A DNA stretch of 60,636 bases, taken from a virus. Below the pieces are notes generated by a model. The model was not told where the DNA came from. It saw only the letters and a list, made by a program, of their open reading frames with translations, and did no database searches. Location: positions 1-60,636 of the IMG/VR virus record IMGVR_UViG_3300042908_000332; one strand, written 5' to 3'. Made by a program: the position numbers and the translations under genes. Below are positions 1 to 60,636 of this stretch, piece after piece (the stretch's first letter is position 1; each line of letters begins with the position of its first letter).

Positions 1-52
1 CCCCGACTAATGGATTTGGAATCCATTGTGCTACCAATTACACCAATGACGC
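1..52 (-). tRNA. tRNA-Trp (anticodon CCA), 3' part cut by window edge
   Basis: Read on the minus strand from 52, the sequence folds as the first 52 positions of a tRNA: acceptor strand GCGTCAT, then TG, a D arm with GTGT/GCAC stem and AATTGGTA loop, a perfect 5-base-pair anticodon stem ATGGA/TCCAT with loop TTCCAAA, then a short variable region and GGGG starting the T stem. The anticodon CCA reads UGG, so tRNA-Trp. The T loop and 3' acceptor strand lie beyond the left edge and cannot be checked. Confidence 0.9.
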
Positions 53-182
53 ATTTGCCTTTTTTCTCGGAAAGGCTAACCTATCTCCCTACGATGAGAA
101 CCTCAGGCCATTGCTAGGCAGGCTACGTTCCACTCGTCAGTGGCATATTTCTTTTAGTTTTTGTTGCGAGGTACTATAACTC
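53..182 (-). other. Hairpin-rich gap between ssb and tRNA-Trp
   Basis: No reading frame of note. The 130 bases hold several short inverted repeats: CCACT/AGTGG around CGTC (130-143), TGAG/CTCA around AAC (95-105) and CCTTT/AAAGG (58-75). Transcription from ssb would run through here into the tRNA. It may be a processed 3' leader or a small structured RNA; I cannot assign it to a known class. Confidence 0.3.
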
Positions 183-599
183 TCAATTAAAAGGCAGATC
201 ATCATCCTCTTCGACAACATTGTTTTTAGGCGCTGTTACCGGAGTTGTAGGCTGATGAAAATCATTATCCGCTTTTGCTTTTACGAAAGTCTTGAAGATT
301 GTACAAGAAATCTCCTTAATCTCTTTCTTCTCACCATCCTTGGTTGTCCAGGAATTAGTGTTGATGCTTCCTTCAACATAGATTTTATCACCTTTTTGAA
401 TTGAAGCTGCTCTATCAGCAAGGGCAGGGATAGCAAAGATGCAGCGATGCCACTCTGTTTTTTCTTCCCACTTATCACCCTTTTTGTAACCGTCAGACGT
501 TGCCAATGACACCTGTACTAACTTCTTACCATTCTCGAAGCTTTTCACTTCTACTTTACCGATATTGCCTAATAGGCAAACTTTATTTAAACTGCTCAT
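183..599 (-). CDS. ssb: Single-stranded DNA-binding protein
   Basis: 138 residues with the standard SSB layout: an OB fold over roughly residues 1-105 beginning MSSLNKVCLLGNIG, including the typical WHR motif (EKTEWHRCIFAIPALA) and the IYVEGSI strand, then a short linker and an acidic C-terminal tip EEDDDLPFN. In bacterial and phage SSBs that tip recruits other replication and repair proteins. It coats single-stranded DNA during replication and would work with the DnaB helicase and Rad52-type annealing protein in the same operon. The start codon shares one base with the stop of the upstream HNH gene (TAATG), and it is the last protein gene before the tRNA. Confidence 0.95.
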   Translation of the reverse strand: MSSLNKVCLLGNIGKVEVKSFENGKKLVQVSLATSDGYKKGDKWEEKTEWHRCIFAIPALADRAASIQKGDKIYVEGSINTNSWTTKDGEKKEIKEISCTIFKTFVKAKADNDFHQPTTPVTAPKNNVVEEDDDLPFN

Positions 600-1120
600 T
601 ATATTACTTTTTTAAAATAATCATTATAAATATCTCTAGCCTCTTCAGGAGTACTATACGTGCCAAGGTGAATCAATTTATTATTTACTCTAATCATTGA
701 TCTGAATTTACCTCTTCTTTCGTGGACTCCGGTAAATCCATTAGGCCTCATACCTTTAGAAATATTGATACGATTATGTATTACTCTTAAATTCAATAAA
801 TTATTATTTAACTTATCTCCATCAATGTGATCTATCACCATGTTGTTTCCATTTGGATTATGATTTAAAAACGACATAGCAATTAATTGATGGGTTCTAA
901 TGTTTTTGGGTTTGCCATCTTTTCTTAATACAACAAATTTATACCCATTAGATGAAATACTTTCTTTCATAATGATTTCTTTCACAATTCTATAGTAAGG
1001 CCATCCTTTGTAGTCAATTCTTCTAGATAAGCTTTTAACTCTTCCCAAACTACTTACCTGATACAATCCCTCATATCCAGGTACATCTTTCCATACTTCT
1101 TTTACTTCATAACTTTCCAT
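599..1120 (-). CDS. NUMOD4/HNH homing endonuclease with AP2-like C-terminus
   Basis: 173 residues. The N-terminus (EVWKDVPGYEGLYQVSSLGRVKS) is the NUMOD4 motif of free-standing homing endonucleases. The middle holds the HNH core (TVIDHIDGDKLNNNLLNLRV type: VIDHIDGDKLNNNLLNLR). The C-terminus (GVHERRGKFRSMIRVNNKLIHLGTYSTPEEA, positions about 130-162) resembles an AP2 DNA-binding fold. Such enzymes nick or cut DNA at sites lacking the gene and spread it. It sits between the DUF1064 nuclease gene, whose last 14 bases it overlaps, and ssb, with which it shares a TAATG, so it is co-transcribed with replication genes but probably selfish. Confidence 0.9.
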   Translation of the reverse strand: MESYEVKEVWKDVPGYEGLYQVSSLGRVKSLSRRIDYKGWPYYRIVKEIIMKESISSNGYKFVVLRKDGKPKNIRTHQLIAMSFLNHNPNGNNMVIDHIDGDKLNNNLLNLRVIHNRINISKGMRPNGFTGVHERRGKFRSMIRVNNKLIHLGTYSTPEEARDIYNDYFKKVI

Positions 1121-1508
1121 CTTTACTTAATAAATCATTAATAAACTCTTTGACTTCTTTTTGGGAGTGTAGCCAAATCACATCAGCAGTAGAGTCTTCT
1201 CTCACGTAGAACTTTAGCATCTTGTATTTCAGTTTAGATGTCTCGGTAGCAAACCCTTTTGTGTCTATGTAAATCTTTTGTCCATCGTGATGGAGTACAA
1301 AATCTACAATCATAGTAATAGGTCGTATTGCTTTACCTCTGAATCTAAATCCTTCCTGCAAGAGTATTGTTCTTTGGAAGTCGAACTCTAGCCCCAAACT
1401 CTTAAATTGTTGGTAACAGAATAATTCCAGCTTGGAATCAAACTTGACACCATCTAATTCAATTTTTTTATTCCCGTACTTAGATGTTTTGGATCGGGAA
1501 ATCTTCAT
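1107..1508 (-). CDS. DUF1064 family endonuclease-like protein
   Basis: 133 residues matching my memory of the phage DUF1064 family: KYGNKKIELDGVKFDSKLE at the N-terminus, then IVDFVLHHDGQKIYIDTKG around residues 77-95. The pattern E (in SKLE), D (in VDF) and D-x-K (IDTKG) is the PD-(D/E)XK nuclease signature. The family is small, phage-borne and suspected to process branched or viral DNA, but the substrate is not known to me. It overlaps the upstream pyrophosphohydrolase gene by 29 bases and the downstream HNH gene by 14. Confidence 0.8.
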   Translation of the reverse strand: MKISRSKTSKYGNKKIELDGVKFDSKLELFCYQQFKSLGLEFDFQRTILLQEGFRFRGKAIRPITMIVDFVLHHDGQKIYIDTKGFATETSKLKYKMLKFYVREDSTADVIWLHSQKEVKEFINDLLSKDGKL

Positions 1509-2121
1509 CGTATATATTTACAACGACTTCACCGTAGATAGACTGAGGATACTTAATCTCAATCTTCTTCTTAAGATTGTTCTCAGTCTTGTTTAGAAGC
1601 CAATAAAGGAATTTATCCCAAAGGTTGAGGTGCTTCTTAAGCTTATCCTCTATCCTTTTGTTCAATAAATCCTTTTCCTCTTTAGCGATTGCTTCCATAA
1701 TCTCAGCTGCATCCTTCATTGCATCGCTCTTCTTATAGATATTAAAGTCACGCTCAAGGATAGGGCGAAGCTTAGGCTCTGAATATGTTTCAGGCTTTAG
1801 AATCTTACCATCCTTGCGGAAGATTGGCTTACCATCAGTTCCCATCTTACTCATGTTAGACTTATGAACCTCATCAAATAGCATCACCAATCGGTCAGCT
1901 AGTCCGTACTCGTGAGCGGTTCCGTAGGTAATGTAAAGAATATCACAAATAGCATCTGCGACATCTAGAATGTTGTTTGCTTCACGTAGTTCCTTTACCT
2001 CTTCTTCGAGTAGAGACTGGCGAAGTCTTGCCCTGCGCTTAGAAAGCATCTTGGGTTGATCAGGCATACTCACTTTAAAAGCTTTCTGAAAATCAAGTAC
2101 TTGCAAAATTTGACGTTCCAT
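1480..2121 (-). CDS. MazG/PRA-PH-like NTP pyrophosphohydrolase
   Basis: 213 residues. The N-terminal half has the all-alpha NTP pyrophosphatase pattern: LLEEEVKELREANN followed by DVADAICDILYITYGTA, i.e. the EExxE and ExxD/DxxxD metal-binding helices, then the typical phage tail GTDGKPIFRKDGKILKPETY seen in phosphoribosyl-ATP pyrophosphohydrolase-like proteins. It probably hydrolyses a (deoxy)nucleoside triphosphate to the monophosphate, cleaning or tuning the nucleotide pool during replication. The C-terminal 100 residues are helical and lysine-rich with no domain I recognise. A good promoter (2136-2167) sits directly upstream. Confidence 0.8.
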   Translation of the reverse strand: MERQILQVLDFQKAFKVSMPDQPKMLSKRRARLRQSLLEEEVKELREANNILDVADAICDILYITYGTAHEYGLADRLVMLFDEVHKSNMSKMGTDGKPIFRKDGKILKPETYSEPKLRPILERDFNIYKKSDAMKDAAEIMEAIAKEEKDLLNKRIEDKLKKHLNLWDKFLYWLLNKTENNLKKKIEIKYPQSIYGEVVVNIYDEDFPIQNI

Positions 2122-2135
2122 ATTTATATTTTTAT

Positions 2136-2167
2136 CAAAGTTAATTAAATTTTTGTTTTAGTGCAAG
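2136..2167 (-). promoter_or_regulatory. Bacteroidota-type promoter for the 2121-183 genes
   Basis: On the minus strand, CTTG (2167-2164) and TAACTTTG (2143-2136) are 20 bases apart, matching the -33/-7 spacing of Bacteroidota housekeeping promoters. Transcription should begin near 2131, giving a leader of about 10 bases before the start at 2121. Confidence 0.6.
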
Positions 2168-2469
2168 TTGTAGTCAAAATGGTAGCATATGTTCGATAAA
2201 AACTTGATAGTATCGTATGATTCTATGCTAAATATGACATCATCAAAGCTACCACGATGTATATACTCATCGTATATCTTAGTAAACAATTTTGTTGACT
2301 GCTTACTTGTGGCGATACTACCGTCATGCATTAGTAGTGGTAAGTTCTTAAGCTTAAATACTCGTGTATCGTATTCCTTTTTCTTACCTCTTCTAGGTAT
2401 CCTAGCCTTAACTGTGAGGTCAACGCAATAAATCTTTGGTTGAGCCTTCTCTTCAAAAATATCAAACAT
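2158..2469 (-). CDS. Hypothetical protein downstream of dnaB
   Basis: I do not recognise this 103-residue protein. It begins MFDIFEEKAQPKIYCVDLTVKA and is rich in beta-prone segments (VDLTVKARIPRRGKKKEYDTRVFKL, then VIFSIESYDTIKFL). The start at 2469 is chosen because it follows the dnaB stop directly (TGATATG); a longer form starting at 2490 would overlap dnaB. Its place between dnaB and a new promoter suggests a role linked to replication, but nothing in the sequence shows one. Confidence 0.7.
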   Translation of the reverse strand: MFDIFEEKAQPKIYCVDLTVKARIPRRGKKKEYDTRVFKLKNLPLLMHDGSIATSKQSTKLFTKIYDEYIHRGSFDDVIFSIESYDTIKFLSNICYHFDYNLH

Positions 2470-2470
2470 A

Positions 2471-3850
2471 TCAGAATATATCAAAATCATTATTAGGTTT
2501 TAATGCAATCTGCACATAGTCATCTTCATCGTCTCTATCGTATGGATTCTTCCAAGCAGGAATGTTGGAGTCAAACGTAAGCTGTATGTCTTCCAACTCA
2601 CCATCCCTATGCTTGGCAATGATTGCGTATCCATCGTCAGCCATAGGATTGTTTTCTCTTTCTTCTGGAGCCATGTAATAACCATTGCGATACAAGAACA
2701 TCACGATGTCAGCATCCTGTTCTATATCTCCTGACTCCCTAAGGTCAGACAGCATAGGCTTCTTATCAGTTCGATGCTCTACGGCACGAGACAACTGAGC
2801 CAAAGCAACAACAGGTATCTTCAATTCGTTAGCCATATCCTTCAGCTTCCTTGACACATCACCAACCTCATTGGTCCTGTTCTGAGCACCTGGACTCTGA
2901 ACCTTCTGAATGTAATCTATGACCACATAATCTAAGCCCTGAGAGTACTTCAGCTTGTATACAAGCGAAAGTATGTCCGTGATGGTAAAAGAGCCTGCAA
3001 CGATCTTTAAATTGGAATTAATGATACGTCTCTTGGACTTCTCGTAACGCATAATCTCACGTGTTTCAAGCTTACCACGTTTGATGTGATATCCGGGGAT
3101 ACCACTATCAACAGAGATGATTCTCTTCATAACCTGAACCTCGTCCATCTCGCAGGAAATGAATAGACCTTTGTAGTTGTTGCGTATGGATGCGTGCTTC
3201 ATCATACCGAGTGCGTACTGAGTTTTACCCATAGCCGGACGTGCAGCAATGATGATAAAGTTTGTAGGCTGCATACCTGAGGTGAGCACATCGAATCGTT
3301 TGTATCCTGTCTCTATACCGCTCACACCATCCTTAGTGGATGCATCAAGCATTTTCTTATCAAGTTCTTTAAGTAGAAACTCATTATCCATATCCTTACG
3401 TCTAAGCAATGATTTAAACTTATTGTCAGAGATGTGTGACTGAAGTACGTTAATGACTTCCTGAGGATCATATTCATCCTTGTTAGCCATTAGTTCTAGC
3501 TTCTTAGCAAGGTCTATGTGCTCGTGTCTTACGTTCTCGCCTATCAGAAAGTATATTGAACTTTCTAATTCATTTATACCTGTTGGCTTGTAGGATGTAA
3601 TCGCTGAAATTTCTAGAACTGATTCACGCTTATGCATGGTGTTCTTTTTCATTATAGACTGACTCAATGACACTGCATTGATAGGTTCTTGCGATAAGTA
3701 TAATTCGTATGCAGCTTCAAAAATGACTTTGTTAATCGTAGTAAGGAACATATCACATGACACTTTTGACATGATGTCATGGATTGTAGAGGGGTTCATA
3801 AGCATAGAGTATAGAACTACTTGCTCTGAGCGTAGCTGCATATCATTCAT
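2471..3850 (-). CDS. dnaB: DnaB-family replicative helicase
   Basis: 459 residues, the usual DnaB length. The N-terminal helical domain (residues 1-100) starts LRSEQVVLYSMLMNP. The RecA-like domain carries Walker A ARPAMGKTQ near residue 203, Walker B-type YVVIDYIQKV near 320, and the helicase motif ALAQLSRAVEHR with SDLRESGDIEQDADIVMFLYR after it, all diagnostic of DnaB/SF4. It would unwind DNA ahead of a polymerase. No polymerase or primase gene is visible in the window, so it probably feeds host enzymes or ones encoded beyond the edges. It lies one base after the gene at 3852. Confidence 0.95.
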   Translation of the reverse strand: MNDMQLRSEQVVLYSMLMNPSTIHDIMSKVSCDMFLTTINKVIFEAAYELYLSQEPINAVSLSQSIMKKNTMHKRESVLEISAITSYKPTGINELESSIYFLIGENVRHEHIDLAKKLELMANKDEYDPQEVINVLQSHISDNKFKSLLRRKDMDNEFLLKELDKKMLDASTKDGVSGIETGYKRFDVLTSGMQPTNFIIIAARPAMGKTQYALGMMKHASIRNNYKGLFISCEMDEVQVMKRIISVDSGIPGYHIKRGKLETREIMRYEKSKRRIINSNLKIVAGSFTITDILSLVYKLKYSQGLDYVVIDYIQKVQSPGAQNRTNEVGDVSRKLKDMANELKIPVVALAQLSRAVEHRTDKKPMLSDLRESGDIEQDADIVMFLYRNGYYMAPEERENNPMADDGYAIIAKHRDGELEDIQLTFDSNIPAWKNPYDRDDEDDYVQIALKPNNDFDIF

Positions 3851-3851
3851 A

Positions 3852-4271
3852 TTACCCCCTTACATTAAACTTTGGCATAACAAATCCTTCTTTCTTTTTA
3901 TCTTCCTTAGATACGTTTGTCCACTTGTCAATCTGCTCCAGTCTAGAGAAATACTCTACGGTGCAGTACTTATGATTATTCTCTGAGTGGAACTCGTCAT
4001 CCTTAGCGTTCTCCATTGCAACTTTGATGTCATCTAAGCTGAAATGCTTAAGTATTTCCTTGTACTTGTTGACAACCTTTTTGGTCATCACACGTGAACG
4101 CTTTTGGAAAACTTCGTTAAAGATATTTAATATTTTCAGAACATCATCGCCTGATGCAACGGATGTCATTGAATCAATATCTTTCTTGGCAGCATTGAGT
4201 ATTGCCGTCTTTTCTTCTGAGAACGGCCCGAATATCCTATCGAGCTCATTCTCTAAATGTTTTAGTATCAT
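3852..4271 (-). CDS. Hypothetical protein upstream of dnaB, possible helicase loader
   Basis: 139 residues, mostly helical and charged. The C-terminal part (SENNHKYCTVEYFSRLEQIDKWTN) resembles in style the end of phage replisome organiser and loader proteins, where an aromatic stretch precedes a basic tail. That likeness is weak. The better argument is position: it lies between the DnaA-like gene and dnaB, the usual place for a loader. The start follows the recurring leader TAACTACC directly before ATG. Confidence 0.6.
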   Translation of the reverse strand: MILKHLENELDRIFGPFSEEKTAILNAAKKDIDSMTSVASGDDVLKILNIFNEVFQKRSRVMTKKVVNKYKEILKHFSLDDIKVAMENAKDDEFHSENNHKYCTVEYFSRLEQIDKWTNVSKEDKKKEGFVMPKFNVRG

Positions 4272-4276
4272 GGTAG

Positions 4277-4591
4277 TTAATCTAAAAAGTCCTTAATGCA
4301 TTCAGTGTTTATCTCATAATCTCTAGATTTTTTACGGTGTTTTTCGTAGTGGTTAATTGTAGCATGATCACATCCTATAAGCTTAGAGAGAGAAGTCATA
4401 GTGCTGTATGCGTTCAGATACTTATTGTTTTTCTTCCACCATAGTACAACAAAATGCTTTCTATCTATAAGTTCTTGCTTCCTGCTTTTATTTCTGATGT
4501 CATATGAACTAACCACCATTTCGAGTAGCCTATCATGTACGCTAGTACCATCTATGTGTCCATTGTTTACTAACCAATCTTCCCAACTCAT
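4277..4591 (-). CDS. Stand-alone DnaA domain IV-like DNA-binding protein
   Basis: 104 residues. The stretch from about residue 33 (NKSRKQELIDRKHFVVLWW) to about 82 has the order of DnaA domain IV: a basic helix, then a helix-turn-helix ending in GCDHATINHYEKH, which matches the DnaA signature GRDHTTVLHA. DnaA domain IV binds DnaA boxes at origins. The AAA+ ATPase of real DnaA is absent and the protein is far too short to hold it. It probably marks the phage origin or blocks host DnaA boxes; both are inference. It overlaps the next upstream gene by four bases (ATGA). Confidence 0.75.
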   Translation of the reverse strand: MSWEDWLVNNGHIDGTSVHDRLLEMVVSSYDIRNKSRKQELIDRKHFVVLWWKKNNKYLNAYSTMTSLSKLIGCDHATINHYEKHRKKSRDYEINTECIKDFLD

Positions 4592-5106
4592 TTGTCGTAT
4601 GTCATTATTGTTTCGCCTAGACTATCAAAAAACTTAATAATTTCTTCTACGCCTTTATCATCTACATCTTTCATGTTGATAATGTCACCGTATTGTTTCT
4701 CCATGTGTTCGATAACAACTTTAGTATGTAGATCAATAAACACCGGATAGAATGTTCCTTTGTGCTCATCCATCTTATTGATGTCATTTATTGCACTCTT
4801 CAACTTAGCATAGAATAGAATTAACGAGGTCTTATTTTCGCCTGCGCTGATTCCAGTAGAACCATCCTCAATAGAGTTGTATATCTCTTGCAACAAGGTA
4901 TGGTCCTCTTCAAGTAGAGACTTCATCAATTCCTTTGTATGCATTTCCATTAGCACTGCCCACTTAGCTGCGTACTGCTTGAATCTGAACTTATAGTACT
5001 TCTTGCGGTATACAATCTCATCAAGGTCATTCAATGCAGATGATACTTTCATTACTGCTCTCAGCAAGTGAACGGTGTCTAGTTTTATTTGTTGTTCTTC
5101 AGCCAT
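4588..5106 (-). CDS. Hypothetical helical protein
   Basis: 172 residues from the ATG at 5106 (MAEEQQIKLDTVHLLR). I do not recognise it. It looks almost entirely alpha-helical, with charged heptad-like stretches and no cysteines. It ends four bases inside the DnaA-like gene (ATGA overlap), so the two are probably translationally coupled and may act together at replication start. Confidence 0.7.
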   Translation of the reverse strand: MAEEQQIKLDTVHLLRAVMKVSSALNDLDEIVYRKKYYKFRFKQYAAKWAVLMEMHTKELMKSLLEEDHTLLQEIYNSIEDGSTGISAGENKTSLILFYAKLKSAINDINKMDEHKGTFYPVFIDLHTKVVIEHMEKQYGDIINMKDVDDKGVEEIIKFFDSLGETIMTYDK

Positions 5107-5107
5107 G

Positions 5108-5287
5108 TTATTCAATGTCTAGTTCTAATTGATTACTTAATATCAAAATGAGAGCCTTTATCTTTTCTTTCCTGGTCTCTCTCTTAGCCTGTAAATTCTT
5201 TATGTCTTTGTTGATTTGATTGATGTCATCATTCAATTCTTTGATTTGTATCAAGACATTTTCTTTAACTCCTTTGCTTACTTCCAT
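5108..5287 (-). CDS. Small coiled-coil protein
   Basis: A 59-residue frame starting MEVSKGVKENVLIQIKELND. Residues 12-45 form an amphipathic lysine/glutamate-rich coiled coil (INQINKDIKNLQAKRETRKE). It has no known family for me. Its start overlaps the end of the 37-residue membrane protein gene by ten bases, and its stop is one base before the start of the 172-residue gene, which supports it as a real gene in the operon. Confidence 0.65.
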   Translation of the reverse strand: MEVSKGVKENVLIQIKELNDDINQINKDIKNLQAKRETRKEKIKALILILSNQLELDIE

Positions 5288-5391
5288 AGTTCAAATATAG
5301 CGTGAATAACTAACGCAATGCTGATTACGGTAATGAGTATCATTGTACCTAATGCAGCGTAGTATTCTCGTTCTTTGTTTCGTTTTTTCAT
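5278..5391 (-). CDS. Tiny single-pass membrane protein (37 aa)
   Basis: 37 residues starting MKKRNKEREYYAALG, with one membrane segment TMILITVISIALVIHAIF. A basic N-terminus before the segment predicts the N-terminus inside. A longer form in the same frame would begin inside the upstream genes and is unlikely, because this ATG forms an ATGA overlap with the stop of the 25-residue gene at 5388-5465. Function unknown. Confidence 0.65.
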   Translation of the reverse strand: MKKRNKEREYYAALGTMILITVISIALVIHAIFELWK

Positions 5392-5465
5392 AGTGTAAAA
5401 ATTAAATAGCCAATAGTAATTCCAGCTAAAAGATGTAAGAGTCGGTAGTAGTCTTCTTGGTTCAT
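5388..5465 (-). CDS. Micro membrane protein (25 aa)
   Basis: Only 25 residues, beginning MNQEDYYRLLHLLAGITIGY and ending LIFTL. The last 17 are hydrophobic. Both ends form ATGA stop-start overlaps, with the gene at 5462-5668 upstream and the 37-residue gene downstream. Two such overlaps around a frame this short are hard to explain unless it is translated. Confidence 0.6.
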   Translation of the reverse strand: MNQEDYYRLLHLLAGITIGYLIFTL

Positions 5466-5668
5466 TGTTCTTGTTGTTTAAAGGTTTCGTTGTAGTATTG
5501 CTCTGCATCTTCATCAGAACACGGATTCAAATCTGCTTTGTAAGCCATTATAATCTGCTCCTTCTCCATTTTCTTCGCCTTATTAAACTCATTTATAAAA
5601 AGACTCATATGATGCTCACCTAAACTAATAGTAAGCATTTCTTCCAACCATTCTACTGCTGTTTTCAT
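5462..5668 (-). CDS. Hypothetical small protein
   Basis: 68 residues, MKTAVEWLEEMLTISLGEHH at the start and an acidic, glutamine-rich end (EDAEQYYNETFKQQEQ). The opening resembles many short Bacteroidota phage proteins that begin with TAVEWL. It shares one base with the gene upstream and four with the micro membrane gene downstream. No function can be read from it. Confidence 0.7.
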   Translation of the reverse strand: MKTAVEWLEEMLTISLGEHHMSLFINEFNKAKKMEKEQIIMAYKADLNPCSDEDAEQYYNETFKQQEQ

Positions 5669-6150
5669 TACTTAGGTATTGTGATTTGTATTGTCTCTGA
5701 TCCACTCTTCTTAATCACAGCAGGCTCAACTACTACGCCATCGTTATCAATCAACTGGGCAACTGACATAGCCTGAATCATCTGCTTCTCGATTTCTTTC
5801 TGACGTTCTTTAAGCTGTGTGATTTGGTCATTTATCTCAGACCATTCATCGTTATGGGAGTAGTCATAGGTAGTAGGAGTATTCTTAACAACAACAGAGC
5901 AACCTAATACTTTTTGATCTTTATCAAACTTATACGCATCCTTGATAGCATAGTGCTTTAGTCCGTTCATGATTTGATCAGCAATTTCTGCGACACCCTT
6001 AGCTTTAACGTAAGCTTCAATTGGGTCTTCGTAGCCTCCATCAATAGAGGTCTTTACGATTTCGTTAGCTATATTAGAAAGGTTAGCCTTAGACAAATTA
6101 TCCAAGGCTATAACCATTCCTGTGCTATCTTCTTTAAAGATATCAATCAT
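5668..6150 (-). CDS. Hypothetical protein next to the annealing protein
   Basis: 160 residues. It is helical with a coiled-coil section (EINDQITQLKERQKEIEKQM, about residues 104-123) and a C-terminal beta strand pair ending ETIQITIPK. I do not recognise the family. It shares one base with the Rad52-type gene, so it is translated right after it and could be a partner in recombination, as small coiled-coil proteins next to phage annealing genes often are. That is inference from position. Confidence 0.65.
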   Translation of the reverse strand: MIDIFKEDSTGMVIALDNLSKANLSNIANEIVKTSIDGGYEDPIEAYVKAKGVAEIADQIMNGLKHYAIKDAYKFDKDQKVLGCSVVVKNTPTTYDYSHNDEWSEINDQITQLKERQKEIEKQMIQAMSVAQLIDNDGVVVEPAVIKKSGSETIQITIPK

Positions 6151-7133
6151 TACATAATAGATTTGTAGTGAGCATTACATAGTTCTTTGAACATATCCAC
6201 GTGATCTTGTGGCGCATCAGGGAACTTAGCTACCGTATCCTTGGCCCATTGAATGAACTGCTTAGGATCAGTAATTGATTTAACCTTATCAAAGTAATCA
6301 GAGATGTTTTCCTCTTCAACTTCTTCTTCAGTCAAGCCCTCATCAAGTATCTCATCTACTTTATCCTGGATAGCTTTCTTAATTGTCTCATTCTTCATGC
6401 GTTTATCAGGATTCTTACCATATAGCTGATTGTACTCAGAAATTAATGCATCACGCTCAGTATCATTTTCTTCATCAGCTTGTGGCTTGAGTATACCCTT
6501 CACGTTAGCTTCATCGTCAACTTGTACCGGAGTAGGCTGTGGATCAGGTTGTACTTCTACAGGTGCAGCAGCAGCCTTGAACTTAGGTTCTTCTTGCTTA
6601 GGTTTCATCTCACCCCACTTAAATCTTACCTTACCATTCTCATCCTTAGCAGCAAGGAATGATACACGACCATCAGTGAACTCAGAGTACCATGTCCAAT
6701 CACGGATCTTAAGGTTATACGTTTGCTTGGGTTTACCACCATCCTTTGACCACTCATTGTCATTAAGCTTGACAGAGATTAAAGGATAGTCATACAACTC
6801 ACGTCCAATACCCCAATTGAAACAAGCACGCTTGAATGAGTCAGAAGATTCGCCCTTGGCTGCTTCAGTCATTGACTCAGTACCTACGTCAGATTTCCAA
6901 GTCCATTCACCACACGCATCGTTCCATAGGCCTACGTGGCAGAACAACTTGCCGTTAATAAACTCATGCTTGCGTTGCCATCCTAATGGTCCAACAGCAG
7001 CATCTAATCGTGCCATATCAACACGTGCATCTTTGTATGCTAAGATTGTAGCATAGCCACCGTTATTAATTGACTGTACTCTAAAGTCGATGTCACTAAT
7101 ATCTAGTGGTCTTGTTAGTTCTTGTAAGTTCAT
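6150..7133 (-). CDS. Rad52/22-family single-strand annealing protein
   Basis: 327 residues. The first about 160 match the phage Rad52/Rad22 family: GGYATILAYKDARVDMARLD, then PLGWQRKHEFINGKLFCHVG, TESMTEAAKGESSDSFKRAC and the closing NWGIGRELYDYP. These proteins anneal complementary single strands during phage recombination. The rest is a proline-rich linker (about 195-215) and an acidic helical tail (EEEVEEENISDYFDK), which may contact SSB. A matching RecB-type nuclease lies far away at 24380-25120. The start forms an ATGA overlap with a 24-residue membrane protein gene. Confidence 0.9.
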   Translation of the reverse strand: MNLQELTRPLDISDIDFRVQSINNGGYATILAYKDARVDMARLDAAVGPLGWQRKHEFINGKLFCHVGLWNDACGEWTWKSDVGTESMTEAAKGESSDSFKRACFNWGIGRELYDYPLISVKLNDNEWSKDGGKPKQTYNLKIRDWTWYSEFTDGRVSFLAAKDENGKVRFKWGEMKPKQEEPKFKAAAAPVEVQPDPQPTPVQVDDEANVKGILKPQADEENDTERDALISEYNQLYGKNPDKRMKNETIKKAIQDKVDEILDEGLTEEEVEEENISDYFDKVKSITDPKQFIQWAKDTVAKFPDAPQDHVDMFKELCNAHYKSIM

Positions 7134-7204
7134 TTGTTTAATAGTATTAAGATTAATATTCCGATTGAATATCCAAGTATTTCATAGAATCTTTTACTAA
7201 GCAT
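7130..7204 (-). CDS. Micro membrane protein (24 aa)
   Basis: 24 residues, MLSKRFYEILGYSIGILILI followed by LLNK: a short basic start and one hydrophobic span. The stop overlaps the start of the Rad52-type gene in an ATGA, and the start lies eight bases inside the gene upstream. The tight fit on both sides is the evidence for a real gene. Function unknown. Confidence 0.55.
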   Translation of the reverse strand: MLSKRFYEILGYSIGILILILLNK

Positions 7205-7415
7205 CACCCTTTGTTTTTTGATTACTGAATTCATCTTTGTACTCTTGAGATTCGTATATAGATGATGCCATCTTCATTAATTGATACAGCCCAGGTTCTT
7301 CACCCATAGCGTACAAGAATGCAGCTAATACATCACTGTGTTTTCCTTGCAACTCCATTTGAAAGTTGTTGTCTGATACATCCATACGGAACGATACTAA
7401 TTTTTCTTTGCTCAT
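7197..7415 (-). CDS. Hypothetical protein
   Basis: 72 residues from the ATG at 7415 (MSKEKLVSFRMDVSDNNFQM). The nine extra bases upstream would need a TTG start. The middle LQGKHSDVLAAFLYAMGEEPGLYQLMKMA looks helical. No family recognised. It is the second gene after the promoter at 7721-7752. Confidence 0.65.
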   Translation of the reverse strand: MSKEKLVSFRMDVSDNNFQMELQGKHSDVLAAFLYAMGEEPGLYQLMKMASSIYESQEYKDEFSNQKTKGDA

Positions 7416-7417
7416 AA

Positions 7418-7702
7418 TTACCAATTAAAATCTTCTTCTAATTCTTTTCTTACATTAATCATTACATCTTCCTGTACAGTAGAGTATCTCATTAGGATGT
7501 TTCTTAAATCTTCATCAAGCATATCCGCAATTACAATGAAGGCATAAGAATCACGAGGAGTTCTACCGGACATTAAGTTGTAAACATTCTGATACGTTTC
7601 CCAATTGCCAGGAACACTACGTTCAATTAGGGCATCTTTGAGGTGCACAGCACTGTATCGCTTCGATTTCATTAGGTCTCGAATACCTTTCTTTTTGTTC
7701 AT
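7418..7702 (-). CDS. Hypothetical protein, possible helix-turn-helix regulator
   Basis: 94 residues, the first gene behind the strong promoter at 7721-7752. It is basic at the N-terminus (MNKKKGIRDLMKSKRYSAVH) and then has helices separated by short turns (YQNVYNLMSGRTPRDSYAFIVIADML) that look like a lambda-repressor-type DNA-binding fold. I infer a possible operon regulator from this and its first position. Confidence in the gene is good, in the role low. Confidence 0.65.
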   Translation of the reverse strand: MNKKKGIRDLMKSKRYSAVHLKDALIERSVPGNWETYQNVYNLMSGRTPRDSYAFIVIADMLDEDLRNILMRYSTVQEDVMINVRKELEEDFNW

Positions 7703-7720
7703 AAGTGATTTGATTTGCTA

Positions 7721-7752
7721 CAAATATAACAACTTAAGTTTTATTTACCAAA
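7721..7752 (-). promoter_or_regulatory. Strong Bacteroidota-type promoter of the replication operon
   Basis: Minus strand TTTG (7752-7749) and TATATTTG (7728-7721) are separated by exactly 20 bases, a full match to the Bacteroidota housekeeping consensus. It would start RNA near 7716, leaving about a 14-base leader before the ATG at 7702, and drive leftward transcription of the annealing, helicase and SSB genes. Confidence 0.8.
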
Positions 7753-7765
7753 AAATTTATTTAAA

Positions 7766-8098
7766 TTAAGGTAAATCATACCCTGTTCTATCTAAGATTA
7801 ATTTCATTAGATATGCGCAGCTGTCCATCTGTTCCTCTAGCAAGTGCATAAGGAAATCATCGTAGTTGTTTTCAGCTAGTGTTGTACCGTACTTACTGAT
7901 GCCTGCTTGACTACGCTCATCAAACTTTTTCTTAAGTACTTCAATTACAGGATCGGTAATGGTTTCTACATTTACAGGTTTCTCAGGTGCATTCATTCTA
8001 TCAAGGTATCCGTGACTAACATTAGTGTACAACTTTTCTACACCATCGTTAAACTTTTTTTTCATTGCTTCTTCCCAAGCTTTATTCCAATTATCCAT
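7766..8098 (-). CDS. Phage protein with KYG...EE motif, possible nucleotide hydrolase
   Basis: 110 residues from the ATG at 8098 (MDNWNKAWEEAMKKKF). The C-terminal part, RSQAGISKYGTTLAENNYDD then HLLEEQMDSCAYLMKL, follows a pattern common in phage all-alpha nucleotide hydrolase-like proteins: KYG, a loop, then EE..D..YL. I cannot name the family with certainty. The chosen start overlaps the upstream gene by eight bases; a start 21 bases further up is possible but would overlap more. Confidence 0.65.
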   Translation of the reverse strand: MDNWNKAWEEAMKKKFNDGVEKLYTNVSHGYLDRMNAPEKPVNVETITDPVIEVLKKKFDERSQAGISKYGTTLAENNYDDFLMHLLEEQMDSCAYLMKLILDRTGYDLP

Positions 8099-8279
8099 CT
8101 TTTTGTTTTTTATAGTCAATAATAAATCCTACTGCTACTATGATGTTCATACCCATTGACATAATTACCTCGTGTATGTCTTGATAGACTGTAGTCATAA
8201 GGTGTATATGTCCGATAGACCAGAATGGAATAGCCAAGTTCTGACTGATCCAGGATATGGTGTACTTAATAAAGTTCAT
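8091..8279 (-). CDS. Small membrane protein
   Basis: 62 residues from the ATG at 8279 (MNFIKYTISWISQNLAIPFW). Two hydrophobic stretches, one near residues 8-20 and one near 42-57 (MNIIVAVGFIID), suggest a short hairpin or peripheral membrane protein; the end is basic (YKKQKDG). No family recognised. It overlaps both neighbours by 14 and 8 bases. Confidence 0.6.
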   Translation of the reverse strand: MNFIKYTISWISQNLAIPFWSIGHIHLMTTVYQDIHEVIMSMGMNIIVAVGFIIDYKKQKDG

Positions 8280-8523
8280 CTTCAAACAATTCATCTTTGT
8301 ATTTAGCAATTGTCTCTTCTAATCTAATGAACAACATCGCTGTAGCATCGAGATATTCTTGAGGTACTTCTAAGCCTTGTCTATGAAATGCTTCAATGAT
8401 TTGATGACCACATTCAGTTGCGCATCTATACACAGTCATAGGATGTAGGTTCTGCTTTACAAACATAAATGATAAGTTGAACACTATTTGTTCAGCACTT
8501 AATCTTTCTAATTTAGTTTCCAT
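8266..8523 (-). CDS. Hypothetical protein
   Basis: 85 residues, METKLERLSAEQIVFNLSFM at the start and an acidic end (YKDELFEDELY). Predicted helical, with cysteines at about 38 and 42 (YRCATECGH). I do not recognise it. It overlaps the methyltransferase gene by 11 bases, so it is read right after it. Confidence 0.65.
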   Translation of the reverse strand: METKLERLSAEQIVFNLSFMFVKQNLHPMTVYRCATECGHQIIEAFHRQGLEVPQEYLDATAMLFIRLEETIAKYKDELFEDELY

Positions 8524-9169
8524 TTGTTTTAGTTTTAATGATGTGTTCTGACCATTGCCTTGCCATTGCCTCAGCTATACCCGGAAATGTCTTTGACCGC
8601 ATCTTTGACCTTTCATCAGATGGCAGGTGCCAGCATTCAGCATACCAAGAAGGCATTGATTTACCACTTTCGAAGAACTTACGAGGGGCAGGCTCTACAA
8701 CACTCGTTGGTGTTAGTTCAGGCAATCCTTTTAACCATAAACACGTTTTCTTTTCGAATGGATCTCCGAATTGAAATGGGTTAATTATCTGATTAGGTTT
8801 ACGCCATTCAGTACTCATTATACCAACAGGGTTTTCTATAGCGATATAATCAGCATTGGCATTAGCAAATAACATAAAGAAGTTGATAGCATCTTTTCTA
8901 TCTTCAATTCTTTTCAGTGCTTTATCGCCATACTTTTCTACATTGAACCATCTGTTTCCAGTTACAGTCAAATAGGTGCAAGGTGGGAATGCTATGATTA
9001 AATCCCATTGTTGTTCTAATAACTTTGTTACATCTTGTTGCAGATGCCATTCAGGGTGACCACCTGATTCAGGAAGTATATCACAACTATATGCTTCGTG
9101 ACCTAACTTTCTAAATTCTTTTGTTACTGCCTGACTTTCTTCGCAGGCTAATAAGATTCTTAATTTCAT
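8513..9169 (-). CDS. DNA cytosine methyltransferase-like protein
   Basis: 218 residues with the phage short cytosine-methyltransferase layout: ILLACEESQAVTKEFRKLGH as the SAM-binding opening, an acidic YSCDILPESGGHPEWHL, then WDLIIAFPPCTYLTVTG with the PPC motif whose cysteine would attack cytosine C5, and YIAIENPVG in place of the ENV motif. The C-terminus ends in a conserved-looking KMRSKTFPGIAEAMARQW. It is shorter than restriction-linked enzymes and has no restriction partner nearby, so it probably marks phage DNA against host defence. It is the first gene of its cluster; no clear promoter is visible upstream. Confidence 0.8.
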   Translation of the reverse strand: MKLRILLACEESQAVTKEFRKLGHEAYSCDILPESGGHPEWHLQQDVTKLLEQQWDLIIAFPPCTYLTVTGNRWFNVEKYGDKALKRIEDRKDAINFFMLFANANADYIAIENPVGIMSTEWRKPNQIINPFQFGDPFEKKTCLWLKGLPELTPTSVVEPAPRKFFESGKSMPSWYAECWHLPSDERSKMRSKTFPGIAEAMARQWSEHIIKTKTNGN

Positions 9170-9451
9170 ACTCTTTTATTTATAGCTTCGCTTTTATACT
9201 GCATATACCACACAGCACTTAAATCTCTTAATTGAATAGAGATACTCCCACCAATGACACTTCCCTCTGCGACCTTAGCTATTTATTATAGGCTTCTTGG
9301 TTCACTTGTTCTTTTACCTTTCAGTATGCAGTACTCGTTGTCAAGCGTTCAGACAGAGCGAGATTTTATTTATCGAACAAGCGTTCATTGTGAGACATTG
9401 TTTTTGGTAAAGATGTTCAATGGTATACAACACCCGTATGTAATAGGGCAT
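9170..9451. other. Intergenic region without a convincing gene
   Basis: About 280 bases between the methyltransferase start and the terminator at 9452-9485. An 83-codon plus-strand frame here has a composition unlike neighbouring genes and runs against the flanking transcription, so I do not call it. No tRNA or clear promoter is visible. Confidence 0.4.
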
Positions 9452-9485
9452 AAAAAAACCCTAGCCGTCTCGTACTCAGCTAGGG
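9452..9485 (-). terminator. Intrinsic terminator ending the 9.5 kb small RNA
   Basis: On the minus strand CCCTAGC (9485-9479) pairs with GCTAGGG (9465-9459) and is followed by seven T residues. The 13-base loop contains AGTACGAG, complementary to a segment 54 bases upstream in the same transcript. Confidence 0.85.
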
Positions 9486-9543
9486 TCAGTATATATCTAC
9501 CATGATATAATTCTAATCTTAGATATCGAAGTACGAGTTCGAC
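9452..9543 (-). ncRNA. Candidate small RNA, pseudoknot-terminator architecture (copy 1)
   Basis: A -7 box (TACATTTG) at 9555-9548 and an intrinsic terminator at 9485-9452 bracket about 90 bases without a gene. From the 5' end: CTCGTACT (9537-9530); a hairpin ATATCTA/TAGATAT (9526-9520 with 9499-9493); then the terminator hairpin whose loop carries AGTACGAG (9476-9469), exactly complementary to the first segment. The 5' segment can thus pair into the terminator loop as a pseudoknot. The same layout recurs at 25402-25482. No coding frame fits. I infer a small regulatory RNA, or the leader of the 9169 gene when read through. Confidence 0.65.
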
Positions 9544-9547
9544 ACCA

Positions 9548-9555
9548 CAAATGTA
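9548..9555 (-). promoter_or_regulatory. -7 box for the 9.5 kb small RNA
   Basis: TACATTTG on the minus strand fits TAnnTTTG. The -33 region is only T-rich (no TTTG at the expected distance), so strength is uncertain. Confidence 0.5.
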
Positions 9556-9596
9556 TTAAACATTTTGAAATAAAAAAATTTGACAGTGATAATTTT

Positions 9597-9983
9597 TTAA
9601 TTAAGCCATGCATAAACCTGATCACTAGCCTTCTTATTTGAGTTCTTAAGCTCAGGCATAATGATTTCGTATTTGATACTTATACCGGATCCTCCTGAAT
9701 TCATAACGTACATTCCATCTTTCATTACTAATACTGTAGATGGGCTGTATATAATATCTATGGGCAGCTGTGGTAGTTCTGATTCTCCGATTAAGTATAG
9801 ATACACATCATTCCAAAAGTCATAGCCTTCCCTGGACTGTTCCCAATCAAATAGCGTCATGAGTTCTACTGATGCAAGCGTACCTTCTTCTTGGTATGCT
9901 ACATTGAAATCATCCATGTTGCTAACGATTAAGTCAACATATTTCTCAGGTAGTCTTTGGAGTAGTATGTCTATGATTTTCAT
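9597..9983 (-). CDS. Hypothetical acidic protein
   Basis: 128 residues, MKIIDILLQRLPEKYVDLIV at the start. It has several aromatic, acidic segments (LMTLFDWEQSREGYDFWNDV) and a glycine-rich turn GGSGISIKYE. It resembles in style the many short Bacteroidota phage and mobile-element proteins nearby, but I know no function. It is the last gene of the accessory operon before the gap at 9170-9596. Confidence 0.65.
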   Translation of the reverse strand: MKIIDILLQRLPEKYVDLIVSNMDDFNVAYQEEGTLASVELMTLFDWEQSREGYDFWNDVYLYLIGESELPQLPIDIIYSPSTVLVMKDGMYVMNSGGSGISIKYEIIMPELKNSNKKASDQVYAWLN

Positions 9984-9991
9984 ACTCTAAT

Positions 9992-10159
9992 TTACAATAT
10001 AATTCCATATAGTATAATTTCGATTGCTCTAAATCTATCCTCTATGTAGTCTCCAATTGCGTACTCTGAATATCTTCTGAGTACCTCATTGATTATGCCT
10101 TGATCTATCTCTATTTGTAGATACTCGGCTACTTGTATTACATCTTCTGAAGTGACCAT
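9992..10159 (-). CDS. Hypothetical small protein (55 aa)
   Basis: 55 residues, MVTSEDVIQVAEYLQIEIDQ at the start, ending in AIEIILYGIIL. Helical and acidic. It overlaps the next upstream gene by 22 bases and ends eight bases before the next start. Its neat fit in the gap between two called genes supports it. Similar short proteins with N-terminal SEDVIQVA-type helices occur in Bacteroidota phages, function unknown. Confidence 0.6.
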   Translation of the reverse strand: MVTSEDVIQVAEYLQIEIDQGIINEVLRRYSEYAIGDYIEDRFRAIEIILYGIIL

Positions 10160-10308
10160 AACGTTTCTTGTTTAGCAATGTATATTATTTCATCGTATTG
10201 ATGCTCAGAAGCAAACTTCGTTATTGCATCTATCTCATTTATTGCAGAGATATTTATACCTGTTGGTAACTTGTCTTTACGTGTGTAGAATATGTGGTAT
10301 GTACTCAT
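10138..10308 (-). CDS. Hypothetical small protein (56 aa)
   Basis: 56 residues, MSTYHIFYTRKDKLPTGINI at the start, with an alternating beta-alpha look and the end YIAKQETLWSLQKM. The start forms an ATGA overlap with the stop of the gene at 10305-10541, which supports coupled translation. No family recognised. Confidence 0.65.
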   Translation of the reverse strand: MSTYHIFYTRKDKLPTGINISAINEIDAITKFASEHQYDEIIYIAKQETLWSLQKM

Positions 10309-10541
10309 GTTGTATAGATTAATGTTTCTTTATATCCGTTTCTTTCTCGCACAAAGAATAGTGCTGCGCCACCATCATTGCATTCGTCATCTGTTACTGG
10401 AATCATAAAGTCTCCACCCTCAAATACAATTACTAATGGTTTCTTGTAGAAGCCAAAGTCATTAGCTTCTTGATCAGTCATGTATCTTACACCTGATATC
10501 TTTTTACCTACTAGGTATTCGAATTCTTTGTTGTGATTCAT
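10305..10541 (-). CDS. Hypothetical protein
   Basis: 78 residues. KISGVRYMTDQEANDFGFYKKPLVIVFEGG is a pattern I associate with widespread small phage proteins (GVRYMT...EA..GW...PLVI.F..G), probably a small beta-sheet fold. Function unknown. ATGA overlaps join it to both neighbours. Confidence 0.7.
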   Translation of the reverse strand: MNHNKEFEYLVGKKISGVRYMTDQEANDFGFYKKPLVIVFEGGDFMIPVTDDECNDGGAALFFVRERNGYKETLIYTT

Positions 10542-10747
10542 TGTTGTTGTCTTAGGTTAATTAAATCATTTAGTTTATGCGATAGGCTAAATGCTATTTC
10601 ACATATAGTGTACACTAACTCTTCATCGTCTTCGAATGATAGCTCTACAATAGTTGCTGTGTCTCCTTTCTTAATTGGTGCGAATTCACATTCAATAATT
10701 GTTTTTAATAGATACTTACGTGTATCATCGTCAAATACTCTTTTCAT
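10538..10747 (-). CDS. Hypothetical small protein
   Basis: 69 residues, MKRVFDDDTRKYLLKTIIEC at the start and a charged helix to the end (HKLNDLINLRQQQ). No family recognised. Preceded by the A-rich leader AAAACAAA directly before ATG, the initiation style used by many genes here, and joined to the next gene by ATGA. Confidence 0.65.
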   Translation of the reverse strand: MKRVFDDDTRKYLLKTIIECEFAPIKKGDTATIVELSFEDDEELVYTICEIAFSLSHKLNDLINLRQQQ

Positions 10748-10935
10748 TTTGTTTTAATTAAGTGTTCGTAATAACCTTTTTCATAATCATTAGCGCAGTC
10801 AGTTCTGTCGCTAGTTTTTGGTATCTCTACAATACTGTAGATTCTTTCTATTTCTTTTTCATACAGCGTTGCAGCTAATAGCATACCTATTGCAGTTCCA
10901 GCGAATAGGTATAGAAGGTTCTCAAATCTCCTCAT
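10744..10935 (-). CDS. Small membrane-anchored protein
   Basis: 63 residues from MRRFENLLYLFAGTAIGMLL (an ATG six bases earlier would add MN). One N-terminal membrane segment (LLYLFAGTAIGMLLAATLY) is followed by a charged soluble part with KEIERIYSIVEIPKTSDRTD. The type (inner-membrane anchor plus short charged domain) would suit a lysis accessory or signalling protein, but nothing specific is visible. It overlaps the acidic gene upstream by 14 bases. Confidence 0.6.
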   Translation of the reverse strand: MRRFENLLYLFAGTAIGMLLAATLYEKEIERIYSIVEIPKTSDRTDCANDYEKGYYEHLIKTK

Positions 10936-11167
10936 ATTCATCTTCATCATCAAAGGTTGTGTAATAGAAGTACTCCTCTGCATAGAAGTAATCAAGCAGG
11001 TCTCGATCATCATCTAGGTGTACCTCATTACCATCAGCATCAATCCATTCAAGTGTGCGTAGATGCGCAATTAAATGTTTCTCTTCACTAAAGTGTAGCA
11101 GTGTATCAAAGTGGTCAACGACATACCCTGAGGTCATGCGCTCACCTGTTGCATCACATATTCTCAC
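10922..11167 (-). CDS. Highly acidic hypothetical protein
   Basis: 81 residues. The first 17 (MRICDATGERMTSGYVV) resemble the CD.CG..M..GY start of zinc-ribbon-like small phage proteins, but the paired cysteines are mostly lost (only C4 remains), so a metal site is doubtful. The second half is strikingly acidic (DDDRDLLDYFYAEEYFYY, then FDDEDEYEEI), which could mimic DNA. That is inference from composition. Joined to the upstream gene by ATGA. Confidence 0.7.
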   Translation of the reverse strand: MRICDATGERMTSGYVVDHFDTLLHFSEEKHLIAHLRTLEWIDADGNEVHLDDDRDLLDYFYAEEYFYYTTFDDEDEYEEI

Positions 11168-11388
11168 AAGTAATCTTCTTTAAGTTCTAACTCCATTTGA
11201 TGTCCTTCATCAAAGATTGCATCCTGTATGCGTTCACATATCCAATCACTGTTTAACGCATTGTCTAATATCTCATCTGCTTCTTCATCGGTGCAGTGAA
11301 ATTTCTCAGTGACATCATCTCGATGCCACATATTACCTACGTAGTAACCATCTCTACGTAATACCTCAATTGCTTCTTGTACTGTCAT
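11164..11388 (-). CDS. Hypothetical protein of Bacteroidota mobile-element type
   Basis: 74 residues. VQEAIEVLRRDGYYVGNMWH then FHCTDEEADEILDNAL follow a pattern common in Bacteroidota phages and plasmids (LR..GYYV..LWH..DV...F.CTDEEA..IL..AL). The family is conserved but has no assigned function that I know. ATGA overlaps join it to both neighbours. Confidence 0.75.
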   Translation of the reverse strand: MTVQEAIEVLRRDGYYVGNMWHRDDVTEKFHCTDEEADEILDNALNSDWICERIQDAIFDEGHQMELELKEDYL

Positions 11389-11576
11389 AACTTTTCAATT
11401 ACTCTAATTAACATTTCAGTTTCTTGTGAGTACTCAATACTCTCAGTTAACTTATCGAAGCCCATGTCCTTACATAGGCGCTCTAATGCCGGCACACAAT
11501 CTTTGTATGTGTACTCATCCATAAACACAGCGACTAACTCAGCGTAGCCACCTCTCTCAAAAAATACTCTTACCAT
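11385..11576 (-). CDS. Hypothetical protein of Bacteroidota mobile-element type
   Basis: 63 residues: MVRVFFERGGYAELVAVFMD then CVPALERLCKDMGFDKLTES. It appears to belong to a family that usually neighbours the CTDEEA protein downstream of it, with a pattern of YAE.VA.F..E..Y..C.P.LE. Function unknown. Overlaps both neighbours by four to seven bases. Confidence 0.7.
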   Translation of the reverse strand: MVRVFFERGGYAELVAVFMDEYTYKDCVPALERLCKDMGFDKLTESIEYSQETEMLIRVIEKL

Positions 11577-11875
11577 TGGTTTAAATTTCTAGTTCTACTC
11601 TTATTGTTAGCCCATGCCTCGTTGCACTGTGCTCTTGTTAACTCATCTTGAATGTCATGTATACCTCCAATGCCATGGTATGTACCGTATCTATAACCAT
11701 ATGTGCTAACTCTTACGATTGGGTCTTCCTTTAGGTATTCAAGAGCTTCCTTAGTTCGTTCTCCAAAGACTCTGTAAACGTCCATTGTTTTGAGTTGACC
11801 GTATCCATCAGCCCACGCATTAGCTACATAGTTTACTAATGATTCTTTGATGTGTTCTTTGATTGGTTTATCCAT
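11570..11875 (-). CDS. Hypothetical protein
   Basis: 101 residues, MDKPIKEHIKESLVNYVANA at the start, a central YGYRYGTYHGIGGIHD and a basic tail (NNKSRTRNLNQW). Glycine and tyrosine rich in the middle. I do not recognise a function. It overlaps both neighbours by seven to eight bases, in line with a coupled accessory operon. Confidence 0.65.
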   Translation of the reverse strand: MDKPIKEHIKESLVNYVANAWADGYGQLKTMDVYRVFGERTKEALEYLKEDPIVRVSTYGYRYGTYHGIGGIHDIQDELTRAQCNEAWANNKSRTRNLNQW

Positions 11876-12422
11876 TGTTATTTGTATTGGTTAATACTTG
11901 ATTCCATTCATCATCAGTAAGATGTTTCTTGAACGCATCTTCTACATATTCAAGGTCATACGTCTCATCATTGATGTCTTCTATCAGTCTTTCAATGGCG
12001 TAATCTTTGTCACACAATAGATCATACTCAAAGCAGGTCATCTCGTTGTCATCTAATACACCATCGTGTGCACTGTAATCTCCAGCGAAGTCCATACCGC
12101 ATTCATAGTAATCACCATGCGCTTCTACATCAAACACCTTGGTAATCTCAGCAATCAATTGCAATGGTGGTGACCAAGCGCTGTCACCTGATACAATTAA
12201 GCCATCATGCTCTAATCGTAATTCAAAGTCCCACCACTTTGTGCCATATGCATATGTATCGAATTCACCATCTATTATTGATGATAATGGCTTACCCAAT
12301 ACCATCTCAGCAAAGTGAGTGAAGTAATCGCACTCATTGTATCGCTTAAAACGTATGTGTAATCTTTCAATGTCTTCTTTTTTACCCGTAAATGTTACGT
12401 GGTTTGAACAATAATTAGCCAT
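11868..12422 (-). CDS. Api92/YubB-like ferredoxin-fold protein
   Basis: 184 residues from the ATG at 12422. The start MANYCSNHVTFTGKKEDIER is the hallmark of the Api92/YubB (DUF1281-like) family carried by phages and plasmids, which begin MANWC.N.L...G and fold like ferredoxin without an iron-sulphur cluster. The WWDFELRLEHDGLIVSGDSAWSPP segment (about residues 66-90) with the conserved SAW.PP fits that family too. The acidic second half (ECGMDFAGDYSAHDG) is also typical. Role unknown, thought to be an accessory function of mobile elements. The ATG follows the recurring TCTACC leader directly. Confidence 0.75.
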   Translation of the reverse strand: MANYCSNHVTFTGKKEDIERLHIRFKRYNECDYFTHFAEMVLGKPLSSIIDGEFDTYAYGTKWWDFELRLEHDGLIVSGDSAWSPPLQLIAEITKVFDVEAHGDYYECGMDFAGDYSAHDGVLDDNEMTCFEYDLLCDKDYAIERLIEDINDETYDLEYVEDAFKKHLTDDEWNQVLTNTNNNG

Positions 12423-12432
12423 GGTAGATAAT

Positions 12433-13134
12433 TTATACACCTAATGCGGTGTGGTTAATAACAAATCCCGTTGTATCTTTCTTTGCTTTACCCTTTGCAA
12501 CGAGGCCTACAACAACTCCTCGCTCATCGGTGTACCTGAGGTCATCTTCGTCTCCACTTACCACATGAAATCCATTCCATGTATCGGGTAACGTATCGAA
12601 TACTACAGCTACATTTCCTCCTAATCTAAGATACTCAATACATTCTAAATCATTGGTCTCTGACCTTGAAAATGTCAAGTGATAATCAGTGCCAAGGTAT
12701 TGTATTGCACGCTTGAGATTCTTGGTGTAATCATAGAACTTAATGTTAGTCAACGTGTTGAGCGCATCTACATTAAGCTTTACTTTAAGTAATCCAAGGA
12801 AGTCGATGTCGGAAGTACCATTTAAACGCACTGCAACTTCTGCATTATTTTTGTTGACAGTGGTAAGTTCTCCCCAAAGCTGAGAGAGGAACGCTGACGT
12901 ATCCGATAGGAAGTAATCAGTCTTGCGTATCCTAGCTGATTGTACATTAGAGAATGCGCCACGACCTGCCGAGTTAAGGCAAGCCGTAGCACATCCTACT
13001 GATGCGTGACCACATACATTCTTACCATAGCTATTCTGCTTGTATGGTGAGAGATGCATGATGTAACTTTTAATGGGGTTCTTAGCAGTCTTGGTGTTGC
13101 TGCTCCCCGGACTCAGTAGCTTCATCTTCTTCAT
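12433..13134 (-). CDS. Widespread phage protein with cysteine cluster
   Basis: 233 residues. The core (NSYGKNVCGHASVGCATACL then NSAGRG, residues about 33-58) and QSARIRKTDYFLSD match a protein spread across actinophages and other phages (NVCP.AS.GC..ACL...GRG....V..AR..KT). Three cysteines spaced C-x7-C-x3-C could bind metal or a cluster. The rest looks like an alpha/beta barrel-type protein with RLNGTSDIDF. Function unknown to me. It overlaps the upstream gene by 53 bases, or 44 if started at the second methionine (MKLLSPG). Confidence 0.75.
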   Translation of the reverse strand: MKKMKLLSPGSSNTKTAKNPIKSYIMHLSPYKQNSYGKNVCGHASVGCATACLNSAGRGAFSNVQSARIRKTDYFLSDTSAFLSQLWGELTTVNKNNAEVAVRLNGTSDIDFLGLLKVKLNVDALNTLTNIKFYDYTKNLKRAIQYLGTDYHLTFSRSETNDLECIEYLRLGGNVAVVFDTLPDTWNGFHVVSGDEDDLRYTDERGVVVGLVAKGKAKKDTTGFVINHTALGV

Positions 13135-13498
13135 TATTTTTTAATTCATCTAGCTCTCTGATAAGTTCATCTAAGAAGTTGTTAGCCATTCTATGTGATG
13201 AATCTAATTGATCGGCTACGATATCTTGTAGGTCGAATGTGACGTCAATGTCAATACCACCACCATATACATTCTTTTGATATGATGTGTCAAGGCTATC
13301 GAATACATTCCTGTCAATAAACCTGTCGAGTAACTGCACAATGGTTTCTTTTACTACGTCAGACAACTCATACTTACCTACTGGTTTGTTCTGCTCTTCC
13401 TTTGCGGAATTGATAGCATCTGATAAATCAATCTTGAGTGTTACTAAGTCGAATTGTAACTTCTCTAATCTCTCTGATAATTGTTCTAAATTGTTCAT
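13082..13498 (-). CDS. Hypothetical helical protein
   Basis: 138 residues from the ATG at 13498 (MNNLEQLSERLEKLQFDLVT). It is a long coiled coil at the start, then VVKETIVQLLDRFIDRNVFD and an acidic, glutamine/histidine end (EATESGEQQHQDC). It could be a dimeric or oligomeric structural accessory. Not recognised. A 14-codon extension upstream exists but lacks a good leader; the chosen ATG is preceded by ATATACC, near the TCTACC leader motif. Confidence 0.6.
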   Translation of the reverse strand: MNNLEQLSERLEKLQFDLVTLKIDLSDAINSAKEEQNKPVGKYELSDVVKETIVQLLDRFIDRNVFDSLDTSYQKNVYGGGIDIDVTFDLQDIVADQLDSSHRMANNFLDELIRELDELKNNEEDEATESGEQQHQDC

Positions 13499-13517
13499 GG
13501 TATATATATTTATTGGT

Positions 13518-13877
13518 TTATAATTCAGCTGTGAACTCACAGTATCCTTTTTCTTTAATACAATCTCTAATCTTTTTACCTAACCTAAGGTCAGCGTACT
13601 CACTTACTTCACCATCACTAATGCCTGCATTTGTAAGCATTTCTTCATTGTAACCTAAATTATCGGTGAAGAACTTGTCAATAACTGCAAGCTTGTCGCC
13701 AAGTTTATCCTCAATTCTTTTTATCTCATCCTCAACATGATGCAACTCATAATCACTGAAGTAGTACTCAAGATAGTTTGGCTCATGACCTGTTACACCG
13801 AAGCGGTCGGCCGCATGGCTTGGTTGTACTGCGAACCAAAACTTTCCGTTGATGTCGCCTGAATAATATCGTCCCAT
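13518..13877 (-). CDS. Conserved phage protein (MGRYYSGDI family)
   Basis: 119 residues. MGRYYSGDINGKFWFAVQPS is a start I recognise from many unrelated phages (MGRYY.GDI.GKFWF.VQ), followed by PNYLEYYFSDYEL and a charged helical stretch (HVEDEIKRIEDKLGDKL). The family is conserved but functionally unknown. It is a stand-alone gene in the accessory block with a 19-base gap to the next. Confidence 0.75.
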   Translation of the reverse strand: MGRYYSGDINGKFWFAVQPSHAADRFGVTGHEPNYLEYYFSDYELHHVEDEIKRIEDKLGDKLAVIDKFFTDNLGYNEEMLTNAGISDGEVSEYADLRLGKKIRDCIKEKGYCEFTAEL

Positions 13878-13888
13878 AGTTTATTTAA

Positions 13889-14197
13889 TTAAATTGCTAA
13901 TCCTTTTACATCTATCAATTGTCCGTCCCATAGCTCACCATTGAGATACCATTGCCAATTCTTTTGGTTTATGTGTACTCCAGGAATTGCGTTGAGACGT
14001 TCTTTTGTGGTCTTGGTGAACCATCCTGTTGTCGAGATGGATAAAGTGCGCTCAGGGTCATTATATCGGTACGCAATGCGATTACCGTATAGCTTCATGA
14101 TGGTTACATTTGGCAATACTTCGATTGTCATGTTGTCTTTCTTGAATGGTCGAGCGTTCATGAATGCATCGACTGCTTGTGCTGTTATCTTTTTCAT
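13889..14197 (-). CDS. Conserved phage protein of unknown function
   Basis: 102 residues, with TTKERLNAIPGVHINQKNWQ and WYLNGELWDG near the end, a pattern (RLN..PGV.I.QK...WYLNG..WDG) seen in many Bacteroidota and enterobacterial phage proteins. Mostly beta strands. Role not known. The ATG follows the ATCTACC leader, as at five other genes in this block. Confidence 0.7.
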   Translation of the reverse strand: MKKITAQAVDAFMNARPFKKDNMTIEVLPNVTIMKLYGNRIAYRYNDPERTLSISTTGWFTKTTKERLNAIPGVHINQKNWQWYLNGELWDGQLIDVKGLAI

Positions 14198-14209
14198 GGT
14201 AGATTGTAT

Positions 14210-14479
14210 TTAGTATTTAAGTTTGCCATCTTCATAGAACATTCTGATTCTTGCTTTGATGTCTTCAGCTGTGCCGACCCATCCTTTGATTGATACCATT
14301 GGTATCTTTCCATCAATCATCATTTGTTCTTCATTCTTAATCATCTCTTCTTTGTTTGCGATGACATGGTCGCAGAATGATTCAAGTCCTTGCATAATGA
14401 AAGATTGGCATAGCGCACCGTATGGGCTATAGTTCATCAAGTTTTTCATTAAGTCTTCGTTAGTTAATTGCTTTTTCAT
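14210..14479 (-). CDS. Conserved phage protein of unknown function
   Basis: 89 residues, MKKQLTNEDLMKNLMNYSPY then QSFIMQGLESFCDHVIANKE and SIKGWVGTAEDIKARIRMFY. The pairing of FIM.A/GL......V...KEE and W..TAEDI is common in phages next to the gene at 13889, as here. No function known to me. An A-rich leader (CAAAACAAA) precedes ATG. Confidence 0.7.
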   Translation of the reverse strand: MKKQLTNEDLMKNLMNYSPYGALCQSFIMQGLESFCDHVIANKEEMIKNEEQMMIDGKIPMVSIKGWVGTAEDIKARIRMFYEDGKLKY

Positions 14480-14498
14480 TTTGTTTTGTGTTTAGTTA

Positions 14499-14939
14499 TT
14501 AAATATATCCTTCATCTGCCATTGATAGATAACCTGTATCCGATAGAATGATGTGGTCCAGGACTCGTATGTCTAGTATGTCTCCTCCGCTTCTTAGCTT
14601 GCGAGTTATCTCAATGTCCTGCTCACTTGGTTTTAGGTTACCACTCGGGTGGTTGTGCGCTAAGATTATGCTATGACCTACTGCATTTAGTGCAATAGTG
14701 AACACAACTTTTGCATCTACAATTACTCCTGCCGTGCCTCCGCTTGATATTTTATCTACTGAGACAACCTCATTAGCACGATTAAGTGTAATCATGGCGC
14801 ACTCTTCTGTCCATTGGATTGTATCTGCATCGAATATAGTTCGGAAGAATTTTGCAGCATCTGCACTTGTCTTCATTTGATAGGTGATGCCGTCACCTTT
14901 CTTGGTTTTTACTGTGATTTTTGTTTGTGGTAGTTTCAT
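14499..14939 (-). CDS. RadC-like JAB/MPN domain protein
   Basis: 146 residues from the ATG at 14939 (MKLPQTKITVKTKKGDGITY). The C-terminal two thirds is the RadC family JAB domain: EECAMITLNRANEVVSVDKI, SGGTAGVIVDAKVVFTIALN, then the metal motif LAHNHPSGNLKPSEQDIEIT (H-x-HPSG-x8-D) and DHIILSD. RadC-like proteins travel with plasmids, ICEs and phages; they are predicted metalloproteases or nucleases, with unproven role. The start forms an ATGA overlap with the stop of the 52-residue gene, which is why I reject a start 42 bases further upstream. Confidence 0.85.
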   Translation of the reverse strand: MKLPQTKITVKTKKGDGITYQMKTSADAAKFFRTIFDADTIQWTEECAMITLNRANEVVSVDKISSGGTAGVIVDAKVVFTIALNAVGHSIILAHNHPSGNLKPSEQDIEITRKLRSGGDILDIRVLDHIILSDTGYLSMADEGYI

Positions 14940-15094
14940 TTGATTAGTTTTAATGTATACTTGTCTCTTATTCCCTGCCAAGACAATAGACTCTTGGCTA
15001 TCTTTACTGCTTCTGCTCTATCGTTTGCGGATATTATTGTGCTATCCACTTCACCCCCATCATGTGTGAGTACAGTTAATTTCCAGTGCTTCAT
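14936..15094 (-). CDS. Hypothetical small protein (52 aa)
   Basis: 52 residues, MKHWKLTVLTHDGGEVDSTI then ISANDRAEAVKIAKSLL. It looks like a small beta-alpha-beta fold. The ATGA overlaps with the lipoprotein gene upstream and the RadC-like gene downstream support it strongly. Comparable short K(x)WKVTV-type proteins occur in Bacteroidota mobile elements. Function unknown. Confidence 0.7.
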   Translation of the reverse strand: MKHWKLTVLTHDGGEVDSTIISANDRAEAVKIAKSLLSWQGIRDKYTLKLIK

Positions 15095-15222
15095 TGTCTT
15101 GGTTTTTGTTGTGCTTTCTTAATTGACTTTGATACATAGTATCCCTTGGTGTGACATTGTTTTGCTGTGCCACATGATGCCGCAACTATTGCGATAATCA
15201 TAATTGTAATTAGTTTTCTCAC
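15091..15222 (-). CDS. Small lipoprotein (43 aa)
   Basis: 43 residues from a GTG start (MRKLITIMIIAIVAASCGTA when the first codon is read as Met). The first 17 residues are a signal sequence ending in a lipobox AASC, so C17 would be lipidated after signal peptidase II cleavage; the mature part is basic (YYVSKSIKKAQQKPRQ). It could be an outer-membrane spanin-like or superinfection lipoprotein; the size fits but no partner is obvious. An inner ATG eight codons in (MIIAIVAASC) is a possible alternative start. Its stop overlaps the next ATG. Confidence 0.65.
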   Translation of the reverse strand: MRKLITIMIIAIVAASCGTAKQCHTKGYYVSKSIKKAQQKPRQ

Positions 15223-15261
15223 TTTGTTTTATTTTAAAAAGTTTGCGTTGACAGTGATGGG

Positions 15262-15294
15262 AAAAGAAATAGGCGCACCAATTACGATACGCCT
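15262..15294 (-). terminator. Possible attenuating terminator
   Basis: On the minus strand AGGCGTATC (15294-15286) pairs with GGTGCGCCT (15279-15271) over nine positions with two G-T pairs and a six-base loop, followed by ATTTCTTTT. It sits between the 25-residue membrane gene and the lipoprotein gene, so it may lower expression of the downstream genes. Confidence 0.5.
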
Positions 15295-15321
15295 TTCTTC
15301 TCTATCTACCACAACAGAATG

Positions 15322-15399
15322 TTATTTCTTCGATAGTAATTTAAGTGTCAATAATATGTTGAGTACTACTGACAGGTATATAATTTCTCCTGCACTCAT
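15322..15399 (-). CDS. Micro membrane protein (25 aa)
   Basis: 25 residues, MSAGEIIYLSVVLNILLTLK then LLSKK: one hydrophobic span with a basic end. The start overlaps the stop of the upstream gene in an ATGA. It is the fourth protein of 24-37 residues of this type in the minus-strand block. Confidence 0.55.
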   Translation of the reverse strand: MSAGEIIYLSVVLNILLTLKLLSKK

Positions 15400-15617
15400 G
15401 GTCTCTCAATTAAATAGTGAATAGTATAATCTTCTTGATCTTCGTATAGTACCTCCTGAATGTTGGTGTATTTACGCACCAATTCCTTCAGCTTGACGTA
15501 CCTATCTATGCTTATCCATTGTCCTTTGACCTCTCCCGGATTGCATAGGAACACATTTGTTTTGTTGCTTGGGCGCAGTATCTCCGCACTCCAAACCTTG
15601 TTAATTTGTACTCTCAT
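15396..15617 (-). CDS. Hypothetical protein
   Basis: 73 residues, MRVQINKVWSAEILRPSNKT then CNPGEVKGQWISIDRYVKLK. It is mixed alpha/beta with no motif I recognise. It is placed three bases after the gene at 15621-15851 and overlaps the micro membrane gene. Confidence 0.6.
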   Translation of the reverse strand: MRVQINKVWSAEILRPSNKTNVFLCNPGEVKGQWISIDRYVKLKELVRKYTNIQEVLYEDQEDYTIHYLIERP

Positions 15618-15620
15618 TTG

Positions 15621-15851
15621 TTATCTGTTTTTGTGGTTTAAACGGTAATATTTCTTGAGTTCATCTAATTCATCGGCACTCTTATTTAAATTAATTTCAA
15701 GGTACTCGTAGAATTCATTTGTATCTCTCAAAGATTCATACAATTCTTTACTTTGTTTGTGTTGACCATTTATTTTACTCTCGTATATGTAGCAAAATAA
15801 TTCTTCCCATGTTTGGAATTCAAGGTCTTGAGGTTCTAAAAACTTTTTCAT
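15621..15851 (-). CDS. Hypothetical protein
   Basis: 76 residues, MKKFLEPQDLEFQTWEELFC at the start, helical and acidic with a basic end (YYRLNHKNR). Preceded by the ATCTACC leader (here ATCTACCATA before ATG). No family recognised. Confidence 0.6.
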   Translation of the reverse strand: MKKFLEPQDLEFQTWEELFCYIYESKINGQHKQSKELYESLRDTNEFYEYLEINLNKSADELDELKKYYRLNHKNR

Positions 15852-15870
15852 TATGGTAGATTTTTGTGGT

Positions 15871-16125
15871 TTACTTTGTGCTTTTTATCCAAAGTTCTTT
15901 TGATAATAGACCTTTTTGTATTGATAATTCTGCGGCTTCCTTCAGTATGCCTTTGCCTGAGAAGTCAAGACCGCTTATGTATTCGCCCCATTTGCCAAAC
16001 CTTGCAATTACAGTTGGTCTCCTGCCTTGAGCGCAAAAGTACAGGTCGTAGTCAGTTCCATCCCTTGTTACTGAATCTAAATGAGTGCAGTTGTCGCAGT
16101 CGTGTTCGTGAAATACTTTTTTCAT
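15871..16125 (-). CDS. Small putative metal-binding protein
   Basis: 84 residues from the ATG at 16125 (MKKVFHEHDCDNCTHLDSVT). The opening HEHDCDNC plus a later C (YDLYFCAQGRRPTVIARFG, about residue 32) looks like a one-and-a-half zinc ribbon, a pattern seen in small Bacteroidota proteins. Two upstream methionines in frame lie inside the hammerhead ribozyme region and I reject them. Its ATG is 23 bases downstream of the predicted ribozyme cleavage site, so its mRNA may start with the cleaved 5' end. Confidence 0.65.
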   Translation of the reverse strand: MKKVFHEHDCDNCTHLDSVTRDGTDYDLYFCAQGRRPTVIARFGKWGEYISGLDFSGKGILKEAAELSIQKGLLSKELWIKSTK

Positions 16126-16142
16126 TGGTAGATAAATTAATT

Positions 16143-16225
16143 GGTTAAGACTCATAAAAAAAAGGGGATGCACCAATATAGTACACCCCCTGGAGTTTCG
16201 TCCATTTAGGACTCATCAGTTAACC
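16143..16225 (-). ncRNA. Hammerhead ribozyme (type I) with terminator hairpin inside stem III
   Basis: On the minus strand the complete motif is present. Stem I: GGTTAA (16225-16220) with TTAACC (16148-16143). Core CTGATGA (16219-16213). Stem II: GTCC (16212-16209), loop TAAAT, GGAC (16203-16200). Core GAAA (16199-16196), whose last A belongs to stem III: ACTC (16196-16193) with GAGT (16153-16150). The nucleotide at 16149 is C17, so cleavage falls between 16149 and 16148. Stem III encloses a GC-rich hairpin followed by eight T residues. The stop codon of the 142-residue gene lies directly before stem I. Every conserved position of the class is kept; activity is inferred. Confidence 0.88.
16156..16191 (-). 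terminator. Intrinsic terminator nested in the hammerhead
   Basis: Minus strand AGGGGGTG (16191-16184) pairs with CATCCCCT (16170-16163), one G-T pair, 13-base loop, then a run of eight T (to 16156). It would end the transcript of the 142-residue gene; only read-through RNA would contain the 3' strands of the ribozyme. Confidence 0.85.
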
Positions 16226-16654
16226 TTAGATTGCGGCAGTCTTTTTGTTTTGTGCCTCAACTTTTGTTTTCGTTACGGCTAATTTGTTGAACTTTGCAAG
16301 TACGTTGATGCCGTCCCATGTAGAATATAAAGCTTTTGGCTTCTTTGTAATTTCAGCTAGAAACTCGATGTAAGACGGCATTTTACTTTTGCCTAGCACT
16401 AGCTTGACATTATCGGCAATTTCTCCCTGTGCCTTGTTCAATCGGTTATAAACTGCGCTTGGGCTTTTGTCCTCGAGCATAATCAAGGTATTGACTAAGC
16501 TTTTGAGTTCGGCTAAGTTAAGCCCCTCAGCTTGTTGCTTAGTTTTTAGCGCATCTAAGCGCATCATTTTTTTGTCAAAAGTTGACAATTTTGTAGCCTC
16601 TACAATTTTAGTAGTTGTTACTTTTTTCGCTGTTTTGTTTTGTGTTGCTTTCAT
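16226..16654 (-). CDS. Basic hypothetical protein flanked by RNA elements
   Basis: 142 residues, lysine and alanine rich, predicted helical. Start MKATQNKTAKKVTTTKIVEA and end TKVEAQNKKTAAI are disordered-looking basic tails around a helical core (RLDALKTKQQAEGLNLAELK, then YNRLNKAQGEIADNVKLVLG). It could bind nucleic acid; no family recognised. The gene is first in the leftward arm: upstream lies a tRNA-like element (16691-16760), directly downstream a hammerhead ribozyme with nested terminator. An A-rich leader (AAACAAAACAA) precedes ATG. Confidence 0.7.
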   Translation of the reverse strand: MKATQNKTAKKVTTTKIVEATKLSTFDKKMMRLDALKTKQQAEGLNLAELKSLVNTLIMLEDKSPSAVYNRLNKAQGEIADNVKLVLGKSKMPSYIEFLAEITKKPKALYSTWDGINVLAKFNKLAVTKTKVEAQNKKTAAI

Positions 16655-16690
16655 TTGTTTTGTTTTTTATTGGTTATTAATTAAAGATTA

Positions 16691-16760
16691 GCGGTTCAGT
16701 AGGACTCGAACCTACAAAACAATTAGTTATTTCAAATTGTCTTAATGCCTTTTTGAACCT
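16691..16760 (-). ncRNA. tRNA-like element lacking a D arm
   Basis: Minus strand, 70 bases. The 3' end has a perfect tRNA T arm, GTAGG-TTCGAGT-CCTAC (16715-16699), with the invariant GTTCRA. It is followed by TGAACC, which pairs with GGTTCA at the 5' end (16759-16754), giving a six-pair acceptor stem (a seventh pair would be A-G). Between them there is no D stem, but one hairpin AGACAATT/AATTGTTT with a ten-base loop that includes TTGAAAT, like a Phe anticodon loop. No CCA is encoded. I infer a tRNA mimic or decayed tRNA, not a standard tRNA. Confidence 0.6.
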
Positions 16761-16978
16761 TTGCCCTGCTCCATTAATGCAGATATCTATTTATTTATCC
16801 TTTGCCCTTTTTTAATTCGGAAAAAGATTAGAGGATTTTGCTTGTTGCCCCTACAATTGCACATTGTTGCTACCTATTTGCTAATTAGGTTGTGCCTTTG
16901 TCGTTTGGTCTATATAATTGCAAATGCCTTGAAAGGATTAAGCAGCTGCCTTGTTACTGCCGTTCGGTTATGCTTTAT

Positions 16979-17007
16979 GTTGCAATTGCAACTATTCTCA
17001 ATTGAGA
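16979..17007. repeat. Tandem palindromes with CAATTG core
   Basis: GTTGCAATTGCAAC (16979-16992) and TCTCAATTGAGA (16996-17007) are both perfect palindromes, three bases apart. They look like binding sites for a dimeric DNA-binding protein. Confidence 0.7.
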
Positions 17008-17467
17008 GTAAGCCCGAAGCCCTTATTAACTTGCGTTATCATGTAGCCCGTATGTCAATTGTGTTGCGTTCTCGTTTGAACAAGGCTAATCTACAAACTA
17101 AATTTGAATTAACAATAAAAAAGTTTGAAAAAATTTATCGAGAACGTCTGAAACCCTTGAAAAATAAGGGATTTTTGAATTGAGTGAAATACTGGAAATC
17201 GGTAAAATTTAGGCAAAATTGAGACAAATTAACGTGAATTAAACGCAACAAATTGTAGGTATTTTTGGCACAAATTAGGTATAAAAATAGCTATGTAGTA
17301 TGTCTATATTGGACGTATATAAAGCCTAATTATAACAAAGGCGAAGCCGATGCAAAGAACGTGAAGCGAAGGTTGAATAAAAGATAGTTAACTAGCTGAG
17401 AATGAGGATGTTCAGGGCTTCGTTTTCGGTAGAGAATGGGGAGGGGTGCCGGTAAGGCGTATAAGTC

Positions 17468-17524
17468 CCTAAAAAACACAGATACTATTCTGAGTCAACC
17501 TAAAAAATAGAGATACTTTTCAGG
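17468..17524 (+). repeat. Iteron-like direct repeat, two copies
   Basis: CCTAAAAAA at 17468 and 17499 begin two copies that agree at 21 of 25 positions, 31 bases apart (three helical turns). Spacing and AT content would suit replication iterons. Confidence 0.55.
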
Positions 17525-17616
17525 ACATAACCTGATATTAAAGTAAATTAGTAAGGGTATAGCCTTATAGAAGTGGGAGGGGTAGTAGTACTATCGTGGT
17601 ACCCGATGTGGAGGCA

Positions 17617-17698
17617 CATAAATGATTAGTATACAGGCTGATACTATCCCGGCAATAATCAATCAGGGGTACTGCGTACACCTAATTACTTATTTATG
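17617..17698. repeat. Inverted repeat flanking a 50-base loop
   Basis: CATAAAT and ATTAG on the left (17617-17629) are mirrored by CTAAT and ATTTATG on the right (17682-17698), so a long interrupted stem can form. Nothing coding lies inside. It may be a structured RNA or an origin element. Confidence 0.4.
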
Positions 17699-17834
17699 GG
17701 CATCAATGATATTCTGTTAGGACCATGTAGAGATAAACAGTATATAGAGTGTATTTGTAAGTTATTGATTAGTAATAAGTTAGTATGTGAAAAAGTATAC
17801 ACAAGTTGTTCTGACAGAAGTATATACAAAGTGC

Positions 17835-17864
17835 TTGTTTTCTTAAATATAATTTATATATTTG
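17835..17864 (+). promoter_or_regulatory. Promoter of the right arm, near-leaderless start
   Basis: CTTG-type -33 (TTG at 17835-17837) and TATATTTG (17857-17864) are 19 bases apart. The ATG of the HNH gene is only four bases after the -7 box, so the transcript should start at or next to the start codon. Confidence 0.75.
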
Positions 17865-17868
17865 CCAT

Positions 17869-18183
17869 ATGATAAGTAAAAGTGGAGTAGACTTAAGTGT
17901 ATGTGCTTATTGTAAGTGCACGCTTGATGATTACAGTCGTACCGTAGATCATTTGATTCCGAAGAGTAGAGGGGGTAAGTTGAGTAATGCAAATAAAGTA
18001 CCTGCCTGTGGAGATTGTAATAAGATGAAGGGAGATATGAGTGTTACTGAATTCGGGAGGGCTCTAAATGGATTGATATTCTATGAGCATACCCGACATA
18101 AGCAGACGATATCGCATCTGAAGAAAATTAAACTTAATGTGGATTCACTTATTGTGGATCGTAATTTACAATCTAAAAAATGA
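17869..18183 (+). CDS. HNH endonuclease
   Basis: 104 residues. The fold is plain: C13-x2-C (VCAYCKCTL), the catalytic TVDHLIPKSRGG with the H-x-I-P-x-S-x-GG motif, NANKVPAC and the second zinc pair C-x2-C (ACGDCNKMKGD). It is a small stand-alone HNH nuclease. HNH proteins beside a large terminase can assist packaging, and this one starts the operon that contains terL; it may also be a homing enzyme. Its stop is directly followed by the next start. The mRNA is probably leaderless. Confidence 0.9.
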   Translation: MISKSGVDLSVCAYCKCTLDDYSRTVDHLIPKSRGGKLSNANKVPACGDCNKMKGDMSVTEFGRALNGLIFYEHTRHKQTISHLKKIKLNVDSLIVDRNLQSKK

Positions 18184-18719
18184 ACAACATAGTATTCGAC
18201 TTAATCCTGCTGGAAGCCGACAGGGTAATCAATCAAAAAGTAAAGGGCCTAGATTTGTATTACAAGAATCAGAAGGGAGAGTTCGTTCCTATTGCTGAAG
18301 GGTACAATGCGCAGGCTGACGATGTCATTGCGAACTTATTGCGTAGAAAAAAGATGAGGTACATGATTACCTTCACTGAGTCGCTCACCATTATGAACCA
18401 AGTTAAGCCTTCGGCTAATCGTATGTTGCGCTTTATGACCCAGCAGATGGGGTACGGTAATACTTTGAAAAATTACAGTTTGCGTGATATTCAACAGCTA
18501 ACGGATATGAATATGAAGTTTGTGATGAGTAGCATCAAAGAACTTTGTGCCAAAGATATTATTAGATTTACAACCGAAAAGAATCGCCGAACCTATATGG
18601 TCAACCCTATATACTTTTACAAAGGAACAATTAAGAAGCTCTTCTACTGTGTAAAAGAATTTGATCGTATGCCTCAACGAAATGAGGAACTAGATGAGCA
18701 GTACTCAAATAACGACTAA
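18180..18719 (+). CDS. RepL-like winged-helix protein
   Basis: 179 residues. The second half has the order seen in plasmid RepL replication proteins: SANRMLRFMTQQMGYGNTL, a helix-turn-helix YSLRDIQQLTDMNMKFVMSS with IKELCAKDII, the wing RFTTEKNRRTYMVNPIYFYK and KGTIKKLF. RepL initiates replication at its own gene in plasmids, and related wHTH proteins serve phages as initiators or regulators. The long intergenic region with repeats just upstream is the natural target. It overlaps the HNH gene by four bases (ATGA). Confidence 0.7.
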   Translation: MNNIVFDLILLEADRVINQKVKGLDLYYKNQKGEFVPIAEGYNAQADDVIANLLRRKKMRYMITFTESLTIMNQVKPSANRMLRFMTQQMGYGNTLKNYSLRDIQQLTDMNMKFVMSSIKELCAKDIIRFTTEKNRRTYMVNPIYFYKGTIKKLFYCVKEFDRMPQRNEELDEQYSNND

Positions 18720-19604
18720 ATGGAATTAATCAGACACTCAAAAAACATTCACGAAATTAAAGTTGAAGGAACTAAATTTAAACTCGCTATGTTTAGCGAT
18801 ATCCACTGGGATAATCCTAAATGCGATTGGACACTACTCAAAAGAGATTTAGATTACTGCCTTAGAGAATCTATTCCGATGATGTTTAACGGAGATACCT
18901 TCTGCCTTATGCAGGGTAAATGGGATCCAAGAGGTACCAAGTCCGACATCCGCCCTGAGCATAACAACGTTCGCTACCTAGATTCAATCATAGAAACAGC
19001 CGTAGATTTCTTCACCCCATACGCACACCTAATTACTGTTGTCGGATATGGCAACCACGAAACCGCAATACTTAAACGCCATGAGACAGATGTACTTCAG
19101 CGCTTTGTTGACCTGCTTAATTACAAAAACCATACTAACGTTCAAACCGGAGGTTACGGAGGATGGATTGTAATCAATCAGACTACTAGACCTGGAACTA
19201 GAATCTCTACCAAAGTGCGATATTTCCATGGAAGTGGAGGAGGGGGAATAGTGACCCGTGGTGAAATCAATCTTACTCGTGCCCTAGAAATGTATGAGGA
19301 TTTTGAGGTATTTGCGATGGGACATATCCACGAGAATAAATGCACCAATATTGCTAGAGATACCATCGATCATTCAGTTGCAAATGGGTGGTCAAGTAAG
19401 CAAAAGCAAATTCACCTTATGATTACCGGCACCTACAAAGAAGAGTTTGGTGATGGATCTAAAGGATGGCACGTTGAACGTGGAGCACCAGTTAAACCAA
19501 TTGGAAGTAGAATACTTATCATAGACACCAGAAGGACAATAGATAAAAAAAATAATACTGATAGAACAGAAAAATCAATCGATAGTATTAAATTTCCAAT
19601 ATAA
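18720..19604 (+). CDS. Calcineurin-like metallophosphoesterase
   Basis: 294 residues with all metal-binding motifs in order: FSDIHWD (D-x-H, near residue 27), MFNGDTF (GD, near 60), GYGNHET (GNH, near 117), RYFHGSGGG (H near 172) and AMGHIHENK (GHxH, near 202). It should hydrolyse phosphoesters; phage members act as phosphatases or nucleases in DNA processing, and the substrate here is unknown. It starts right after the RepL-like gene and is followed by a terminator. Confidence 0.9.
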   Translation: MELIRHSKNIHEIKVEGTKFKLAMFSDIHWDNPKCDWTLLKRDLDYCLRESIPMMFNGDTFCLMQGKWDPRGTKSDIRPEHNNVRYLDSIIETAVDFFTPYAHLITVVGYGNHETAILKRHETDVLQRFVDLLNYKNHTNVQTGGYGGWIVINQTTRPGTRISTKVRYFHGSGGGGIVTRGEINLTRALEMYEDFEVFAMGHIHENKCTNIARDTIDHSVANGWSSKQKQIHLMITGTYKEEFGDGSKGWHVERGAPVKPIGSRILIIDTRRTIDKKNNTDRTEKSIDSIKFPI

Positions 19605-19609
19605 TTGTT

Positions 19610-19617
19610 ATATTTGA
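19610..19617 (+). promoter_or_regulatory. -7 box TATATTTG upstream of a terminator
   Basis: A full TAnnTTTG match six bases after the metallophosphoesterase stop. No TTTG at the right distance upstream. Transcripts from it would run into the terminator at 19658-19684 after about 60 bases. Confidence 0.45.
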
Positions 19618-19657
19618 ACTCTTGTTTTTTGTTTGTATCTGTTGTTTTGATCGGTGA

Positions 19658-19684
19658 GGGGGTGTAATAGCCCCCTTATTTTTT
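19658..19684 (+). terminator. Intrinsic terminator after the HNH-RepL-phosphoesterase genes
   Basis: GGGGG (19658-19662) and CCCCC (19671-19675) with an eight-base loop, followed by TTATTTTTT. Confidence 0.8.
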
Positions 19685-19698
19685 GTTTTAATTATTTG

Positions 19699-19706
19699 TA
19701 TATTTG
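19699..19706 (+). promoter_or_regulatory. -7 box upstream of the small genes and terminase
   Basis: TATATTTG, 16 bases before the ATG at 19723 and right after a terminator, so new initiation is expected here. The -33 element is not obvious. Confidence 0.6.
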
Positions 19707-19722
19707 TGACAAATACATTTAT

Positions 19723-19902
19723 ATGAAAGGAGATAAATACTGGGCATCCAACCCTAAGAAAAACGGAAGCTACCTTGGACAAGGTCGTGTAGAAGGCCGT
19801 CCGGCATCGCCTAATAGCCTTAAGGAAGATATGTCTTGTGCTTGTAAGCCTGGATTTAAGCTAATGTTCAAGAATACCAAGGACAAAAAGTATTGTGATT
19901 AA
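19723..19902 (+). CDS. Small hypothetical protein with cysteine pair
   Basis: 59 residues from the ATG at 19723: MKGDKYWASNPKKNGSYLGQ then GRVEGRPASPNSLKEDMSCA and a basic end with three cysteines (SCACKPGFKLMFKNTKDKKY). Basic, possibly a minor virion or packaging protein by position before terL. Not recognised. A longer frame upstream would start inside the terminator and is rejected. Confidence 0.6.
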   Translation: MKGDKYWASNPKKNGSYLGQGRVEGRPASPNSLKEDMSCACKPGFKLMFKNTKDKKYCD

Positions 19903-19916
19903 TTAAATTATTTGTT

Positions 19917-20051
19917 ATGAAATCAATGATGAAAAAGAAAATCGGAAAAGCTATTGAAAAAGCAATGGCTAAAGGCGAGGCTAAAATGGAAAAGATGCCT
20001 AAGGGTAAATCTACCAAGCCTGCAATGAAAAAAGGAATGAAGAACTATTAA
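19917..20051 (+). CDS. Lysine/methionine-rich small basic protein (44 aa)
   Basis: 44 residues: MKSMMKKKIGKAIEKAMAKG then EAKMEKMPKGKSTKPAMKKG and MKNY. More than a third is lysine and it has eight or nine methionines, a histone-tail-like composition. It fits between the previous gene and terL with a TTATG start. It may be a DNA-binding or packaging accessory; inference from charge only. Confidence 0.6.
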   Translation: MKSMMKKKIGKAIEKAMAKGEAKMEKMPKGKSTKPAMKKGMKNY

Positions 20052-20064
20052 TTCCACTTGCTAT

Positions 20065-22125
20065 ATGCGTCAATCACAAGACGGTATAGCTCGAAGGCCA
20101 ATACTTACCACAGACTGGAAGCCTACACACGCTGAATTTGATTATCCAAAACCATTCGTAGATTGGATTGATAGCATCAACAGCGGCTGGCAGAACAAGA
20201 TAAGTTTTAAGCCTTTCGATTTATACTGCGAACAAGCTAGGATCTGGTTACAGGATGATACCATGTTAACCGACTTCGACAACGAAGAAGATCAATACAA
20301 CTGGCTAGCCACAGAGATACAGAAATGTAACGACAACACATTATACTTCTGTAACAAGTACGGTTTTATTAAAGAAGATAAAGCCGAAAACGGTATGCTA
20401 CGCTATCAAGCGTGGGATGCACAGAAAGTACTCCTATTTTTATTTGACTGCGGATACTCCATGATGATAGGTAAAGCCCGACAAATTGGTTTTACCACTA
20501 CAATGTGTCTTGCAGGGATGAAAAGAGTAAATCTCAACAAGTCCTACTTCATTAAATTCGTTACCCATTCCAAAGATAAAGGTGTCGAGATCTTCCGAGA
20601 TAAAGTAAAGTGGACCTACACTAAGATTCCTGACTACATTGCTCAGGACGTAAAGAACTGGACAGACCAAGTAATGTCATTCGATAAGAAGGGTGAGAAG
20701 AAAGGTCGTGACGAAGGTGGTGCATCTCGCTTTCAGGTAGATAGTCCGCAGGTAGATGCAATCAACGGGGGTTCGCCATCGGCAGTATTCATCGATGAAA
20801 TCGGTCTATTTGACATATTCGGTGAGATGATGCGTGAAGGTCGACCTGCTTTATTTAAGTACAACCCGGAAACTGGCAAGATGACCATGCAACAGCAGTT
20901 CTTAGCATGGGGTACAGGAGGTGAAATGGACAAAGGGGGCTCGGTATTCGAGGCAGAATTTAAGATGTGTCTAAGTCAGTGGAAGGAAAAAAACTACGAG
21001 TATGGAATCATACCATTATTCTTCAACGCCTATGCACGAAGAGGTGTCACAGACGAACACATCAACAACGAACGTAAAGCATACCTTGCATTGGAAGGAA
21101 CCAAAAAAGGAGAAGTTGCCAAAGTTCAGTTCCACCAGCATTATCCTATCACAATTGACGATATGTTCCTGCGAAAAGCAAGAACGCTCGTTCCGATTCA
21201 TTATTGTAATCAAAGATTAAGCGAGATATACGGTAAAGATACACCCATAGAGTACGGTTACTTCGAGCCTATTATGGATATGTCACAGCCAACACCCGAC
21301 CTAATCACCGAATATCGCATTACAGGCGCTAGATGGATCAATACATCAGGTAGAGAAGACGTATCCACCACGGCAATGATTGTACATCACCCACCAAACG
21401 GTGAAATATGGAAGAATCGTTGGTATCAAGGGACTGACCCCATCAATTCAGAGACAGGTCACTCAATGATGTGTAGTGCCATATGGGATTCACTTACTAA
21501 TTCCGTTTCTTCTGTAGTATTCCATAGGGATCGCAAGTTTAAGTACACTTACCTACAGGTACTTTTGCAAAGTCTGTACTATGATCAGCAGAAAAGAGGT
21601 GGCGTAAAGGAACTAGTGGAGAATAACATTGGTGATATGCACGTAGACTTCCAAGAGATACACGGATTTAAGACAAAATTTACCGCTAACGCACAACTTC
21701 CTGAATACTTTCAAACTTATGGTGGGAAATGGTTCGGCATTTCCAACAAAGCTAACACAGCACCAAGGATTATTGCAAAAGTGGAGGAAATGATTGATGC
21801 CTACGGCATCAACATAGACGTTCCGTGGATCTGGGAGCAGCTGAAGACCTTCGTGGAGAAAGATTTGAAGAGCTCAACTAGCCATCGTCAAACTAGATAC
21901 CAAGCTGCGGATACCAGGTATGATTATGATGATGCCATCTTTGCTATTGGTTTTGCATATATCAATGCGCAGGCACACGCAAGGTACGAACCTGAAAACA
22001 TCAAGTCACAGGACAAAGAAACACACGTAATTACCAAATATGTACAGTCAAAAGAAACAAATTATCGTATGAAGTTGGCTAAGGTAGATAAGCGCACGGG
22101 TCGTATCCTAAAAATATTGAACTAA
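20065..22125 (+). CDS. terL: Terminase large subunit
   Basis: 686 residues. The ATPase half has a Walker A-type loop IGKARQIGFTTTM near residue 138, where the usual GKT is replaced by GFTT, as in many Bacteroidota phage terminases, and Walker B SAVFIDEIGLFD near 238. The nuclease half shows acidic positions in the RNase H-like order: YQGTDPI near 463, VENNIGDMH near 523 and TRYDYDDAIFAIGFA near 630. It drives DNA into the procapsid through the portal (27229-29433) and cuts the concatemer. No small subunit is recognised. Confidence 0.92.
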   Translation: MRQSQDGIARRPILTTDWKPTHAEFDYPKPFVDWIDSINSGWQNKISFKPFDLYCEQARIWLQDDTMLTDFDNEEDQYNWLATEIQKCNDNTLYFCNKYGFIKEDKAENGMLRYQAWDAQKVLLFLFDCGYSMMIGKARQIGFTTTMCLAGMKRVNLNKSYFIKFVTHSKDKGVEIFRDKVKWTYTKIPDYIAQDVKNWTDQVMSFDKKGEKKGRDEGGASRFQVDSPQVDAINGGSPSAVFIDEIGLFDIFGEMMREGRPALFKYNPETGKMTMQQQFLAWGTGGEMDKGGSVFEAEFKMCLSQWKEKNYEYGIIPLFFNAYARRGVTDEHINNERKAYLALEGTKKGEVAKVQFHQHYPITIDDMFLRKARTLVPIHYCNQRLSEIYGKDTPIEYGYFEPIMDMSQPTPDLITEYRITGARWINTSGREDVSTTAMIVHHPPNGEIWKNRWYQGTDPINSETGHSMMCSAIWDSLTNSVSSVVFHRDRKFKYTYLQVLLQSLYYDQQKRGGVKELVENNIGDMHVDFQEIHGFKTKFTANAQLPEYFQTYGGKWFGISNKANTAPRIIAKVEEMIDAYGINIDVPWIWEQLKTFVEKDLKSSTSHRQTRYQAADTRYDYDDAIFAIGFAYINAQAHARYEPENIKSQDKETHVITKYVQSKETNYRMKLAKVDKRTGRILKILN

Positions 22126-22132
22126 AAACAAG

Positions 22133-22140
22133 TATCTTTG
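22133..22140 (+). promoter_or_regulatory. -7 box of the tail-fibre cassette
   Basis: TATCTTTG, 17 bases before the ATG at 22158 and right after the terL stop. A TTG lies 14 bases upstream, closer than ideal. Confidence 0.5.
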
Positions 22141-22157
22141 CTATAAATTAATTAGTT

Positions 22158-22433
22158 ATGCCAATTCAACAAAGATCACAGCTTAAAGGATTTGGACAAA
22201 GTTCAAACGAAAGATACATTGTAGAAGATATCAATGATATCATTACTGAACTTAATGAAGGAGGAGGTCAAGAAGTTTTAGGTTCAAGTATTTGGGCTAA
22301 TGGCTTTACAATCGTAGGGGCTATTACAGAAGACATTACTCTTCCTGCTGGTGCTACAATTAATTACACAGGTCCATTATTAATGGGTGCAAATTTAACT
22401 ATTCCAACAGGAACAACTTTAAATATTTTATAA
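22158..22433 (+). CDS. Short tail-fibre-like protein sharing an anchor domain
   Basis: 91 residues. The first 36 (MPIQQRSQLKGFGQSSNERY then IVEDINDIITELNEG) are nearly identical to the start of the protein at 23267, so this is a shared attachment domain. The remainder (TLPAGATINYTGPLLMGANL then TIPTGTTLNIL) is a short run of beta-helix-like turns. It could be a truncated or minimal fibre tip. Located between terL and portal, separate from the main tail genes at 53-60 kb. Confidence 0.7.
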   Translation: MPIQQRSQLKGFGQSSNERYIVEDINDIITELNEGGGQEVLGSSIWANGFTIVGAITEDITLPAGATINYTGPLLMGANLTIPTGTTLNIL

Positions 22434-22451
22434 TTTTATAAAAAAATAATC

Positions 22452-23264
22452 ATGAGTCAGATTAACGTAGATATTATTGAACCATTTACAGGTGGTTCCG
22501 ATTTAGTTACAGTAAATGGAATTATTTGTTCTACTCCATCAAGCGGAACAATTCAATTAACTAGTGGTTTTGCTGTTGCAAATGCTGCAACTATTTCCAC
22601 ATTGGTTGGAGATAGAGCTGGAGAAGGAAATACAAATACAGCCAATACATTTATTGGATATAGAGCAGGTAGATATGCTACAAATGGCTTAGGTGTATTT
22701 GTTGGTAATAGCTCAGGTGTTAACTGTACGGGATTAGCAAATACATTTGTAGGAAATTTAGCTGGTCAATCTGTTACAGGTGATTTGAATGTTTATATTG
22801 GTAATAGCGCAGGTAACAATGCTGGTTCAGGTTCAAATAACGTTGCTATTGGTAATCAATCTCTTCCTGCAACCACATCAACTTCAAACTCTATTACTTT
22901 AGGAAATGTAAGTCACAATGTTCTTCGTTGTGCCGTAACATCAATCACATCATTGTCTGATGCTCGTGATAAAAAAGATGTTGCTGACCTTAGCGTTGGT
23001 CTTGAGTTCGTAAAAGGTCTACGTCCAGTTGAATTTGTATGGGATGACCGTGATGAAAACGGGAAACACAATGTTGCTGACTTTGGATTTATTGCACAAG
23101 ATTTAAAAGCTGCTCAAGAAGATGCTGAAATGGCTGATGTATTAAAACTTGTTTATGATGAGAATCCTGAAAAACTTGAAGCTTCTTACGGTAAACTTCT
23201 TCCTATCTTAGTAAAAGCTATCCAAGAGTTAGCTGCTGAAGTAGAAACATTAAAAAATAAGTAA
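22452..23264 (+). CDS. Tail-fibre protein with S74 intramolecular chaperone
   Basis: 270 residues. Residues about 45-150 are glycine/asparagine repeats of the form NTFIGYRAG / VFVGNSSG / NTFVGNLAG / VYIGNSAG / VAIGNQSL, a trimeric beta-helix shaft. From about 170 the S74 domain follows: LSDARDKKDVADLSVGLEFV, KGLRPVEFVWDD and FGFIAQDLKA, with the auto-cleavage serine in the SDARDKKD motif. S74 domains trimerise the fibre and are cut off. The protein likely binds the host surface. Confidence 0.88.
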   Translation: MSQINVDIIEPFTGGSDLVTVNGIICSTPSSGTIQLTSGFAVANAATISTLVGDRAGEGNTNTANTFIGYRAGRYATNGLGVFVGNSSGVNCTGLANTFVGNLAGQSVTGDLNVYIGNSAGNNAGSGSNNVAIGNQSLPATTSTSNSITLGNVSHNVLRCAVTSITSLSDARDKKDVADLSVGLEFVKGLRPVEFVWDDRDENGKHNVADFGFIAQDLKAAQEDAEMADVLKLVYDENPEKLEASYGKLLPILVKAIQELAAEVETLKNK

Positions 23265-23266
23265 TC

Positions 23267-23854
23267 ATGCCTATTCAACAACGTTCTCAATTAAAAGGAT
23301 TTGGTCAAAGCACCAATGAAAAATATATCGTAGAGGATATTAACGACTTAGTTACTGCTGCAAATAATGTTACTCCATCTGGACCATTTTATTTAAATGC
23401 GACAGGAGGAACAAGTATAGTAAACGTCAATACAATTGAAATATCTAACTCTATATTGATTCCCGCAAATACAATTACAACAAGTGCCGTAATGGAGCTT
23501 TTATTTAGAGCTGTAAAAAATGATGCAAACACAACATTATTTTATTGCTATATTTATAAAAATACTGTAAATTCAATTTCAGGCGCATCATTATTGGGTA
23601 CTATAACAGCTGGAACATCGTCAAAATCATACAAAACAAATGCTCAGAGATTTATAAATTATAAATCATCAAATTTAGAAATTATTGATCCTTCATTTGC
23701 GTCTACTACTGATTTAGAATCATCCACTAGTGGATCTATATCATTGGTATCCTTTAATCCATCAGTAGACAATTATATTTTATTAGCAGTTGGAGCCGCA
23801 TCTACTACAGCTACCTGTCAAGTTTCATTTTCAAAACTAGAAATCCATGATTAA
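23267..23854 (+). CDS. Tail-fibre-like protein with shared anchor domain
   Basis: 195 residues. The N-terminal 35 residues repeat those of the protein at 22158 (MPIQQRSQLKGFGQSTNEKY, IVEDINDLVTAAN). The rest is a beta-rich domain (TSAVMELLFRAVKNDANTTL, FYCYIYKNT) resembling a jelly-roll receptor-binding head with no known name. The start is two bases after the S74 protein's stop. I infer a virion fibre or spike that attaches at the same place as the 91-residue protein. Confidence 0.75.
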   Translation: MPIQQRSQLKGFGQSTNEKYIVEDINDLVTAANNVTPSGPFYLNATGGTSIVNVNTIEISNSILIPANTITTSAVMELLFRAVKNDANTTLFYCYIYKNTVNSISGASLLGTITAGTSSKSYKTNAQRFINYKSSNLEIIDPSFASTTDLESSTSGSISLVSFNPSVDNYILLAVGAASTTATCQVSFSKLEIHD

Positions 23855-24047
23855 TATAGAAAAAATTAGTGGAGGATTCGAGATGAATTCAAAACAATAT
23901 GAATTAAAAACTAAAGTAGATGTATACAATGACACTCAATGTGTTGTTGAGACCGATCAAGGTTATATATTTATAGATACTAGCATTACTATTGGCGGTA
24001 ACTCATACGAGAATGTCAATGATATGATTGATTATTTAAAATCTTAA
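23847..24047 (+). CDS. Hypothetical small protein ending the fibre cassette
   Basis: 66 residues, MINIEKISGGFEMNSKQYEL then KTKVDVYNDTQCVVETDQGY. Beta-rich. An internal ATG (MNSKQYEL) could be the true start. It overlaps the fibre gene by eight bases and is followed by a terminator at 24073. Confidence 0.6.
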   Translation: MINIEKISGGFEMNSKQYELKTKVDVYNDTQCVVETDQGYIFIDTSITIGGNSYENVNDMIDYLKS

Positions 24048-24054
24048 TAGTATA

Positions 24055-24399
24055 CTAATGATTTTTAATATGAACTAGGTCTTTATCGAGGCCTAGTTTT
24101 TTATTTTCCCAAACTATTCCGTATTTATTATTTACGGCTTGATGGTAATCATCTAAAATAGAAAGAAACAATTTCATTTCTTTTTTGTTTAACATCTTGC
24201 AGGACATATTCTTGTACTTAGGATACTCTTCGAATACTCCTTTATTCATGTTAATCCAGTATAGATGATATTCTGATTTCTTTCGATGATATTCAAATGC
24301 AGGATATACGAAAGATTTGAGGATAAAGTGCTGAGTCTTATTTTCTAAAACTTGTTTAAGTTTGTTGCTTGAATAGGCACTAGATGTGCTCATAGGCAT
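24055..24399 (-). CDS. Hypothetical protein downstream of the RecB-like nuclease
   Basis: 114 residues (MPMSTSSAYSSNKLKQVLEN; the second methionine is an equal candidate). Charged and aromatic, with KSEYHLYWINMNKGVFEEYP, then helical LFLSILDDYHQAVNN. Not recognised. It overlaps the nuclease gene by 20 bases. The plus-strand terminator of the converging fibre cassette lies inside its 3' end. Confidence 0.65.
   Translation of the reverse strand: MPMSTSSAYSSNKLKQVLENKTQHFILKSFVYPAFEYHRKKSEYHLYWINMNKGVFEEYPKYKNMSCKMLNKKEMKLFLSILDDYHQAVNNKYGIVWENKKLGLDKDLVHIKNH
24073..24105 (+). terminator. Intrinsic terminator of the tail-fibre cassette
   Basis: AACTAGGTC (24073-24081) and GGCCTAGTT (24090-24098), nine pairs with one G-T, loop of eight, then TTTTTTATTTT. 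It lies within the coding sequence of the converging gene at 24055-24399. Confidence 0.8.
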
Positions 24400-25120
24400 T
24401 CCAAATTAGGTCTACTTCATTACTTAAATCAAGTGTTTCAATGACCTTAAAGCTCTCATTCACTTCATTTAACCAACAAATATAGGAATTACCTAATTTA
24501 ATTTGACAATTTTTCTCAATTATTTTTTTATACACGCCTAACTGAAGACTATATTTGACGAGCTCACATGATTCTAGATGCGTAATTGGCCCTGACATCT
24601 TCTTGTTGTAAATTGATTTTGAATCAATCTTCTTGCTAGTCTTGTAGTCCCATATCTGAAGCTCTTTAGCTCTGACGTTATAGAATAACTTGTCAATCAT
24701 TCCACAAATACCTCTTTCTTTATCTCCTACAACCCATTCCATTTTTACAGGAATAAGTCTACCCTTAGCCATAGAGTAAAAATCTTCCACCATTCCCATT
24801 AAATTTACGGGGATTAGATGAGTATGATCAGGCGTATAGCATTTCTGATTGAACCGCATCTCTGCGTACTTGTGTATCTCTGTTCCTACTAATGCGGATC
24901 GATCTCTGACGTTTTCCCAGCTCTTAAGGACCTCGAACATCTCTAAGCCATGCTTCTTTGCGTATAGGCTTGCCATGAGCTCCTGATTGAATATAGGCTC
25001 AAAGTTTTTAATCATGGTGGTTACAGACATACACTCAACACCATCATACAGGTACTTATGCTCGTCCTCATGGAATACAATCCCATTGAACTTATCTAAT
25101 TTTTCAAATATCTCAAACAT
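24380..25120 (-). CDS. PD-(D/E)XK nuclease, RecB/Cas4-like exonuclease
   Basis: 246 residues. A VFHEDEHKYLYDGVECMSVT N-terminus of the type found in phage RecB-like nucleases is followed by GTEIHKYAEMRF (motif H, near 80), ICGMIDKLFYN (motif I Asp near 140), LQIWDYKTSKK (motif D-x-K near 157) and SLQLGVYKKIIE (Q-x3-Y near 190). These are the catalytic elements of RecB-type exonucleases, which resect ends for the annealing protein at 6150-7133. It lies in its own leftward unit behind a structured leader RNA. Confidence 0.85.
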   Translation of the reverse strand: MFEIFEKLDKFNGIVFHEDEHKYLYDGVECMSVTTMIKNFEPIFNQELMASLYAKKHGLEMFEVLKSWENVRDRSALVGTEIHKYAEMRFNQKCYTPDHTHLIPVNLMGMVEDFYSMAKGRLIPVKMEWVVGDKERGICGMIDKLFYNVRAKELQIWDYKTSKKIDSKSIYNKKMSGPITHLESCELVKYSLQLGVYKKIIEKNCQIKLGNSYICWLNEVNESFKVIETLDLSNEVDLIWNAYEHI

Positions 25121-25397
25121 TCTGTAACTCTAATTCTTCAATTAATTCCTCAACTAATTTCTCAGCAATAGCATCATCTTCAGAATACGGACGAAATCTA
25201 TTGGCTAGAAAATATTCATACGGAGAGTTTGATGGCATTTCTATCTCAGCAAGTTTATACCCAAGAACCATATGCTGTCTTGCCAACTTTGCCGCATCTA
25301 CAACTGTGTAAACTGAACCCTTCTTAATCCAAGATGATTTAGGAAATGTACTTGGCATTCCTGAATCGTTAACGCAAATTACTTTGAAATTATTCAT
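25113..25397 (-). CDS. Hypothetical protein behind the structured leader
   Basis: 94 residues from the ATG at 25397 (MNNFKVICVNDSGMPSTFPK). It looks like a small beta-barrel module (SWIKKGSVYTVVDAAKLARQ, then HMVLGYKLAEIEMPSNSPYE), a pattern common in Bacteroidota phage proteins beginning K.VI...GMP...P...W..KG..Y. The end is acidic (EKLVEELIEELELQNV). A 40-codon extension upstream is the translated leader RNA and is rejected. It overlaps the nuclease gene by eight bases. Confidence 0.75.
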   Translation of the reverse strand: MNNFKVICVNDSGMPSTFPKSSWIKKGSVYTVVDAAKLARQHMVLGYKLAEIEMPSNSPYEYFLANRFRPYSEDDAIAEKLVEELIEELELQNV

Positions 25398-25401
25398 GTC
25401 T

Positions 25402-25441
25402 AAAAAATAACCCCCCGTAAGACTAGCAGGAAAACAGGGGG
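25402..25441 (-). terminator. Terminator hairpin in the leader of the nuclease unit
   Basis: CCCCC (25441-25437) pairs with GGGGG within 25416-25411, followed by TTATTTTTT and then, five bases on, the ATG at 25397. The 20-base loop contains TGCTAGTC. A terminator directly before a gene start is an attenuator layout. Confidence 0.8.
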
Positions 25442-25482
25442 TAGAAAAACCTTTATGAAGAAAATGCTGAGGTGCTAGTCTC
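25402..25482 (-). ncRNA. Structured leader or small RNA, pseudoknot-terminator architecture (copy 2)
   Basis: The promoter at 25487-25518 should start RNA near 25482. From the 5' end: GACTAGCA (25480-25473); a weak hairpin CCT/AGG (25472-25470 with 25451-25449); CCCCC; TGCTAGTC (25428-25421), exactly complementary to the first segment; GGGGGG; then a T-rich tract. The pairings interleave, so they form a pseudoknot or compete as terminator and antiterminator. The same order is found at 9452-9543. The 94-residue gene and the RecB-like nuclease lie directly downstream. I infer conditional termination, or a small RNA with occasional read-through. Confidence 0.7.
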
Positions 25483-25486
25483 GGTA

Positions 25487-25518
25487 CAAACCTACGAACC
25501 TTTTTTCTATCCACCAAA
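25487..25518 (-). promoter_or_regulatory. Promoter of the nuclease unit
   Basis: TTTG (25518-25515) and TAGGTTTG (25494-25487) on the minus strand, 20 bases apart: a full Bacteroidota consensus match. It explains the transcript start just before the structured leader. Confidence 0.75.
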
Positions 25519-25526
25519 TTTTAAGT

Positions 25527-25612
25527 GAAAAAAAATAAAGAAAGAAAAAGAAAAATAAGAAAAGAGAAAAAGAAAAAAAGAAGCAAAAAAAGAAAAAGAG
25601 AAAAGAAAAGAT
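25527..25612 (+). repeat. Purine-only A/G low-complexity tract
   Basis: About 85 bases almost only A and G on the plus strand (one C, one T), followed by AT-rich TATAC-type repeats (CGTATATACTACGTATATACT, 25625-25645 region). It lies between divergent promoters. The 76-codon frame across it is a lysine/arginine run and not a believable gene. Confidence 0.7.
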
Positions 25613-25712
25613 TAACTATATATTCGTATATACTACGTATATACTCACATATACTTAATCAAAAAGAAAAAGAAAGAAACCCAAACCCAAAATTTTTTAT
25701 AAATTTTTTGCA

Positions 25713-25720
25713 TATATTTG
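25713..25720 (+). promoter_or_regulatory. -7 box of the abundant structural gene
   Basis: TATATTTG preceded by AT-rich DNA. Start of RNA near 25725 gives a leader of about 68 bases with three hairpins. Confidence 0.6.
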
Positions 25721-25729
25721 CCGAGTACT

Positions 25730-25777
25730 ATGCACGGTGCATGGTTATTTTTTAACCACACAGACTTAGGTCGGTGT
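25730..25777 (+). promoter_or_regulatory. Three consecutive hairpins in a 5' leader
   Basis: ATGCAC-G-GTGCAT (25730-25742), GGTTA-TTTTT-TAACC (25743-25757) and ACAC-a-GAC-TTAG-GTC-g-GTGT (25758-25777) follow each other without a gap, then 15 bases to the ATG at 25793. Likely a stabilising or regulatory leader. Confidence 0.65.
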
Positions 25778-25792
25778 ATAATTTTATTTAAA

Positions 25793-26599
25793 ATGGCAAT
25801 TACTTTTAAACTTCCGGTAATCAATGCTGATTCTGCATTGTTACTAAACACTCCAGTTGCTGCTACAGATGTAGTTTTGGCTTCTGGTCGTTTGACAATC
25901 AAAGACGAATCAGGCGCTAACGCTTTGATCGTTAAAGCTTCTGACCTTCTTGGTTTCCGCTACACTGCTGGTACTGTTGGTACTGCAAACGTAGTTGATG
26001 TTCAGTTGTCTGCTGCTGCTTTGGTTCCAAACGGTCTTTATTCATTGACTGTTTCTGCTCCTTACGCTCAAGCTTTCTTCAGTGGTGGTGTTGAAACTAA
26101 CGCTACATTCCAAGCTCGTACTTACACTGCTGGTGTAGATGCTACTCCAACTGCTGCTGAATTGGCTACATTATTTGCTGCTGAAATCAACGCTGACGTT
26201 AACGCTTATTTTACTGCTGTTGTAACTGGTAGTACAACTGTTCGTATCACAGCTGACAATGCAGGTTTTGGTGGATTGAACGTAGTTGCTCCTGTTGGTG
26301 CTACTGTAACTGATTCTACTGCATGGGTATCTCCTGCTGGAACTCCATCACAAGTTCTTGCTCAGATCAACAATGCTTCTTTGGTTACTGCTGCTCTTTA
26401 CCAAACTTACCAAATCATTTACCGAAAAGAAATCCGCACAAACCTAGTTAATGGTCTTGAGGTTTCTAAGCCAGTTACTGCTTTGGTATACTTGAATGCT
26501 GCTGACGCTGGTACTGCTGCAACTGTTACAAAATTGACTTCAATCTTGAACGGTTCTTATACACCTGTTGCTGACTTCTTGGGTTGTCCAGCTGTATAA
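25793..26599 (+). CDS. Probable abundant structural protein
   Basis: 268 residues from the ATG at 25793 (MAITFKLPVINADSALLLNT). It is alanine, threonine and valine rich, with beta repeats such as TAAELATLFAAEINADVNAY-type segments (AELATLFAAEINADVNAYFT) and VTGSTTVRITADNAGFGGLN, and no cysteine until the end (FLGCPAV). Codon use is strongly biased to GCT, GGT and GTT, like the coat protein gene, suggesting high expression. It has its own promoter, leader and terminator. I infer a decoration, head-fibre or tail structural protein; the family is not recognised. Confidence 0.75.
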   Translation: MAITFKLPVINADSALLLNTPVAATDVVLASGRLTIKDESGANALIVKASDLLGFRYTAGTVGTANVVDVQLSAAALVPNGLYSLTVSAPYAQAFFSGGVETNATFQARTYTAGVDATPTAAELATLFAAEINADVNAYFTAVVTGSTTVRITADNAGFGGLNVVAPVGATVTDSTAWVSPAGTPSQVLAQINNASLVTAALYQTYQIIYRKEIRTNLVNGLEVSKPVTALVYLNAADAGTAATVTKLTSILNGSYTPVADFLGCPAV

Positions 26600-26611
26600 T
26601 TAAATTTTAAT

Positions 26612-26619
26612 TACCTTTG
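26612..26619 (+). promoter_or_regulatory. -7 box overlapping a terminator start
   Basis: TACCTTTG matches TAnnTTTG, directly before the terminator hairpin. With no -33 match it may be chance; if active it would reinitiate through the hairpin into the 26664 gene. Confidence 0.3.
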
Positions 26620-26620
26620 T

Positions 26621-26654
26621 AGGGTAGGCATTAAATTGTCTACCCTATTTTTTT
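26621..26654 (+). terminator. Intrinsic terminator after the abundant structural gene
   Basis: AGGGTAGGCA (26621-26630) and TGTCTACCCT (26637-26646), ten pairs with one G-T, loop of six, then ATTTTTTT. Confidence 0.85.
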
Positions 26655-26663
26655 ATTACTTTT

Positions 26664-27227
26664 ATGGCTGAAAAAGAAGTTGAATTAGTTCTATTCGGGC
26701 TAGAAACAGAAAACGATCTGAGGTTAGAGTACCCTGAGTTAGCTGAGATAGACGAGTTTAAAGGACTTAAAGCAAAAGAGGTAAGACTTAGTTGGTTACT
26801 TGGAAATAGAACAAGTCCAATTTACAGACTAAGCAAAAAGGAAAGGTTGTCAAAAGCCCTAGAGTTAACTTACGGCAGGGATTACCATATCCGAAAAGAC
26901 CTTGGCGAGATTATCAGAGGGGAACTTCCTGACTATATCGTCAATGCCGTCAGAAAAATGGAGTCATTCAATCCTGAGTACAGGTTGAGGGCAAAGTTGA
27001 TGACGCAGTATATGTTTGAAATATTGAACGAAATGATTGTCCTTGACTCTCAAACACTTGCGGCCATGGACATTGATGAAAAGAAAAAGTACACTGACTT
27101 AGTTGTTAAGGTTAATGATGAGCTACCGGGTATGATTAAAAACTTAGAATCAGCATACGGAGCTAAGACTGTAGATAAGAAAACTAGGAAGCAAGTGCTT
27201 GTTAAAATTAATGATGTATTGAAGTGA
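26664..27227 (+). CDS. Hypothetical protein upstream of portal
   Basis: 187 residues, acidic N-terminus (MAEKEVELVLFGLETENDLR), then helices with KEVRLSWLLGNRTSPIYRLS and EIIRGELPDYIVNAVRKMES. The end is lysine rich. Placed one base before the portal gene, so it may be a portal-proximal assembly or packaging factor. Not recognised. Confidence 0.7.
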   Translation: MAEKEVELVLFGLETENDLRLEYPELAEIDEFKGLKAKEVRLSWLLGNRTSPIYRLSKKERLSKALELTYGRDYHIRKDLGEIIRGELPDYIVNAVRKMESFNPEYRLRAKLMTQYMFEILNEMIVLDSQTLAAMDIDEKKKYTDLVVKVNDELPGMIKNLESAYGAKTVDKKTRKQVLVKINDVLK

Positions 27228-27228
27228 T

Positions 27229-29433
27229 ATGAGTTATATGTTCAGCACAGGTAGACTTAGACCTAATAAGCTACAAGGAAAAAAGGATAAGGACTACCAC
27301 AAAGAATATGCGAAGTATTGTCTTGCTATTATGAGCAACTATATTTATCGCAGATATATCAATAAGTGCTTGATCAACTGGTCATTCTTTAAAGGTCAGG
27401 ATGGTCAATGGATCTTCGAAGAAGACATCGAAGCATTCTTTTTGGATGAGTCAGGAGATGTCCGTAACCGACTCAAATGGACAAAAAACGTTATCAAGCC
27501 AATGGTACAGCAGTATGTTGGTAATGCTATTCGTTTATCATACGATGCTCGTGCCAACTGCGTATCTGATTTTGTAATCAACAAGCGTGAGCAGGAACTT
27601 AAAAGACTTAAATCCTTACAAAAGGTTGCTGAGTCAATGCCTTTCTTAAAAGAAATTATTCAAGAAAATAATCCTGTTCTTGATACTGAAATGGAAACAG
27701 AAGAGCTGTTCTACAATACTTTTGTTGAGAATTACGAAAAGGACATTAATAATCTCATTGAGTTCATTGCAAATGAAGTTAACATTGATGAGTTAAAAAC
27801 ACAAATTACTCGTAACCTAGCTCTTTGTGGATTAGGTATCTATAAAGGTTATGAAGCAGGTGAAAATTATATGGCAGAAGCTATTAACCCACTATTCTTT
27901 TTGTGGGATATGTCTGCTAAGAAGCCTGATTTAACTGATGCTGAGTTTATGGGTGAATGGTACTACATGGATAGCCCATCTATCTTTGAGAAGTATCCAC
28001 ACCTAACAAATGATGAGCGTGAGGCAATTGAGAACTACTCAAATCACACGAATCAAAACAATATGCACAAAATTGTAAACGGAATCTATACCATCCCAGG
28101 CGGAAAGGTTCCTACTTACGAAGTATATTGGAAAGATGTAGAGAAGAAAGAATACGGGTGGGTTATGGATGAGTATGGTTATCCTTACTACACCATGGTT
28201 AACGATCCAACTTCTAAGTATACTGATAAAGACCTAATTGAGCCTCAGACTGAAAAGCACAAAGAGGAAATGGGTAACAAGAAGAAACAAACTATCTATG
28301 TAGATATTCTTCGCTACTGCATTATGATTCCTCAAGAGGAGATTGGCTATGGAGATATTGTACTTGAGTACGGAATTATGCCTTACCAAGAGAAAAATCT
28401 TTATGATCCTGCAAATGTTCGTTTCCCTTATAAGTGTTACACTTGGGTATATGACCGCGGAGAGGTTTTAACGCCATTAGATGACGTTATTGATCCACAA
28501 AGGTTCCTTAACCGTACCATATCAGTTATCGAGTCTCAGATGGCAAATATGCGTGGTAGCGGCACTGTTATCTCTAAGTCTGCTGTTGACGATAGAGATG
28601 GAGAGGCTGATATTACAAGAAACATTAATTCATCTAAACCAATCTTCGTAGATACTGACCGTGTTGGATCAGTGCAGAATGCTATTGGTACTTATGGTAC
28701 AAACATTGGTCCTGGAACGCTACAGATGTTCCAAGTTATTCAGGCTGTACAGCAATCTATTCAGGATGTTACAGGTGTGAATGAGGCTATGACGGGTACT
28801 CAAGGTGGTGGAGATGTATTAGTTGGTGTAGTTGAAGCTCAGATTCAACGTGGTTCATTAGTGCAAGAGCCGTTCTATTGGGCATTAACATCTATCTTGC
28901 GTCAGGCATACGAGCATATGGCTACAGTTGGTAAGGCTATCTATCACGACAATCCACGTAAACTTGCTATGATGGTTGGAGATGATGGTCTAGGTAGAAT
29001 TGAAATTACAAAAGACCATTTACTACAGGACTACAGAATCTTTATTAAGCGTTCAGAAACACCTGAGCAAGGAATCAATGCAGCAAATCAGTTATTGTTC
29101 ACATTGCTTCAAGCAGGTATGATTGATCAGATTACTTTTGCTAATTTGTTTAATCGTGCTACACCTGAATTAGTTGCAGATGCATTAAGAAGATTCCAAA
29201 GAGATAAATTGATGGCTCAACAACAAGCAGATAAGGCTTCGAATGAAGGAATGATTCAAGGTCGTGCCGCACAGGCGGATATGATTAGTCAGTTACAACA
29301 AGCTGAACAGGATCAAGAGCAGAAGCAACTTGAGATGCAAGACTTAGCTCATCAGCAAGAAATGGAAAAGGTAGCTTTAAAAGAAGGAGCTAAAACAGAA
29401 AGAGATATAATTAAAATGCAAGGTTTGCAATAA
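27229..29433 (+). CDS. Portal protein
   Basis: 734 residues, the size of podoviral portals of the crAss-like and P22 type. Features: WTKNVIKPMVQQYVGNAIRL near 85, the wing region with PQTEKHKEEMG, a central IDPQRFLNRTISVIESQMAN near 424, SGTVISKSAVDDRDGEADIT, and the crown/stem-like IQAVQQSIQDVTGVNEAMTG near 510, which is typical of portals (VTG...A..G). The C-terminal 70 residues are a glutamine-rich coiled coil (QQAEQDQEQKQLEMQDLAHQ) that could reach into the head. It forms the DNA channel and docks TerL. Confidence 0.88.
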   Translation: MSYMFSTGRLRPNKLQGKKDKDYHKEYAKYCLAIMSNYIYRRYINKCLINWSFFKGQDGQWIFEEDIEAFFLDESGDVRNRLKWTKNVIKPMVQQYVGNAIRLSYDARANCVSDFVINKREQELKRLKSLQKVAESMPFLKEIIQENNPVLDTEMETEELFYNTFVENYEKDINNLIEFIANEVNIDELKTQITRNLALCGLGIYKGYEAGENYMAEAINPLFFLWDMSAKKPDLTDAEFMGEWYYMDSPSIFEKYPHLTNDEREAIENYSNHTNQNNMHKIVNGIYTIPGGKVPTYEVYWKDVEKKEYGWVMDEYGYPYYTMVNDPTSKYTDKDLIEPQTEKHKEEMGNKKKQTIYVDILRYCIMIPQEEIGYGDIVLEYGIMPYQEKNLYDPANVRFPYKCYTWVYDRGEVLTPLDDVIDPQRFLNRTISVIESQMANMRGSGTVISKSAVDDRDGEADITRNINSSKPIFVDTDRVGSVQNAIGTYGTNIGPGTLQMFQVIQAVQQSIQDVTGVNEAMTGTQGGGDVLVGVVEAQIQRGSLVQEPFYWALTSILRQAYEHMATVGKAIYHDNPRKLAMMVGDDGLGRIEITKDHLLQDYRIFIKRSETPEQGINAANQLLFTLLQAGMIDQITFANLFNRATPELVADALRRFQRDKLMAQQQADKASNEGMIQGRAAQADMISQLQQAEQDQEQKQLEMQDLAHQQEMEKVALKEGAKTERDIIKMQGLQ

Positions 29434-29438
29434 ATGAT

Positions 29439-29446
29439 TATTTTTG
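29439..29446 (+). promoter_or_regulatory. Possible -7 box before the scaffold-like gene
   Basis: TATTTTTG, 17 bases before the ATG at 29464, in an otherwise 30-base gap. No clear -33 element. Confidence 0.4.
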
Positions 29447-29463
29447 AACAAATAAAGTAAAGT

Positions 29464-30636
29464 ATGAGCGATACCAACTTCGAAAAAGAAGTTCAGAATG
29501 TCTCTCAGGATATCTTTGACAGCCCAGCTGTTGCGGAACTAGATCCAGGGATGCAGGAACAACTTCGACAAATTGAAGCTTTGGCCGGAATGGACCCAGG
29601 CTTCGCAAACTCTCAGGAGTATAAAGACTTGATGTCTAGCTTACAGGCAAGTAGTCAAGCACCTCAAAACGATGAGGAAGATGAGGACGAAGAGGAAGAA
29701 GATGATAGTGAAGAGCCACAGGGTTCTGACGATGACATCTTCGGAATTATGTCAACTCCAAAAAAGGCAAAAGAAATTAAACTTAATTTTGAGCCACCGA
29801 AGGAGATGATTGACCTTATCTCTAGTCGTTATGGCGTGAATGATGCGTCTAAGTTCTTTTCATCTGTTGAAACGTGGAGAAGTCAAGCCCAAGAAGGGTC
29901 TGAATTGAAACGTGAGTATGAAGCATTAACTGCTGACTTGCAGGCTTTGCCAATGGATTTGCGTTCATCTATTGAGATGTGGGCATCAGGTGAGGACTAC
30001 ACGAAAGCTTTGACTATGACTCAAAGACTGGACTTTTCGGGTGATTTTAAAAATCAAGATCCTGAAAGCCTTGTCCAGCATTATTTTGATGAGCAGTACG
30101 ATGAGATAAATTCCGAACTTGAGAACGGAGATATTTCTGAGTCTGAGTATGAAAATAGGATAAAGCTTCTAGCGAATTCAGCAAAAAGGTTATTTGTCGA
30201 TGACAAAAAAGCATTAGAGAAAGAGCGTGAGGACTTCCTAAATCGTCAGAGGAACGAACAAGAGAATCTGAAGAAGACGGCACTCCTTTCCGTTGAAAAT
30301 CTAAGTAAGGCTTACCCTAACTTCAGTAAGTCCGAGGTCTCTAAGATCCGGAGCATATTGGTTGAGGGGAAAGCAGATAATCTTTTCATGAATGCCGATG
30401 GTACATACAAAGAAGACGCAGCTGAATTAGTTGCTTATGCTATGTACGGCAAGAAGATGCTCGAATCCGTCAAGAAGATTGCCCAGCGTCAAGGTGAAAG
30501 TATGGCTAACCAAAAGATAGTCGATTCAAGTCCGAAGCAATTGCGTAAGCAGAAAGCTTCAGGTCCGAACCAAGGACAAGTTCCTCAGGCGGCACAGCAC
30601 TTGAGTGGTTTATTTAAAGGAGATCCATACGCATAG
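29464..30636 (+). CDS. Acidic scaffold-like head protein
   Basis: 390 residues between portal and coat genes, the normal place for a scaffold. Residues about 68-100 are extremely acidic (NDEEDEDEEEEDDSEEPQ), the middle is helical and charged (FDEQYDEINSELENGDISES), and the C-terminus is basic (KQLRKQKASGPNQGQVPQAA), like scaffold ends that touch the coat. No protease domain is visible. Scaffold is inferred from position and composition. Confidence 0.7.
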   Translation: MSDTNFEKEVQNVSQDIFDSPAVAELDPGMQEQLRQIEALAGMDPGFANSQEYKDLMSSLQASSQAPQNDEEDEDEEEEDDSEEPQGSDDDIFGIMSTPKKAKEIKLNFEPPKEMIDLISSRYGVNDASKFFSSVETWRSQAQEGSELKREYEALTADLQALPMDLRSSIEMWASGEDYTKALTMTQRLDFSGDFKNQDPESLVQHYFDEQYDEINSELENGDISESEYENRIKLLANSAKRLFVDDKKALEKEREDFLNRQRNEQENLKKTALLSVENLSKAYPNFSKSEVSKIRSILVEGKADNLFMNADGTYKEDAAELVAYAMYGKKMLESVKKIAQRQGESMANQKIVDSSPKQLRKQKASGPNQGQVPQAAQHLSGLFKGDPYA

Positions 30637-30669
30637 TAAATTAATTGTAAATTTTTAAACTGAAGCAAA

Positions 30670-31908
30670 ATGGCTTTGTATAATGAACCGAACGTTAAGT
30701 TCACCAACCAGAACTACAACTCCGTAGGATCTGAGTATGCAGCTTTGTATGGTCACGATATCTCGTTACTCGTACAAAAGTTGACTAACCGTGCAATCTT
30801 TGATGCTGCTCCTCAGCAGTTCATGGATCTTAAATTGTTGAACATGGTAGCGGCAGAGCAAGTAAACTCTGACGAATTCTTCTACCAAGAGATGGGTTAC
30901 CAGCGTGAGCCGCTTGTAGCTACAGCTTCTTCTGCTGCTGTTTCTTGGCCTACAACTCAAACAATTTCTGTTACCTCTACAGACAACATTTCAAGCAATA
31001 CAATTATCTCTTATCCTAACGGACAAAAAGGTAGTGTGATTTCTGTTGACACTTCTTTGTTGACTGTAACTGTATCTCCTTACAATGGCGATACTCTTCC
31101 TGCTGTTTCAGCGGATGACATCCTTGCTAACGTATCTTCTGTTGACCACGATGGTTCTGACGGTTTCGCTCAGTACTTCCGTGCTTCTACAATTGAGCGT
31201 GTAAACTACGTTCAGTTGTTCAACAAAGCTATCCGTTACTCTGAAGTTGAGCTTCACAAGTTGAAGACTATGGGTACTACCTCTAACTTCCTTGAAATGG
31301 AACGTAATGCGATGTTCAACCAACACCGTATCGACCTTTCTAACGCATTCTGGACTGGTCAAAAAGGTGAAATCATCACTGCTGACGGTACTCCTGCTAA
31401 AACTACAGGTGGTGTATTCTCTGCTATGGTAGAAGCTGGTGCTCCTAACGCTGTTGCAACTACTGCAACTTTGGTAGATGCATTCGAAGATATCGTATTG
31501 TCTTCTGAATATGGTGACTACGGTCAAGCTCGTATGGCGTTTATGACTCCACGTATGCACCGTGCACTTTCTTTGGCTTACAAAGAAGAACTTACTCGTT
31601 ACGCTCCTAACGATGAGATCGCATTGTTGAACTTGAAAGAAATCAATCTTGGTTCTTCACGTATCGTTCTCGTTCCATTCAAGCGTTTCGAAGATAAGGC
31701 ATCATTCCCAGGTTCTTTCGAGAATCGTATTGTACTTCTTGATATGAAAAACATCAAGCGTACTCAACTTTGGGGTGAGCGTTCAGGTGACACCCTCAAA
31801 TTAGAGGATGGTGTTCCTAAGCGTTACGGTGACGTATGGGTAGACTGCAACATGGGTGTGAAATTCCACAACCCACTTGCTTGTGCATACCTTGACGTTA
31901 ATATGTAA
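30670..31908 (+). CDS. Major capsid protein
   Basis: 412 residues, with biased, high-expression codons. It follows the scaffold-like gene and is followed by a terminator, as coat genes often are. Sequence features fit an HK97-fold coat of the N4/P22-like group: NQNYNSVGSEYAALYGHDIS at the N-terminus, QYFRASTIERVNYVQLFNKA, the long helix region with EMERNAMFNQHRIDLSNAFW, and SRIVLVPFKRFED near 335. A beta insertion (residues 80-155, TQTISVTSTDNISSNTII) could be a surface domain. It forms the shell. Confidence 0.82.
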   Translation: MALYNEPNVKFTNQNYNSVGSEYAALYGHDISLLVQKLTNRAIFDAAPQQFMDLKLLNMVAAEQVNSDEFFYQEMGYQREPLVATASSAAVSWPTTQTISVTSTDNISSNTIISYPNGQKGSVISVDTSLLTVTVSPYNGDTLPAVSADDILANVSSVDHDGSDGFAQYFRASTIERVNYVQLFNKAIRYSEVELHKLKTMGTTSNFLEMERNAMFNQHRIDLSNAFWTGQKGEIITADGTPAKTTGGVFSAMVEAGAPNAVATTATLVDAFEDIVLSSEYGDYGQARMAFMTPRMHRALSLAYKEELTRYAPNDEIALLNLKEINLGSSRIVLVPFKRFEDKASFPGSFENRIVLLDMKNIKRTQLWGERSGDTLKLEDGVPKRYGDVWVDCNMGVKFHNPLACAYLDVNM

Positions 31909-31930
31909 TATCTGTTAACTACTACTAGAT

Positions 31931-31957
31931 GGGGAGGCTTCGGTCTCCCCTCTTTTA
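31931..31957 (+). terminator. Terminator after the coat gene
   Basis: GGGGAG (31931-31936) and CTCCCC (31945-31950) with an eight-base loop containing TTCG, then TCTTTT. Probably leaky, as the next head genes follow without a clear promoter. Confidence 0.7.
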
Positions 31958-31976
31958 AAACTTTAATTTTTTAATT

Positions 31977-32768
31977 ATGCCAGTAAAAAAAGTAAAAGAC
32001 GTTACTCCTGAAACTGAAACTACAGTATTTGAGGAGCTTAACGCACAAGAGATGAAAGAGGAGCAAGTTGTTGTAGAGAAGAAAGAAGAAGCACTTCCTG
32101 TTTCCTTGGTTGAAAAAATGATGAAAGAGCTTGAGGAGAAATTACTCAATAAGTTCACAAGTCAAATCAATAAACTTAAGACAGCAGAAGCTCAAAAAAC
32201 AATTGACTCTGACTTACAATATGTTGAGGAACTTAAAGAGGATTGGTTAGAGCAACCTGTTGTATTCTTTGCGTTCTCTATGAACTTCTCTATTCACGGT
32301 GATAAGAAACGTGGTGTAGAAAGCCTGCCTCCGCATGGTGCAATCAAATTCAAGCCATTGGTTCGTACAAAGCGAAAGCGTAACCGTGACGTTCAAGTTA
32401 TTTCTGTATCATCTATCAAGGTGAATTCTGCATCAGAAGTTGAATACCTACGTAACCACAGCCAATATGGTATCGCATTCTTTGAGAATATGACATCAGC
32501 TATGGCGGTAGACTCTACTTGGGCACAAAAAATGATGGAGGCTCAACAGTCTATTTCACGTCTTTCTGATATGCAAATTATTGCTCGTATCCAACAAGAA
32601 GGTTTATCTGTTACTCAAAGCCCTGAGGCTATGCGTAGACAGCTTGTTGAGTTAACGGCAGAGCGTGCTAAAAAGCAGCAAGACCAATTATTGTACGGTA
32701 GCTTGAAGCAATCTAGCTTGGAGCGTGGTACAAACCGAGTTATTACTGAAAAAACAATTATTAATTAA
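31977..32768 (+). CDS. Hypothetical virion protein after the coat gene
   Basis: 263 residues. The first 75 are a charged, glutamate/lysine-rich coiled coil (QEMKEEQVVVEKKEEALPVS, MMKELEEKLLNKF). The middle is beta-rich with PPHGAIKFKPLVRTKRKRNR, and the end is helical. Not recognised. Position suggests a head-completion or cement protein. Confidence 0.7.
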   Translation: MPVKKVKDVTPETETTVFEELNAQEMKEEQVVVEKKEEALPVSLVEKMMKELEEKLLNKFTSQINKLKTAEAQKTIDSDLQYVEELKEDWLEQPVVFFAFSMNFSIHGDKKRGVESLPPHGAIKFKPLVRTKRKRNRDVQVISVSSIKVNSASEVEYLRNHSQYGIAFFENMTSAMAVDSTWAQKMMEAQQSISRLSDMQIIARIQQEGLSVTQSPEAMRRQLVELTAERAKKQQDQLLYGSLKQSSLERGTNRVITEKTIIN

Positions 32769-32770
32769 CC

Positions 32771-33529
32771 ATGATACTAGCACAGGATCTACGTAACCAA
32801 ATGGCTTTCGCACTAGATGCGGAGAACTCTGATCATTATCTTGATGATTTAGATTATATTCCTGCCATTAATGCATCTGTCAAATGGTTGACAAACGTAG
32901 TGAATGCTGCTTATGGTGAAGATAAATTAGGGGAAGAGTTCTTTAGGGACTTAGCATACTCAGGGGTGTTCCAAACAACGAACACCTCTAGAGTTTCCCT
33001 AAACGTATTCCCTAGTGAAGTATGGACAATTTTAGGCGTCTATGCTAATCCAACAACATCTGTTATTGCAGGGTATCCACCTGTTCCTACTCCAGATGTG
33101 ACGAAAAGTTACTTTTTAAGCAATCTTCGTCATTTAGCATCTTCTGATTCTTGCAAAAGATTGAATGTAGAGGAATGGTCAACTAATACAAATAACCCAT
33201 TTGAAGCAGGTTACGATGGAGATCAGATATGTGATGCTCTAAAACTATATGCTTATATGTCTCCTTTTAATTATGAAGGAGTTAACTCAGGAGTTAATTC
33301 TGCTGAATTAGAGGTAAGACCTTCTATAGTCAATGGTAAGATTACTGTGTTCTGGGCTAAAAAACCATCACCAATTACTTCTTTGTCTGAAAACATAGAA
33401 TTCCCTAACAGTGTATTCCAATTGTTATTTGATAAAGCTTTAAACTATATTGCCTATAAACAAGGTGATCAGACTAACATCTATGGTGTTACATCTCAAG
33501 ATATTCAACAACTATTAAGCGTAATGTAA
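32771..33529 (+). CDS. Neck/ring-type protein 1
   Basis: 252 residues, MILAQDLRNQMAFALDAENS at the start, then YIPAINASVKWLTNVVNAAY. This opening of short helices followed by beta strands (LNVFPSEVWTILGVYANPTT) is like the head-tail connector or ring proteins that follow the coat gene in short-tailed Bacteroidota phages. Homology is not certain by eye. It is one of three similar-sized genes in a row. Confidence 0.65.
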   Translation: MILAQDLRNQMAFALDAENSDHYLDDLDYIPAINASVKWLTNVVNAAYGEDKLGEEFFRDLAYSGVFQTTNTSRVSLNVFPSEVWTILGVYANPTTSVIAGYPPVPTPDVTKSYFLSNLRHLASSDSCKRLNVEEWSTNTNNPFEAGYDGDQICDALKLYAYMSPFNYEGVNSGVNSAELEVRPSIVNGKITVFWAKKPSPITSLSENIEFPNSVFQLLFDKALNYIAYKQGDQTNIYGVTSQDIQQLLSVM

Positions 33530-33530
33530 G

Positions 33531-34259
33531 ATGACGTATAGATATGTAATATATGACCTAGATAAGAGCTTTAATGCTGCTTTTGATGATGCTGATTTTA
33601 CATTAAATCAAATCCTATATTGGGTTATGGTTGTGGCTAATAGAATGCGTTTACAGCAAACTATGGCTACTAATACGGACTTGTTTACTTCTACTTTTAA
33701 CAATGTAGAGGTTAAGACCGATTCTAAAGGAAGAAAATACATTGATTTACCGGTGCAGATTATGGATTTGCCTAATAACTCCGGTGTAATCTATATCACA
33801 TATAATGAGGAAACTTGCAAATGCGAGGGTCCTTCTTTTGCTCAAGTATGGTTTCAGGGCGTAAACTTGGGTAGTGTTCAGCACTTGTACTTAGATGAGT
33901 ATACTAAGCCTAGCGCTAAAAATCCTTACTTCTATCGTATTGGAGATCACATTGATGGTGTTAAAGTAAACAGAATCTATCTACTTGGATTAGAGTGTGT
34001 TCCTGTTAAGGATGTTGAGATTGCAGTAAAAGCAACTCTTGACCCAAAAACACTATGTAATTTAGATGAGGATATTCCATTGCCAGAAGAAATGATTCAG
34101 GAATTAATGATGCAAGTACTACAGCTTGGTAGATTTGTTATGTTGATGCCGAAAGAGAATATTAATGATGGAGAGGATGATGCAGAAATTGATCCAAGGT
34201 TATACGCTAACAGATCTATCCCTACCCCTGATACAACCACTCAACAAACCGCACAATAA
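33531..34259 (+). CDS. Neck/ring-type protein 2
   Basis: 242 residues, MTYRYVIYDLDKSFNAAFDD then ILYWVMVVANRMRLQQTMAT, which is a connector-like helical start. Beta-rich middle (GVIYITYNEETCKCEGPSFA) and acidic helical end. It shares its last base with the next gene. I infer a ring or adaptor protein from position. Confidence 0.65.
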   Translation: MTYRYVIYDLDKSFNAAFDDADFTLNQILYWVMVVANRMRLQQTMATNTDLFTSTFNNVEVKTDSKGRKYIDLPVQIMDLPNNSGVIYITYNEETCKCEGPSFAQVWFQGVNLGSVQHLYLDEYTKPSAKNPYFYRIGDHIDGVKVNRIYLLGLECVPVKDVEIAVKATLDPKTLCNLDEDIPLPEEMIQELMMQVLQLGRFVMLMPKENINDGEDDAEIDPRLYANRSIPTPDTTTQQTAQ

Positions 34260-35029
34260 TGACTTCTAACGACTACGTATCCATAGAGCACTTATTAGCA
34301 GAAGTTACTGCTACAGTGAACGACACAGATTACAAGAAGGGCTTTCCTAAGGGATGGTACATTTCTCGTATTCAAGATGCTATGCAGGAGTTGTCATTTG
34401 ATACCTTTTGGTTAAAGGTTCAGCAGGACGTTGAATTTCCTGAGAACTGTCAGCTTGAAATGCCTAAGAATACGTTTAACATTCGTGAAATATACCTATA
34501 CAATGGTTCTTTATGTAACCCACAGAAGACTCAGATGGTATATTGGAAGCGTTTGTTTAATAATACAGCTAGTGGCGATGGCTATACAGCACAGGTAAAA
34601 GATGATGGCAGTAATGGTTCTGATATCTATCAGCCTAATCAGCGTGTTTACACGGGTAATATGCAGGGTTTTTATGGACCTAAATACTACTATAACGTAT
34701 TAAATGGATTGGTTATGTTCAGTAGAGAATGTAAAGGATATTCATTTGTTCGTATTGTGTACAATGGTATGGGCGTGGAGAATGGTGATTTACCTGTTAT
34801 TCCTAGATTCTTTGAGCGTGCTGTAGTTGACTACGTTGAAGAGAAGTTCTACAATGCTATGAAAGCTCGTGACGTTAGAATGTATCGCCCTTTATGGACA
34901 GATGCATATCAGAAACTCAATGACCTTGTAAACGGAAGCTGGAATAAAGCTAAAAAACGTATCAAGGCTATGGATTCCAAAGAGAAAGCCTCTATGGAAG
35001 AATACATCTCATCAATGTACCATAAGTAA
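34259..35029 (+). CDS. Neck/ring-type protein 3
   Basis: 256 residues, MTSNDYVSIEHLLAEVTATV then GFPKGWYISRIQDAMQELSF, the same helix-first build as gene 32771. The central YWKRLFNNTASGDGYTAQVK and RVYTGNMQGFYGPKYYYNVL and the late VDYVEEKFYNAMKARD are reminiscent of tail-adaptor proteins. It overlaps the previous gene in a TAATG. The role is inferred. Confidence 0.65.
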   Translation: MTSNDYVSIEHLLAEVTATVNDTDYKKGFPKGWYISRIQDAMQELSFDTFWLKVQQDVEFPENCQLEMPKNTFNIREIYLYNGSLCNPQKTQMVYWKRLFNNTASGDGYTAQVKDDGSNGSDIYQPNQRVYTGNMQGFYGPKYYYNVLNGLVMFSRECKGYSFVRIVYNGMGVENGDLPVIPRFFERAVVDYVEEKFYNAMKARDVRMYRPLWTDAYQKLNDLVNGSWNKAKKRIKAMDSKEKASMEEYISSMYHK

Positions 35030-35035
35030 TTAGCT

Positions 35036-35446
35036 ATGCCAGGGGAAGATAAATTAATAACTAGAAAAAGAAAAGCAATAGCTAAGGCTATCAGAAGTGA
35101 GGTTACACCATTGCAAAATGAAGATGGATCCGTTTCAACTCACGTTATGTCTAGTGGAGAGGGAGGAAGTGGTAAATATAAATACACTGTAAACCCAACC
35201 GTATTTCCGAATGATGGAGGGAAAACATGGACTGATTTAAGAGATAATCCTAGAGCAGCGTATGAAGAAGCTCAAAAAAGAGGAGAGGTATTTGGGTTTA
35301 AATCAGCAAAACGTGCTGAAAAATTTAGCTATGGATCATGGAAACCAGGTGATGATAGACGTGAAGCAATGTCAAATTACAGAGCTGATAAAAGATCTGG
35401 AAACCTATACACTCAATCTGAGGATTTTAAAAATAGAAAAAAATAA
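35036..35446 (+). CDS. Small basic virion-associated protein
   Basis: 136 residues, lysine/arginine rich (DKLITRKRKAIAKAIRSEVT; EKFSYGSWKPGDDRREAMSN) with a glycine-rich turn SSGEGGSGKYKYTVNPTVFP. The central YKYTVNPTVFPNDGGKTWTD plus EEAQKRGEVFGFKSAKRAE is a pattern I recall from Bacteroidota podovirus proteins in this position. Function unknown; perhaps a packaged peptide-like protein. Confidence 0.7.
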   Translation: MPGEDKLITRKRKAIAKAIRSEVTPLQNEDGSVSTHVMSSGEGGSGKYKYTVNPTVFPNDGGKTWTDLRDNPRAAYEEAQKRGEVFGFKSAKRAEKFSYGSWKPGDDRREAMSNYRADKRSGNLYTQSEDFKNRKK

Positions 35447-35452
35447 TTAGTA

Positions 35453-35725
35453 ATGCCACAGACACTCAAGAAAGAGTTGATGAAGTGCAATTCGCCTAAG
35501 TCAACACCTAGTCACCCAAAAAAGTCTCACGTTGTCAAGGCGTGCTCAGGTGGTGTAGAGAAAATTATTCGCTTTGGACAGCAAGGCGTAAAGGGTTCAC
35601 CTAAGAAAGCAGGTGAGTCTGAGGCATATGCTAACCGTAGAAAAAGATTTAAGGCTCGTCACTCTAAGAATATTGCTAAGGGTAAAATGAGTGCTGCATA
35701 CTGGTCGAATGTCGTAAAATGGTGA
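35453..35725 (+). CDS. Small basic structural protein (AAYW family)
   Basis: 90 residues. The end RRKRFKARHSKNIAKGKMSA then AYWSNVVKW is a pattern widespread in marine and freshwater short-tailed phages. The first half has three cysteines or turns (KCNSPKSTPSHPKKSHVVKA). It is basic and probably packaged with DNA. Its stop codon originally overlapped the start of the 63-residue gene now at 36207; an HNH gene has been placed between them (see the repeat at 35714 and 36202). Confidence 0.75.
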   Translation: MPQTLKKELMKCNSPKSTPSHPKKSHVVKACSGGVEKIIRFGQQGVKGSPKKAGESEAYANRRKRFKARHSKNIAKGKMSAAYWSNVVKW

Positions 35726-36213
35726 TTATGGTTTACAAAAAAGAAGACGGTAGATTTTATAAGTTGTGCCCAAATTGCAATGAAGAGCAAAGTTATTTAA
35801 GAAAAAATTATGCTGAAGAATCATTAAGATTAGGTAAATTTTGTAAAAAATGCAGCAATAAAGATTCCGAAAGCAATGGTCACCAAGGGCACTATAAAAA
35901 TGTTCTTAGAAAATCTTTTGCTCATAAGTATCGATCTAATGCTTTGCTTAGGGGTATAATTTGGGATGTTTCTTTTGATTATCTTGCAGACTTATTAATA
36001 GAGCAAGATTTTAAATGCGCTTTAACTGGATGGGATATTCACGCAATGGAAGTTAATAGCCCGGCATCACTAGATAGGATTGATAGTTCTATAGGTTACG
36101 TTGAAGGAAATGTTCAATGGGTGGCAATTAAAGTAAATATGATGAAGCAAAGATACACTCAACAAGATTTTATAGATGTGTGTATTGCGGTATCTAATAA
36201 AGTAAAATGGTGA
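35714..36213 (+). repeat. 12-base direct repeats flanking an HNH gene
   Basis: GTAAAATGGTGA occurs at 35714-35725 and 36202-36213. The first contains the stop of the AAYW gene and the start of the HNH gene; the second contains the stop of the HNH gene and the start of the 63-residue gene. The cassette between the copies is exactly the HNH gene. Confidence 0.85.
35719..36213 (+). CDS. HNH homing endonuclease inserted between structural genes
   Basis: 164 residues. A zinc pair CPNCNE and KFCKKC near the start is followed by a helical part and the late HNH module: LLIEQDFKCALTGWDIHAME, SPASLDRIDSSIGYVEGNVQ and WVAIKVN. The same SLDRID...GYVEGNVQ signature is found in the enzyme at 58076-58810, so both are one family. 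The exact 12-base repeats at its ends and the preserved overlaps with both neighbours mark it as a recent mobile insertion. An ATG nine bases in is an alternative start. Confidence 0.88.
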   Translation: MVIMVYKKEDGRFYKLCPNCNEEQSYLRKNYAEESLRLGKFCKKCSNKDSESNGHQGHYKNVLRKSFAHKYRSNALLRGIIWDVSFDYLADLLIEQDFKCALTGWDIHAMEVNSPASLDRIDSSIGYVEGNVQWVAIKVNMMKQRYTQQDFIDVCIAVSNKVKW

Positions 36214-36398
36214 GAAACATATTTGATATGGCTGAAGTTAAAGGTCTTGGCGATGTAGTAGAAAAGGTCGCTAGAATTACTCAAATGGATAAAGTTGCTA
36301 AATTTGTTGCTAAAGCATCTGGTGATAAGTCAGGCGGCTGTAGTAGCTGCCAACAAAGAAAAGATACTTTAAATAAGCGTTTCCCATTTAAGAAATAA
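36207..36398 (+). CDS. Small virion-region protein with CxxC
   Basis: 63 residues, MVRNIFDMAEVKGLGDVVEK then VARITQMDKVAKFVAKASGD and the end KSGGCSSCQQRKDTLNKRFP. The single CSSC plus QQRKDTLNK-type tail is common in small proteins found just before the large tail-hub gene in short-tailed phages. Amphipathic helix first. Role not known. Its start overlaps the HNH stop because of the duplicated junction. Confidence 0.7.
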   Translation: MVRNIFDMAEVKGLGDVVEKVARITQMDKVAKFVAKASGDKSGGCSSCQQRKDTLNKRFPFKK

Positions 36399-36399
36399 T

Positions 36400-39300
36400 A
36401 TGAAGCAGCAACACCATCCTCAAGATATTAAAACTTACCAAAAAGGTATTAATTCCGATACCAATAATGAGTTCTTAGGATCTAGTGAACAAGGAGAGCA
36501 CGTAGATGCGCTTAATATGCGTAGTATCTCCATGGACGGGAATAACTTCGCTAAGAAAAAGATTAAAGGTGAATCTATATTGTTCCCCTTAATTGATAAT
36601 AGATGTAATCCTGTAGGTACAATTACATTTGTTGGTTATCAGTGCATGATGGCTCAGGAAATAAATGGTCACATTGTAGAAATATGGGCATCAACAAAAG
36701 AGGATGAATATCCTATTATTCGTGTTGATGGTGTCATTGTAGCATATAGTCAAAATTTACCATTTGATTTAGCTCATCCATTACAGTACGATAAGAACGA
36801 AAGCTGTGTAGGCGGTGAATTTTATGTAACAAACAACAATACACCTCCGTTAGTTTTCAATGTAAAAGACCTACTTGATAATTCGGGTGATGTAGATTGT
36901 ACTGAAAAGTATTTCTCTGAATTTCAGTTAGAAGCATACGAGATTCAAGTCTCAGCTATATTATACAAACCTGCCTTCATTAAACAAGATCCAAGCTCCT
37001 CAGGTTATGATTATGTCGTTGGTGGAACAGGGTTGAATGTTGGCAGTTACTCTTACGCATATAGATTTGTTGATTCAGAAGGTGAAACAACTGAGTTCTC
37101 TCCAATTACCGAGTTGATTCCGGTAGTTAGAAATGCTAGTCCTGCAAATGGACCGCAGTATCCATTCTCTAGAACGTTCTCTAGCGAGCCTAATGTCAGC
37201 GCTCCTACATCTTATGGTAATCACCTAAGGATTAGGTATCAGAACGATAATATGTTCGCTTATATCGAATTAAGAAGAGATTCATGGTATGCAGGAGATC
37301 CAATTGGTACACCGCCTGTATCTCAGGTTATCGCAAGTATTCCTGTTACTACGGGAATGAACGTTATAAATATATTAGATAAGGCTGATGCTTTATTTGA
37401 TGGCGCAACTGAATTAGATCCTGAAGAGCAATCATCTAATGGTGCCAACATAAGAAGGGCGAAAGCTATTCGATACTTCAATAGTCGACTATATTTAATG
37501 AATGTAGGCTATGAGTCAAGAGATATAGAAAATCAAGTTGAATTTGTTGACGATACTGCGACAGGAGTATTTCCTACTATCGAAAACTTAGGAACAGCAG
37601 GGCATAAACACGTGTATAATGCGGCTATGCATAAAAGTAATATGCGTGGTGAGAAAACAGGATTTGGAGTTGTTTTATTTGATAAGAGCAACAATCCGAC
37701 ATTTGCACTACCCATTCCTTCAGCATCAAACTTTGAATTCCCCAATAGAAGGGATGAGGTTTCAACTGACACATTAAATACGTCATATAAAGGTACTGTT
37801 CGTGCAGCTGATACCAATGGTGTTGTATCTGAAACTCATGAGGTATTTGACTTAGTAGATGCAGTAAACAAAACAGGCCAAGATGATACAGAAGATGAAG
37901 ATGGCTTGATGTATAACTATCGTTCTGATGCTGCGTTGCTTCCTGATTGGTGGGAGTATACTAAGGCTCAAATGAATCCTGTATCTCAATTTGACACTAA
38001 AAGCAAACTAAATAAAGCGGTAAATAAACAAGTTGCACTTGATTCAGGGAATACTTGGATTGATTATTTTCCTAAAGGATTTGGTGCTAATTATTACGCA
38101 CAGGGATTTGCATTTAAGGGTATTCAATCTTATCCTGATTGGGCTGATGGTTTTTCAGTTGTACAAACAGAACCTGCTAAACGTGTAGTTGCTCAAGGAT
38201 TGGGATTCTACTCTTTGATTCCTGCTGGTGCTACTGCTGGGTCAGATACTCAAAAAGAAACAAATGCATTTTGGTCTTATTTTCCTGACCTTGATGTATT
38301 AAATCCTGAGATTGCTGAAGATCTTATTAACAATCCATCAACATATAGCTTGCAATTAGTTTCTCCATTGGGATATTTTTCAGAAGTCTACAATACAGAT
38401 AAGGCAGAGCTAGACAATAGAAGAAAAGGAGCTGATATTATCACTTACGCTAGAATCATTCGTGATTACAATAGCGCAACTGATTCAGATCAAATTAACC
38501 CTGGTCTTGGTCAAGATTCAGGAATATTAGATGCTTCTGATCCATCGAATACTTATAAATATGTAGCTTACGGAAGATATACTAATAATATATCAGGTGA
38601 TTCTCCAGCATTCCCTTCAAACGGAAACGGTAATGAAACATTTCCAATCATTGAAGCAGGTGATGTGACTACAAACTCAACTCGACAATCTTATTTTAGA
38701 ATTGTTGTTGATGACTCTATTACTGGAGCAATTTACAACGAGGCAGGAATGAATGGAGCTACTAACACTAATAACAATGCAGATGCTCCAGGTGTTATGG
38801 AGTGGAGGGAGCCAATGTATGTGATCAACCTTGTTAAAAATGTAGACATACCATCAGGTGTAACTACTGAATATAAATACGGTTCTTCATATGTTAAATT
38901 CAAGTCTTTAGTTCTTGAGTCGAGCGGAGCTGCAAATCAAAGTGCTATTTTAGTTTCTGAGCGTTGGGAAGATTGTATTCCTCAAATTGATGGACAAGTC
39001 AACAATGCATATACATCTGAAAAAAGATTTGTGTATTTAGATAATGGAAATGGAGTTGTTAAAAGATGGATGAATATTGAGTTTGAATCTGCACTTAATA
39101 AATCTATCATCTTAAGTAACTTAGCTGCTGCCGCTCCAGGACCATACAATGATCCTGTTCTCACTAGTGGATATGATATTTATGGAGTATACGGAAGCAC
39201 TGAATCAGCAGGTGATGGGGACAATATATGCCGTGTATTTACATTAAACTTTAATGAGATATTTGGATATGCTCCTTTTTCTGTAGTTCCTGCTGACTAT

Positions 39301-40986
39301 AAAGTATATGTGTACTATGACAATAGATTCCCTGTTCGGGTATTTGGAGGTGATACATATATCAATGAATCTATTTGGGCTCCAATTGACAACAACTATG
39401 GAAACAATGGCGAGCCTTCAAATGTAGAAGGCGGATGGATATTCCCTAGTAATGAGTTTAAGATGAACGCACCGTTCCCACTTAAAGCTTATGAGTTTGT
39501 GGATAACTATCCTATATGGCAAAATTCATCGCCTTGGAATTATGATTTTGGTTTTCACTTCCAATTCTGTGATAGCATAAAAGCTAATTCTGCATTCATT
39601 CGTCAAATGGTCACTGTATGGCCTGCGGAAACACGTGTGAATTTATCTTTTGCATTTAATGTAGAGCAACCTGATAAAGCAGTAAGCGATCAATACTATC
39701 CGTTAATTAATTACATACCAAGACCTTACAAGTGGGACTTGAGTGATCCAACGGATGCTGTTCAATTTGCTGATGACAACAATTTAATTCCTGATTACTT
39801 TGATGACTATGGTTATGAATGGAATCTATGGAATAATGGTGGGTTTAGATTCTTAATGAATGATTTGCAGACTAACATTGATTATTCAAAAAGTCAGACA
39901 AACAAAAGTTTCTTTACTAAACCTGTTGTAGGATTCGAAGAGCAGTTAGATTTCTGTACACGTATTCTATGGTCATTAAGAAGACCTGCTAATGCTCAAA
40001 ATGCACCATCTGTTAAAACATTCCCACTAGCTAATTACTTTGATATTTCTGATGATACAGGTGAAATTAAGTTTGGCTGGAGTGCTATGTCTGGAGATAA
40101 AGGAAATAATCTTTATGCATTTACAGATAGCGGCATATGCTTATTAGTTATAGATAAAAGAGTTATTCACGAAATTAACGCTAATGAACTTGCTACTATT
40201 GGCTCTGATGTTGGTGGTATTCTTAATCAGTTATGGATTGACAGGAGTATTGGAATGCATGATGAGACTTGGAGATCTTGGGCTGAATATTCTAATGCTC
40301 TCTTCTTTACTAATGGCATATCTGCTTACGCTTTTTCTGACAATCAGCTAAATGATATTGCTAGAACAGGATTCTTTGAATTACTTAACCGCAAATACAA
40401 TCAATTAATTGCTAATGGTTATGAGTCTAAGATGTCAGGTGGATTCAATGTACTTACAAAAGAGTACATAATGAATGTTGGTAATGAAGAAGAGTTTAGC
40501 ACTTTAATATATGGAACTCAACAAGCTTCATTGCAATGCCAAAGTTCTTATAACTACGATAAATACCTGTACTACAAAAACAGATTATTTGGAATGAAAA
40601 GCTCAGGAACATATGAGTTAGGCTTTGGAAACCAAATTAACGGTGAAGATATGCCTTGCTACTTGACAAATGTATCTGATGCTGTAATCATTGCAGATAA
40701 AGAATTTATTCGCATTCGTGTAAACTCAAATAGCAAGCCTGAGCAGATTTACTTCTACAAATCATATGATGACTATAAGACTGATACGTATGACTCTGTA
40801 GTGGATGCAAACGCTGTTCCATTAAGCATTAAGAACTATTTTGGTTACGAATGCTACATTCCTAGATCGATATATGCACCGTATGAGCGCAATCAGGGAA
40901 GAATGGTAATATTCAAGATTGTAAGCAGTGCTGACGAAGACTTCTTGGTCACAAGTACAGCGGTTCAGTACAAGGCTTTGAAATAA
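36400..40986 (+). CDS. Large tail-hub (muzzle/stabilisation-like) protein
   Basis: 1528 residues. The start (DIKTYQKGINSDTNNEFLGS then SEQGEHVDALNMRS) is the KG(I/M)N.D.......G.Y.DA.NMR pattern of podoviral tail tube/stabilisation proteins; crAss-like phages name the equivalent protein muzzle. After that it is beta-propeller-like with fibronectin-type turns (YSYAYRFVDSEGETTEFSPI), repeats, and near 1230-1400 conserved-looking segments (FGWSAMSGDKGNNLYAFTDS; GIGMHDETWRSWAEYSNALF). It should close the tail under the neck genes. Size and order support it; the family name is an inference. Confidence 0.78.
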   Translation: MKQQHHPQDIKTYQKGINSDTNNEFLGSSEQGEHVDALNMRSISMDGNNFAKKKIKGESILFPLIDNRCNPVGTITFVGYQCMMAQEINGHIVEIWASTKEDEYPIIRVDGVIVAYSQNLPFDLAHPLQYDKNESCVGGEFYVTNNNTPPLVFNVKDLLDNSGDVDCTEKYFSEFQLEAYEIQVSAILYKPAFIKQDPSSSGYDYVVGGTGLNVGSYSYAYRFVDSEGETTEFSPITELIPVVRNASPANGPQYPFSRTFSSEPNVSAPTSYGNHLRIRYQNDNMFAYIELRRDSWYAGDPIGTPPVSQVIASIPVTTGMNVINILDKADALFDGATELDPEEQSSNGANIRRAKAIRYFNSRLYLMNVGYESRDIENQVEFVDDTATGVFPTIENLGTAGHKHVYNAAMHKSNMRGEKTGFGVVLFDKSNNPTFALPIPSASNFEFPNRRDEVSTDTLNTSYKGTVRAADTNGVVSETHEVFDLVDAVNKTGQDDTEDEDGLMYNYRSDAALLPDWWEYTKAQMNPVSQFDTKSKLNKAVNKQVALDSGNTWIDYFPKGFGANYYAQGFAFKGIQSYPDWADGFSVVQTEPAKRVVAQGLGFYSLIPAGATAGSDTQKETNAFWSYFPDLDVLNPEIAEDLINNPSTYSLQLVSPLGYFSEVYNTDKAELDNRRKGADIITYARIIRDYNSATDSDQINPGLGQDSGILDASDPSNTYKYVAYGRYTNNISGDSPAFPSNGNGNETFPIIEAGDVTTNSTRQSYFRIVVDDSITGAIYNEAGMNGATNTNNNADAPGVMEWREPMYVINLVKNVDIPSGVTTEYKYGSSYVKFKSLVLESSGAANQSAILVSERWEDCIPQIDGQVNNAYTSEKRFVYLDNGNGVVKRWMNIEFESALNKSIILSNLAAAAPGPYNDPVLTSGYDIYGVYGSTESAGDGDNICRVFTLNFNEIFGYAPFSVVPADYKVYVYYDNRFPVRVFGGDTYINESIWAPIDNNYGNNGEPSNVEGGWIFPSNEFKMNAPFPLKAYEFVDNYPIWQNSSPWNYDFGFHFQFCDSIKANSAFIRQMVTVWPAETRVNLSFAFNVEQPDKAVSDQYYPLINYIPRPYKWDLSDPTDAVQFADDNNLIPDYFDDYGYEWNLWNNGGFRFLMNDLQTNIDYSKSQTNKSFFTKPVVGFEEQLDFCTRILWSLRRPANAQNAPSVKTFPLANYFDISDDTGEIKFGWSAMSGDKGNNLYAFTDSGICLLVIDKRVIHEINANELATIGSDVGGILNQLWIDRSIGMHDETWRSWAEYSNALFFTNGISAYAFSDNQLNDIARTGFFELLNRKYNQLIANGYESKMSGGFNVLTKEYIMNVGNEEEFSTLIYGTQQASLQCQSSYNYDKYLYYKNRLFGMKSSGTYELGFGNQINGEDMPCYLTNVSDAVIIADKEFIRIRVNSNSKPEQIYFYKSYDDYKTDTYDSVVDANAVPLSIKNYFGYECYIPRSIYAPYERNQGRMVIFKIVSSADEDFLVTSTAVQYKALK

Positions 40987-40990
40987 TTAT

Positions 40991-40998
40991 TAAATTTG
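40991..40998 (+). promoter_or_regulatory. Possible -7 box before the ejection-protein genes
   Basis: TAAATTTG, 14 bases before the ATG at 41013, in a 26-base AT-rich gap. No -33 element is clear. Confidence 0.4.
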
Positions 40999-41012
40999 AA
41001 AAAATATAGATT

Positions 41013-41672
41013 ATGGCTAATATATTAGGCGCATTAGGAAAAGTAGGAAGTGCTATTGCAGCTCCAGGAGTTGGTGAGGCAGCTCAATTAGCATTTTCAG
41101 GTGGCCAAGCCTTAATGGGCGCAATGAAAAATAAGCAAGCTAATGCTATGACTCCTCCGGCAGAAAGCGCTATGGAGCGCCAAATGCTAAATACTATCCG
41201 TAGACGTAGAAGAGCTATTGAGACAGGAACCGCCAATGCAGCACAGACCGCATCAGCTCGTCAGCTAGGTAAAACCATGATGACAAATGCGGCTAGAGCA
41301 GGAGGTCAAGTTAACTACGGTCAATACAATCAATTGATTGGAAATGCCATGGGTAACATTGCTGCTCAAACAGCACAACAGCTTAATCCTTTACTTGGCT
41401 TAGAGCAACAACAAACTACAGGTATGGTTAACCGTGCTACAGACCTTAGTTTACTACGTAGAAACGAAATGAAAGCTGATGCAGCTAGAATGCAACAGGC
41501 AGGCTCACAAAACTTACTTGCTACCATGGGTGCAGGTAAACTTAATTCAGAAAATAAAGGTCTTAAAGCACAAGCTGATAATCAAAATACTCAGATTAGT
41601 TCTTTGATGGCAATTATAAAAGATTTACAAGGCAAACTAGCTGCTCAACCAGCTGCAACAACAGGAAGTTAA
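41013..41672 (+). CDS. Small internal virion protein (alanine/glutamine rich)
   Basis: 219 residues, MANILGALGKVGSAIAAPGV at the start with a glycine/alanine amphipathic helix, then long helices (ERQMLNTIRRRRRAIETGTA; YNQLIGNAMGNIAAQTAQQL) and a coiled-coil end. T7-type internal core proteins are built like this and enter the cell membrane during DNA ejection. It is the first of four ejection-type genes. Homology is inferred from composition and order. Confidence 0.7.
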   Translation: MANILGALGKVGSAIAAPGVGEAAQLAFSGGQALMGAMKNKQANAMTPPAESAMERQMLNTIRRRRRAIETGTANAAQTASARQLGKTMMTNAARAGGQVNYGQYNQLIGNAMGNIAAQTAQQLNPLLGLEQQQTTGMVNRATDLSLLRRNEMKADAARMQQAGSQNLLATMGAGKLNSENKGLKAQADNQNTQISSLMAIIKDLQGKLAAQPAATTGS

Positions 41673-41673
41673 G

Positions 41674-44481
41674 ATGGCAAAACAGAGAAAAGGAATATCT
41701 AAAGCCTTAAAAAAAGGTAAAGTAGAATCAGGATTTACGATTAATGAATCTCCTGATGATGACTTAGGATTTGGTACTCCAAAAACAAAAGAAAAAAACT
41801 TAAGCCAAGCTGCTAAAGAGCAGAATGAATTTAATAAAAGATGGGCAAGTCCTTCAAGTGTTAGCTCTAAAAATTATGATAATTCTCCAGGTGAAGTTCC
41901 TGAAGAATATGATGGCAGCACTAATTCTTTTTCTGATTATAGAATTGTTGAAAATTGGAAGAAAGAAGATAAAGCTAGACAATTAGAGCCTGGCGCAGGT
42001 AATCCATCTGTACCAGGCTATACTAATTATACAGATCGTGATGCGAGAAAAATGGACCCTGTTTATGCTGATGCAGCTGGACTTGGTATTAATCAAATGA
42101 TGAGAAGAAAAGATGCAGGAACTCCCGTTTACGCAACTAAAGATCAGCCAACTTTAAATAATCCAAATGGAAAAGGTTTAGATCCTAAAATGGATTCAAT
42201 GCCAACTAAGGAAGCAGGAAGCATAGCCCCTACTCAAGGTAAATCATTAGTTGCCGCAGTACAACAAAACCCTGTTGCTCAAGTAACTCAGAATGAAATA
42301 CTTAATACAGGTGTTAAAGATGCATCTAGCCCATCTCAATTACAGCAGGCTGTACAGATATCTTCCGAAGCAAAAAAAGAAGCTGAGAAAATAGAAGGAA
42401 GTGTTGATGCAGCACTTGCAGACGCAGCAAAGGTAACTACTGCTCCTTATGGTTCATTTGATGAAGAGGACGCAGCATCAATGGCTACTGCACAAGCAGG
42501 AAATACAGCTCCTACTGGAAGTGTTCCAACTATAAATATTCAAGAACAAGCTACAGCAATACCTGGTGATGGAAGAACTGTTTCAAGCGTTGTATCCACT
42601 CAAGGACAAACTCCTACGCCTAGCTATCAACAAACTGCATCGACTCAAGATGTTCAGAATGGAGTTATTGATATGTATGCTAAAATTAATGAAGGCATTC
42701 CAAAGGCTGTGGTTGAGAAATTAGGCATTCAAGACTACTATCCTAATGTAGGTAGAGATATTGCAGTAGGGACGTTCTCAGGTAGCCGTATCGGTAGTCA
42801 GACTATCTATTCAGGTGCAGGCGCATTACTTCCCATGGGATTATATGATGCTAGAAAGAGAGCATTGTCTGAAGCAGCTAAAGAAAAGAAAAAGCAATTA
42901 GATAAATTCTTTGATGTTATTGAAACAGCTCCTCAATACTCTAAAGCAGTAAATGAGAGTTGGAACAATTGGTTAAATGAAAATTTAGCTAAATATAATT
43001 TCGATGCTGATAGGTTCTTGTCCGATCCTAATATGCGCAAAGAGTACGCTAAGAGGCTCTCTAACGCAAAAGATATTACTTATTGGACTACTTGGGCTGA
43101 TGGATATCTAAAAGACGCTGAAAAGAAAGAAAACTACGGTACTGCTGAAGGTATAAGAATTGCAGGAGAAATCAAAATGGCAGTAATTGATCACATGGAT
43201 GAGATTGCATCAGGCCAAAAAAGCTTGAAGGATTTCATTGATATTGACAAAGCCAAGCTATATCAGAACATTATTCCTCAAATGGATCTTATTGTCAAAG
43301 AAGCACTTGATCCAAATAGGATGGGTAAATCACCTATTAACATGAGAACAGGTGATGTTGAAGGTAAAATGGATCCTGAAGAATTTAAGCAACAGCGTGA
43401 TGAATTTGTCATAAAAGTAAAATCAGGAACTCTTGGAAAAGACGAGTATTTATCTGGATTTAAGAAGTTCTTTACTGGTGACTATGAGCAAATTATAGAT
43501 GGATTGATTGAAAGTGGTAAGTTTAGCGCAGAACAAAGAGATGCTGCTATTGATTACTTTGCAGGTCAAATGCAAGAGCAAATAGAAGTTAATCCTCAAT
43601 TTGTGGATAACGATGCTCTTGAGTATGCTAGATTAGCTGAAGATAGAAGACAGTTTGACGCTGAATTTGAAAGAAAGAAAGAGGAAGGCAAAACCCCTTG
43701 GACCGTAGCTAATGAGTTAATGAATAGAACTAATGGCAATACAGGTAAAACTATGCAACAAGAACTACTTGAGGCTAGAAGACAAGGATATACAGGGGAT
43801 AAACTTAAAACTTATATGCTTAGAAAAGCTAGAGAATTAGGATTCCCTAATGCTGAGTGGGACCCTAACTTAGGTACTGTTGTAATGAAGTCACCTGCTA
43901 GTCAGTATGAGGCAAACAATTACTTTCCTGTAAGTACAACTAATAAGGAAGCTTTCATTAAATTAATTGAGGTAAAAACAGTAAATGGCAAAAAAATAAA
44001 AACACCTGTTTCTATTGCAATTGATGAATTTGTTAATGACAAAAATGCTGCTAAAAAATATATGTTTACAGACGGAAGCAATGTAACCGATGAAGATTTA
44101 ACATCTTGGAAAGATGCTTACGGAAATAACAGGGTAGCCATTAAGCCATCTTCTTATGAAAGTTATTATGGTATTGCAGGAAGTCAAACTGGAAAACAAC
44201 GCCCTGTAAATAGCACAACTATTGTAGATTACGATCCACGCAGAGCTGTAAACATTAGAAACTCTACAGGTCAAGCATATGCAACTATTCCTGTTGAAGG
44301 AAAACCAGGTGAAAACAGAGCTGTAGCTTTAAAAGGTACTATTTTTGTTCCTGCTGATATTAATGACCCTACTCAAAGAAGGGTAGCTGATGGTATGTTT
44401 GGTAATGATGCTAAACAATTCCAATACACTCAGCAAGGTGAAACAAGCAGTTCTTCTAGTGGATCAATGAGTTCTCAATAG
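41674..44481 (+). CDS. Internal virion (cargo/ejection) protein, 935 aa
   Basis: 935 residues. The first 330 are low-complexity, glutamine/alanine/threonine/proline rich and likely unfolded (NPVAQVTQNEILNTGVKDAS). The rest is helical with an ordered domain after about 345 (NEGIPKAVVEKLGIQDYYPN, SGAGALLPMGLYDARKRALS). It ends in a serine run (SSSSSGSMSSQ). No enzyme motif seen. I infer a virion cargo protein because large unfolded-start proteins follow the tail hub in short-tailed Bacteroidota phages. Confidence 0.7.
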   Translation: MAKQRKGISKALKKGKVESGFTINESPDDDLGFGTPKTKEKNLSQAAKEQNEFNKRWASPSSVSSKNYDNSPGEVPEEYDGSTNSFSDYRIVENWKKEDKARQLEPGAGNPSVPGYTNYTDRDARKMDPVYADAAGLGINQMMRRKDAGTPVYATKDQPTLNNPNGKGLDPKMDSMPTKEAGSIAPTQGKSLVAAVQQNPVAQVTQNEILNTGVKDASSPSQLQQAVQISSEAKKEAEKIEGSVDAALADAAKVTTAPYGSFDEEDAASMATAQAGNTAPTGSVPTINIQEQATAIPGDGRTVSSVVSTQGQTPTPSYQQTASTQDVQNGVIDMYAKINEGIPKAVVEKLGIQDYYPNVGRDIAVGTFSGSRIGSQTIYSGAGALLPMGLYDARKRALSEAAKEKKKQLDKFFDVIETAPQYSKAVNESWNNWLNENLAKYNFDADRFLSDPNMRKEYAKRLSNAKDITYWTTWADGYLKDAEKKENYGTAEGIRIAGEIKMAVIDHMDEIASGQKSLKDFIDIDKAKLYQNIIPQMDLIVKEALDPNRMGKSPINMRTGDVEGKMDPEEFKQQRDEFVIKVKSGTLGKDEYLSGFKKFFTGDYEQIIDGLIESGKFSAEQRDAAIDYFAGQMQEQIEVNPQFVDNDALEYARLAEDRRQFDAEFERKKEEGKTPWTVANELMNRTNGNTGKTMQQELLEARRQGYTGDKLKTYMLRKARELGFPNAEWDPNLGTVVMKSPASQYEANNYFPVSTTNKEAFIKLIEVKTVNGKKIKTPVSIAIDEFVNDKNAAKKYMFTDGSNVTDEDLTSWKDAYGNNRVAIKPSSYESYYGIAGSQTGKQRPVNSTTIVDYDPRRAVNIRNSTGQAYATIPVEGKPGENRAVALKGTIFVPADINDPTQRRVADGMFGNDAKQFQYTQQGETSSSSSGSMSSQ

Positions 44482-44499
44482 AAATAAAGCCTCATTGGC

Positions 44500-44507
44500 T
44501 ATCTTTG
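44500..44507 (+). promoter_or_regulatory. -7 box before the 1555-residue gene
   Basis: TATCTTTG, 15 bases before the ATG at 44523. An AGCC/GGCT inverted repeat (44488-44500) just precedes it. Confidence 0.45.
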
Positions 44508-44522
44508 TATAAAATATAGATA

Positions 44523-47500
44523 ATGGAAGAAAACTTAATGCAGACTCAAACGGGTGGAACTGGAGAAACAATTCAACTTCAGACTCAAGAAACACCCTCT
44601 GCTGAACAATTTGATGTAAAGATAAATCCTCAAGTTGATAGTGAGCCACCTGCTCCTACGCAGCCAATAGAGCCTGTAAAACCAGTAACAGTTCCTACAC
44701 AACAAGAAGCACAACAACAAGCTATATTACCTACGGCACCAGTAGAGGAACCAACTCCTGCGCAACCCGTAGATGACTTGGATGCTATATTCAATGATGA
44801 TGAAATAGTAAAACCTAGACCATTATCTATTCCTAATCAACCTCCTAATCCTGAAACACCTAAGCTTGGTGAGATTACTGAAGTTGACACATCGTTTGTA
44901 AAGCCATTAAATATTGTTGAGGACGTAGAAATTCCCGAGCAAAAAGTAGAGCCTGAAAAACCTGTCGAGATTCCTGTTCCATTAGTTGAGGATCCCAATA
45001 ATCCAGGCATTCTTATTCAAGCTACTACTCCTAAACAAACTAGCACTGAGTACAATAACAAACCTGTTACAGTAACTAATCAGGGTCATGTTGTAAAGAA
45101 TACTGAAGTTAAAACAGCAGAAGCTAAACCCGATGGATTCTATAAGTACGGAGACAATATATATCAAAAGAAAGATGATCAGTGGTACAAGGATGTTACC
45201 GGACAAGGTGGATTTAAACTAATTGAAAAAGACGCTGAGGAACGTACCAAAGAATTAAACTTAAACGCTAGAACTCTTAACTATGATCCAAAAGGGGATT
45301 ATTATGTATACGACAAGCACCTTTATAAAAAGAAAGGTGATAATTGGTACAAAGAAGTAAAGGGTGAGTTTGTTAAGCTTAAGGAAGGTAACGTAGCTCA
45401 ACGCCAAGCTGAGTTGAATAGAAATGCTATTCCATATAGACCAGGAGGAAAGTCTTACGCTGTGAATATGGCTGAGAATATAATCACTCCTAAGTACGGT
45501 AGAATAGGTGACTTCAACTCATACAACTTATTAACATCGGGTGGTGATAAAACGGTTGCAGCAGGTATGTCATTTAGCTCTCTTACTGCACCTAAGATTG
45601 CAGCAAAAGACAGAATGTACAATGATGATGGTACGTATAATTTTAATTACGATGCTAATTATGCTAAGTCAACTCCTGAAAATAGAGCTGTCATAGATGC
45701 AGCTAATAAGCCTGTTTCACAACCTGTTGTTCCAATTTCATATTTGTTACCTTCTGTAAAGCTAGTCACAGGTCTTGATTTAAATGCTGTTAAGAATAGC
45801 GCAGAAGAACTTCAAGACCCTAAGTATCAACAAGCATTTTACAACGCATCTAACTTTGCTGAAAAAGACTTGATGACTATGTTTGCTGAAAACAATAAGT
45901 TATCTAAAGATCAGTTTACTCAGTTGGTAAAATACCAAGATCAAGTTAAGAAAATTGTTGGTGACGGAACGTACACTGCTGATAAGGCTAAGGCTTTGGC
46001 AGGTGTTATGGCTAGTACTGAAAATTTCTTTAATCAAGCAAGAGACGTAAACACATTTGTTAACGAGGCTTACTCTAAAGATATGAGCCTTGGTCAGTAT
46101 TCACTTGATCAGAAAAAGCAGGATTATATGGAGCAATTGAATCTCCGTGACAATTCTGATTTTCAAGATGCTGCTAAAGAATCATTTGAATCTACAGTTG
46201 CTATTGCTGACTTTATTCAGGAGAACATTGACTCAGGTAAAATGATGTATGACCGTGTTAATGGCGGATACAAATTCTCAAATAACATTAGCGAAACAGA
46301 AAAGAGATACATTGAAACTCAGTTGTCTAAGATGACATCTGACTACAACAAGCTAGAACAGGAAAATTATGCTTCTGTTCGTGGTGAAATCAGCGAGTTT
46401 AAAGGTGAACTATCGGGTATCAACGCTCAGATTAACTCACTTAAAAAACAGGCTCAAGGATTAAGTTCTGATGACCCTAGATTAAAAGAAATTAACGGTC
46501 AATTGTTTGGTCTTAATAAGCAAAAAGAGTTGCTTGAGAAAAAGATTGACAACAAAGAATCGTTGCTATCTACTGTATTCAAAACCGAACCACAAAAGTT
46601 TGCTAAGGAAACAGCTAAGAATCTTACTGAAACATCTCAGACTATTCTCTCTGCTATTCCTAAAGAGTTCAGTCCTAAGGAAAGATTTGACTTCTTTTAT
46701 CGCCAACTATCTACTGCTAATGATGGATTGGCTAAAGCAAATCAAATTGATGAGGAATATCTAACTAGACTTTCTAGAAGATTTAGAGATATGCTTGATT
46801 GGGGTGGATACTTCTCTCTTAGTGAAGCTGAGAAAGAGTATTTGCACAACAAGGCTATGCTCAATCAATTAGCACCATTATACTACAATAACGACTTTGG
46901 GATTACTAAATCTAGTGGTGACTTCTTTGAATCATTCATGAATGGATTCTCTAAAGCGTTGTTGCCTAATACATCAGCATCTGATGGTTACTTTGCTCAA
47001 TCTGAGGCAGCTAACACAATGAAAAGCTTCTTAGAGGAAAAAGGATTCACCGAAGAAGATATGCTTGATGAGGACGCTTTTAAAGAACTTGAGGATGCTA
47101 CACGTGTTGATTTCTTAAGTAGAGAGAATTGGGGTAATATGGTTGGTACAACAGCAGGAATTATTGTTCCTCTTATTGTTACCGAAATGGTTCCAGGATC
47201 AGCAGTTAAAGTAGGTAATTCCGTAGAAAAACTAGTAGCAGGAACTAACAATGTTCAAAAAGCAGCTCAGTATGTAAATAGAGCAACTGATGCTTTTGAT
47301 GCTGCTATGTCCACAACTAAATTAGGTAGATTCTTATTGCCTGCTGTAAAAGAAGGTGTTAAGTTCGAGGCTACAGGTAGATTGTTTGGATCTACAGAAG
47401 ATGAGATGTACTTCATGTCAGGTTTAATAGGTGGAGCTGCATCTAACGCATTTACTAAAGTACTTGCTAAAATGACACCGCCTCAAGCCGCTAAATACAT

Positions 47501-49190
47501 TGAATCAATGTTTGGTTCATCTGCTAATTTAGCAATGAAAGCCATTAAGAAAGGTGGCGAAGCATCAGTTCGTGGTGTTGTTGAAACAGTAGAGGAAGCA
47601 TCACAGGAACTTACAAACATATATACTGACGAGTTACGTAACCGTGGTTTCTTTGATGAGGTACAATCAAGATTCGGAACACTTGATGAGGTTCAGAAAT
47701 TCTTAGTTTCCTCATTTGTTATGGGTGCTGGCTTCGGTCTTGTATCAGGAAGCACTGCTGATGATGCTTACGAATCATTAAGTGAAGAAAAGAAAAAGCA
47801 GGTAAACGATGTAATCAATGCTGTAAAGGCTGATTATAACTATGCAGAGAATAAAACTGAGGACTACGTTGAAGCTCAGGAACGTCAGAATAAACGTCAA
47901 GAAAACGTAGAGAAAGACCCTGAAATTAAACAGGAAGTAACCGAAACAGGTGATATAGAATTTGACGTAGAGGGAATAGAAAAAACGGCAGAAGGTAAAC
48001 CATCCTCAGTTGAAGTTGAGGAGTCAACATTTACTGAACCTGTAGAATTATTTAATATTGAAGGAAATGATCAAGAAAACCAGCAAGGGGTACCAAGTAA
48101 AGTCGGAGAAGGGGAAAAACCTGTCGAAGAACAACCTGTCACTAAACCAAGCGAAGAAGCGCCTAGCCCTAGTGGAGTGGTTCAAGGAGAACAAGGGCAA
48201 ACTCAAGAAAAAATAACTGATGCAAGTAAATTTAATTGGGAGCAAGCTAAAGATTTTAGTGACGATGTTTTAAATGAAAAAATCGAAGAAGCTAAGATAG
48301 ATTTACAAAATGCAACTAATGAAATTGAACGAGAAAGATTACAAGATAAAATAGGTTTTGCTGAAAGCATACTTGAAGAAAGATCAGCTCAAGAAGTAGC
48401 ACCTGAAACAACTACTGAAAAAGAAAAAGGCAGAAGACCTAGAACAACTAAGATTGCTGGAGCTAAAGAGCGAGAAGTAACTACTGAACCTGTCGGAAAA
48501 ACCGAAGAGTTGCCAGTTGATGAAAAAAAAGAATCAAATCTTAAAGGCGTAAAGTATTCAGATATAGTAGTTGGCGGTAAATTCTTAGAGAAAATTTTAG
48601 ATGAAAATAATCTAAATGAAGAAGATAAAAAAATCGTAAGACAATTATTTGACAGGAATATAGGGTATTTTGATTTTGATAAAAACTCAGAGGCAAAATG
48701 GCAAATGAGCGCAGCAAATCCAGAAGATATTAATGATATATCAGATGCTTTAACTGGGTTGTCTGCTGCTGAGTTTTCTGCATATAATGATTATAACATT
48801 GGAAATTACAATGCTATCAAGCCTGCGTTAAAATATGTACTTGAAGCAAGTGAGAAAGGTGAGTACTCTGATGCTGTTATAAAAGCAGTCAAAGAAATAA
48901 AAAACCTAGCTGAAAATGCAAAATCATCAAATCAGATGATGTATGCAATAAATTCAGATAAACTAATTGGAGACTTAGGAATAGAAAAAGCACAACCAAC
49001 TCCTACCAATCCATTCGAAGAAATATCAGATGCTAATAAGCTAAAAGGTACAGCTAAGACAAACGCTATTAAAGACCTTAAAAAGAAGTATGGCGCTGAC
49101 TATAATAGAATTTCAAAAATAGATACTAACTTTGCTAGTATAGTGAAAACGCTAGAAAAGAATAATTTAATCAATAAAGATTGCGGATAA
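44523..49190 (+). CDS. Giant internal virion (ejection) protein, 1555 aa
   Basis: 1555 residues. Residues 1-190 are proline/glutamate/threonine rich and disordered. Two copies of a 45-residue beta module follow (about 203-250 and 256-300; YKYGDNIYQKKDDQWYKDV and YVYDKHLYKKKGDNWYKEV). Then come long helical regions with coiled coil, and three hydrophobic stretches between about 875 and 1085 (MVGTTAGIIVPLIVTEMV; YFMSGLIGGAASNAF; VSSFVMGAGFGLVSGS), which could cross the cell envelope during ejection. The last 300 residues are charged. No lysozyme or polymerase motif was seen. Confidence 0.75.
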   Translation: MEENLMQTQTGGTGETIQLQTQETPSAEQFDVKINPQVDSEPPAPTQPIEPVKPVTVPTQQEAQQQAILPTAPVEEPTPAQPVDDLDAIFNDDEIVKPRPLSIPNQPPNPETPKLGEITEVDTSFVKPLNIVEDVEIPEQKVEPEKPVEIPVPLVEDPNNPGILIQATTPKQTSTEYNNKPVTVTNQGHVVKNTEVKTAEAKPDGFYKYGDNIYQKKDDQWYKDVTGQGGFKLIEKDAEERTKELNLNARTLNYDPKGDYYVYDKHLYKKKGDNWYKEVKGEFVKLKEGNVAQRQAELNRNAIPYRPGGKSYAVNMAENIITPKYGRIGDFNSYNLLTSGGDKTVAAGMSFSSLTAPKIAAKDRMYNDDGTYNFNYDANYAKSTPENRAVIDAANKPVSQPVVPISYLLPSVKLVTGLDLNAVKNSAEELQDPKYQQAFYNASNFAEKDLMTMFAENNKLSKDQFTQLVKYQDQVKKIVGDGTYTADKAKALAGVMASTENFFNQARDVNTFVNEAYSKDMSLGQYSLDQKKQDYMEQLNLRDNSDFQDAAKESFESTVAIADFIQENIDSGKMMYDRVNGGYKFSNNISETEKRYIETQLSKMTSDYNKLEQENYASVRGEISEFKGELSGINAQINSLKKQAQGLSSDDPRLKEINGQLFGLNKQKELLEKKIDNKESLLSTVFKTEPQKFAKETAKNLTETSQTILSAIPKEFSPKERFDFFYRQLSTANDGLAKANQIDEEYLTRLSRRFRDMLDWGGYFSLSEAEKEYLHNKAMLNQLAPLYYNNDFGITKSSGDFFESFMNGFSKALLPNTSASDGYFAQSEAANTMKSFLEEKGFTEEDMLDEDAFKELEDATRVDFLSRENWGNMVGTTAGIIVPLIVTEMVPGSAVKVGNSVEKLVAGTNNVQKAAQYVNRATDAFDAAMSTTKLGRFLLPAVKEGVKFEATGRLFGSTEDEMYFMSGLIGGAASNAFTKVLAKMTPPQAAKYIESMFGSSANLAMKAIKKGGEASVRGVVETVEEASQELTNIYTDELRNRGFFDEVQSRFGTLDEVQKFLVSSFVMGAGFGLVSGSTADDAYESLSEEKKKQVNDVINAVKADYNYAENKTEDYVEAQERQNKRQENVEKDPEIKQEVTETGDIEFDVEGIEKTAEGKPSSVEVEESTFTEPVELFNIEGNDQENQQGVPSKVGEGEKPVEEQPVTKPSEEAPSPSGVVQGEQGQTQEKITDASKFNWEQAKDFSDDVLNEKIEEAKIDLQNATNEIERERLQDKIGFAESILEERSAQEVAPETTTEKEKGRRPRTTKIAGAKEREVTTEPVGKTEELPVDEKKESNLKGVKYSDIVVGGKFLEKILDENNLNEEDKKIVRQLFDRNIGYFDFDKNSEAKWQMSAANPEDINDISDALTGLSAAEFSAYNDYNIGNYNAIKPALKYVLEASEKGEYSDAVIKAVKEIKNLAENAKSSNQMMYAINSDKLIGDLGIEKAQPTPTNPFEEISDANKLKGTAKTNAIKDLKKKYGADYNRISKIDTNFASIVKTLEKNNLINKDCG

Positions 49191-49657
49191 TGAAAAGACT
49201 ATTGACAAATCAGGAAGTAGAGATGATTAACTCTTTGGGGCATGAAGAGCTTAAAGCTAGTCAGACGTACCTTCACCTGTCTAATACAATGAAAACTATT
49301 GGGTTCTTTGGTGCTGAAAAGTTCTTTATGAATGAGTCAAATAGTGAGCGTGAGCATTTTAACGGATTAGAGACGTTCATGAATGATATGAATGAGCAGA
49401 TTGAAGTTCGTGCATTAGAAGCTGTAGATTTAGACGTAGATGACCTTATGGAAGCATTTGAGGTTGCTATGGAAATGGAAGCTGACCTTCTTGCTAAATA
49501 CGAAGAAGCTTGGGACAAATGCAGTCCTAAAATTAAACCACTTATCCACCATTACATCGAGAAGCAAGTAGAAAGCGTTGGAGAGTATGGTGATTTAATC
49601 GCTCGTTTAAGCAGAACTAGCGAACCTATTTTGATTGATCAAGAACTAGGAAAGTAA
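49190..49657 (+). CDS. Ferritin-like iron-storage protein
   Basis: 155 residues from the ATG at 49190 (MKRLLTNQEVEMINSLGHEE); a start nine bases earlier would need TTG. It aligns by eye with bacterial FtnA over its full length: E20 (in HEELKAS), E53 and H56 (SEREHF, the ExxH motif), E97 (MEMEADLL), E128 and E132 (KQVESVGEYG), matching the di-iron ferroxidase ligands E17, E50, H53, E94, and the E126/E127-E130 group with a near-constant offset of three. Even the end ILIDQELG resembles FtnA YFIDKEL. It would oxidise and store Fe(II). The start overlaps the 1555-residue gene's stop, and the next ejection gene begins one base after it, so it is expressed with virion proteins. Confidence 0.92.
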   Translation: MKRLLTNQEVEMINSLGHEELKASQTYLHLSNTMKTIGFFGAEKFFMNESNSEREHFNGLETFMNDMNEQIEVRALEAVDLDVDDLMEAFEVAMEMEADLLAKYEEAWDKCSPKIKPLIHHYIEKQVESVGEYGDLIARLSRTSEPILIDQELGK

Positions 49658-49658
49658 T

Positions 49659-52600
49659 ATGGCAAAGCCTTGCAGATACCAATTGCCAGGTGAAGACACA
49701 TGGATGTCTGAATCTGAATTTAAGAAAGCACTCAACGATGGGCTTATTGATAAGTACATTGGAGAAGGCACAATTGCCATTCGTAATTTCAAGCCTAGAG
49801 CTCAAGCAGCTCCTGTTGTAGAAACACCTGCCGTAGAAGCACCTGTAGCTCCTGTTGTAGAAGCCAAGACAGAAGCACCTGTACAAACTGAAAAAACAGA
49901 AGAACAAATTGCTAACGACATTTCATTAAATACTGAAAGAAGAAAAAGAGAAATAAGTAATGAATCTAATGAGGAATTTCCTATTCTTCAATATGATGGA
50001 AATAATGAAAAAGTTAAAGCAGAGGTAGATTACCACAATAATGAAACATCTAGAGTAAATAAAGATGGATCATGGTCAAATAGATATGCGAATAAAATAA
50101 TACAGAAATTAATATTTTCTGTTGGAAATAAGTCAACAAGAACTATTTCTACAGCGTTAAGGAATGCAGGATTTTTCATACCCGCTTCGAATGATTTAGG
50201 TTCTAGCACTAAATCATCAGGTGGATTAAGTTTGTATTTATCAGATTCATCTGAATTTATAGCTGATGAGTATTCATCTTTAGATGATAAAGTTAAGGCA
50301 ACAGAAATACTTACCAAGTTAGCCAATAAATTAGGTATAGAAGTAGCTACTTTAGAAACAGAAGCTAAAAGGCCTGTAGAAGTAATTAAAACAGAAGCTG
50401 AATCTAAAACAGAAGCGCCTAAAGCTGAACCTACTCAAGCAAAAGAATCTGAGGCTGAATACCAAAAAGAAGAGCCTACTGAACAACCTAAAACACAAGA
50501 AGACTACATCAAGGCTGCTAGAGAAAGCAATGGTGATTATGCTATTGTATTAGGTAGAACAGGAAATCAGGTTGTCTACAAAAAGAACAGACGTACAGGA
50601 AGATGGCAAGGGCTTACCGGTAAAGGTGAATTCGTTGACGTTAATGACGAAATGAATAGAAAGGCTAACGATGCTGTTAACTATACTCGTAAAGACAAAA
50701 AAGTTGTCATGATGAGCACGGTTAAAAACGGTATTACTAGCACTGATGAGTTCGTTTATGATTACAATACTAACGAATGGAAGAAAAGGTCTGAGGATGG
50801 ATATCTATACGGTATAGGTCCAGAATTAGCCGCTAAAGCTGAACAAAGATTTTTAGTTGAGAATCCTAAGCGAGCCCCTAAAACAAAAGAAGAAGTTAAG
50901 CAAAGAATAAGCGATGCAATTGACGGACTCAAAGCCGATGAAGGTATTGCTATGTCATCTCTTATTCCTATTCCACCTAAATACTGGAACAAAATACTCG
51001 ATTTAGTTAAAGAGGCAATGTTTAAGGGTGTAGACTTTAGCTTTGCTGTTAATGATGCTGCTAGAAAAGTATTTAATGAAGCAATTAAAAACAAAGAGAT
51101 TACTCGCTCTGAAGCTGATGAGTACATTAGAAATATCAATGATGACAAAAATGAATCTATTCCAGAGTTAACATCTATTAAAAAAGCGTTTACTAGTGAC
51201 CTTGCTCAACAGGTTGCAGAAAAAGGAATTGATAGAATGTCATACTCAGAGGCGTTTAAAATTGCTGAAGAAGCTATAAATTCAGGTAAAATAAACCCTG
51301 ATAATTTAGTCGATCAAGTTATAGATAATCCAAGACCATTAGATGCTATTGAAACAGCTGTGTTTACTTATAGCAAAACCAAATTATCTAATGACCTAAA
51401 AGAACTTTACGATAAGTTAGACTCATCTAGTAATCCTAGCGCTGAAACAGAAATAAATCAGCAAATCAAGATATTAACTGATAAAATGCTTAAATACGAT
51501 ATTGCTTCAAATATCGTTGGTTACATACAAGGTTTGTCTTTATCTATCCGTAGAGTAATGCTTAATGCTGATTATGATTTAGTTTTGCCTCAGATTAAAA
51601 AACTTTATTCTGATGCAGGAAAAGAGATGCCTGAAGGCTTAGAGCAAAAAATAAAAGATGCTCAAAAGGAATTCAGAAGATTAAATCGTGAAATAGAAAA
51701 ATTAAGAAACGAAGCTCAAAAAGCAAAAGAAGAAGACGCTGTAGAAAGCATTGCTGAGTCAACTAAAAGACCTTCTAAAAAATCAAAAGGCACTCCTAAG
51801 ATGTCTATGTCATCTGATGGTAAAATAGCTGTTAGTAACGAATCTATAAGAAATGCCGTATTGAATGGCGCAAAAGAAATAGAGGATGTTATTGAAGCTG
51901 TACGTGATGAGGTTAAATCGAAGTTTCCTGACGCTACAGACCGTCAAATTAGAGATGCAATATCTAATTACGGTAAAGAAATTAATAAGACAAAAGACGA
52001 AATAACTGAAGAAATAGAAAGAATTAGAAGGATTGGTAAGATTTTATCAAAACTCGAAGATGTTCAGAATCAGATTAAGAACAAAACATCTAAGATTAAA
52101 AATCCAGAAATCAAGACTAAAGCTATAAAAATTCTAAGTCTTCGTGAGTCAGAATTAAAAAGAGCACTAAAGCAAGCTATGTCTGAAATACCTGTAACAG
52201 AGCAGGAAATGAAAGACTTCCAAAAATATAAACTAGAGGCATACAAAAAAAGTATGACTGATAGAATTACTGAACTAAAAAGAAGAATTGACGAAGGTGA
52301 TTTCTCCACCAAGAAAAGAACTCGTGCATTTGAATTAGATGCTGAAGCTAAAAAACTAGAGGCCGAAAGACAAGCTATTATAGAAGACTTTGAGTATGCT
52401 AAAACAAAAGCAGAAATGGAGGTTGAGCCTCAGCTTAAGACACTTAATAGAGCTATGCTTAGCGCATTTAACCTTCCTAAAGGATTGATTGCATCTATTG
52501 ACGTTTCCGCTCCATTCCGTCAGGGAATCATATTTATGATGACTCAGAATCCGCTAAAATCAGCTCAACAATTAAAGCAGATGTTTGGATTTTGGGGTAA

Positions 52601-53804
52601 TACTAAAAATTATGACAAATGGCTTGCTGAACTCAAAGCTTCGGATGAGTATGCTTTAATTAAAGCGAGTGGAGTTTATATATCAGAGCAAAACGGAAAG
52701 CTATCTGCTATGGAGGAAGTTTTTGCTAACAACCTAGGTAATAAAATACCATTACTTGGTCAGTCATATAAAATAAAGGGGGCTAAATTACCGGGTCTTG
52801 ATTTATACAAGAGATCTGAAGCTGCTTATTCCGGATTCTTAAATAATTTAAGAGTTCAATCTTTTATGGATGGAGCTCAATTACTTAAGGAAAATGGATA
52901 TACAATTCAGAATAATCCTGAAGTATTTAAGGATTGGGCAAATTATGTGAATTCAGCAACAGGAAGGGGTAATATGAATCCACAATTAGCTGTTAAATTA
53001 GGACCTATATTTTTCTCTCCTAGGTTAATTAAAGCGAGACTTGAGCAAATTGGAGTAAGCGATGCGCTTGCTTTATTTGGATTGTCTGACGGATTCTACA
53101 TGAAAATGTCTCCTCCTGCTAGAGCTATGGCTTTAAAAAGAATGGGTGCTTTCATGGGGGTTATGGGTACTATAATAGGATTAGCTGCATTATACTACAA
53201 TAATGATGATGATGATAAAACATCTGTTGAGTTAGACCCTAGAAGTTCTGATTTTGGTAAACTTAAATTTGGAAACACTAGAGTTGACCTTACAGGTGGT
53301 TTCGCTACATACTATAGAGCATTTGGTCAATTCCTTTCTGGAAAAAGAAAGGACATCAATACAGGTGAAATTCAAAAATTAAATCAAGGATTTGGTAAGA
53401 AGACTAGATTTGAAGTGCTGCAAGATTTTTATGGCAATAAATTATCTCCATTTGCTCAAAAAGTTTATCAATACACTGCTGTATCAGATGAAGAAAGAGA
53501 AAGAAGAGCTCTTGAAGAATCATCTCAAGAAACTGTATTTAACAAAGCTGGATTGCCAGTATGGTTTCAAGATATAACCATACCACTTTGGATGCGTGAC
53601 GTTGAACCCATTATGAAGGATCAAGGAAATGGAACAGGATTATTCTTGATTGGATTAAGTTTACTTGGTGAAGGTGTACAATACTATGAAGCAAAAGGCG
53701 GCTCATCAAGTCCAAGTAATCAATCATTTGAGTTTAAAGATCAATTCCAAGAATTTAAAGATATTGATAGTGAATTCGAAACATCCGACCCATTCAAAAA
53801 CTAA
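49659..53804 (+). CDS. Giant internal virion (ejection) protein, 1381 aa
   Basis: 1381 residues. It starts MAKPCRYQLPGEDTWMSESE, a head typical of large polyvalent phage proteins with a WMSE.EFK..L..GL. motif. After an alanine/proline/glutamate-rich stretch come two beta modules (about 291-340 and 347-395; VVYKKNRRTGRWQGLTGKG, FVYDYNTNEWKKRSEDG) that resemble those in the 1555-residue protein. Long coiled coils follow. Near the end is a conserved block (NYVNSATGRGNMNPQLAVKL) plus one membrane segment (AFMGVMGTIIGLAALYY) before NNDDDD. It probably enters the cell ahead of DNA. No catalytic motif was seen. Confidence 0.75.
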   Translation: MAKPCRYQLPGEDTWMSESEFKKALNDGLIDKYIGEGTIAIRNFKPRAQAAPVVETPAVEAPVAPVVEAKTEAPVQTEKTEEQIANDISLNTERRKREISNESNEEFPILQYDGNNEKVKAEVDYHNNETSRVNKDGSWSNRYANKIIQKLIFSVGNKSTRTISTALRNAGFFIPASNDLGSSTKSSGGLSLYLSDSSEFIADEYSSLDDKVKATEILTKLANKLGIEVATLETEAKRPVEVIKTEAESKTEAPKAEPTQAKESEAEYQKEEPTEQPKTQEDYIKAARESNGDYAIVLGRTGNQVVYKKNRRTGRWQGLTGKGEFVDVNDEMNRKANDAVNYTRKDKKVVMMSTVKNGITSTDEFVYDYNTNEWKKRSEDGYLYGIGPELAAKAEQRFLVENPKRAPKTKEEVKQRISDAIDGLKADEGIAMSSLIPIPPKYWNKILDLVKEAMFKGVDFSFAVNDAARKVFNEAIKNKEITRSEADEYIRNINDDKNESIPELTSIKKAFTSDLAQQVAEKGIDRMSYSEAFKIAEEAINSGKINPDNLVDQVIDNPRPLDAIETAVFTYSKTKLSNDLKELYDKLDSSSNPSAETEINQQIKILTDKMLKYDIASNIVGYIQGLSLSIRRVMLNADYDLVLPQIKKLYSDAGKEMPEGLEQKIKDAQKEFRRLNREIEKLRNEAQKAKEEDAVESIAESTKRPSKKSKGTPKMSMSSDGKIAVSNESIRNAVLNGAKEIEDVIEAVRDEVKSKFPDATDRQIRDAISNYGKEINKTKDEITEEIERIRRIGKILSKLEDVQNQIKNKTSKIKNPEIKTKAIKILSLRESELKRALKQAMSEIPVTEQEMKDFQKYKLEAYKKSMTDRITELKRRIDEGDFSTKKRTRAFELDAEAKKLEAERQAIIEDFEYAKTKAEMEVEPQLKTLNRAMLSAFNLPKGLIASIDVSAPFRQGIIFMMTQNPLKSAQQLKQMFGFWGNTKNYDKWLAELKASDEYALIKASGVYISEQNGKLSAMEEVFANNLGNKIPLLGQSYKIKGAKLPGLDLYKRSEAAYSGFLNNLRVQSFMDGAQLLKENGYTIQNNPEVFKDWANYVNSATGRGNMNPQLAVKLGPIFFSPRLIKARLEQIGVSDALALFGLSDGFYMKMSPPARAMALKRMGAFMGVMGTIIGLAALYYNNDDDDKTSVELDPRSSDFGKLKFGNTRVDLTGGFATYYRAFGQFLSGKRKDINTGEIQKLNQGFGKKTRFEVLQDFYGNKLSPFAQKVYQYTAVSDEERERRALEESSQETVFNKAGLPVWFQDITIPLWMRDVEPIMKDQGNGTGLFLIGLSLLGEGVQYYEAKGGSSSPSNQSFEFKDQFQEFKDIDSEFETSDPFKN

Positions 53805-53813
53805 CCTAAAAAG

Positions 53814-53840
53814 TTGACAATTAAATAAAACTTAAATTTG
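53814..53840 (+). promoter_or_regulatory. Promoter of the cysteine-rich and tail-fibre genes
   Basis: TTG (53814-53816) and TAAATTTG (53833-53840) with 16 bases between; the ATG is 15 bases after the box. Spacing is a little short but the -7 box is complete. Confidence 0.55.
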
Positions 53841-53855
53841 TAACAATAACAAAAA

Positions 53856-54605
53856 ATGGCAACACCTATTAACAATCCATTCAAAGCTTCGTTACTCGTT
53901 GACGGATGTAGTTCATTAGAGGTATCTTGCGACTGCAAAAAGATTACTTTCAAGGACACATCTAACTACACGACTAACGATTTGCCTGGTCATGAGTCTA
54001 GTGATTTTACTAGCCGTACTATTACCATAACTCGTGGTGACGGCAGTTCGTACATCATGGCTACGTCTGATATTGCTAATAGGGATTTTACTATACCACC
54101 TCACAATATTTCTAATAACACGTTTTCGTATTCATTTACGAACACTGATGAGGATGGTCTATGGAAAGTTGAATTATGTACTTATCCTAATTGGCGAGAT
54201 GATGTATTCTATCAAGCGTTTCTTAAGCCTATTGTACTCCGGAATGGTGTCCTTTATCAGGCTGTTGGCTCTTCCACCGCTATTGATCCTGCTCTTGATA
54301 CGAGCCACACTTATTGGTCTGTTTATACTGATACTAGCGATTGCAGCGACACTCGTTACTGTACTTCGCAAACCATTGTAATTACCTGCATTTCTATTGA
54401 GAACTGTTATCGTCAAGCTGTTGCTGATGCGTTCTGTGGTATGCAAACTAACCCTTGTAAAGATATGTGTGGAAACGCTTCCTTTATGAAGGCTATGAAG
54501 ATGAGAATTACTTTAGACGGATTAGAATTCGCTGCTTGTGCTTTTGACTGGGTTAACGCTCAGAAGCATATGGATATACTTAAATCACTTTGTTGCTGTA
54601 ACTAA
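53856..54605 (+). CDS. Cysteine-rich tail protein 1
   Basis: 249 residues with about 18 cysteines, including LLVDGCSSLEVSCDCKKITF near the start and DILKSLCCCN at the end. In the middle YQAVGSSTAIDPALDTSHTY plus WSVYT looks like a small carbohydrate-binding repeat (W..Y). The rest is beta-rich (TSRTITITRGDGSSYIMATS). Likely a tail or baseplate component; the family is common in Bacteroidota phages before the fibre genes but has no name known to me. Confidence 0.72.
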   Translation: MATPINNPFKASLLVDGCSSLEVSCDCKKITFKDTSNYTTNDLPGHESSDFTSRTITITRGDGSSYIMATSDIANRDFTIPPHNISNNTFSYSFTNTDEDGLWKVELCTYPNWRDDVFYQAFLKPIVLRNGVLYQAVGSSTAIDPALDTSHTYWSVYTDTSDCSDTRYCTSQTIVITCISIENCYRQAVADAFCGMQTNPCKDMCGNASFMKAMKMRITLDGLEFAACAFDWVNAQKHMDILKSLCCCN

Positions 54606-55537
54606 TGGCCTGTAACTGTAATCAAACACCTAACTGCGCAGAGGTTTCAACTTGCCTCTGTGGAGTCGTAATGGATATTTACGACAGCGGAGTTTTTGTT
54701 GAGTCTATTGTATTCAATACGTATACTGACGGTGTCAATACGTTCTTTGAGACTACTGAAGATACGGCATTTAATCCACCTGTAACATCACCTATTACTA
54801 TTTCCTATAATGCTGATGCTTGGGAAATGTCATATGGATCAGGAGATGAAACTGTTGTGTTTGGTACATTTACTACCACATCTATTTGTCCTATTACTGA
54901 TTGTGATTGGGTATTAGATCCTATTATTTTAAGTCCTACATTTACTATTAGTGTTTCTAGTGTTGACTGCGGATGCTGTGATGAATCATTGAATGTTGAA
55001 TTAACTTACTTAGGTGATGATTACACTGCTACTGCTTCAATTGTAAAAGATGAGTACGGTAATACATTGGCGTACAATGGTTATCCCTATTATTCGTTTA
55101 CCATTTATACGGGTGACGAACCATTCACTTACTACATATGGTTTAATGTAGATGAGTGGTATGTTTCTGAGGGACTTGGAATTGTAGATGATTTTGGTTC
55201 TAAATTAGATTCTACTTCTGAATGTCCATTTGGGCCATATGACATATCAGGATTATTCACAAGATTCTCTGTAACAGGAGCTGAGTGTTTTGATTGCTGT
55301 AATTATTATACGCCAAGATTTAGTAATTTTATCAAGAAAAAGAAATATCAGTTAGTTGACGGTATTTCTGCTATTCGTAGCAAAGAGCTGTTTGGCTTTA
55401 AATGTGGACCTGAATGGACTGATTTAGCGAAACAACACTTGATACTGAATGTATTGCATTGTTTGCCTTATGGCGTTTTATGCGAAGAGACCGAGCAATG
55501 TTTAATGAATAATTTGAATGAAAACTGTAACTGTTAA
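54605..55537 (+). CDS. Cysteine-rich tail protein 2
   Basis: 310 residues, MACNCNQTPNCAEVSTCLCG at the start and LMNNLNENCNC at the end, with VDCGCCDESLN and ECFDCCNYYTPRFSNFIKKK between. Otherwise beta-rich and acidic. It shares one base with gene 53856. The C-terminal part (FKCGPEWTDLAKQHLILNVL) is helical, similar in style to the end of tail protein 1, so the two may be partners. Metal binding is possible but not shown. Confidence 0.7.
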   Translation: MACNCNQTPNCAEVSTCLCGVVMDIYDSGVFVESIVFNTYTDGVNTFFETTEDTAFNPPVTSPITISYNADAWEMSYGSGDETVVFGTFTTTSICPITDCDWVLDPIILSPTFTISVSSVDCGCCDESLNVELTYLGDDYTATASIVKDEYGNTLAYNGYPYYSFTIYTGDEPFTYYIWFNVDEWYVSEGLGIVDDFGSKLDSTSECPFGPYDISGLFTRFSVTGAECFDCCNYYTPRFSNFIKKKKYQLVDGISAIRSKELFGFKCGPEWTDLAKQHLILNVLHCLPYGVLCEETEQCLMNNLNENCNC

Positions 55538-55540
55538 GAT

Positions 55541-56119
55541 ATGAGCTGTACTAACTGCGGAAGCAATAACTGTTCTTGTTCTGATAACTGTCCTAATAAG
55601 ACATCAGACATCACGGTATTTGATGGACAACTGAATGTATTGGAGGTTCCTTGTGGGGCTTCCTTAAACGATATTCTAGCCTTGCTTGAGGCGTATACTA
55701 CCAACATGGTCAATGAACTAAGTGGAATGGTTAGTGTTGTAATCACTACACCTAATCCAATTGGTCTTGCTGCTGGTACGTATTCTATTCAGCAGGTAAT
55801 TAATGCTATCCTTACTGCATTAACCAACATCGAAGGAGACATCACTACTTTAAGTCAGCAACAAGTTTATGTTGACGTAACTAAGACAGGTGCAAATACA
55901 TTGTTGGCTACACCATCAGGAGGCATTGCCCCATATACTTATCAGTGGTTTATTCAGGATTCTAGAGCTCAAATTACTATTTCTGGATCATCTACTAGTT
56001 CATCTGTCAGTCTTTTAGGTACTAATCCTGACATCAGTGATGCTTTGATTAAAGTTAGAGTTACTGATGCTAATGGAAGAAGAGCAAACGACTGCTATTA
56101 TTTACGAATTACTACTTAA
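55541..56119 (+). CDS. Cysteine-rich protein 3 with Ig/PKD-like domain
   Basis: 192 residues. The first 20 (MSCTNCGSNNCSCSDNCPNK) are a dense cysteine motif, then helices (LNDILALLEAYTTNMVNELS) and an Ig/PKD-like domain near 110-185 with the hallmark SGGIAPYTYQWF and a closing YYLRITT. PKD-like domains in phage tails bind sugars or other fibre parts. Start is three bases after the previous stop. Confidence 0.75.
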   Translation: MSCTNCGSNNCSCSDNCPNKTSDITVFDGQLNVLEVPCGASLNDILALLEAYTTNMVNELSGMVSVVITTPNPIGLAAGTYSIQQVINAILTALTNIEGDITTLSQQQVYVDVTKTGANTLLATPSGGIAPYTYQWFIQDSRAQITISGSSTSSSVSLLGTNPDISDALIKVRVTDANGRRANDCYYLRITT

Positions 56120-56129
56120 AAATTAAAAA

Positions 56130-56681
56130 ATGTATACTGTTGAAAATTCAAATGGTCAGCTTAAATTAAGTTACTCAAACTTAATTGAGGTTTATCAATT
56201 TCCGACTTTTAAAAGTGTTTCTTATGCTTTTGATACCGTCAGAAGTAATTACTATGTTTCTATTAACTTCATAGCTAACGATAAGAATAACTCTTTACGT
56301 TTATATTTAGTTGATATTACCAATCAACCTACTTGGACTGACGATGCTGCTGGAGCAAAGAATGCTGTTGGAGATATTTCTGCTTGGATCTCTAGTTCTA
56401 TCATTCCGTCAGGAGCAGGGGTTGCTGTAAAGTCTGATTTGCTAAGAGTTTCTGCAAGCACAGGAACAATCGTTCAGGCACCTAGAAGCATTTCTTTTGC
56501 TAGCGTGGGAACTGGTAATGCAACTGTATCTGCTGATGCTGGAGTTACATTTGTTACTTTAAAGCCAGGAGAAACTATTTCATATGATGCTGCTGGATTA
56601 AATAATTTCTTTGCTGCATCTACTTTCCGCTACAATACAACTACAGCTGGCGCTGAATTATTGATTATCTACACATATTAA
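56130..56681 (+). CDS. Beta-rich tail or fibre protein
   Basis: 183 residues, MYTVENSNGQLKLSYSNLIE at the start; beta-rich throughout, with SASTGTIVQAPRSISFASVG and GVTFVTLKPGETISYDAAGL near the end. It appears to be a jelly-roll tail protein or short fibre subunit. Not recognised by family, but placed between fibre genes. Confidence 0.7.
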   Translation: MYTVENSNGQLKLSYSNLIEVYQFPTFKSVSYAFDTVRSNYYVSINFIANDKNNSLRLYLVDITNQPTWTDDAAGAKNAVGDISAWISSSIIPSGAGVAVKSDLLRVSASTGTIVQAPRSISFASVGTGNATVSADAGVTFVTLKPGETISYDAAGLNNFFAASTFRYNTTTAGAELLIIYTY

Positions 56682-56684
56682 TTT

Positions 56685-58043
56685 ATGGGTACTGATATTA
56701 ATTTTAAAAATCACTTAGGCAGGACTTATGGCACTCGCATAGGTCTTCCTGCTTTTGACCCTGCTGCTCAAGCATACTTTGCGGCAACGGGCATCACAGG
56801 AGCAACACAACAGGCAGCGATTGACAACCTTGTCAAAGGCCTCAAGACCGATGGCATTTGGACTAAAATGAAAGCGGTTTATCCGTTTGTTACTGACAAT
56901 AGGAATTTGTTTAGCTATACTGAAAATTTTACAAATGGGGTGTGGACTAACACTGGTTCTATAGTAACCGTAAATACAACGACTGCTCCTAACGGAACTT
57001 TAACTGCTGATACCATTAAAGAAGACTCAAGCACAGCACAGCATAGAACCTATCAATTTTTTAATGCAACATCTGGTACATCATATACAGCATCAATTTT
57101 CTGCAAACCTGGAGTAGGAACTCGCAATATTGCTATATTATTTGGTTGTGGATTTGGTTCTGATAATCGTATAGTTTTCAATGTAAATAATGGAACAATT
57201 GTATTATCAGCTGGTGCATCTGGAACAATTACAGACGCAGGTAATGGGTGGTATCGTTGTACAGCAAGCGCAACAGCAAGCGCAACAGTTTCTTCTTGCT
57301 TACAATATCAATTAAGAGACGGTACAACTGAAATATATACAGGGGATAATACAAGTAGTTTAATTATTTGGGGAGCTCAAGTAGAGCAATCATCAACTCC
57401 TACAACCTACCAACCAATCGCAACTACACAGCAAGCATACATCGCATCACAATTCAAATACAACCTTGTCAATCCTGTTGACTCAGACGCTGCTTTCCGA
57501 TTAGTATTCAACGGAGGATGGACACATTCAAGTAATGGTGCTACTCCTAATGGAACTAATGGATATGCTGATACGAAGTTCATTCCCACAACAAATTTTA
57601 ATTCTTTAAATGATAAATGTTTTGGACTATATGTCGGAACAAATACAAATAACGGAGTTGAAATGGGTGCTTTATCAGGTGGTTACGTTGGCGACCAAAT
57701 TGTAGCAAGAAATACAAATTTAGCTGCTTCTTCTAATTCTAATTTAGACCCTTCAACATCTGCGAGCACAGATAGTAGAGGATTTTGGTTATCAACTCGT
57801 TCATCTTCATTAAGTGGAAAATATTATAAAAACTCAACAAGTATAATAACTCTTGGCGCATCTGTTTCTCAATATAACAATTCAATGTTTTTAGGAGCAA
57901 GAAGATTAACAACTTCCGCTGAAGTATTTAGCGACAAAAGATTTCAATTGGCTTTAATGGGAGATGGCCTTACCGACACCGAAGCAGCTAACCTATACAC
58001 AAGAGTTCAAGCATACCAAACCGCACTTGCTCGCCAAATTTAG
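56685..58043 (+). CDS. Tail-fibre protein with carbohydrate-binding domain
   Basis: 452 residues. The start (LPAFDPAAQAYFAATGITGA with TQQAAIDNLVKGLKTDGIWT) is a module I know from many Bacteroidota phage fibres. Residues about 72-245 are a carbohydrate-binding-like jelly roll (NLFSYTENFTNGVWTNTGSI, SYTASIFCKPG, NGWYRCTAS, WGAQVEQSSTPTTYQP), as in phage head-spike and fibre tips. The remainder is a laminin-G/concanavalin-like domain. It should bind surface glycans of the host. Confidence 0.85.
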   Translation: MGTDINFKNHLGRTYGTRIGLPAFDPAAQAYFAATGITGATQQAAIDNLVKGLKTDGIWTKMKAVYPFVTDNRNLFSYTENFTNGVWTNTGSIVTVNTTTAPNGTLTADTIKEDSSTAQHRTYQFFNATSGTSYTASIFCKPGVGTRNIAILFGCGFGSDNRIVFNVNNGTIVLSAGASGTITDAGNGWYRCTASATASATVSSCLQYQLRDGTTEIYTGDNTSSLIIWGAQVEQSSTPTTYQPIATTQQAYIASQFKYNLVNPVDSDAAFRLVFNGGWTHSSNGATPNGTNGYADTKFIPTTNFNSLNDKCFGLYVGTNTNNGVEMGALSGGYVGDQIVARNTNLAASSNSNLDPSTSASTDSRGFWLSTRSSSLSGKYYKNSTSIITLGASVSQYNNSMFLGARRLTTSAEVFSDKRFQLALMGDGLTDTEAANLYTRVQAYQTALARQI

Positions 58044-58063
58044 GATATATGCTTACATTGTTG

Positions 58064-58071
58064 TATATTTG
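58064..58071 (+). promoter_or_regulatory. -7 box with near-leaderless start of an HNH gene
   Basis: TATATTTG ends four bases before the ATG at 58076, the same spacing as at the HNH gene at 17869. No clear -33 element. Confidence 0.5.
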
Positions 58072-58075
58072 TCTT

Positions 58076-58810
58076 ATGGGAAGATGGAACAATTTAAAGC
58101 CATTGGATGCTGAATATATAGTAGGCAACTATGGTAAGAAGACAGTACAACAAATTGCAACTGATTTAAATGCAACTACTGACAGGGTTAGGAAAGTATT
58201 GAAAATGCAGGGAGTTCAAATGATGGGTAAATCTGCATTGTATGCAAGTATCAAAGAACTTAAGTTTGATTATGAAGATGCATTGTGTGAAGACTACAAA
58301 AATGGAGCAACACAAACTGAACTAGCAAAGAAGTACAAAATAGGAGCGGAGAAAGTTAGACTATTAATTGAGAGAAACAATATTAAAAGACTTGAAGGTA
58401 AGAGCGCAATGATGTCAAAAGTATGGGCATCTGGTAAGCGTCAACCAAGAAATTGCAATAAAGGTGGCACTAAAGATATTCATAATTCACTATTTGGAAG
58501 ATGGAAAGCAGGTGCTAAATCAAGAGATTATCCATTTACAGTAAGCATTGGATATTTGCAAACATTATTGGAGGAGCAAGATTTTAAATGCTCATACACA
58601 AACACTCAAATGTTATGTCCAAAAACTTACAATGAGAAGCGTGAAATGACCTCAAGTCCTTATTTAGTATCTTTGGATAGAATTGATAATGAATTAGGTT
58701 ATGTTGAAGGAAACGTACAATTTGTGTGCGTATGGGCAAACAAAGCAAGAGGAGCTTACAAAGATGAGCTATTTAGAGATATATTAAAGAAATTTAAAGA
58801 ACAAGTATAA
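58076..58810 (+). CDS. HNH homing endonuclease with helix-turn-helix repeats
   Basis: 244 residues from the ATG at 58076 (MGRWNNLKPLDAEYIVGNYG). The N-terminal 100 residues hold two helix-turn-helix units (KTVQQIATDLNATTDRVRKV; GATQTELAKKYKIGAEKVRL) for DNA recognition. The C-terminus has a HNH module: LLEEQDFKCSYTNTQMLCPK, then YLVSLDRIDNELGYVEGNVQ and FVCVWANKARG. It is related to the enzyme at 35719. It is read from its own promoter in the middle of the fibre genes, which fits a mobile gene. A 9-codon longer form would start before the promoter box and is rejected. Confidence 0.88.
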   Translation: MGRWNNLKPLDAEYIVGNYGKKTVQQIATDLNATTDRVRKVLKMQGVQMMGKSALYASIKELKFDYEDALCEDYKNGATQTELAKKYKIGAEKVRLLIERNNIKRLEGKSAMMSKVWASGKRQPRNCNKGGTKDIHNSLFGRWKAGAKSRDYPFTVSIGYLQTLLEEQDFKCSYTNTQMLCPKTYNEKREMTSSPYLVSLDRIDNELGYVEGNVQFVCVWANKARGAYKDELFRDILKKFKEQV

Positions 58811-59058
58811 TGAAATTATCAGACATCACAACCGAAGATATCACCACCTTGGTCGGACTATTGACTGAGGTGCAAAAAGACGAATTAGTCGGAGTATACT
58901 ACTCAGATGATTCTATCTACAACCCTATAACCGATATAGACGAAAATTGGGTCATCTCAACTGAGGAAATGATTTACACAACAAATCCTGATACGTTGTG
59001 GGTTAAAGACCTTGAGTTGATTCCGTATATTGCTAAACCAACACCATCTCCATTCTAA
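58810..59058 (+). CDS. Hypothetical small acidic protein
   Basis: 82 residues, MKLSDITTEDITTLVGLLTE then VQKDELVGVYYSDDSIYNPI; acidic, ends in KPTPSPF. It shares one base with each neighbour (TAATG type). It may be a fibre-assembly or chaperone protein by position. Not recognised. Confidence 0.65.
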   Translation: MKLSDITTEDITTLVGLLTEVQKDELVGVYYSDDSIYNPITDIDENWVISTEEMIYTTNPDTLWVKDLELIPYIAKPTPSPF

Positions 59059-59396
59059 TGAATACACTTAACCTAACCACCAAAAGAGGAGATACATTTG
59101 CTGAAGTTCCATTTCAGATCAATGTAAACACTGTTCCACTAAATCTAGCAGGAGCATTAATTCGTATGCAGTTACGTACTGACTATGGTGGACAGGTATA
59201 CTTAGAATTCACTTCTGTAGATAACAATGGTATCACTATTACCAATCCTGCTAACGGTGAATTCAAGATTAATCAAACCATCATTGATCTAGAGGCTAAA
59301 TCTTACAAATACGATATTGAGATAACTTTGTCAAACGGGGAAGTAAATACCTGGATACAAGGTACGTTTAATGTGGTAAATGATGTTACAAGATGA
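59058..59396 (+). CDS. BppU-like Ig-fold baseplate/fibre adaptor
   Basis: 112 residues. TTKRGDTFAEVPFQINVNTV, PLNLAGALIRMQLRTDYGG, then NPANGEFKINQTIIDLEAKS and a closing TWIQGTFNVVNDVT fit the N-terminal Ig-like domain of baseplate upper proteins (RGD(T)....F......P.DLTGA.I.MQ.R). It should be a small adaptor between baseplate and fibre. Its stop overlaps the start of the fibre gene (ATGA). Confidence 0.8.
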   Translation: MNTLNLTTKRGDTFAEVPFQINVNTVPLNLAGALIRMQLRTDYGGQVYLEFTSVDNNGITITNPANGEFKINQTIIDLEAKSYKYDIEITLSNGEVNTWIQGTFNVVNDVTR

Positions 59397-60636
59397 GTGT
59401 AGATATTAGTGTTTCAATTACAGAGGATCAGGTAGACATCATTGCTACTCCTACGGTAAACATTGTCAATGTAACTAACTCGGCTTCTATTGATCCGGGT
59501 CTATATGACTTATCAGAGTTTACCAATACTAGTGGTAACCCATTTGTTAGAACAAGTGGTTTATCTTCTTATGTACCATCTACTCGATCAATATTAACAA
59601 CTTCTCCATTAGTTGGTGGAGGGGATTTATCAGCAAATAGAACAATTAGCATTCCTCAGGCTACATCGTCTGTAAATGGATTTCTAAGTTCTACTGACTG
59701 GACTACTTTTAACAATAAGCAAAACGCTTTAGGATTCACTCCGGTTCCCGAAACACGAACTCTTACTATTAACGGACTTGCTCAAGACTTGTCGACAGAC
59801 AGATCTTGGACGATAAGCACAGGCTTAACAGTCGGCACTACACCGATAGCCTCGGGTACAATAGGACGTGTATTGTTTGAGGGTACGGGGAACGTGTTGC
59901 AGCAGTCGGCAAACCTTTTTTGGGATAACACCAATTTGAGGTTGGGTATTAATGGCACACCGACAAGTCCGTTGGAGATTTTTTACAATCCTACGGGAAT
60001 TAGCAACACTATTGGTTTAACATTAAACTCAGGAAGCACAGGCAGTACGTTAAAAGCTATAAGATTTACCGCAGGGACTTTTGGTGAATTGGGTACATTT
60101 GGTGTAAACACGGGTTCAGGTGAATTTAGATGGGCAACAAGTGCCTCATACTTTCCCACTATTTACTCAAATGGTGCGGAGCGTTTACGAATACCTACAA
60201 CAGGCAACGTCCTAATAAACACAACAACCGATGCTGGCTTCAAGTTAGATGTCAATGGTACTGCGAGGGTGAGTGGTACAGCAAGAATAGAAAGTAGCTT
60301 AACTGCTTTATCATCTGCAACTATTGGGGGTACAACTTTAGCAGCAAACGCAATTTTTCAAGTTAATGGCTCAGGAAAATACGTCAACTATAATTCGTCT
60401 TTTTCTTCAGGAAGTTTTTTAACTTACCAAGCATATGGAACTTGGGATGCTATCGGAGCAGATTCTCCTGCTGGGACAATATTAGCATTCGGTGGTTATC
60501 GTGCTTCACAATGGACAGGAATGACTTTCCACTCGAATGGCTCTGAACGGATGCGCATTTTCTCCACAGGTAACGTAGGCATCAACACCACCACAGACGC
60601 AGGCTTTAGACTTGACGTTAACGGGACTGCGATTGT
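59393..60636 (+). CDS. Large tail-fibre protein, 3' end beyond window
   Basis: At least 414 residues, open to the right edge, starting at the ATG at 59393 that overlaps the previous stop. After an N-terminal adaptor (MSVDISVSITEDQVDIIATP) there is the shaft signature LVGGGDLSANRTISIPQATS, NGFLSSTDWTTFNNKQ and LGFTPVPE, typical of phage fibres. Two copies of a module SNGAERLRIPTTGNVLINTT / SNGSERMRIFSTGNVGINTT followed by DAG(F)(K/R)LDVNGTA start at 60167 and 60536. Such fibres usually end in an S74 chaperone, which would lie outside. Confidence 0.9.
   Translation, partial: MSVDISVSITEDQVDIIATPTVNIVNVTNSASIDPGLYDLSEFTNTSGNPFVRTSGLSSYVPSTRSILTTSPLVGGGDLSANRTISIPQATSSVNGFLSSTDWTTFNNKQNALGFTPVPETRTLTINGLAQDLSTDRSWTISTGLTVGTTPIASGTIGRVLFEGTGNVLQQSANLFWDNTNLRLGINGTPTSPLEIFYNPTGISNTIGLTLNSGSTGSTLKAIRFTAGTFGELGTFGVNTGSGEFRWATSASYFPTIYSNGAERLRIPTTGNVLINTTTDAGFKLDVNGTARVSGTARIESSLTALSSATIGGTTLAANAIFQVNGSGKYVNYNSSFSSGSFLTYQAYGTWDAIGADSPAGTILAFGGYRASQWTGMTFHSNGSERMRIFSTGNVGINTTTDAGFRLDVNGTAI
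60167..60636 (+). repeat. Internal fibre repeat, two copies
   Basis: A module of about 35 residues, SNG(A/S)ER(L/M)RI..TGNV.INTTTDAGF.LDVNGTA, occurs at 60167-60275 and again from 60536 to the edge, separated by about 87 residues of variable sequence. Confidence 0.8.

Follow-up and report, generated by a model that had tools for sequence, protein, structure and literature searches.

Hammerhead ribozymes are known from gene junctions of phages and prophages, where they have been proposed to cut phage transcripts (Perreault et al. 2011, PMC3088659; PMC6155905). For several of those described by Perreault et al., cleavage was demonstrated both in vitro and in E. coli, and the role proposed for them was to divide long phage transcripts into mRNAs of gene length (PMC3088659). 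In a review, the function of prokaryotic and phage hammerheads was called an open question (PMC6155905).

The stretch of DNA analyzed here (the window; 60,636 nucleotides, positions 1 to 60,636 of IMG/VR record IMGVR_UViG_3300042908_000332) comes from an uncultured tailed phage encoding a terminase, a portal, a DnaB-like helicase, an Erf-like protein, RadC, GP88, and exonucleases. No close phage was found in the annotated phage collection by DNA, by portal, or by the first gene of the related contig L324, and the terminase had only distant matches there, to large myophages. A tRNA cut by the contig end lies at positions 1 to 52 (minus strand), its anticodon loop suggesting CCA (Trp).

The sole hammerhead found in the 60.6-kb record resembles those of Perreault et al. 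in its core, its type I layout, and its location, which is between small phage genes and immediately ahead of a start codon. It differs from them in that its stem III holds a hairpin and a T-run; the word terminator is absent from that report (PMC3088659). The invariant bases and the type I arrangement (stem I open, stems II and III closed) are shared with Rfam clan CL00010, whereas stem III covers 46 bases where 13 to 17 are usual and the score falls below the gathering score. The enclosed structure is like an intrinsic (Rho-independent) terminator in having a G+C-rich hairpin directly before eight T residues, and a similar hairpin stands alone in a more distant relative; unlike an ordinary terminator, it is enclosed by ribozyme stem strands, so that read-through would complete a self-cutting RNA. 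Taken as a whole, the element is probably a leaky intrinsic terminator inside an active type I hammerhead, located at the stop codon that closes the first gene of an early operon.

RESULTS

Architecture of the junction element

Read base for base, positions 16225 to 16143 of the minus strand form a complete type I hammerhead with all elements present (Table 1). The original prediction had placed all conserved hammerhead parts on this strand, and every part and coordinate was correct on direct reading. After ATC TAA, which ends the upstream gene, the order is GGTTAA CTGATGA GTCC TAAAT GGAC GAA ACTC C AGGGGGTGTACTA TAT TGGTGCATCCCCT TTTTTTT AT GAGT C / TTAACC AATTAATTTATCTACCA ATG, where the slash marks the predicted cleavage point. 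The invariant core (CUGANGA, GAA, A15.1-U16.1, and H17) is complete and is surrounded by three stems of 6, 4, and 4 pairs, stem I being open-ended. With regard to a possible contact between stem I and loop II, an A flanks stem I on both sides and loop II has five bases of the form T...T, as in most phage hammerheads. The nested hairpin is stable, G+C rich, and directly followed by the T tract, as in intrinsic terminators; the first T of the tract is also the partner of the A at the start of the hairpin. Together they were the best terminator-like site on either strand between positions 8000 and 24000. The operon contains another terminator-like hairpin, AGGCGTATCGTAATTGGTGCGCCT followed by ATTTCTTTTC, at 15294 to 15271 (minus strand), which has no hammerhead.

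Table 1. Features of the junction and its flanking genes (window coordinates)
Feature	Position	Strand	Basis or remark
Type I hammerhead ribozyme, whole element	16143..16225	minus	Sequence; match of covariance model R1 at 16229-16139
Stem I, 5' strand GGTTAA	16220..16225	minus	6 pairs with 16148-16143
Conserved core C3-A9, CTGATGA	16213..16219	minus	Sequence
Stem II GTCC / loop TAAAT / GGAC, 4 pairs	16200..16212	minus	Compensated to GTCT/AGAC in L003
Conserved core G12-A14, GAA	16197..16199	minus	Sequence
Stem III, 5' strand ACTC	16193..16196	minus	Replaced by other pairings in L004, L324
Hairpin nested in stem III, 13 pairs, 3-base loop, -19.5 kcal/mol	16163..16191	minus	Kept in L002, L003, L324
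T8 tract; with the hairpin, intrinsic-terminator-like site	16156..16163	minus	Sequence
Stem III, 3' strand GAGT (U16.1 at 16150), 4 pairs including A15.1-U16.1	16150..16153	minus	
C17	16149	minus	Predicted cleavage 16149/16148, as expected from the hammerhead scheme
Stem I, 3' strand TTAACC; predicted 5' end (5'-OH) of downstream mRNA	16143..16148	minus	
Upstream gene, 142 aa, first of leftward early operon	16226..16654	minus	ORF call; homologues in L002, L003
Downstream gene, 84 aa, unknown function	15871..16125	minus	ORF call; 98% identical protein in L004

The protein encoded upstream was 99% identical in contig L002 and 91% identical in contig L003 and had only a weak match to PHROG 15227. 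Its stop codon, TAA (16228 to 16226), ends on the base preceding stem I and abuts the ribozyme, and the ATG at 16125 begins 23 bases past the predicted cleavage point. No Bacteroidota-type TTTG/TANNTTTG match was found near the junction, and sigma-70-like sites were no commoner than in shuffled sequences; a promoter of its own for the second gene was rejected on these grounds. In L002, L003, and contig L004, a gene of about 57 to 60 aa (57 aa in L004) that is absent from the window directly follows the hammerhead; in L004 it separates the hammerhead from the 98% identical downstream gene. Judged from these contigs, the gene content beside the element is mosaic.

Conservation and recurrence of the nested hairpin

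L002 and L003 carry the same element, with stem III and the nested hairpin kept. The window and both contigs have retained every base of the core and all 14 pairs, and stem II of L003, which also differs in its loop, shows a compensatory change. In L004, stem III is ACACGA/TCGTGT and encloses a related hairpin followed by only three T. The hammerhead of L324 has stem III ACGCGAA/TTTGCGT stacked on GGGGTGTAC-TAT-GTATGCCCC and then T5, and its downstream genes match the order in the window (73-aa, RadC-like, 89-aa, 102-aa, and 119-aa proteins and GP88). Stems are thus kept by compensatory change (stem II in L003, stem III in L004 and L324), the family-level figure for compensation being partly a product of construction. 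The T-runs are T8 in the window, T3CT4 in L002, T4CT3 in L003, and T5 in L324, a C breaking those of L002 and L003.

The more distant contig L207 has downstream homologues in the same order as the window. At its syntenic junction, GGGGGTGCGTAATTGTGTCCCC (GGGGGTGCG-TAATT-GTGTCCCC) is followed by T6, and no hammerhead was found after the first gene there. The hairpin and T-run therefore constitute a feature of the junction in their own right, and the ribozyme has been either added to them or lost from around them. Homology of the first gene of the window with those of L324, L004, and L207 was rejected, since the similarity was N-terminal only (hhalign probability, 27%); synteny consequently rests on the downstream genes.

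Nested terminator-like structures recurred elsewhere in phage contigs. A second family of 15 sequences (alignment A2), found by scans that included one for hammerhead-like cores followed by T6, has compensated stem III variants (ACAA/TTGT, ACAAA/TTTGT, ACGA/TCGT, and ACGAA/TTCGT), enclosed hairpins of the types GCGCA/TGCGC, GGGCA/TGCCC, and AGAGGCT/AGCCTCT and their relatives, and a T-run in all 15. Position 5453 of contig L170 is a further case, with T8. Among 31 distinct stem III arms selected for length irrespective of T-runs, 5 contained a terminator, compared to 0.065 expected from shuffled interiors and 0 in the reverse complement, although the 31 are not all independent because some share ancestry. 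One pattern scan of cellular genome contigs did not find an element of the second family; only two loci in that scan passed the hammerhead filter, L292 (CPR2 MAG) and L305. Ten CANQND contigs (L290, L299 to L304, L306, L308, and L309) represented an interspersed repeat of a Clostridia MAG (Lapin-012 bin87) containing CTGATGAG...CGAAAC, in which hammerhead stems were looked for and none were found. The stem III arms of the hammerheads at L100:6380 (minus strand), L111:4155 (minus strand), L077:7032 (plus strand), and L078:2505 (plus strand) span 58 to 76 bases and have contents other than a terminator.

These data bear on whether the enclosed hairpin terminates transcription or is an elongated stem III of an active hammerhead, shielding the upstream mRNA at its 3' end after cleavage, with little or no termination. 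The latter is consistent with the three T of L004, which show that the terminator part is not indispensable, and with the absence of a qualifying T-run from 26 of the 31 long stem III hairpins, a set in which T-runs were not selected for. It does not account well for T-runs 3' of G+C-rich hairpins that are far commoner than in shuffled interiors and absent in the reverse complement, for their retention through compensatory change in the second family, or for the hairpin and T6 of L207 that stand without a hammerhead; we regard it as rather unlikely. The terminator half of the original prediction gained from the same comparisons, through the similar ribozyme-free hairpin at the L207 junction and a nested hairpin and T-run in two or more further groups of phage contigs.

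Predicted folding of the ribozyme

In a nearest-neighbor model, the hammerhead fold was less favorable than the ensemble by 4.05 kcal/mol in the window, by 4.2 kcal/mol in L002, and by 3.6 kcal/mol in L003, in all of which stem III has just 4 pairs beside a large internal loop. In six other elements tested, the difference was only 0.5 to 0.8 kcal/mol and the hammerhead was the minimum-energy fold. The competing fold counts against easy cleavage of this copy, as a warning and not a refutation, because tertiary contacts within the hammerhead core are not part of the model. The original prediction that read-through RNA cleaves agrees with the order of the parts, and is less certain for this copy than had been implied, the competing fold being predicted to be about 4 kcal/mol more stable.

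Alternatively, the terminator could be functional and the hammerhead around it weak or dead, a decaying relic. That the competing fold is favored by about 4 kcal/mol in the window, L002, and L003 only, and that L207 manages without a ribozyme, would fit such decay. The intact core and full set of 14 pairs in these three sequences, with the compensated stem II of L003, argue against it, and the tertiary energy of the core is outside the folding model; we consider a relic improbable and retain an active hammerhead enclosing a leaky terminator as the preferred reading.

Recognition as a hammerhead

When the whole window was dinucleotide-shuffled 300 times, the strict motif (6, 4, and 4 pairs, with stem III contents of at most 150 bases) occurred twice, both strands included. 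A covariance model, R1, was built from 59 other phage hammerheads with a short stem III, the window being excluded. R1 scored the window element at 64.3 bits (E = 3.4e-13, default filters); with filters off, the local match scored 40.8 bits (E = 2e-7), and no other site in the window passed an E value of 1. A pattern demanding only the core and stem II matched 119 places with sufficient flanks in viral contigs, of which 73 had at least 6 pairs in stem I and at least 4 in stem III, compared to 0.3% with shuffled flanks.

No Rfam model matched the window at the gathering threshold, so the element does not count as a hammerhead by Rfam score; the only match (RF00008, 22.5 bits) was out of register. 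The original prediction had named such an outcome as grounds for its own rejection. Rfam likewise missed ordinary phage hammerheads in L097, L113, and the cultured Agrobacterium phage OLIVR1 (L336), all of which were recovered by R1 or by the motif scan. The test itself is therefore unsound, and the Rfam failure is a limit of models that are too narrow, not a defining feature of the element. Recognition by an independent model and homologues that keep their stems through compensatory changes upheld the hammerhead half of the prediction. The notion that the core is a chance match and the element only a terminator, to which the Rfam result might seem to lend weight, was rejected as extremely improbable given the shuffles, the flank control, the E value of R1, and four related contigs holding homologues with compensatory changes.

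Phage hammerheads at other gene junctions

Among 304 distinct hammerheads, the upstream stop codon ended at or inside the element in 167, most commonly as TAA at the end of stem I or TGA within CTGATGA. The distance from the cleavage point to the ATG had a median of 23 (quartiles, 21 and 29). This geometry of stop and start codons supports gene-by-gene cutting of mRNA in phages; pairing percentages in this set are partly by construction, because the search patterns demand core and pairing. Hammerheads numbered 1 in the window, 14 in G012, 7 in G013, and 1 in OLIVR1. An extreme gene-by-gene case was G012 (39.8 kb, the record of L100), with its 14 all on one strand between 10.9 and 35.3 kb.

Conserved hairpin ahead of the first gene

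A tRNA-like structure precedes the first leftward gene of the window (16760 to 16691, minus strand), with a counterpart in L003 at about 5870 to 5945. It scored 17.1 bits with the Rfam tRNA model (threshold, 29), and ARAGORN reported none. Its acceptor GGTTCA/TGAACC becomes GGTGCA/TGCACC in L003, its T-arm is also kept, and its "anticodon" loop has 10 bases, TGAAATAAYT. Before the corresponding first genes of other contigs (approximately L004:5239-5307, L324:5691-5760, and L207:10742-10810) lies a hammerhead with a hairpin enclosed in stem III; these hairpins share the loop TGAAATAATT and have covarying stems (GCAACT/AGTTGC, AGCAAGT/ACTTGCT, and GGGTGAA/TTCACCC). On this comparison, the conserved hairpin seems to be held by a hammerhead in some phages and by a tRNA-like element in others, one substituting for the other. 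A broader interpretation of TGAAATAAYT beside tRNA-like 3' halves was discarded, as it mixes tRNA-like and tmRNA-like 3' ends with chance.

DISCUSSION

From the parts, their order and spacing, and their conservation, we infer termination in the host, cleavage, and an effect on mRNA levels. A polymerase leaving the first gene would make the 5' half of the ribozyme, followed by the hairpin and U-tract. Some transcripts would stop at the T-run; lacking C17 and the 3' strands of stems III and I, these would stay uncut. Read-through RNA would gain the missing strands, fold into the complete hammerhead, and cut itself between 16149 and 16148. By layout, with the 3' strands beyond the T-run, only read-through RNA could do so. 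Cleavage would release the genes from the second onward as an mRNA of their own, beginning with a 5'-hydroxyl and a leader of 23 bases. Both routes would give the mRNA of the first gene nearly the same protected 3' end, the cleaved end lying only 7 to 14 bases beyond the stops at the T-run. In this arrangement, the first gene of the operon would be followed by a leaky terminator, and any transcript escaping it would be cut.

In the literature searched, which covered hammerheads in connection with terminators, prophages, and phages, no report of a natural terminator nested in a hammerhead was found. The original prediction knew of no stem III enclosing a terminator at a gene junction; that part stood, and the arrangement appears not to have been described before. 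Any uniqueness of this junction did not, as the sequences point to occurrence in several lineages.

The function suggested is one defined 3' end for the upstream mRNA whether or not the polymerase stops, with the downstream mRNA always detached. Termination and cleavage would compete for the same RNA, so that changing one predicts the amount of the other. Tentatively, and with some doubt, such elements may form a class of phage regulators in which self-cleavage is decided by termination at an enclosed U-tract and stem III is a general slot for functional hairpins. If so, termination could be tuned by antitermination, nucleotide supply, or translation of the upstream gene, the stop codon of which is adjacent to the ribozyme or within it. 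The same stem III slot would also accommodate the other conserved hairpin, which precedes the first gene and has the loop UGAAAUAAYU. A single site would both set the amount of downstream mRNA and ensure its complete release by cleavage with a 5'-hydroxyl.
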